IMG/VR virus record: IMGVR_UViG_3300031239_000140
Span: 1-23,972 of that record
Origin: a virus
DNA length: 23,972 nt
Direction: 5' to 3' (one strand)
Shown piece after piece: positions 1-23,972 of the stretch. The notes beneath the pieces were generated by a model. The model saw nothing but the letters and a program-made list of their open reading frames with translations. It was not told where the DNA came from and made no database searches. Both the position numbers and the translations under genes were made by a program. Every line of letters begins with the position of its first letter. The first letter of the stretch is position 1.

Positions 1-225
1 TCAACCCTTCGCCGAATCGCCCTTGGCGTCGTCGGCGCCCCAATCCATGAACGGGTTCACCAGCAGGAAGACGCCGACCAGCCAATTGTCGAATTCGCGC
101 ATCGCATGCGCCCAGCCCTGCGGGACGAAATCGGGGAAGGCCAGCGTGCCGGCGCCGATGGCGCTCAGCACGGCGATGACGGCGCGAATGATCCGGCGCT
201 GTTGCCGGGTAAGCGTGAAATTCAT
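1..225 (-). CDS. Small two-helix membrane protein, holin-like candidate
   Basis: This 74-aa protein starts at the ATG at 225, preceded by an AGAGG ribosome-binding site; its TGA stop is the first three bases of the window. An upstream in-frame extension exists but is Arg/Pro-rich and lacks a ribosome site, so the shorter start is preferred. The N-terminus is basic (RQQRR). A hydrophobic stretch follows at about residues 12-32 and a second at about 46-60 (WLVGVFLLV), and the tail is short and charged. Size and topology fit a class II-type holin or another small phage inner-membrane protein. It lies in the same strand run as the endolysin but 1.6 kb away from it. No family is recognised, so the holin role rests only on topology and context. 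Confidence 0.6.
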   Translation of the reverse strand: MNFTLTRQQRRIIRAVIAVLSAIGAGTLAFPDFVPQGWAHAMREFDNWLVGVFLLVNPFMDWGADDAKGDSAKG

Positions 226-239
226 GGGCAGGCCTCTTT

Positions 240-401
240 TCAGGTGATGCCGACGGCGCGCAGCGCCTCGAGGAGCGCCGGATCGCGGCGGGATTTGAAG
301 GCGCGCGGCAGGCGGTGACGCCGGCAATAGATGCGGAAGGCGCGCTCTTGCACGTCGGTCGCGCGGATGGTGAAGGATTTTGGCTGCAGTCGAAGACGCA
401 T
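240..401 (-). CDS. Small basic protein of unknown function
   Basis: This 53-aa ORF uses the ATG at 401, with a GGGAG-type ribosome site just upstream (CTCCCTCCC then GGGAG before the start). A longer reading to 518 is Arg/Ser-rich, would overlap the end of the upstream porin-like gene, and is less likely. The protein is strongly basic (about 14 Arg/Lys). The sequence VQERAFRIYCRRHRLPRAFK and a final ALLEALRAVG helix suggest a small helical protein. It is 14 nt from the next gene and co-oriented, so it is probably co-transcribed with the lysis-end genes. I do not recognise the family and assign no function. Confidence 0.45.
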   Translation of the reverse strand: MRLRLQPKSFTIRATDVQERAFRIYCRRHRLPRAFKSRRDPALLEALRAVGIT

Positions 402-462
402 GCGGGTCTCCCGCAATGGGAGGGAGCGGGGCGCACGGCTCCGCTCCTTTGATTCTAGCGGT

Positions 463-1470
463 TCACAGCCCGGCGCTCGCGAGGTCGCTCTTGACCTTGT
501 CGACGATCGCCGTCGCATTGCCGCCGCTCTTCACCGTGCTCTGGATTTGCGCCAGCGCCGCGCCGGCGTTGGCGTTGACGCTGGCGAAGTCGGCGGCGAC
601 GTTGCCGGTCGGCGCGAACAGCGTCGGCGTCGGCAAAAAGTCCAGCGACTTGCGCAGCGTGACTTCGACGACATGCGAGGCGGTCGAGCCATGCACGACG
701 TAATTCGTCGCGGCGAAGCCGGGCGTCTGGCCATATTGCAGCCCGGCCAGCGAGACCGTGCGGCGGCCGGCGTCGACATATTTGTAGCCCACGCCGAAGC
801 GCCAGCCCGGCGCGAACTGATATTCGACGCCGGCCCCGCCGAAGAAGCCGAGATCGACGCGGCGCGTCGCGCCATAGCCCGCCGCGATCGCCAGCGGCGC
901 GCCGGAAGTCACGCCGGCCGAGGTCTGCACCAGGGCCGCGCCGCCGGTGACGTAAAGCAGCGTGTTGGGCGTCACCAGATAGCCGAGGCGAGGGCCGAGC
1001 GTGGCGGCGAAGTCGTAGGACTTCGACACTTGCGCGAGGGCCGGATAGGCGCCGAGGCCGGGCGTCGCCCAAGTCGCCGTTTTGTTGGAGCCGAGCGGAA
1101 CGCCGACGGTCCCTTCGACGCCATAGACGAAGTTGCCGGCCTGGAAATCATAGCCCGCGAGCCCGAGCCCGAGCGCGCCGACCGGCGTCGCCAGCAGCTT
1201 GGCGTTGGAGCCATAGCCGAAGGCGGTATAGCTGGGCGCGAGCGCCGGCCCGACCTGCTGATAGCCGGTCGAAAAGGCCTCGGCGCCCCACACCGGATTG
1301 GCGAAGAAGGCCGCGCCGCCGCCAACGCCGGCGTAGAAGCCGCCCCAAGTCGAGACGGGCGCGGGGATGAAGGGCGCGGCTTTGTGGCTGGGGAGATCGG
1401 CGGCGAAGGCCGGATTGAGCATAGCCGCGCACAGCCCGGCGAGGAACGCCGGGGAGAGATGCAGTTTCAT
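463..1470 (-). CDS. Omp25/31-type outer membrane beta-barrel protein with a C-terminal extension
   Basis: The protein has 335 aa. It begins with a clear Sec signal peptide at residues 1-23 (cleavage after AFA, mature start ADLPS). Next comes the hallmark of the alphaproteobacterial Omp25/Omp31/RopB family: a Pro-rich linker followed by TWGGFYAGVGGG at about residues 41-52. Alternating polar/aromatic strands follow, including GYDFQAGNFVYGVEG, LGPRLGYLV, GVEYQFAPGWRFGVGYKYVD and VVEVTLRKSLDF. The barrel should insert in the host outer membrane. Family members normally end at a terminal aromatic strand. Here about 60 Ala/Val/Asn-rich residues follow (from LPTPTLFAP to the end), apparently forming a soluble helix. 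In a phage lysis region it could be a lysogenic-conversion (moron) porin, in the manner of Lom-type proteins. The ATG at 1470 gives the signal peptide at the very N-terminus. Confidence 0.85.
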   Translation of the reverse strand: MKLHLSPAFLAGLCAAMLNPAFAADLPSHKAAPFIPAPVSTWGGFYAGVGGGAAFFANPVWGAEAFSTGYQQVGPALAPSYTAFGYGSNAKLLATPVGALGLGLAGYDFQAGNFVYGVEGTVGVPLGSNKTATWATPGLGAYPALAQVSKSYDFAATLGPRLGYLVTPNTLLYVTGGAALVQTSAGVTSGAPLAIAAGYGATRRVDLGFFGGAGVEYQFAPGWRFGVGYKYVDAGRRTVSLAGLQYGQTPGFAATNYVVHGSTASHVVEVTLRKSLDFLPTPTLFAPTGNVAADFASVNANAGAALAQIQSTVKSGGNATAIVDKVKSDLASAGL

Positions 1471-1550
1471 GGGGAGTTGCCTTTTGGGAGGTTCGCCCTG
1501 GGGATTTCGCGCGGCGGGCGGGCGAAGCGCCGCGCGCAAAGCCGGGCCGG

Positions 1551-1772
1551 TTACTGGCCGGCGGCGGCCGCGGGCGGGGCGACCAATTTGGCCAACGCAT
1601 CGATCCAGGGCGCGAGCTTGGCGCGTTCCGCCGCGAGCGCCTCCGATTGGTCGGAGGCCGCCTTGTCGAAAGTCGCCATCTCGGCGAGCAGCGCCTTGGC
1701 CTTGTCGATAGAACCGTCGGCCTGCTGCGTCGCGGCGGCCGTGGCCGCGGCCAATCCATCCATCAAAGTCAT
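1551..1772 (-). CDS. Small Ala-rich helical protein of unknown function
   Basis: A 73-aa ORF from the ATG at 1772, with AGGGGAAG about 4 nt upstream, ending at TAA. The sequence is almost entirely predicted alpha-helix with heptad-like spacing (SIDKAKALLAEMATFDKAA, EALAAERAKLAPWIDALAKLV) and an Ala/Pro tail. There is no membrane segment or signal peptide. It sits between the endolysin gene (46 nt away) and the outer membrane protein gene, co-oriented with both. Ala-rich coiled-coil proteins of this size are common beside phage lysis genes, but I do not recognise a family and assign no role. Confidence 0.55.
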   Translation of the reverse strand: MTLMDGLAAATAAATQQADGSIDKAKALLAEMATFDKAASDQSEALAAERAKLAPWIDALAKLVAPPAAAAGQ

Positions 1773-1818
1773 GGGCTTCCCCTGGAGTTCGCCGGGAGAC
1801 CGCCCGGCGCGGATCGAT

Positions 1819-2343
1819 TCAGCGCAGCGCTTGTTTGGCGCGCGCGAGATAGGCGCGGCGCGTGGCGAGGCCGTTCAAACCGCCGTTGATGCGACGCGTG
1901 ATCGTGTCGATGTCTTCGCGGTCGGCGAAGCCGTTCAGCGCATGATCGCGCCAGAAGACGCAGGCGACGTTCAGCGCGTGAGGGAAGGTCGCGACGATTT
2001 CGGGATGCGAAACGAAGTCGACGACGAGGATCTTCGACAGCCGCGCGTAATTGGCGCGGCCCGTCAGCATGCAGAAACCGCGCCCCTTGAAGCGCAAGCC
2101 GTCGCCGCACCGCGTGTTGCCGAGGTCGCGACGCCCCTCATATGCGCGCCCGCTGGCCTCTTCGGTGAGATGCGTGTAGCCGGCCGTTTCTTCCGCCCAT
2201 TGCGAAAGGAAATGCGCCTGGCGCAGACGGTTCGACAGCTCGTATTTCACGATCGCGGCGGGGAAGGCGCCGGCGAGGCCGGCGACGATGTCCGCATGCG
2301 CGGGCGGCGCGATGCGGCGAATGACTGCGGCCCAATCGGTCAT
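1819..2343 (-). CDS. Phage endolysin, GH19 chitinase/lysozyme-like
   Basis: A 174-aa protein starting at the ATG at 2343 after an AAAGGA ribosome site. GH19-type endolysins hydrolyse the glycan strands of peptidoglycan to release phage. The diagnostic segment is visible: AHFLSQWAEETAGY (about residues 43-56), where Glu52 aligns with the catalytic Glu of the usual HES motif. Then come EEASGRAYEGRRDLGNT (61-77) and GDGLRFKGRGFCMLTGRANY (80-99), the conserved RxKGRGxxxLTGRxNY signature. The C-terminal INGG is also typical. There is no signal peptide, so export would need a holin; a two-helix holin candidate lies 31 nt upstream. Length fits the family. Confidence 0.92.
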   Translation of the reverse strand: MTDWAAVIRRIAPPAHADIVAGLAGAFPAAIVKYELSNRLRQAHFLSQWAEETAGYTHLTEEASGRAYEGRRDLGNTRCGDGLRFKGRGFCMLTGRANYARLSKILVVDFVSHPEIVATFPHALNVACVFWRDHALNGFADREDIDTITRRINGGLNGLATRRAYLARAKQALR

Positions 2344-2374
2344 GGAGCGGTCCTTTCGATGGAGGCGGAGAATT

Positions 2375-2608
2375 TCAGTGCGGCGCGTGATGCGTCACGA
2401 CGAACAGCGCCGCGCCTAGGCCGATCATGCCGACGACGTGCGGCCAGATCGTTGCGGCGAGCGACGGCTTGCGCCGCCATGTCGATCTATCGGCAAGCCG
2501 AACGGGGCGCGGCGGCGACGGGTCGTGGCGCGCCCAATCCGTGATGAGCCAGGCGGCCAGCAGCGACGCGGCGAGCGCCATCGCCCCGGCGAGTTCGAAT
2601 CTCGTCAT
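2375..2608 (-). CDS. Putative holin, two-transmembrane small protein
   Basis: A 77-aa protein starting at the ATG at 2608, preceded by AGGTGA about 3 nt upstream. It has two hydrophobic helices: LAGAMALAASLLAAWLITDW (about residues 6-25) and VVGMIGLGAALFVVTH (about 58-73). A basic, Pro/Arg-rich cytoplasmic-type loop separates them. This is class II holin topology. The endolysin gene begins 31 nt downstream on the same strand, the usual holin-endolysin order. No signature motif of a named holin family is visible, so the call rests on topology, size and position. The first 120 nt overlap another small ORF in a different frame (2487-2711). Confidence 0.65.
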   Translation of the reverse strand: MTRFELAGAMALAASLLAAWLITDWARHDPSPPRPVRLADRSTWRRKPSLAATIWPHVVGMIGLGAALFVVTHHAPH

Positions 2609-2711
2609 GCGTCACCTGCCTTTTTTGAATGGAGCGCCGCCGCGACAGCAGGGCGAAGAACGCCACGACGGCCCAGGCCGCGAGCCCGAGCGGCGTCACG
2701 CGCCGCGTCAC
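2487..2711 (-). CDS. Possible small single-helix membrane ORF, translationally coupled
   Basis: A 74-aa ORF whose GTG start at 2711 overlaps the TGA of the SGNH gene in a GTGA arrangement, a common coupling signal in this operon. The N-terminus is a plausible membrane helix (LGLAAWAVVAFFALLS, about residues 8-23) followed by a basic stretch. The last 40 residues overlap the holin candidate by 122 nt and are Arg/Ala-rich, as expected of a shadow frame. If real, only the N-terminal third may matter, for example as a lysis regulator or spanin-like partner. The alternative is an unused open stretch. No family is recognised. Confidence 0.3.
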   Translation of the reverse strand: MTRRVTPLGLAAWAVVAFFALLSRRRSIQKRQVTHDEIRTRRGDGARRVAAGRLAHHGLGAPRPVAAAPRSACR

Positions 2712-5700
2712 CCCGTCACCGCCAACATCGTTCCGATGCCGGCCGGGGTGAGGGGCAAGCCGGGGTCGGCGCCGCTAAAGATCGTGTTGAGCGCGCCGCT
2801 CGCCGCACTGTTGTCGTAGAGCAACTGGCCCATCAGATTGGCGTCGCCGATCGACGTGCCGACGCTGAGCCCCGAGATCGTCGCGCCCGTGCAGCCCGCC
2901 GGCAGGACCACCGTGGGCGCCGAGGTTCCCGCAAGTCCGGGCGTCGCGGGATAGGCCGCGGTAATCCCGCTCGCCGAAGTGTAAGTGAAGGCGATGGTCG
3001 GGGCCGTCGTGAAGCCGCCGCCCGTCGTCGCGACGGTCGACGTTCCGGAGCCCGAGCATGTCCCATGCGCCGACACCGTCAGCCCCGTCCCGCCAGCGTT
3101 GCCCGTCAGCGTGCCGAGGCGCGAGAACTGCATGTTGTCGCCATAGGAGAGCCAGGTCGCGCCGCTCGTCCAGCTTCCCGTGCCCTTCACGCATTGCACC
3201 ACGGTCGCCACGACCAGCGTGCAGTTGAAGGCACCGGACTGCGTATAGGAGACCGCATAGGGATCGAATCCGTCCTCGTAAACGTCGCCATTGGCGAAGG
3301 GATTTTGCGACGCGCCGATGCGGAAGCCTTCGACGTGCTGTCCCGTGGCCGTCGACCTAGAGCAAGTCCCTGCCGGCGGATAAACGCCGCCGGTGAGATT
3401 GGCGCCGCATGTCGCAAGGGAAGTTCCCTGGTTCAGCGTCACCGTGATGTCGATGCAACTGTAGGGCGTCGTCGCGCAAGCGGCGTTGTAAGTCGACGTA
3501 TTGTCGAAGGCGGCGCCGGCGATGGCCGGCTGCGCCGCCGTCAGCCATCCCCAGACGGCCATGAGATTGGTCGCCAGCCGCTTGCCGACGCGTTGCGCGC
3601 CGAAGGAACCGCTGGTCGCGTGCGGCGAGTCCGTGTTCAGCCCGGCGACGACGTTGGCGATGTCGGGGTAGTCCCCGCCCGGCAAAGCGTTGGGGATATA
3701 AGCTCCGGAAGACGAATTCACCGCGTCGTGAGACCACTGCAAACAGCTCGTGCTCTGCTGAAACACAGTGCCGAAAGCCGGGTTCACGTCGCGCGGATGG
3801 CCCACGACGACGACCGGCGTCGACGACGACACCTGCGGAAAGGTCGCCTGCAACTTCGTCGTCGCCGCGTAATTCCACTTGGCCGAATGCGACGCCGCGG
3901 CGTTGGCGTAAGGATAAGCGGTGAAGTCGTTCTGATTGCCCGTGCATTGATAGAGCACGATCGCGTCGAGCCCCGCCGGCGCGTGCGACATGACCGCGGA
4001 TACGAATCCAGAGGAAGGTCCGCCGTTCCCCCACCAGTCCCAAGCGTCGTATTGCGACGCCGGGACTTGAGTGATTCCCGTTCCGTCCCAAGGCGCGAGA
4101 TCGACGATGTTGGTCCATTTCACGGTCGTGCTCGCCGGCCAATTCGTCGCCGAGACGAAGGAGATCGCCCCCGTCAGATAATTGATCGAGCAAGTCAGCC
4201 CGGCATAGGCGCCAAACCCCGTGCAATTGGTCGACCCGCCCACGCCGAAACCGGCAGCCTGATTGTCTTGCGCGATGAGCGTCGCGCCATTGAAGACCTG
4301 CGCGGTCCCGGCGAGGATCGTGTTGGCGACGCCGCCCTGATGCGGATAAGGCGCGCCGCCGGCGCAGCCCGGGCAGCTTATGCCGAGGCTGCTCTCGGCG
4401 AAGGTCAGCGTGCTCGACAGCGTCGTCGAACCGCCGGCGACCGTCTTCGACTGCGAGACATAACCGTTGTTCCAAATGTCCGCTGGTTCGCCCGGCCGCG
4501 CCAGATTGAGGATCTCGACGGGCCAGCCCTTGACCGCGGTCATCGCCCTGATCAGCGCAACGCCGCCGTCGCCCAGCCCGTTCACGCTGGACCCAGGTAG
4601 CGTCAAAGGCGTCAAGGGCCGCACGGCGACGGCGCCGGCGGGCGTGTAAGCGTTGGTCGTCAGGAAGGGCGAATAGCTGTAGGTCAGTGCGACCTGAGGG
4701 TCGATCGGCCCGACATAGGCGTGAAGCCCCGAGGCCAGCGAAAGCGAATTCCCCGCCCAGGAGTTTTGCAGCAAGAACGCGGCCTGCGATTGTCCGAACA
4801 GCGCAATGACCTCGCCGACCATGATCGGGCCGCCGGTGAAGACGTAACCCGTCCCATTGCTGGCGCGCACGCTGACGTAATAGGGGCCGCCGGCCGGCAC
4901 GCCCGGTAAGGAGCCCGAGAAAGCCCCGCCGCCGAGCGTCCCGCCGATGTTCGTCCAGGCGCAGCCCGGCGCATAGCTAGAGAGCGCCGTGCAAGATCCT
5001 GCCGTCGAGGAAATCCGCGCCTGGATTGCCGCCGGCGTCCCGCCGAGCGCCGACGCGTTGTAGGTTCCGTCGACGACGACCGAGCCGGCGCCCGTCGTCT
5101 GATTGGTGATCGCATGGAAGGCATAGGCGCCGTGGTCGTTCAGCGCCAGCGCCGCCGTCGTCGCCACGGGCTCCGCGGCGAGCGGCGTCTGCGCCGCGGT
5201 CGGCGAGGCGATGAGCGGCGTCGTGGCGGCATAATTGCCGCTCAAATCCGTCAGGACCGCGCTCGCCGCGTTCCAACTGTAAAAACTGTGGACCGTGTAG
5301 GTCGACGGGTTCGCGGTGAAATAAGCGTAAGGGTCCAGCGCGCCCGTCGCGAATTCCCCGAGCAGCGTCATGTTGGGGATGCAGCCCGAACTCGCGCCGG
5401 CCGTGCAGGTCGAGTTGGGGAACTCGCCATAGATCATGCCGAGCGCGCCGATCGCGCCGCCCCAGCCCTGCTGGTTCGCCGTCGTCGAGGTGGACAAGGC
5501 GGAGCCGATCAAGCTCGCCGCTTCGCCCAGCGTCGTCTGCGCGCGGACCGCGCCGGTCGTGTTGCTGTAGAAAAACTCGTTGGCGGAGGTCATCGCCTCG
5601 GGCCCGACGCCCGTCGCCTGCGCGGCGGAGAGGATGTAAGTCCCGGCGCCGCCGGTTCCCGTCGCGCCGCTCGTCCCATAGGGCAGGATTTGCGCCGTCG

Positions 5701-6712
5701 TGACGCCCGCGCCGCCGATCGTCATGCCCGGCCAGATCGTGCCGGTCGGCGTGCCGGTGACGGTCAAAACCGTCGACGAGGTCGTCGTCTGTCCGGTGAA
5801 ACCCGCGGTTCCCTGATTGGAAATGTAACTCACGGCCGGCGAGTTCTTCAGCGCGACGCCGTTTTGATCGACGCAAGCGACATATTGCAGGCCGGGCGCG
5901 GTGTCGGCGGTGTCGCCGCCGAACTCGCCGGCGATGCAAGTGACTTTTTGGCCCGGCTGAACCAGAATCCCGGTGGTGTAGCCCATCGTCAAGGTGAGCG
6001 ATCCGCCGGACCCCGCGCCGATGCCGGAAATCCCCGCGACGCTCACCGTCGGCGCCGCCGCGCCGCTGCATTGGCCGGGGTCGGTGACGTGGATGAGATC
6101 GATCGCGCCGACCGCATTGACGTGCAGATAGCCCGCGGGCGCGCGCGTCGTGCAGGGGCCGCCCGTCGCGGTCCAAGGATAGGCGCCTTGCGTATAGCCC
6201 GAGCCGCCGACGAAGCTCGCCAGCGAGACGCCCTTCGTCTGCCACCAGTAAGAGCCGCCATAGGCGAGCTGCATGACGATCGACAAAGGCACGTTGTTGC
6301 CGGGGATACCGACACGAAAGGCCCGATCGCTTCCGCCGGGACAAGACGCAGACGAAGCGCAGCCGATCGTCGTCGTGGGAATGGTGGCGGAGAACAGCGT
6401 TTCGGCGGCCGTGCCGAAAGACTGCTGCATGTATGGATTGACTTGGAACTGCGCGAAGACGAACCACGACTTGGTCGTCGTGCTCGGCAAGGTGAAGGCG
6501 CCAAACGATCCGCCATTGGTTTTGAAGCCGTTGTTGGTCGCCGAGCCCGTCAGCGCATTGTCCGCGCCGAGCATCACGCTCGCGCGGGGCAGAGCCGTCG
6601 GCGTGACGAGACTGGCGAGTGCGTTGGCGGCGATGCGCGCGTATGGATAGAGCGCATAGGCGTTCGGCGCGGCGAGGACCAAGGCGGCGCCCAGCAAAAG
6701 CGTCTTGCGCAT
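2708..6712 (-). CDS. Very large secreted/tail-associated SGNH hydrolase-like protein
   Basis: A 1334-aa protein with a Sec-type signal peptide (basic MRKT, hydrophobic core, cleavage near NAYA at residue 20). The first 600 residues are Gly/Ser/Thr-rich beta-structure with many Cys pairs, as in extracellular adhesins or tailspikes. An SGNH-hydrolase tetrad can be read in order: block I VALFGQSQAA (about 636), block II LNLARPGEP (about 740), block III CTGNQND (about 925) and block V DSPHATSG (about 1028). This suggests a carbohydrate O-deacetylase or esterase acting on surface polysaccharide, an activity known in phage tailspikes. A further beta-rich region follows. The start lies 1 nt after the stop of the fibre gene upstream. 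The signal peptide is odd for a virion protein, so a secreted adhesin remains possible. Confidence 0.75.
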   Translation of the reverse strand: MRKTLLLGAALVLAAPNAYALYPYARIAANALASLVTPTALPRASVMLGADNALTGSATNNGFKTNGGSFGAFTLPSTTTKSWFVFAQFQVNPYMQQSFGTAAETLFSATIPTTTIGCASSASCPGGSDRAFRVGIPGNNVPLSIVMQLAYGGSYWWQTKGVSLASFVGGSGYTQGAYPWTATGGPCTTRAPAGYLHVNAVGAIDLIHVTDPGQCSGAAAPTVSVAGISGIGAGSGGSLTLTMGYTTGILVQPGQKVTCIAGEFGGDTADTAPGLQYVACVDQNGVALKNSPAVSYISNQGTAGFTGQTTTSSTVLTVTGTPTGTIWPGMTIGGAGVTTAQILPYGTSGATGTGGAGTYILSAAQATGVGPEAMTSANEFFYSNTTGAVRAQTTLGEAASLIGSALSTSTTANQQGWGGAIGALGMIYGEFPNSTCTAGASSGCIPNMTLLGEFATGALDPYAYFTANPSTYTVHSFYSWNAASAVLTDLSGNYAATTPLIASPTAAQTPLAAEPVATTAALALNDHGAYAFHAITNQTTGAGSVVVDGTYNASALGGTPAAIQARISSTAGSCTALSSYAPGCAWTNIGGTLGGGAFSGSLPGVPAGGPYYVSVRASNGTGYVFTGGPIMVGEVIALFGQSQAAFLLQNSWAGNSLSLASGLHAYVGPIDPQVALTYSYSPFLTTNAYTPAGAVAVRPLTPLTLPGSSVNGLGDGGVALIRAMTAVKGWPVEILNLARPGEPADIWNNGYVSQSKTVAGGSTTLSSTLTFAESSLGISCPGCAGGAPYPHQGGVANTILAGTAQVFNGATLIAQDNQAAGFGVGGSTNCTGFGAYAGLTCSINYLTGAISFVSATNWPASTTVKWTNIVDLAPWDGTGITQVPASQYDAWDWWGNGGPSSGFVSAVMSHAPAGLDAIVLYQCTGNQNDFTAYPYANAAASHSAKWNYAATTKLQATFPQVSSSTPVVVVGHPRDVNPAFGTVFQQSTSCLQWSHDAVNSSSGAYIPNALPGGDYPDIANVVAGLNTDSPHATSGSFGAQRVGKRLATNLMAVWGWLTAAQPAIAGAAFDNTSTYNAACATTPYSCIDITVTLNQGTSLATCGANLTGGVYPPAGTCSRSTATGQHVEGFRIGASQNPFANGDVYEDGFDPYAVSYTQSGAFNCTLVVATVVQCVKGTGSWTSGATWLSYGDNMQFSRLGTLTGNAGGTGLTVSAHGTCSGSGTSTVATTGGGFTTAPTIAFTYTSASGITAAYPATPGLAGTSAPTVVLPAGCTGATISGLSVGTSIGDANLMGQLLYDNSAASGALNTIFSGADPGLPLTPAGIGTMLAVTG

Positions 6713-6713
6713 G

Positions 6714-7676
6714 TCAGAAGCCCTTATTGATGGCGCAGAGGAGTTTCGAGCCGCTCGCGGCGATGCAGGTCACGAGGTCGACCGCATTGGCCGCCGTCGA
6801 CAGCACCGGCGTTCCGGCCGCGCCCCAATCGAAAGCGGCGCCCCAACTCGCCAGCGTGCGCGAGCCGGTTGCGTCCTGCGCGACCTGCAGTGTGTAAGTC
6901 AGACCGGCGATCACATTGGTTGGGCTGTAGACCGTCGCGCCCGAGCCGGTGAGAGTCACGGCGGCGTTGTATCCGGACGCGACGTTCCAGGAGATCGTCG
7001 CTGCATAGCCGAGCGTCTGCGCCGTGGCGGAGCCGGACAGCGCTGCTGGCGTCACGACCAGAACCGAACTCGTGCCGGCCTGGACATCCGCTCCGGCGGC
7101 GAAGGAGGCGCCGGAAGCGTTGATCGTCTGGTTCGGCCATGTCCCGCTGATCGTGACGTTCGTCCCCGCGACGAGGCCAGGGGATGCCGTTCCCGTGCCG
7201 CCATTGGCGATCGACAACGGCGCCCCGGACCAGTTCGCATTGTTGACCGCCGCGAGGAAGGCGAGCGAACCAAGCTGGCTGTATGTGGCGAAGCCCCCCG
7301 CGGCGCCCGCGGCGCCGCCCAGCGCCGCCAGCACGCCGGAGCCGGTCGTGACGCTCGACGGACACGCTCCGCTGCCGCCGCCGATCATCAGCGCGTTCGC
7401 GGCCAGTGTGACGCTGGTCGAAAGGCTCGTCGCCGAGGTGGCGCAGACGACCGAACCGGACGTCGCGCCGGTCGCCGCCTGTGGGAAAGCGATCGACGCG
7501 CCGGAAGCCGAAGCGCCGAGAACGCCGCCGGCGCCGATCGTCAAAAATTGCCCGGTCGAACCGCCGACGACCGGCGTCGCGCCGACGTTGAGCGCCGCGC
7601 CCGAAGAAAAACTGTCGGCGCGCGCGCCCGCCGCGAAAAATTGCAGCGCGAGCAGAGGAAGCGTCCGCTTGAGCAT
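6714..7676 (-). CDS. Phage tail fibre-like repeat protein with N-terminal signal peptide
   Basis: A 320-aa protein starting at the ATG at 7676, which overlaps the upstream stop as TGATG. The composition (Gly, Ala, Ser, Thr, Asn) and phrases such as LSIANGGTGTASPG and AGTNVTISGTWPNQTINASG are typical of tail-fibre shafts from tailed phages. The second half (YNAAVTLTGSGATVYSPTNVIAGLTYTLQVAQDATGSRTL in outline) resembles small beta-sandwich modules found near fibre tips. The first 20 residues look like a Sec signal peptide (MLKR, LPLLALQFF, cleavage at ARA), which is unusual for a virion protein. Its neighbours are a decoration-like gene and the SGNH protein. Receptor-contact role inferred. Confidence 0.7.
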   Translation of the reverse strand: MLKRTLPLLALQFFAAGARADSFSSGAALNVGATPVVGGSTGQFLTIGAGGVLGASASGASIAFPQAATGATSGSVVCATSATSLSTSVTLAANALMIGGGSGACPSSVTTGSGVLAALGGAAGAAGGFATYSQLGSLAFLAAVNNANWSGAPLSIANGGTGTASPGLVAGTNVTISGTWPNQTINASGASFAAGADVQAGTSSVLVVTPAALSGSATAQTLGYAATISWNVASGYNAAVTLTGSGATVYSPTNVIAGLTYTLQVAQDATGSRTLASWGAAFDWGAAGTPVLSTAANAVDLVTCIAASGSKLLCAINKGF

Positions 7677-8059
7677 CAGAAGGTCTCCGTCACGCCAATG
7701 GTGGTGGTTCCGCTCGCCGCGACTGCGTAGATCGCCGCGGTCGTGTTCAGCGTCACGGAAGCGTTCGGCGGCAGCGGCATTCCCGTCGCGGTGGTGACGC
7801 CCGAGGGACCGAAGAACACCGTCGCCGCGCCCGCGTTCACCAGCGTCGCCGCGATGCGACCCGTCCCGCTGGCGCCGGTGCGCGCCGCGACGATTTGCGC
7901 GGCGCTCGTTCCAATCGATGTTTGCGACGTGGCGAGCGCGGCGGCCCCGACGGGATTGGCGTTCGCCCCGCCGCCGCCAAAGGACGCGATCTTATTGCCG
8001 GCGCCGTCTTCGACGATCACGCCGGTGGTGATCGATCCGTCGGGATTCTTCCATTGCAT
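7676..8059 (-). CDS. Small phage structural protein, fibre/decoration-like
   Basis: A 127-aa protein starting at the ATG at 8059 behind a strong AGGAG site. The N-terminus (MQWKNPDGSITTGVIVEDGAG) is hydrophilic. From about residue 45 the sequence forms a compact beta module (SQTSIGTSAAQIVAARTGASG, ATLVNAGAATVFFGPSGVTT, MPLPPNASVTLNTTAAIYAVAASGTTTIGVTE). Such a module is common in phage baseplate, decoration or fibre-associated proteins. No signal peptide, unlike the next two genes. The stop overlaps the next start by 1 nt, so it is translationally coupled to the fibre protein. Exact role unknown. Confidence 0.65.
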   Translation of the reverse strand: MQWKNPDGSITTGVIVEDGAGNKIASFGGGGANANPVGAAALATSQTSIGTSAAQIVAARTGASGTGRIAATLVNAGAATVFFGPSGVTTATGMPLPPNASVTLNTTAAIYAVAASGTTTIGVTETF

Positions 8060-8091
8060 CTTCGGCTCCTTCTTGGGCGCGCGCGGGCTTG

Positions 8092-8113
8092 CGCGCTTGG
8101 AGGCCCAAGCGCG
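8092..8113. promoter_or_regulatory. Perfect 9-bp inverted repeat (hairpin) in an intergenic gap
   Basis: CGCGCTTGG at 8092-8100 is the exact reverse complement of CCAAGCGCG at 8105-8113, with a 4-nt loop (AGGC). It lies in the 91-nt gap between the MTD-N/DUF2793-like gene and the decoration-like gene. On the minus (transcribed) strand no U-run follows, so it is not a classic intrinsic terminator. It may be an RNA stem affecting mRNA stability or partial termination. Confidence 0.45.
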
Positions 8114-8150
8114 TTGTTGGAATTGGCGGGGGAAGTGGTCGAGGGAGGCG

Positions 8151-8699
8151 TTAGGAGGTCGCGACGATCGGCAGGAGATAATGGATCGTCATGCGCAGCT
8201 GACCGCCGCTGAAATTGCCGCCCGCGGCGGTGTAGAGCACCGCCGTATTGGCGTAGAAGGGCGCGGGGCCGATCAATCCGAGATTGGTCGAGCCGAGGCT
8301 GGTTCCGAGCAAGGCCCCAAATTGCGCGGCGTTGCCGGAGACGCCGCAGCTATAGGACGCTGCGCCCGTGATCGCCGCGACGACGCGGTTGGAGACGGCG
8401 AGAATGATCGCGCCATTGGGAATGAGCACGCTCGAACTCGTCGTCGCGCCCGAGAGCGTCACCAGCTGTTCGAGACATCCCACCGAGACGCCGCCGCCAT
8501 GCGCGGCCTGCGCCAGCAGACTCGTGGCGCCGAGCGCGACGACCTCGGAGAGTTTCGCGGCGGGCCAGCCGCCGGGCGTCGCGCCGTCTTGCAGGCAAAG
8601 CCGGTTGTTGGTCGTGTCGACGACGACCTCGCCCTGCTTGCCGGTGAATGCGGCGACGTTGGCGGCGGTGTCCCGCCGCAATTGAACTTGCGTGCTCAT
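8151..8699 (-). CDS. Tail fibre protein with MTD N-terminal-like domain and DUF2793-like C-terminus
   Basis: A 182-aa protein whose ATG at 8699 overlaps the stop of the tail-tip gene (ATGA). Residues 1-45 (VQLRRDTAANVAAFTGKQGE, VVDTTNNRLCLQDGATPGG) match the major tropism determinant N-terminal trimerising motif found at the start of many fibre and adhesin proteins. The remainder (LVTLSGATTSSSVLIPNGAI, VSNRVVAAITGAASYSCGVS, APFYANTAVLYTAAGG) resembles the DUF2793-type C-terminus seen in rhodobacterial and rhizobial phage genes. It probably forms a short trimeric fibre attached to the tail tip encoded next door. No reverse transcriptase or repeat of a diversity-generating retroelement is visible nearby. 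Confidence 0.75.
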   Translation of the reverse strand: MSTQVQLRRDTAANVAAFTGKQGEVVVDTTNNRLCLQDGATPGGWPAAKLSEVVALGATSLLAQAAHGGGVSVGCLEQLVTLSGATTSSSVLIPNGAIILAVSNRVVAAITGAASYSCGVSGNAAQFGALLGTSLGSTNLGLIGPAPFYANTAVLYTAAGGNFSGGQLRMTIHYLLPIVATS

Positions 8700-10921
8700 G
8701 ACGTGGCGTTCCCCAAATCGACGGCGGCGTAAACCGCGCTCGTCGCCGTGCCGAATTGATCGAAGATGCTGGCGAGGATGCTCGCCTGACCCCAGTCCTG
8801 CGCCTGGCCGAGCAGCAGCGCATTCGTCGCTGGGCCGAGCGCGCCGCCGCCGTTGGGGACGTAGCCGTAGACCGCGCAGGTCGAGAGATCCTGCAGGCCG
8901 CCGCCGAAGACGTTGAAGCTTTGGAATTTGAGATGGATCGTCTGGCCGACGAAGTTGCTCGGCAGCGCATATTGCACGACGGCGCCGTCGAGCCGCGCAA
9001 ACGGCGCCCCCGTCGCATGGGCCGAGGGCTGCGCGCCATACATGCCGCGCGGCAGGCCGGAGAGACTATATTTGTATGTCGCGGTGAGCGTCGCCGTCGC
9101 AAAGCCGATCAGCTCGCCGTCGACGAGACACAGCGTCTGCCCGGCGTTGGCCGCGGCCTGCGTCGCCGTGTTGAGCATGCCGGCGCTTTCGGTCAGATCG
9201 ACAGCGAGGACGTTCGTCGCGTCGTAGCCGCTCGCCGCAGGCAGCGCCGCGGTCAGAAACCCCTGGCGCAGCGGGTTCTGGATCGTCGCGATGCGTTGGT
9301 AGGAGACGTTGTCGAGCGAGGCCCAGACGATGCAGCCGCCCCAATTGGGATCCGCGACGCCGCCCGCGCCGCCCGAGGCGCCGAGCCAGATTTGCGCGCC
9401 GTCGTTCGTGAGTTGCGGCGGCGGTTCGAAGATCAGCGGCGCATTCACGGGATCGGCGGCGACGGCCGTATTGATCCCCGAACTGCCGGACGCGCCGATC
9501 GGATTGACCGCGGGCGTCGAAACGCCGACGACCAATTCCTCGGCCAGGATCGACAAGAGACCGCCGTCGTCCTCCTCGATTTCGACGATGCGCACCGGCG
9601 TCGCGGCGAGTCCGAGATTGGCGTCGGTCAGGGCGACGACGTCCATCGGATCGAGCAGACAAAACTCCCAGGAGAGATCGAATTTGAACTGCGTGCGCAC
9701 ATAGAGGCCGCGTTGCAAGAGCGTCTGCGCGACGGTGGCCGCGACGGTCAAATCGCATATCTCGTGCGCGGTGATGGTCGAGCCGACGCGCAAGCCATAT
9801 TGCTCGATCATCGCCTGGTCGCGCGCTTCGACCGGCGTCGCCTGATACTCCGGCAGGCCTTGGCCGCTCGTCACGCCGGTGCGGTTGAGCGCCTCGATGC
9901 GCAGCAAATTCGGCAGCGTGAACGGATCGAGGCGCGAGAGTTTGATCGGGTCTTCGTCGCGCCGATAGACGAGATCGTCGTCGGAGAGCGTGTAAAGGGG
10001 AGCCAGGCTCGGCGTATAAGTCTTGCCGAAGCCCGTCACGCTCTGATCGCCATAGGGGATGAAACGCAGCCGGTCGCCGGACCAGACCGCCGCCGTGTTG
10101 AGCAGTTGCAGCCAGCGCGTCAGCACGCTCGACGCCGTTTCCGTCTGGTTCAGCATCGGGCTGAAACAAACGCCCAGCGCCCGGCAATAGCTCTGCAGCG
10201 AAGCGTCGCCGCCGGAGCCGTAGAGCGTCGTCGCGTCGACGTTGGCGCCGGGAAAGCCGACGCCATATTGCGGATTGATCAGGAAATCGGCGATCACTTG
10301 CGCCGGATCGGCGTCGAGGCCATTGGCGCCGGTGCCGAAGAGCATGCCCTGCACTTCGAAGTTCAGCGTGCCGATGCTGGCCGATTGTCCAAGCCCGAAG
10401 CCGGCGGCGCAGACGTAGGCCGTGCCCGTGTAGGCGAGCGCTTCGCTCGGATTGTTCGCCGAGAGATAGCCCCAAACCGCTTGCGGCGTCGTTCCCGAAA
10501 ACAGCGTGAGGCCCAGCGCCGAAAGTCCCGAGCCGCCACCCGTGACGACGCCGTTCGTCGTCGCATATTGCGTCCCGTGGATGGATTGCCCTTGATAGAC
10601 TTGATTGATTCCGACGATCGGCCCTTCGCACAGAGCCATCATCAGATCGGCGCTGTAGGTCCACCCCGAGACCGACCAGGCGAAACCGCCGCCGCCCTTG
10701 CCGCCGCCGAGGACGCCGCCCTTGCCGCCTCTCGGAGTCGGAGAGAACTGCGGAATGGCGCGGAAATTCGCGTAATAGACGATGTTGACGGCGAGCTTGT
10801 TCATGCCCCACAGCAGCGGGATCGGCAGAACGTTGGTCGCCGTCTGCAGTTGCAGGCCGGTGTAACTCGGCCAGATCATCGCCGATTGCGGCGAGGCCTT
10901 CTTGGCGGCGAGGAAACTCAT
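8696..10921 (-). CDS. Phage tail-tip / host-specificity protein (GTA g15-like, Phage-tail_3), lacking the TIM-barrel domain
   Basis: A 741-aa protein starting at the ATG at 10921 in an ATGA overlap with the peptidase gene; a longer in-frame reading to 11413 runs antisense-like through that gene and is rejected. It has the core of the GTA g15 or lambda J-like central tip protein. An N-terminal anchoring part with a Gly/Lys loop (RGGKGGVLGGGKGG, 65-78) is followed by the Phage-tail_3-type region with TLSDDDLVYRRDEDPIKLS, LPNLLRIEALNR, ITAHEICDLTVAATVAQTLL and LSWEFCLLDPMDVVALTD. The C-terminal part is beta-rich with a fibronectin-like look. RcGTA g15 is about 1300 aa because it starts with a TIM-barrel domain. 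That domain is absent here and is found instead in the 823-aa protein encoded at 14869-17340. Confidence 0.88.
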   Translation of the reverse strand: MSFLAAKKASPQSAMIWPSYTGLQLQTATNVLPIPLLWGMNKLAVNIVYYANFRAIPQFSPTPRGGKGGVLGGGKGGGGFAWSVSGWTYSADLMMALCEGPIVGINQVYQGQSIHGTQYATTNGVVTGGGSGLSALGLTLFSGTTPQAVWGYLSANNPSEALAYTGTAYVCAAGFGLGQSASIGTLNFEVQGMLFGTGANGLDADPAQVIADFLINPQYGVGFPGANVDATTLYGSGGDASLQSYCRALGVCFSPMLNQTETASSVLTRWLQLLNTAAVWSGDRLRFIPYGDQSVTGFGKTYTPSLAPLYTLSDDDLVYRRDEDPIKLSRLDPFTLPNLLRIEALNRTGVTSGQGLPEYQATPVEARDQAMIEQYGLRVGSTITAHEICDLTVAATVAQTLLQRGLYVRTQFKFDLSWEFCLLDPMDVVALTDANLGLAATPVRIVEIEEDDGGLLSILAEELVVGVSTPAVNPIGASGSSGINTAVAADPVNAPLIFEPPPQLTNDGAQIWLGASGGAGGVADPNWGGCIVWASLDNVSYQRIATIQNPLRQGFLTAALPAASGYDATNVLAVDLTESAGMLNTATQAAANAGQTLCLVDGELIGFATATLTATYKYSLSGLPRGMYGAQPSAHATGAPFARLDGAVVQYALPSNFVGQTIHLKFQSFNVFGGGLQDLSTCAVYGYVPNGGGALGPATNALLLGQAQDWGQASILASIFDQFGTATSAVYAAVDLGNATS

Positions 10922-11355
10922 GCCGTTGCGTCCAGAATGCTGGCGTAAAGCGCCTCGTCGATACGTTCGCGCATCATCGCATTTTGCTCCACGACTTCCT
11001 CGAGCACGACGCGCGCCGGCCAGGAGGCGTGGACGAGCGTCAGCGGGTTTTCGCGCGTCACGATCCCGCCGTGGCTGTAGCAACGACCGACGCGGAACAG
11101 CATCACGTCGCCGGGCTGCGGCGATACGACGTGACTCGCGCGGGCGAAGAGCGCGTCGAGATAGCGCTCCTCGCCGCGATGCAAATGCCAGTCGTGCGTA
11201 TAGGGACGCGGGTCGAAGGGCGCGACGAGCGCGAGATCGACGAAGACACGCACCAGCAGCATGCCGCAATCGCAGCCGACGCCCTTGACGTCGGCGCAAT
11301 TGTGGTACGGCGTGCCGATCCAGCTGCGCGCCTCGGCGACGATTTTGGAGCGCAT
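10918..11355 (-). CDS. NlpC/P60-family tail peptidase (GTA g14-like)
   Basis: A 145-aa protein starting at the ATG at 11355. Cell-wall peptidases of this type sit at the tail tip and cleave peptidoglycan stem peptides during DNA entry. The catalytic pattern is visible: GTPYHNCADVKGVGCDCG with nucleophile Cys30, then PGDVMLFRVGRCYSHGGIV with His95, and a third polar residue at about His109 (VHASW). Length and motifs match GTA g14 and DUF-type phage NlpC/P60 proteins. The order DUF2163, peptidase, tail-tip protein is also the GTA order, but a toxin-immunity cassette separates it here from DUF2163. Its stop overlaps the next start (ATGA). Confidence 0.9.
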   Translation of the reverse strand: MRSKIVAEARSWIGTPYHNCADVKGVGCDCGMLLVRVFVDLALVAPFDPRPYTHDWHLHRGEERYLDALFARASHVVSPQPGDVMLFRVGRCYSHGGIVTRENPLTLVHASWPARVVLEEVVEQNAMMRERIDEALYASILDATA

Positions 11356-11553
11356 GGGGGAGTCCTCGGTGCGACGCGACGCGACGCCATCGGCATGGCG
11401 GCGACGTCGCCAAGGAAGGCGTCGTGCTCCGAAGGCTCCCGCGACATGGAAATGCGCGGCTTCGGGACGAATCAATCGTCAGATCGATTTTGGATGGGAT
11501 CGGGATTCGGATCGCCGCCAGCTCGGCGCCGACCTAGCCTGCTTCCTAAAGCT

Positions 11554-11991
11554 TCAGTCGCACCAGAAGCGGCTTGGGCGAGTTCGGCTCGGCTGCGGAT
11601 ATTCGAAGCACGCCGTGGCGTCCCTGGGGATGGAAATCGTCACCGGCTCGCGCGAAGGGAATTTTTCGCCCGGCAGATTGGCCTGTTCGCAAACGGCGAC
11701 CACGTCCGGAACGGGGCCATTGAAGAGGCGCTTGTCGTAAAATCCCGTATAGGAAAGGTGGCTTCCCTGCTTGTGAGGCGGCAATTTCTTCGGCGGAAAT
11801 TGCGCCGGCTCCACGTCGAGCGACATGATTTCGTCGCGGCCGGGGCCATCAGCATCCTGCCAATAAAGACTGACGAGGCTGGTCTCGAACGGGCATTCCG
11901 CTTTGTGTTTTTCAGCGCCGGAAACGGGAAAAGAGATAAGTCCCATTCCTGCGAACGCGGACGCGAAGGCGAGCCGACGCAGATCGAACAT
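11554..11991 (-). CDS. Periplasmic immunity protein for the adjacent amidase toxin (STY0301-like)
   Basis: A 145-aa protein starting at the ATG at 11991, with AGGGAG centred about 12 nt upstream. Residues 1-26 form a Sec signal peptide (basic MFDLRR, hydrophobic core, cleavage after SGA). The mature part has four Cys (33, 101, 128, 144), consistent with two periplasmic disulfides. It starts 26 nt after the stop of the amidase-domain toxin, the usual toxin-immunity order. A cell-wall amidase acts in the periplasm, so a secreted immunity protein is expected, as for T6SS Tae/Tai pairs. The layout (CPF, a short strand LVSLY, an internal C, then VTISIPRDATACFEY) resembles the STY0301 family often paired with BPSL0067 proteins. 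That similarity is from memory and weaker than the positional evidence. Confidence 0.72.
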   Translation of the reverse strand: MFDLRRLAFASAFAGMGLISFPVSGAEKHKAECPFETSLVSLYWQDADGPGRDEIMSLDVEPAQFPPKKLPPHKQGSHLSYTGFYDKRLFNGPVPDVVAVCEQANLPGEKFPSREPVTISIPRDATACFEYPQPSRTRPSRFWCD

Positions 11992-12000
11992 AATTCACCG

Positions 12001-12028
12001 CTCCCTACTATTGTCCGTCAATAGGGAG
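12001..12028 (-). promoter_or_regulatory. Hairpin sequestering the immunity-gene ribosome site at the toxin stop codon
   Basis: On the minus strand the 3' end of the toxin reads CTCCCTATTG, then a 5-nt loop ACGGA, then CAATAG, TAG and GGAG. CTATTG pairs perfectly with CAATAG, and CTCC pairs with GGAG of the AGGGAG ribosome site that serves the immunity ATG at 11991. The toxin TGA (12020-12018) lies at the loop edge. A ribosome finishing the toxin would open the stem, which would couple immunity translation to toxin translation. Confidence 0.45.
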
Positions 12029-13151
12029 AGATAGTATAATATCTTGTGGCAGATTCAAAGTCGCGCCGATCCCATTTGATGCGCGACACAATCGCTCCGC
12101 TCGGTCCCTTCGTGCGGTCATGCCACTGGTTCAAGAGATACACTCCGCTGCTGTCCTGTCCAAGATATATTCCGGTATGGCTCTTTCCGGACGCGCCGTT
12201 TCTCCCGCCGGGCGGACCGTAGGTCAGTCGCCCTTTTCCGTCGAAATCGTTGAAGGTGGCGACGGGCGTTCCAACTGCGATATCGACTCCTTGCACATGA
12301 GTATTCGGACGCCAGTTTTGGGCGGAACCGAGACCGGGAACGAACTCATGCGTGAGTTGCGCGCATTGACCGACATTTGCTCCCGCTCCGTAGACTTGAC
12401 CGAAGACAGCCTGATATCGCGCGGCGGCGGCGCGAACGTCCGGCGGAAACCGCGCGAGTTCCGAGGAAGCCTCCGACGCCTTAAATCCCAATTCGCCATT
12501 GCCCCGAGGCAGCCAGGAGTCGATGTTTTGCGCCTTCGCCTCGTCGTGGTCTCTGGACCGAGGCGGCGTCTGAGCTGCAGGCTTCGGCGCGGCGCGGACC
12601 GGCTTTCGCTCGGCGGCCTCGGCGGCGGGCTTTTTCGCCGCCGGAAGTTGGGGAAACAACGGCTCGTCTTCGTCAGCGGGAGTGGCGTGCCTCGGCGCCG
12701 CGAGGCTGCCGCCGCGCGGCTTCGTTTCGACTGGCGTTCGCGCGGGAGAAAATTGGCCGACGAGATCGTCGACGACGTTCGCGCCGGCGCCGGCGATCGT
12801 GTCGAGGACGCCGCCAGCCGCGTGTCCCGCCGTGGCGATTGTCCGCGCGACGGTTTCGACCGGCGATTCCTCGGTTCCTCTCGCCGCGTTCGAAGCCGCG
12901 AAACGCCCGGCTTCGTCGTGATTGGAATTGAATTTGACGAAGCGCGCGGCGGCTTTCGCGAGGATGGCGTCGGCGACCAGCTGCAAGCCGGCGTCGAGTA
13001 CGCCGATTTCCGCGAGGGCCGTCGCGCATTTCAAGAGCGCTTGCGGCGTCGGTTCCGGGATCTCCGGCAGGCCCAGGAATACGGCGGCGATGCAGGCGCG
13101 CGCTGGGTCGCCGTCGTTCAACGCTTTTGCGACGGCCGCGATACCGCCCAA
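12018..13151 (-). CDS. Polymorphic toxin with BPSL0067-type amidase C-terminus (main open part; 5' end cut by TGA)
   Basis: The open part spans 377 codons from a TTG at 13151. The true N-terminus is probably the ATG at 13370, separated by an in-frame TGA at 13229-13227. Codons just upstream of 13151 (INCDLERCYGLPVDAVSK) and residues 1-50 here match the N-terminal domain of the two other toxins in the window. Then comes an NHDEAGRF motif (78-84) and a Pro/Ala/Lys linker to about 205. The C-terminal domain (about 210-377) has GQCAQL with nucleophile Cys263, VGTPVATF, SHTGIYLGQD with His325, and VYLLNQWHD. This is the BPSL0067-type NlpC/P60-fold pattern of peptidoglycan amidase effectors. It lies between DUF2163 and the tail peptidase, with a secreted immunity gene behind it. 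Confidence 0.75.
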   Translation of the reverse strand: MGGIAAVAKALNDGDPARACIAAVFLGLPEIPEPTPQALLKCATALAEIGVLDAGLQLVADAILAKAAARFVKFNSNHDEAGRFAASNAARGTEESPVETVARTIATAGHAAGGVLDTIAGAGANVVDDLVGQFSPARTPVETKPRGGSLAAPRHATPADEDEPLFPQLPAAKKPAAEAAERKPVRAAPKPAAQTPPRSRDHDEAKAQNIDSWLPRGNGELGFKASEASSELARFPPDVRAAAARYQAVFGQVYGAGANVGQCAQLTHEFVPGLGSAQNWRPNTHVQGVDIAVGTPVATFNDFDGKGRLTYGPPGGRNGASGKSHTGIYLGQDSSGVYLLNQWHDRTKGPSGAIVSRIKWDRRDFESATRYYTISPY

Positions 13152-13226
13152 TTTCGAGACCGCATCGACCGGCAGGCCGTAGCAGCGTTCGAGATCGCAG
13201 TTGATATCGACAAGCCACCGTGGCTT

Positions 13227-13370
13227 TCAGCGCCGAGCCCCGGCGCCGACAACTTCGCTTTCAAGAAGCGCGATGGGCCCGACATGCAAGCCCTCGAGGC
13301 CGCAAGAGACGCCGCGATCGTCTCGGCGCCTCGAAAGCGCGTGGGTACGAATGAAGCCTGCATCGGTCAT
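13227..13370 (-). pseudogene. Detached N-terminus of the amidase toxin, ending at an in-frame TGA
   Basis: Reading from the ATG at 13370 gives 47 residues (MTDAGFIRTHALSRRRDDRG, then VSCGLEGLHVGPIALLESE and VVGAGARR), then TGA at 13229-13227, then continues in the same frame into the amidase toxin. It aligns without gaps with the start of the other two toxins (RRDDRGV, CALDGLFVGSVPLLDSEPAGAGRR). The stop replaces the Phe after GAGRRR. No frameshift is needed. This is either a nonsense mutation that disarmed the toxin, a sequence error, or a case of downstream re-initiation. It begins 30 nt after the DUF2163 stop. Confidence 0.7.
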
Positions 13371-13400
13371 GAACGGCTTTCGTGTTGGCGCGCTCCGCGC

Positions 13401-14273
13401 TCAGATCGCCATCTGCGGCGGCGGCACATAGGGGAAACCGCGGAAATTGGCGAGATTGTTGAAACGCGCCAAACAGGTCGCCTGCGTGTGATCGCAGCCG
13501 CAAAAGACGGTGAAGGCGTCGCCGGCGGCCGGTAGGACCGGCAGCGGATACATCAGCGTGAAGGACGAGCCGGCCGACACCGATTTGACCGTCGCCGATA
13601 CGCCCGCATTGGCGCCGGAAGAAAAGACCAGTCTGCCCTGCGCATGCGCCGCGAGCGCCGCCGAAGAGAGAATGAGGCTCGTCGTCGAACCGGCGCCGGC
13701 GGCGTCGTTGGTCGAATAGGCGCCGGCCGGAAGGCCGCAGCCCGCGTCGAACAGCGTGTGCTGGCAGGTTGGACCGAAAATGTTGCGCGGCATGTCGATG
13801 TCGAGCAGCACGAGTTCGTTGGCGACGGTGATCTTCGCCCTGGTGCGCCCCACTTCGTCGACGGTCGAGACGCGCCCGAGAAACAGAGTGACGCCGTCGA
13901 CCACAGTCCCGCCGATGACGTCCGAGAAAAACACGCGGTCGCGCCGCAACTGCGCGCCGTCGAAGGCCCCGTCACGCAGGGCGACGAGAAATTGCGCGCC
14001 GCTGGTCAAATCGGCGGGACGCGCCGCGACGGTGATTTCCTGCCGGTCGACGTTGAGCCCGACCGAGGCGCGGTATTTGAGCCCAGAAATCAGCGGTCCA
14101 TTGGCGAGGAACAGCTTGCCCGCGTAGGTAACTGGGACGTCGGCGTTGGTGTAGGTCAACGCCAGCCCGTTGCTCTGCGTGAAGGTGAAGCAGTCGGCGA
14201 AGGCGATCTGCATGTCGGCCTTCGCCCGCGCCGCGGCGAGGAAGGCGATGAGCGCCGCGGAGGCCTGTTTCAT
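13401..14273 (-). CDS. Phage tail hub protein, DUF2163/Phage_BR0599 (GTA g13-like)
   Basis: A 290-aa protein whose ATG at 14273 overlaps the DUF2460 stop (ATGA); a longer reading to 14645 is antisense-like and rejected. The N-terminal DUF2163 part contains FADCFTFTQSNGLALTYTNA, ANGPLISGLKYRASVGLNVD and QEITVAARPADL. The C-terminal Phage_BR0599 part contains FGPTCQHTLFDAGCGLPAG and ends with CGCDHTQATCLARFNNLANF and RGFPYVPPPQ, with conserved Cys258, Cys260 and Cys267. In RcGTA, g13 forms the hub between the distal tail ring and the tail-tip megatron. Position and length fit. A degenerate second copy of its 3' end occurs at 19767-19983. Confidence 0.9.
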   Translation of the reverse strand: MKQASAALIAFLAAARAKADMQIAFADCFTFTQSNGLALTYTNADVPVTYAGKLFLANGPLISGLKYRASVGLNVDRQEITVAARPADLTSGAQFLVALRDGAFDGAQLRRDRVFFSDVIGGTVVDGVTLFLGRVSTVDEVGRTRAKITVANELVLLDIDMPRNIFGPTCQHTLFDAGCGLPAGAYSTNDAAGAGSTTSLILSSAALAAHAQGRLVFSSGANAGVSATVKSVSAGSSFTLMYPLPVLPAAGDAFTVFCGCDHTQATCLARFNNLANFRGFPYVPPPQMAI

Positions 14274-14872
14274 TGGCGCACGCTCCGAAACTTGACGCTC
14301 TTCGCCGCCCAGAGATTTTGCATGAAGTTCTCGAATTCGACGGAATCGTCGAGGAAACGGCAAACGAAGGCGTAGGCGAAACTCGCCGCCACGAGGACGC
14401 CCGCCGCAGGCGCGGTGGAGAAGCTCAAAACGTTCGGCGCGATCAACGTCCAGTTCGAGACGGAGACGCCGTTCAGCGTCACGGAGGCGACGGAGGTCAC
14501 ATAGCCGACGGGGTCGAGCGCCGCGCCGATCGACCGCATGAATTTGAACTGCGTCGTCGTTCCGTCGCCGGTTGCTATGAACTGGTTCGTCGCGCCATCG
14601 TCGTTCGGATCGGTGTAGAGAAATGCGCCGAGTGCGCCGCCGCATTGCAGATAGAGCCCCATGATCGATTGAAGCGATTGCGCCGCCAGTCCCGGGTATT
14701 GCGCCGCGTCGGCGGCGAGGCCGTCGAAGCCGACCTCGAATTCGTAAAGCCCGCCGTAAAGGCTGGTGCGCACGCTCCTTCCCGAAGAATGATCGGCGAG
14801 GACGCTCGCCGCGATCGGCGACTTGGTCGCGAAGCCTTGGCCCAGAAGGACGGGAAAAACGGGAAGGGTCAC
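14270..14872 (-). CDS. Phage distal tail protein, DUF2460 (GTA g12-like), stand-alone copy
   Basis: A 200-aa protein beginning at the GTG at 14872, which forms a GTGA overlap with the stop of the upstream TIM-barrel/DUF2460 gene. The much longer frame to 15232 is antisense-like and unused. The DUF2460 pattern is clear: FPVLLGQGFATKSP at the N-terminus, YEFEVGFDGL, QSIMGLYLQCGGALGAFLYTDPNDD, then GTGDGTTTQFKFMRSIGAALDP and a C-terminal AFVCRFLDDSVEFENFMQNLWAAKSVKFRSVR. In GTA-type tails this protein forms the distal tail ring. It is a paralogue of the C-terminal domain of the preceding gene, apparently a tandem duplication. Confidence 0.9.
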   Translation of the reverse strand: MTLPVFPVLLGQGFATKSPIAASVLADHSSGRSVRTSLYGGLYEFEVGFDGLAADAAQYPGLAAQSLQSIMGLYLQCGGALGAFLYTDPNDDGATNQFIATGDGTTTQFKFMRSIGAALDPVGYVTSVASVTLNGVSVSNWTLIAPNVLSFSTAPAAGVLVAASFAYAFVCRFLDDSVEFENFMQNLWAAKSVKFRSVRQ

Positions 14873-17340
14873 AATTTCACCGTGACGAGTTTGACGCTCT
14901 TCGCCGCGAAGAGCTGATTGCCGAATTGCTCCACGTCGAGGGCGTCGTCCTGGAAACGGCAAAGCCATAGGGCGCCGCCATCGACGTCGATCGGCGCGCC
15001 GCTCGGCGGCGCAGCGGCGAGTGTGAGCGCGGGCTGGTAGCCCGGCGACAGCGTCCAGGCGCCGGCGGAGAGCGGCGTTCCGTTCACGCGCACCGCGGAG
15101 AGACTGGAGACGCCGGCGAGCGGCTCGCTGAACGCTCCGGTCGAACGCAGCATCGGAAACATGGTCGTCGCGCCGTCGCCCGTGCCGACGAGCTGGTTTT
15201 GCAGCGCCGACAGTCCCGGCGGCGCGATCCAAAAAGGCAGTGTTTGTCCCTGCACCGACTCGAAGAAGCCGACGATGGTTTGCAGTTCGAGCGTCATTTG
15301 ATCGCCGCGCAAAAAATCGAAGACGAGCTCGATCTCGTAGAGCGGCCAGCGCATGTTCGGCCGGCGCGCGGATTTTCCGGAAGCCCGCTCATGTAGGACG
15401 GTCGAAAACCTCGGCGTCACCTTGGTCGACCAGCCTTGGCCGAGCAGCGTCGGAAAGCTCGGAAAACCCCCGAAACTCGGCGCGGGCGAGGCAGAAGGCG
15501 CCGCGAGCGCCGGCAGCTTGCCGTTCAGCCAATGACCGTAGCGCCAATTGCCGGCGTCGCCCCATATGTCGGAGCGCAGCGGAAATTCCGGCAGCGGCCG
15601 CGCGTCCCAACACCAGGCGAACATCAGATCGGTCGCGATCATCGGCACGCCGCCGGTGGAAGTGACGTTGTTGCTCGACCAATATGTGGAAAAGGCCTGA
15701 TGCGCGAGCAGCGCGATCGTGTCGTCGAGGAGCGGCGCGGAACCGCCGGGCGCCAGGATCGACCAGAAGGGCGCGCCGCCCGCCGTCGAACTCGGATCGT
15801 AGAATTTGTTTTGTTGGTTCGGCGCGCGGTCGACGGTCGGAAAACCATATTCGAGAAAGCAGACGCTCTTCGATTGCGGCGCCCACTGCGTGTGAGGCCC
15901 GCGCGGGATCGTTCCATTGCCGTCGCCGCTGTCGTAGACGGCGCGATGCGTATCGTTCCACCACCAGCGGATTTGTTTGAAGGCGAAGAGCTGTTGATTT
16001 GCGGCATAGGCGCTGCGCGTCTGCGCCAGCCGATCGCCCTGCGGCGCCGTCACCTTTTGCAGCGTTCCATTCGGATCGAGAGCCTGCGAGACCGTGTAGT
16101 CGGCATAAAAATAGTCGAACTTCTCGCCGCCCTCGATGTTGGCTTGCAGATAAGCGACATTGTGAACGTCTGGCGCGCCGGTCAGCGCGAAGCCGCGCGT
16201 TGCGGGCGACGCCACGGGCCAGGAGGTCGGCGTGGGCAGGCGCCAGTTTTGCGCGTCACGACCGCCGCTTCCGGTGGTCCAGTCGGCGAGCGGCATGTAA
16301 TTGTCGAAGGCGACGAAATCGATCGCGCTCGCGGCATAGAGGCTGTCGAGATGCGGCCAGATGCCGACATATCCCGTCCCGCTGTGCTGCGCGCCCATCC
16401 ATTGCGTCCAATCGGGCGAATAGACGATGAGGTTTTGCCGCGCGGCGAGGTTTTTGGTCAGTCCCGCCGCGTCGAACACGGCGCGGCAATCATTGGCGAG
16501 CGCGACGAGGCCGGCGACGAAGGGATAGTCCCACAACGCATTGCCGCCGCCGTCCGGCGTTCCGGCCGGCGTCCAGGCGGGACCGCGAATGGCCTCCAGC
16601 CCGCCGAGCTCCGAGCCCATCGCGAACAGCGAAACGCCGCCGGCGACCACCGCGAGATTGGCGTAGTGCAGAACGAAGCGGCGGTAGGTGAAATCGGTGA
16701 CCGAGCCCGAATAATGCACGGTGAGATTGGCCGCGTCGCGCGTGAACATCGACGTGCTGGCGGCGCCGAGAAAGCCCGCCACGGCGGCGCTCGCCGCCGC
16801 GGAAACGTCCGGCGTATAGGTGATGCCGGCGCGCCAGGGTTTGCCGGGCGTGTCGAGACCGACAAAGAGATAGAGCGCGACCTTCAAGCCGCGCGCCTTG
16901 ATCGCCTGAATGCAGCGCACGATCGATTGATCCGAGGGCGTGCCGCCATAGGCGGCGTGGACGCCGTCAGGCTTGCTGATCGGGATCAGGCCGCCCGTCG
17001 CCAGCGTCACGTCGCTCACCCGCCAGGAGTCGCTTCCGCCGGCGGTCGGCTGAAAGGCGCCGCCGATGAAGGTCGAGGAGGGGTAAATCTGGCAGGTCGC
17101 GGCGTTCAGCGAATTGGCGAGCCACTGCACGACGATGGCGACCGTCGCGCAATTGGGCAGCGTCGCTTGCAACTGATCCAGCGCGAAGGCGAGATCCGTC
17201 TTCGTCCCGCCAGGCGCGTGATAGGTGTTGATCGGCGTCATCGCGCCGCCAGGCAATTGCCCGCTGTAGGCAATCGTGTCGTAGGTGAACTCGCCCGTCG
17301 CCGGGATCAAGTTTATGGCGCCGATATAGGGAAAGCTCAT
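14869..17340 (-). CDS. GTA TIM-barrel-like domain fused to a DUF2460 distal tail domain
   Basis: An 823-aa protein starting at the ATG at 17340 behind GAGGGG. Residues 1 to about 610 form the GTA TIM-barrel-like domain usually found at the N-terminus of g15-type tail proteins. It shows FAMGSELGGLEAIRG (239-253), LIVYSPDWTQWMGAQHSG (304-321), IDFVAFDNYMPLADW (340-354), VCFLEYGFPTVDRAPNQQNK (493-512, split here by FYDPSS next) and WGDAGNWRYGHWLNGKL (593-609). Glu244 and Glu497 occupy the places expected of a glycosidase-type acid/nucleophile pair. After a Pro/Ala/Ser linker, residues 629-823 are a complete DUF2460 domain (FPTLLGQGWSTK to FAAKSVKLVTVKL). The fusion places a putative glycan-acting barrel on the distal tail ring instead of the tip protein. 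Both domains are confident; the enzymatic activity is inferred. Confidence 0.9.
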   Translation of the reverse strand: MSFPYIGAINLIPATGEFTYDTIAYSGQLPGGAMTPINTYHAPGGTKTDLAFALDQLQATLPNCATVAIVVQWLANSLNAATCQIYPSSTFIGGAFQPTAGGSDSWRVSDVTLATGGLIPISKPDGVHAAYGGTPSDQSIVRCIQAIKARGLKVALYLFVGLDTPGKPWRAGITYTPDVSAAASAAVAGFLGAASTSMFTRDAANLTVHYSGSVTDFTYRRFVLHYANLAVVAGGVSLFAMGSELGGLEAIRGPAWTPAGTPDGGGNALWDYPFVAGLVALANDCRAVFDAAGLTKNLAARQNLIVYSPDWTQWMGAQHSGTGYVGIWPHLDSLYAASAIDFVAFDNYMPLADWTTGSGGRDAQNWRLPTPTSWPVASPATRGFALTGAPDVHNVAYLQANIEGGEKFDYFYADYTVSQALDPNGTLQKVTAPQGDRLAQTRSAYAANQQLFAFKQIRWWWNDTHRAVYDSGDGNGTIPRGPHTQWAPQSKSVCFLEYGFPTVDRAPNQQNKFYDPSSTAGGAPFWSILAPGGSAPLLDDTIALLAHQAFSTYWSSNNVTSTGGVPMIATDLMFAWCWDARPLPEFPLRSDIWGDAGNWRYGHWLNGKLPALAAPSASPAPSFGGFPSFPTLLGQGWSTKVTPRFSTVLHERASGKSARRPNMRWPLYEIELVFDFLRGDQMTLELQTIVGFFESVQGQTLPFWIAPPGLSALQNQLVGTGDGATTMFPMLRSTGAFSEPLAGVSSLSAVRVNGTPLSAGAWTLSPGYQPALTLAAAPPSGAPIDVDGGALWLCRFQDDALDVEQFGNQLFAAKSVKLVTVKL

Positions 17341-17374
17341 GTCGCGCCCCTCGAAGAAAAGGCCCGTGGAAGGC

Positions 17375-17505
17375 GGGCCGGTTTGGCGCGCGCCGGGTCG
17401 ACCGCCTCCGCGCCTTAGCGGCCGCGCCGATCTCGCGCCTCGTCAAAACGGCGTCGACGGGCAAGTCGCAAGGACGTTCGCGTTCGCTGTTAAGGATCGC
17501 GAGAG
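17375..17505 (-). pseudogene. Degenerate remnant of the toxin N-terminal domain
   Basis: On the minus strand, LAILNSERERPCDLPVDAV (from about 17505) lines up with LAAINRDLERCYGLPVDAV of the two intact toxins. The DNA alignment continues past it: GATCGGCGCGGCC against GATCGCCGCCGTC, and an identical 15-mer GACCCGGCGCGCGCC, with one net 1-nt shift that breaks the frame. It lies in the 203-nt gap between the second DUF2019-like gene and the TIM-barrel/DUF2460 gene. It looks like the decayed end of a lost fourth cassette. Alignment done by eye. Confidence 0.5.
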
Positions 17506-17543
17506 TGCGCATTTTCACCCGGCGGCTTCGCGCACGCCCAAGT

Positions 17544-18086
17544 TCAATCCGGCGCGACGAACAAGCCCGCGTCGATATCGCGCAATTCGGCGGCGGCCTT
17601 CATACCCACATCGGTGAATTTCGCGGCGCTCAACTTTTCCAGCAGTCTTCGCGCCAGTTCCCGGGCAAAGCTATAGGTGAAGATCGCCGCCTGCACTTGA
17701 ACCTGAGAATTTGGATTGTCATAGAAACGCATCAAAGCTTGGCGCGCGGCGAAGCCGCGCCGTTTGAGCTCGGCATGCACGGCGGACAAGGACTTTTCGC
17801 ATTCGTTGTATTTTTTGGCTCCGCCTCCAAATACTTGAGCGTAAGTCTCGTCCTCGACCAGGCAAATTTCCTCAAATCGCTCCAGCAAACCTTCGAGCGT
17901 CAGAGCTTCGAGGTTCAGGCCTTTCTTGGCGACGATGTACTTTCTGAACAGGCGATTGATCCTCTCGCGCTCTTCCCAGGCCTGCTCTTCAAAGCGGCTC
18001 CAATCCGTGCATTTTTGCCCGATCCGCCGCATCTCCTTCAGTCGACCCTGAACAGTCCGGTTTGGAAAATCGCCTTCGTCGATCAT
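17544..18086 (-). CDS. DUF2019-like immunity protein, second tandem copy
   Basis: A 180-aa protein starting at the ATG at 18086. It is a clear paralogue of the preceding gene: MID, DFP, RT, then RRIGQKC, DW, FEE; the block LLERFEEICLVEDET is identical in both, and both have RALMRFYD or QALMRFYD. The C-terminal half (ALMRFYDNPNSQVQVQAAIF through ARRLLEKLSA to DVGMKAAAELRDIDAG) has the DUF2019/HEAT-like layout (one short helix pair and a terminal AxxxLxxxDxG). It has no signal peptide, so it is cytoplasmic. It lies 38 nt after copy 1 and two genes after the HNH nuclease toxin. It may protect against the same toxin, a variant, or a lost fourth toxin. Its DNA is visibly more AT-rich than the tail genes. 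Confidence 0.7.
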   Translation of the reverse strand: MIDEGDFPNRTVQGRLKEMRRIGQKCTDWSRFEEQAWEERERINRLFRKYIVAKKGLNLEALTLEGLLERFEEICLVEDETYAQVFGGGAKKYNECEKSLSAVHAELKRRGFAARQALMRFYDNPNSQVQVQAAIFTYSFARELARRLLEKLSAAKFTDVGMKAAAELRDIDAGLFVAPD

Positions 18087-18124
18087 GGCGCCAACACTCC
18101 GAGCACGAAAACTCGGATCCCGGT

Positions 18125-18664
18125 TCAATCCAACATCGCCGTTCCGTTGTCGATCGCGCTCAACGTCATACCGGCGTCTAGAGCCTGATAGAGCGATTTC
18201 TGATTTTGAAGAGCCTCCAGGCAGCGTCGGGCCGGCCCGGGGGCCACGCGGTAAGACAAGGTCGCCGCCTTCAGCTGAACCTGATGATTGAAGTGGTCGT
18301 AAAAGCGCATCAGCGCCCGGCGAGCGTCTGGGCCGCGGGCTATTAGCTCTTCATGCACGGCCCATAGGGCGTCTTGACATGCGTTGTATTTCTCAATGCC
18401 TCCCTTACCCGTGTCGTAATGAGTTTCGTCTTCGACCAAGCAAATCTCCTCGAAACGTTCGAGCAGTGCATCAAGGCTCATCGCCTTGAGGTCCAAGTTC
18501 TTCCTTGCAACGATATATTTATGAAACAGCCATTTGATTCGTTCGCCTATTTTTCTGCCTTCTTCCTCGAAGCTCGCCCAGTCCTTGCATTTTTGACCAA
18601 TTCGCCTGAGTTCGTCCAGATGATCCTGTGGCGTCCGAACCGGAAAATCTTCCTTGTCGATCAT
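18125..18664 (-). CDS. DUF2019-like immunity protein for the HNH nuclease toxin, first copy
   Basis: A 179-aa protein whose ATG at 18664 overlaps the TGA of the HNH toxin (ATGA), so translation is probably coupled to it. The longer frame to 18805 runs into the toxin and is rejected. It is an acidic/basic mixed, all-helical cytoplasmic protein without a signal peptide. The C-terminal part (ALMRFYDHFNHQVQLKAATL, VAPGPARRCLEAL, ALDAGMTLSAIDNG) matches the DUF2019 pattern of a short HEAT-like repeat domain. The about 100-residue N-terminal extension is shared with the tandem copy downstream. Immunity function is inferred from position, coupling and family context. The DUF2019 identification is from memory of the motif. 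Confidence 0.72.
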   Translation of the reverse strand: MIDKEDFPVRTPQDHLDELRRIGQKCKDWASFEEEGRKIGERIKWLFHKYIVARKNLDLKAMSLDALLERFEEICLVEDETHYDTGKGGIEKYNACQDALWAVHEELIARGPDARRALMRFYDHFNHQVQLKAATLSYRVAPGPARRCLEALQNQKSLYQALDAGMTLSAIDNGTAMLD

Positions 18665-19668
18665 GGCTGCAACACCCCGATCTTGCGTAGGCCGTCCAAG
18701 CCAATTTGGTAGCGCTCCGCCACGCTCTTGCCTTTGAGATACTGACGCGGCGTCAGCCGCCCATATATGTCCTGTTTGGTTTCGTACCAACGGTTCAATT
18801 CCCAATGTTTGGCCGTCGGTATGCTCACGAGGTTGTCGGAGCCGTAGATGAATTCATCGTCCGAACCATCCTTCGCCCCCGTCGCACGTTCGACGACGTG
18901 ATGAATATCATATCCTCGGCGAGGCGTCTTGGCGGTGGCGCGCAATTCGTCGAGCGTCCGCGGCGCATCGTAATAGGCTTTGACGTAGGGAGCGATCGCA
19001 CGAGCGATTTCGTACGCCGCATAGCCCAGATCGACAATCAGTTTTATCGTTTCGGCAATGGGAACTTCCGGTCCGAAGACAGCTCCCGCCGCTCCGATCG
19101 CGATGTCGGCGATAATCTTCTTGATGAGGTCCGCGGCGAGTTTCGTCAGGACGCCGCGTGCGAGTTGCTCGGCGTCCACCGCCTCGTTCTCGTCCGCGGG
19201 TTCGGGTTTCGGCTTCGGCCGAAACTGGCCACCCTTTCCGCCGGGCGATCCCGCCGGCCAGCCGGGATGATCGGGATCCCCGGCGTCAGCCTTCAGCAGG
19301 CCTGTTTGCGCAAGCTCCGTCGCGCATTTCATCAGCGCTTGCGGCGAGCGCTCGGGAATTTCCGGCAGGCGCAGGAACACAGCGGCGATGCAGGCGCGCG
19401 CCGGGTCGCCGTCGTTCAGCGCATTCGCGACGGCGGCGATCCCGCCCATTTTCGCGACTGCGTCGACCGGCAGGCCGTAGCAGCGTTCGAGATCGCGGTT
19501 GATGGCGGCGAGCGGCCGCGGCGTAAAGCGCCGTCTGCCTGCGCCCGCGGGCTCGCTGTCGAGCAATGGGACCGAGCCGACGAAGAGACCGTCCAACGCG
19601 CAAAAAACCCCGCGATCGTCGCGGCGCGACGCGAGCCTGTGCTCGCGCCCGAAGGGAGCGTCGAACAT
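18661..19668 (-). CDS. Polymorphic toxin with HNH/HHH-type nuclease C-terminus
   Basis: A 335-aa protein starting at the ATG at 19668 behind GGAG. Residues 1-127 are nearly identical to the other intact toxin (MFDAPFGREHRLAS, CALDGLFVGSVPLLDSEPAG, INRDLERCYGLPVDAVAK, CIAAVFLRLPEIPE). A junction motif HPGWPAGSPGGKGGQFRPK (134-152) follows. Residues 160-240 are helical and partly hydrophobic (LIKKIIADIAIGAAGAVFGP, IKLIVDLGYAAYEIARAIAP), a pretoxin-type segment. The nuclease-like end has YDIHHVVE (His256, His257), SDNLVSIP (Asn279) and KHWELNRWY (His288), the conserved order of HNH/HHH toxin nucleases. A conserved LTPRQYLKGKSVAERYQIGLD tail follows (300s, two residues shortened). DNase activity is inferred. 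Its stop overlaps the immunity start. It sits inside the tail gene run. Confidence 0.82.
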   Translation of the reverse strand: MFDAPFGREHRLASRRDDRGVFCALDGLFVGSVPLLDSEPAGAGRRRFTPRPLAAINRDLERCYGLPVDAVAKMGGIAAVANALNDGDPARACIAAVFLRLPEIPERSPQALMKCATELAQTGLLKADAGDPDHPGWPAGSPGGKGGQFRPKPKPEPADENEAVDAEQLARGVLTKLAADLIKKIIADIAIGAAGAVFGPEVPIAETIKLIVDLGYAAYEIARAIAPYVKAYYDAPRTLDELRATAKTPRRGYDIHHVVERATGAKDGSDDEFIYGSDNLVSIPTAKHWELNRWYETKQDIYGRLTPRQYLKGKSVAERYQIGLDGLRKIGVLQP

Positions 19669-19779
19669 TGCGGAACTCCGAAATTTGGGAGTGAGCGCGC
19701 GACCTCCGCCGACCGCGATGGAACGCCAGCAGCGGACGAGAAAATTTCAGTTGGAGAGCGCGTCGCTCATACCGACATT
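19288..19779. repeat. Toxin-N cassette direct repeat, copy B
   Basis: About 490 bp covering the coding region for toxin residues 1-127 plus about 98 bp of upstream intergenic sequence and the DUF2163-type stop. It is highly similar by eye to 20821-21302 in the same orientation. The variable toxin region begins where similarity ends (near 19288). Homologous exchange between the copies could delete or swap toxin-immunity genes. Confidence 0.7.
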
Positions 19780-19983
19780 TGCGGTGGCTGCACTCGGGGA
19801 AAGCGCCGGAGGCTTGCGAGATTGTTGAACCGGCTCCGACACGTCGGCACGGTGTGGTCGCGGCCGCAATGGACCTTCGCCGTATCGCCAGCGGTTGGCG
19901 GGGCGGGCAAGGAATGGAGCGGGTGAGTACGAGGCTCTCGCATCACATATTTCAGCATGGTCGAGACGCGAGCGGCGCCGGCG
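19767..19983 (-). pseudogene. 3'-end remnant of a DUF2163 tail hub gene
   Basis: From about 19975 down to the TGA at 19769-19767 the minus strand encodes a C-terminus like that of the intact DUF2163 protein. LPAPPTAGDTAKVHCGRDHT parallels LPVLPAAGDAFTVFCGCDHT, and the last 15 residues (FNNLASLRRFPRVQPPQ) parallel FNNLANFRGFPYVPPPQ. The DNA aligns without gaps over at least 100 bp to 13401 onward. No N-terminal part or start exists; the immunity gene of the RNase cassette ends at 19984, directly against it. It stands in front of the HNH toxin exactly as the intact DUF2163 stands in front of the amidase toxin. Confidence 0.75.
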
Positions 19984-20301
19984 TCAATGGGCGGACCGGC
20001 GGTCCAAGGCCTCGATCGCCGATCGAATCTCTCTTAGAAAGTCGGCGGCATTCCCTTCACGATCCGTGAGTATGGATACGCCAGCGCCGCTCTTGCGCCA
20101 GATGCGCTCCAGCTCCGCGTCTTTGTATTTGCCGCTCAGCAATTCGTCGAGATAGGCGATTACCACGCCGCGCTGCGTGGCGGAGAGTTCGGCGTTGGAA
20201 ACCGCATCTTCGATTACCTGCTCTACGGTCTCATGGCCGTAGCCGCAGTCCTGATGAAACCAAATGCACAAAGCGGTGAACTCTTTGGGGACCGGCGTCA
20301 T
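19984..20301 (-). CDS. CdiI-like immunity protein for the RNase A-like toxin
   Basis: A 105-aa protein starting at the ATG at 20301 with GGAGAA 5 nt upstream. It is small, acidic and all-helical, without a signal peptide: FTALCIWFHQDCGYGHETVEQ, then RGVVIAYLDELLSGKYKDAE, LERIWRKSGAG, and a terminal DFLREIRSAIEALDR helix. The WFHQD then LDELL then IWxxxGA layout is that of small CdiI-type immunity proteins that pair with CdiA-CT RNase A-like toxins. It begins 72 nt after that toxin's stop. A cytoplasmic location is right for neutralising an RNase. Family membership is from memory of the motif pattern. Confidence 0.72.
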   Translation of the reverse strand: MTPVPKEFTALCIWFHQDCGYGHETVEQVIEDAVSNAELSATQRGVVIAYLDELLSGKYKDAELERIWRKSGAGVSILTDREGNAADFLREIRSAIEALDRRSAH

Positions 20302-20373
20302 GTCAGTTCTCCGGGTTGATTGGAAAGGCCGTGAAAATCCTGAATCCCCTCTTTGAGCTCTGATCCCGCCTTA

Positions 20374-21201
20374 TCACGACACGGACGCCGAATGTGTCCC
20401 GAATGATCGTTTGCGACCTGTCGGTCGGCTTATCGGCTTATAGGATTCGTAGCCCGTCGGCGATTTGAACCACGTTTCGATCGCCGCGCCGCGCGTTTTC
20501 CCCGAGACGACATCATCAACGACGGATGCGTTTTGGGCAAGAGTCGAATTCACCAGCTTGTTCGCCGCCCCCAATGACGGGAAGGACCCGACGCGATCCT
20601 CCCAAAAAGCCAGCCTTCCAAGCCGCCACCGACTGTTTTCCACGCGACGAATCAAGTATTCGCGACTCTTGCCGACGTGTTCTCGTATCGCGTGCCCTCT
20701 GTGCGCGCCCCCTTCCTCCTCGGCGAGGTCGACGAGGAACTCCGTCTTCGGTCGGAACTGCCCGCCTTTGCCATCGGTCGTTCCTGCGGGATATCCCGGA
20801 TGTTCGGGATCATCCGGAGAGGCCTTGAGCAGGCCAGTTTCCGCCAGCTCCGTCGCGCATTTCATCAGCGCTTGCGGCGAGCGCTCGGGAATTTCCGGCA
20901 GGCGCAGGAACACCGCGGCGATGCAGGCGCGCGCCGGGTCTCCTTCGTTCAGCGCATTTGCGACGGCGGCGATTCCGCTCATTTTCGCGACCGCGTCGAC
21001 CGGCAGGCCGTAGCAGCGTTCGAGATCGCGGTTGAGGGCGGCGAGCGGTCGCGGCGTAAAGCGGCGTTTGCCGGCGCCCGCGGGTTCGCTGTCCAGAAGT
21101 GGGACCGAGCCGACGAAGAGACCGTCCAAAGCGCAATGAACCCCGCGATCGTCGCGGCCCGACGCAAGCCTGTGCTCGCGCCCGAAGGGTGCGTCGAACA
21201 T
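20374..21201 (-). CDS. Polymorphic toxin with CdiA-CT RNase A-like C-terminus
   Basis: A 275-aa protein starting at the ATG at 21201 behind GGAG. Residues 1-127 are the shared toxin N-terminal domain, differing from the HNH toxin at only about ten positions. The junction motif is HPGYPAGTTDGKGGQFRPK (134-152). Residues 165-265 fit the bacterial RNase A-like domain of CdiA toxins: GHAIREHVGKSREYLIRRV (169-187, His170 and His175 probably functional), SFPSLGAANKLVNSTLAQN (206-224), then IETWFKSPTGYESY. Such domains cleave RNA, often tRNA, in the target cytoplasm. There is no signal peptide or haemagglutinin stalk, so delivery must use something other than a CdiA rod. Position directly after the tape measure gene suggests the tail. 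Immunity gene follows. Confidence 0.82.
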   Translation of the reverse strand: MFDAPFGREHRLASGRDDRGVHCALDGLFVGSVPLLDSEPAGAGKRRFTPRPLAALNRDLERCYGLPVDAVAKMSGIAAVANALNEGDPARACIAAVFLRLPEIPERSPQALMKCATELAETGLLKASPDDPEHPGYPAGTTDGKGGQFRPKTEFLVDLAEEEGGAHRGHAIREHVGKSREYLIRRVENSRWRLGRLAFWEDRVGSFPSLGAANKLVNSTLAQNASVVDDVVSGKTRGAAIETWFKSPTGYESYKPISRPTGRKRSFGTHSASVS

Positions 21202-21302
21202 TGAGGAACTCCGAGATTTGGGGAGAGCGAGAGCCGCCCACTGCGACGGAACGCCGGCGGCGGAAAAGAAAACTTCAACTGCAAAGCGCTTGGCTCACAC
21301 CG
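20821..21302. repeat. Toxin-N cassette direct repeat, copy A
   Basis: About 480 bp, the partner of 19288-19779 in the same orientation. It covers the shared toxin N-terminal coding region plus the upstream intergenic stretch. Similarity stops at 21302, within a few bases of the position of the DUF2163 stop codon in the partner (TCA at 19767). Beyond that point this copy abuts the tape measure gene instead of a DUF2163 remnant. Confidence 0.7.
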
Positions 21303-21336
21303 TAATTCGTCGCCGTTCGCGGGCGGCTCACGCGCC

Positions 21337-22644
21337 TCACGCCGGATTGAGCCCCTTCATTCCCAAATGCGCGCCGTCGCGCACATGCGCGGCCATTGCC
21401 TTCATGATCGCGCGGCCGTTGCCTTGCAAAAAGCTCGCAACGCCTTGCGCGTCGAGCGCCTGCACCTGAAAAGTCACCGGTGCGTTGACGTGCGGCGCGC
21501 TCTGCGAAGCACCTCCACCGCCAGAGATCAGATTGCGGAAGGCTTCGCCCTGCGTCGCGGTCATCACCAATTCGTTCTTGTGCACCATGGCCATTTGGTC
21601 GTGCGGAATGTTCCAGGCGCCGATGTCGAAGCTCGCGACCGACGCCACGCCGGCGACCGTCGCTTGCGCCGCCGCCGCGGGCCCCGCCGCCGCCGGGCCG
21701 AGCAGCGGCGCCATGAAGCCGAAGACGCCGGCGAAAGTCTCCGCGGAAGAGGCGAGAATGCTCTTCACCACGGCCGCCGCCTTGGCCGCCGTGTCGGCGA
21801 CGGCGCCCGAGGCGGCGCTGGCCGCACGCTGCGCGGTTCCAAGTTGCGTCGCCGCAGTCATGGCTTCTTCGCCGAGCACATGGGTCGCGACGTTCTTGGC
21901 GATCGTCATCGCGAAACTGGCGATCCATTGCGTGCCCATGCCGACGAAATATTGAACGACCGACAACGCCATTTGCCGCGTCGCCTCGCGAAAGGTCGTC
22001 GTATGCTGCAACAGCCCCATGATCGAGGAGCTCATCGAAGAGCCGATGCGGCTGGCGAGGCCTTGCCAGATTTTGTCCTGGTCCTCGGCGGCGCGATAGG
22101 CGAGCTGCAGCATCTGTTTTTGATGCGAGGCCTCCAGGTTCGCGATTTTGTTGAGCGCCTGCTGCTTTTGCTGCGGAGAGAGATCCTCCAGCGCCGCCTC
22201 TCGTTCGAGCAGGGCGCGATGGATTTCGAATTCCTCTTGCGTCGCCTGCTTCACCAACGCGAGCTTCTCCTGCTCGCTGATGTTCTTCAAGCGCGTTTCG
22301 CCGTCGAAGATCGTCTTCTTGACCGCGAGGGATTCTTGCAGCGCGCGAATTTCGCCGTCGATGCGCGTCTTGACGACGTTGGCCGACTCTTCGGCGTCGG
22401 CTCCGAGTTGTTTGAAGCCGGCCGAGGCGGGACGCAGCGCCTCGGTCAGATTGCCGTTCAACCCGCGCCCGAGTTGCGCGAAGGCGTCGGTCGCGGGCGC
22501 GCTGCTGCGCGCCGCCTCGCCGATGCCGTCGGAGAGTTTCTTGATCTCCGGCGTCACGCCGGACAGCGCGCCGCGCACGCTGGCGAGGCCGTCCTCCAGC
22601 CCGCCGGTGTCGGCGCCAAAGCGTATCGTGACGTCGTCGGCCAT
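21337..22644 (-). CDS. Phage tail tape measure protein
   Basis: A 435-aa protein starting at the ATG at 22644 with an excellent GGAGG site 6 nt upstream. The N-terminus (MADDVTIRFGADTGGLEDGL) is the typical tape-measure opening. A long helical/coiled region covers about residues 75-200 (EESANVVKTRIDGEIRALQE, FEIHRALLEREAALEDL, QQKQQALNKIANLEASHQKQ). Hydrophobic segments follow at about 235-330 (VVQYFVGMGTQWIASFAMTI, AETFAGVFGFMAPLLGPA). The C-terminal motif FDIGAWNIPHDQMAMVHKNE with VMTATQGEAFRNL is common in Mu-like and GTA-like tape measures. The protein sets tail length and is ejected at infection. At 435 aa it predicts a modest tail. A 486-codon frame on the same strand over this region is a shadow. 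Confidence 0.88.
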   Translation of the reverse strand: MADDVTIRFGADTGGLEDGLASVRGALSGVTPEIKKLSDGIGEAARSSAPATDAFAQLGRGLNGNLTEALRPASAGFKQLGADAEESANVVKTRIDGEIRALQESLAVKKTIFDGETRLKNISEQEKLALVKQATQEEFEIHRALLEREAALEDLSPQQKQQALNKIANLEASHQKQMLQLAYRAAEDQDKIWQGLASRIGSSMSSSIMGLLQHTTTFREATRQMALSVVQYFVGMGTQWIASFAMTIAKNVATHVLGEEAMTAATQLGTAQRAASAASGAVADTAAKAAAVVKSILASSAETFAGVFGFMAPLLGPAAAGPAAAAQATVAGVASVASFDIGAWNIPHDQMAMVHKNELVMTATQGEAFRNLISGGGGASQSAPHVNAPVTFQVQALDAQGVASFLQGNGRAIMKAMAAHVRDGAHLGMKGLNPA

Positions 22645-22687
22645 CGTGCCTCCTGTCGAACAACCGTCCGTTGGTTAAGGAATTTTC

Positions 22688-22717
22688 AAGTCGACATTCA
22701 GCCGCCGTTAAGTCGAC
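22688..22717. repeat. Paired AAGTCGAC sites 22 bp apart
   Basis: AAGTCGAC occurs at 22688-22695 and again at 22710-22717, two helical turns apart, in the divergent intergenic region. The spacing would put both sites on one face of the helix, as for an operator. No regulator is known. Confidence 0.3.
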
Positions 22718-22722
22718 TGTCG

Positions 22723-22728
22723 TATAAT
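22723..22728 (+). promoter_or_regulatory. Perfect TATAAT -10-like hexamer
   Basis: TATAAT lies 31 nt before the ATG of the plus-strand secreted protein gene, in a locally AT-rich divergent spacer. No convincing -35 element is found 16-18 bp upstream, so the promoter is tentative. The paired AAGTCGAC sites flank the -35 area. Confidence 0.35.
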
Positions 22729-22759
22729 CGTCCACGAAGATTGATTCGCGGATGCAACG

Positions 22760-23203
22760 ATGCGCTCAAAAGCACTGGCTTTGCTGCTCCTCATCGGGGA
22801 AATCGGCAGCGCTTGCGCTCAATCCGGGCGTCTCGACCCGCGCCTCAACCCGCAGGTTACGCAGGCGACCCTCGACAGCACGATCTGCGCGCCGGGCTGG
22901 TCGCGCCGCGTGCGACCGCCGACGGGCCATACGCGCCAGGTGAAGATCGACCTCCTTCGCGCCTTCGATCTGCCCCTCGCCGAAACGACCGATTTCGAAC
23001 TCGATCACCGCATCCCGATCGGCCTCGGCGGCGCGCGCTACGACCGCGCCAATCTCGAACTGCAGCCCTGGGACGAGGCCAGCGACAAGGACCGCAAGGA
23101 AGTCTGTCTAGCCCGCGCCGTTTGCTCGGGCCGTTTGTCTCTCGACGCTGCGCGCGACCGCATCGGGCGCGACTGGCGGCATGTGGGGGCCGGGTGCGAT
23201 TAG
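22760..23203 (+). CDS. Secreted HNH-endonuclease-like protein
   Basis: A 147-aa protein and the only convincing plus-strand gene. Residues 1-20 form a Sec signal peptide (MRSK, hydrophobic ALALLLLIGEIG, cleavage after ACA). The mature part contains FELDHRIPIGLGGARYDRAN, with an HNH-like core (Asp-His, then Asn in RANLELQPW), followed by DEASDKDRKEVCLARAVCSG with a Cys pair. This matches small periplasmic or secreted HNH-type proteins common in Alphaproteobacteria. A nuclease role is probable but untested. It diverges from the tape measure gene with its own -10-like box and ends 17 nt from the convergent gene downstream. Its opposite strand and independent promoter make it look like a moron gene inserted in the tail operon. 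Confidence 0.8.
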   Translation: MRSKALALLLLIGEIGSACAQSGRLDPRLNPQVTQATLDSTICAPGWSRRVRPPTGHTRQVKIDLLRAFDLPLAETTDFELDHRIPIGLGGARYDRANLELQPWDEASDKDRKEVCLARAVCSGRLSLDAARDRIGRDWRHVGAGCD

Positions 23204-23220
23204 CGGCGCGCCGATCTGCG

Positions 23221-23722
23221 TCAGTAGCCTTCGCCCACCTCATAGAGCGTCACGCCGAGCGCGGACTCGCAAACCGCCAGAAAGTCCGGCGTGGCGTGCG
23301 CCTCACTCTCCACCACGCTTCCATCCGGCGCCGCCGTCTTCTCGAATGCGAAGGCCTTGCCACAATCGATCACGATCGCGAAACGCGACACGGCGCCGCC
23401 CATCAGCGTCGACTCGACGCCGGTCGCGCAGTCGCGTCGGATCGTGGTGTGATCCTGGGGTCGAAACTCGGCGCCGCGCACCCTCCATGAAGTAGGCGCC
23501 GATCGACACGGCCTGTCGCTCGCGACGCTCCGCCGCGCTGATCGCTCGCCCCACTCTCGGATCTTTTGTCGCGGGCGTGGATGCGTCCGGCGCATCGTCC
23601 TCGTCCGGCTTCAAAACATATCGGTTCGTGACCCAGGCTTCGAACAGCCGAGCCAGATCCTCGCCCGTCGGTCGGAAGCCGTTGTCCCTCGGCAACAGAT
23701 AGCGCTTATATTCGACTCCCAT
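23221..23722 (-). pseudogene. Frameshifted gene of unknown function
   Basis: From the ATG at 23722 (GGGAAG upstream) one frame reads MGVEYKRYLLPRDNGFRPTG, LARLFEAWVTNRYVLKPDED and AVSIGAYFMEGAR. It then turns Arg-rich and implausible near 23480. The +1-shifted frame takes over with AEFRPQDHTTIRRDC, MGGAVSRFAIVIDCGKAFAF and ends LAVCESALGVTLYEVGEGY at 23221. Together they make one protein of about 166 residues with a shift between about 23470 and 23490 (one extra base or two missing). The cause could be a mutation, a sequence error or a programmed shift. The family is not recognised. It stands upstream of the tape measure gene, separated by the plus-strand gene. Confidence 0.6.
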
Positions 23723-23882
23723 GACTTCTTCCCATCGGACCGCAAACAATCTCTTGGCTCGACCCTTCTATACGCAGGGATCCAAAGCCAGCCTGAAAGC
23801 CGCGCCCACTGTGACCTCGTCTCGCGTCTCCGGAAAGACGACGGCGCTCTCAGCTCGACTTTGCGCATTTTTGATCTTGGAT

Positions 23883-23972
23883 TTACATGGAGGCCCAGAA
23901 GATCGAGGCTTCGGCGACGATGCGGAGCGCCTCGTCGAGGGTGGTTGCGGTGCGGCCAAATGGGCCGAAGTG
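23883..23972 (-). CDS. 3' end of an upstream gene (partial), unknown
   Basis: The last 29 codons of a minus-strand gene that enters from beyond the window, ending FGRTATTLDEALRIVAEASI, FWASM and TAA. The frame is open to the edge. Codon use and the amphipathic TTLDEALRIVAEA helix look coding. By position before the tape measure gene it could be a tail tube or tail assembly chaperone gene, but 29 residues do not allow a family call. The 160 nt between it and the next start hold no gene I can support. Confidence 0.45.
   Translation of the reverse strand, partial: HFGPFGRTATTLDEALRIVAEASIFWASM

Follow-up and report, generated by a model that had tools for sequence, protein, structure and literature searches.

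The window considered here, a 23,972-base stretch from an IMG/VR virus record with all the relevant genes on the minus strand, codes for an 823-aa protein (hereinafter P0001) that combines an N-terminal TIM barrel of the GTA_TIM family with a C-terminal DUF2460 domain, i.e., the domain of the distal tail protein (Dit), while the megatron-like tail-tip protein encoded in the same module lacks the barrel. The fusion is real, conserved and apparently undescribed in the literature that we searched, where no co-mention of DUF2460 and a TIM barrel was found, and amounts to a domain rearrangement among known parts. Its product is best explained as a component of the virion tail in a siphophage or prophage that resembles a GTA and, judging from the sequence and the predicted structure, it most likely contributes a second distal ring that would display a glycanase.

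Pfam searches recovered both the parts of P0001 that the initial annotation had recognized: GTA_TIM (PF13547) spans residues 217–587 (E 5.4e-83; 279 bits against a cut-off of 27) with the whole profile being covered (1–299 of 299), and a full DUF2460 (PF09343) spans residues 629–822 (E 7.3e-24; 84.8 bits against a cut-off of 30.4). In phmmer searches, residues 7–621 match residues 221–771 of the RcGTA megatron (E 3e-62), with the R4C megatron also being recovered. The Dit model TIGR02217 (the Rcc01695 family) gives no match to P0001 at E 0.01, as compared to a score of 195.6 (cut-off 136.65) for L096, a DUF2460 protein with a different TIM barrel discussed below. On the GTA megatron equivalog NF048004 (800 bits), the fusion reaches only 395 bits, with the barrel part alone, and the 741-aa megatron-like protein of the window 105 bits. 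The GSELGGL motif, by which the barrel had been noticed, is present but is a variant of the GSELRGL typical of the family. The gene lies at the coordinates given in the initial annotation, but on the minus strand.

The open reading frame is intact and open throughout (Table 1). It starts with an ATG common to its near relatives, preceded by a purine-rich stretch, and ends in a four-nucleotide overlap (GTGA) with the gene for a plain, 200-aa DUF2460 protein. The latter is a paralogous Dit, in keeping with the duplication of DUF2460 suggested previously. Comparisons with its relatives yield dN/dS values of 0.13–0.25 for the fusion gene, indicating purifying selection on both parts. As the same one-frame fusion recurs across many genomes and contigs under such selection, an assembly or frameshift artefact can be ruled out.

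Table 1. Features of the tail module in the 23,972-base window
Feature	Coordinates	Strand	Basis
Fusion gene coding for the 823-aa P0001: GH113-like GTA_TIM barrel, linker and DUF2460 distal-tail domain	14869..17340	minus	Pfam, phmmer, predicted structure, dN/dS
TIM barrel, residues 1–610	15511..17340	minus	Pfam GTA_TIM; Z 33 to R4C megatron barrel, Z 23–25 to GH113 mannanases
Codon of Glu244, predicted acid/base (equivalent of AaManA 151)	16609..16611	minus	Profile alignment to 4cd6; conservation
Codon of Glu497, predicted nucleophile (equivalent of AaManA 231)	15850..15852	minus	Profile alignment; conservation
Pro/Ala-rich linker, about residues 611–627	15460..15510	minus	Sequence; block mean pLDDT 68–78, among the lowest of the model
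DUF2460 (Dit) domain, residues 628–823	14872..15459	minus	PF09343; Foldseek: R4C Dit 8gtc_G E 9e-9, T5/DT57C tail-tip ring proteins
Insertion domain of the Dit, approximately residues 712–787, missing from the short fusions of relatives	14980..15207	minus	Alignment; at least three changes on barrel tree
Plain second Dit (DUF2460) of 200 aa, starting with GTG inside the 4-nt overlap	14270..14872	minus	PF09343 E 2e-28
Hub protein of 290 aa with a Gp84_N attachment domain and BR0599	13401..14273	minus	PF09931, PF09356
Probable cell-wall peptidase of the NlpC/P60 type, with an uncertain start codon	10918..11475	minus	Sub-threshold NLPC_P60/CHAP; phrog_329; canonical position
Barrel-less megatron-like tail-tip protein, 741 aa	8696..10921	minus	PF13550, PF23666; hhalign to barrel-bearing megatrons
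Site where other megatrons carry the barrel, residues 195–247	10181..10339	minus	hhalign: L022 214–798 without counterpart
Tail tape measure protein (TMP)	21337..22644	minus	phrog_2854 E 2e-14; immediate upstream neighbour of the fusion gene in several relatives

The 741-aa protein shows the Phage-tail_3 and Rcc01698_C domains in Pfam searches, which detected no GTA_TIM domain in it, in agreement with the prior identification of a tail-tip protein without a barrel. Aligning the barrel-less megatron profile with barrel-bearing ones using hhalign yielded two blocks: residues 14–194 correspond to 55–213 of the barrel-bearing megatron L022 and residues 248–693 to its residues 799–1207. Between these, L022 has 585 residues, including the barrel, as against 53 in the 741-aa protein. 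Since both flanks align, it is the barrel alone that is missing, and the Pfam and hhalign results rule out a barrel hidden either in this protein or in its 905-aa upstream-extended ORF. Two related statements of the initial annotation need revision: the protein retains the megatron N-terminal region ahead of its tail part, and the barrel is not at the extreme N terminus of the 1304-residue RcGTA g15 but starts at around residue 219.

In the window, the fusion is followed by the plain Dit, the hub, the NlpC/P60-like candidate and the megatron-like protein, which is the order of the RcGTA and R4C tail modules (Dit, hub, peptidase, megatron); the relatives display TMP, fusion, Dit, hub, barrel-less megatron and a fibre-like protein in succession. 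No head genes are in view within this 24-kb window, and a PADLOC search of the extra cassettes yielded no match. The megatron of RcGTA and R4C (Rcc01698, g15; PDB 6tba/6teh, 8gtc) has a barrel of the same family (PF13547) with the same acidic pair; however, in RcGTA it lies inside the megatron (about residues 219–767), with three copies expected, whereas here it is N-terminal on the second Dit and the megatron is without it. Similarly, the Dits of RcGTA (Rcc01695, g12) and R4C (DUF2460/TIGR02217) possess the Dit fold with an insertion domain, as does P0001, but the system described here has two paralogues, one bearing the 610-aa barrel, and the insertion domain has been lost in some of the fused copies.

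Across 298 genomes sampled from the GTDB family that includes Methylosinus sp. Sm6, a family that we take to be the Beijerinckiaceae, a one-frame match running from the barrel into DUF2460 is present in 31, with about ten further genomes having pieces of the fusion at contig edges or in broken frames. It is absent among the best candidates per genome scored in 385 genomes of the class and 397 of the order, where the GTA_TIM barrel occurs in megatron-sized frames. Among the matches listed in a second viral scan, 77 of the 79 viral loci, some of which lie on contigs already present in the first scan, are fused, and 73 have a second Dit; none of the 55 megatrons in view beside the fusions carries a barrel. 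INPHARED phages show no fusion among 67 matching records, each of which covers less than 80% of the query. Thus, the combination of the fusion with a barrel-less megatron is a conserved arrangement.

The fused and plain Dit domains share 37% identity. The Dit tree separates a clade of fused Dits (bootstrap/SH-aLRT 100/99) from one of plain Dits (98/96), the two meeting the outgroup Dits (L144 and L145) in a three-way polytomy. As the fused and plain versions are sister-like clades, one duplication and one fusion suffice to explain them. In the barrel tree, which was built by a quick method and, being unrooted, gives no donor, the fused barrels occupy one side of a fully supported long branch, with the sampled megatron barrels on the other. 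Independent recent fusions are ruled out, as the fused Dits and the fused barrels each fall on one side of a branch. Plain Dits retain the insertion domain, which is enlarged in some of them, but certain “short” fusions lack about 76 residues that correspond in the alignment to this domain (residues 712–787 in P0001), and its distribution on the barrel tree requires at least three changes. The model of a short fusion has a pLDDT of only 74.9, with no R4C Dit match among the 50 best in a structure search; hence, the case that its Dit core still folds is made by the sequence and the predicted strands.

The AlphaFold2 model of P0001, built on 61 aligned sequences with three phage-record rows left out, has a mean pLDDT of 90.5 and a pTM of 0.77, with the least confident stretch lying near the linker and the beginning of the Dit domain. 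A Foldseek ranking of PDB structures places the R4C megatron first (E 5e-26) and the R4C Dit next, for the C-terminal domain (E 9e-9), followed by GH113 β-mannanases. VIA-align returns a Z of 33.3 to the R4C megatron (505 residues, 2.9 Å), 23–25 to GH113 and about 14 to the next families. The TIM-barrel fold expected for residues 1–610 is, thus, predicted to be that of the R4C megatron barrel. Among enzymes, the nearest fold is that of the GH113 β-1,4-mannanases (AaManA, AxMan113A, BaMan113A), a retaining family of clan GH-A (PMC9032380), whose catalytic glutamate pair and Trp-Arg motif align with the barrel, although the identity is about 18% over about 290 residues and the P0001 barrel is twice as long. 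On the GH113 Pfam model (PF22612; cut-off 27 bits), P0001 scores 21.2, while its relatives L091 and L138 attain 27.2 and 29.5.

When the family profile is compared with AaManA, Glu244 corresponds to 151, Glu497 to 231, Trp169-Arg170 to 103–104 and Tyr348 to 203, these AaManA numbers being counted off the printed alignment, with the PcMan113 numbering reading one higher. In PcMan113, E152 serves as proton donor and E232 as nucleophile, and the active site further includes W104, R105 and Y204 (PMC10992819). Position 244 is a glutamate in 42/42 fusions and 21/22 megatron barrels, and position 497 in 41/42 fusions and 22/22 megatron barrels; the exceptions are a glycine at 497 in one fusion (L014) and a glutamine at 244 in one megatron barrel. 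Arg170 and Tyr348 vary little or not at all. P0001, therefore, has a clan GH-A-like barrel with Glu244 and Glu497 aligned to the GH113 catalytic pair, and their almost invariant conservation favors the earlier proposal that they are the likely catalytic residues. From these sequence and structural comparisons, we infer that the barrel is a glycanase; the GH113-like fold does not establish mannan as its target.

In both RcGTA and R4C, the Dit ring is a hexamer, while the hub and the megatron are trimers, and the N terminus and the C-terminal Arg209 of the RcGTA Dit lie at the contact with the hub and megatron (PMC7296036, PMC10276861). Because of this location of the N terminus, a 610-aa N-terminal barrel would need a separate ring or a linker. 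Placing the plain Dit against the hub and the fused one in a ring of its own would relieve the crowding that the barrel would bring to this contact, fit the gene order and explain the retention of both genes, and the low model confidence at the linker and the adjoining part of the Dit domain would fit a barrel able to swing outwards. We consider it probable that a single event in Beijerinckiaceae phages, comprising the duplication of a Dit and its fusion to a megatron-related barrel, gave rise to a protein that its Dit domain would build into a second (or mixed) distal ring beside the plain one. The plain ring alone would touch the hub, with the fused ring lying towards the tube, and the barrels would hang outside the tail as a crown of up to six copies, where they might cleave capsular, exo- or O-polysaccharides of the host and, thereby, allow the tip to reach the outer membrane. 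By analogy with the known rings, six copies of the barrel rather than three are plausible. In several lineages, the fused Dit would later have lost its insertion domain, presumably the part that binds sugars, as though this role had passed to the barrel. The evolved Dits of Gram-positive siphophages likewise have a Dit ring bearing carbohydrate-active modules; these are described as carbohydrate-binding modules (e.g., PMC10688798), whereas here it is an N-terminal GH113-like barrel.

Departures from this proposal concern both the activity of the barrel and its mounting on the tail. The barrel might be a non-catalytic sugar-binding or spacer domain, with its placement at the tail tip rather than hydrolysis being what matters: the function of the RcGTA-type barrel is called unknown in a 2026 preprint (PMC13420450), none of the GTA_TIM domains has a known activity, P0001 falls below the GH113 cut-off, and each catalytic glutamate has a single exception. 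However, we regard this as unlikely, given that both glutamates and the other GH113 active-site residues are conserved in 64 diverse barrels, which binding alone would not predict. A muralytic enzyme opening peptidoglycan during DNA entry would suit the tail-tip location, and GTA-like tails do carry a peptidase for that step; but the module has its own NlpC/P60-like candidate, the nearest folds are GH113 and GH5-type β-glycanases as opposed to lysozyme-like muramidases, and the barrel is expected to lie outside the outer membrane, making such a role highly improbable. As for the mounting, the fused Dit might be an attachment handle only, replacing the plain Dit in some particles or entering mixed hexamers with no second ring. 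The homology of the two Dit domains would make co-assembly possible, and the four-nucleotide overlap suggests coupled translation, yet the separation of the two Dit clades and the almost constant retention of both genes together fit two distinct roles, leaving this option somewhat doubtful.

Regarding the source of the barrel, the initial annotation had envisaged its transfer from the tail-tip protein by domain shuffling. The fusion and the barrel-less megatron accord with shuffling as such; a transfer from the phage's own megatron is only partly supported, as the fused barrels are not nested among the sampled megatron barrels. A direct transplant, wherein the barrel was excised from the megatron of the same lineage and joined to the duplicated Dit, would account for the complementary distribution seen among the matches listed, for the clean absence of the barrel at one place with both megatron flanks kept, and for the restriction of the fusion within a sampled order where megatron barrels are widespread. 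Nevertheless, beyond the lack of nesting, related outgroup modules (G574, G342 and G344) combine a barrel-less megatron with a single Dit, and no TIM gene occurs in the stretches seen of these modules (loci L144, L145 and L146). Hence, the megatron may have lost its barrel before the fusion arose, and we deem a direct transplant improbable.

An N-terminal TIM barrel on DUF2460 is also seen in other alphaproteobacterial phage tail modules, where NCTSP_N, TIM-barrel_NCTSP and DUF2460 are combined in a single 788–872-aa protein (L096–L098), the only Dit found there. In contrast to P0001, its barrel belongs to a different family, that of the non-contractile tail sheath (N4 gp65-like), N4 gp65 being a non-contractile tail sheath and receptor-binding protein (PMC5862860). 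A further match is to a PHROG whose annotation reads tail sheath and receptor-binding protein. In profile comparisons, the DUF2460 part alone aligns between the two kinds of fusions, and descent of the GTA_TIM fusion from the NCTSP proteins is not supported. Since the barrels do not align, at least two separate fusions to DUF2460 have taken place, each involving a different TIM barrel. Further, five loci (L138–L142) code for a free-standing GTA_TIM protein beside another protein, which presumably resembles P22-type packaged-DNA stabilisation proteins. We tentatively entertain the possibility that the barrel was lost earlier from the megatron and regained on a second Dit ring as a six-fold glycanase crown. 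Taken with the independent fusions with N4-type sheath barrels and these free-standing GTA_TIM proteins in podophage-like prophages, such a history would mean that the Dit ring of alphaproteobacterial phages serves generally as a socket into which different TIM-barrel enzymes can be exchanged.

In the system described here, the peripheral barrel of the RcGTA-type baseplates is separate from the megatron, forms one end of a protein to which a linker connects it, and has a GH113-like active site that is still intact. Being a separate barrel on a linker, it could be expressed alone or point-inactivated without touching the hub complex, and its function is, therefore, directly testable. The fusion clade offers a natural experiment in which the predicted enzyme would have moved between a three-fold and a six-fold component of the tail.

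GTA_TIM proteins also occur free-standing: the 714-aa protein of L138 (9768-11912), a locus in another genome, does not have the DUF2460 distal tail protein (Dit) or the hub among its neighbors, and the same holds for L139-L142, with the host elements in each case being podophage-like prophages. The L138 protein scores above the GH113 Pfam cut-off (29.5 versus 27). In other Alphaproteobacteria, TIM barrels of the N4-sheath type have been joined to DUF2460 independently. Some of the plain Dits, i.e., those lacking a barrel, have an insertion region longer by about 100-170 residues (L029:3996-5126, L030:344-1465 and L040:212-1462), and in these additional residues they resemble the evolved Dits of Gram-positive siphophages, which carry carbohydrate-active modules. 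Directly 3′ of the barrel-less megatron-like tail-tip gene is one whose product has the N-terminal domain of a phage tropism determinant.

Features of the window and of loci with N4-sheath-type fusions
Feature	Location	Strand	Remarks
Toxin-like ORF	12018-13151	-	C-terminal BPSL0067 family; common N-terminal domain truncated
Toxin-like ORF	18661-19668	-	C-terminal HNH-like motif IHHVVERATG (by eye)
Toxin-like ORF	20374-21201	-	C-terminal CdiA-CT RNase A domain (PF18431)
Candidate immunity gene	11554-11991	-	Apparent signal peptide; adjoins BPSL0067 ORF
Candidate immunity genes	17544-18128, 18125-18805	-	DUF2019 proteins, paralogous pair
Candidate immunity gene	19984-20301	-	CdiI_2 match slightly under cut-off (E 2e-5)
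Protein 3′ of the megatron	8151-8699	-	Mtd_N (PF18454)
N4-sheath-type barrel + DUF2460	L096:8047-10410	-	PF23844, PF23845
N4-sheath-type barrel + DUF2460	L097:8988-11504	+	PF23844, PF23845
N4-sheath-type barrel + DUF2460	L098:8169-10784	-	PF23844, PF23845

Three ORFs in the window share an N-terminal domain of about 120-150 aa while differing in their C-terminal ends, and look like polymorphic toxins within a phage tail module; the small genes 3′ of them look like the immunity genes. Relatives also possess this N-terminal domain (L083:9401-10324, L004:3329-4654 and L166:6424-7248), with its site in the tail module varying between a position ahead of the tape measure gene, the fusion/Dit interval and the Dit/megatron interval, as if these were mobile cassettes.
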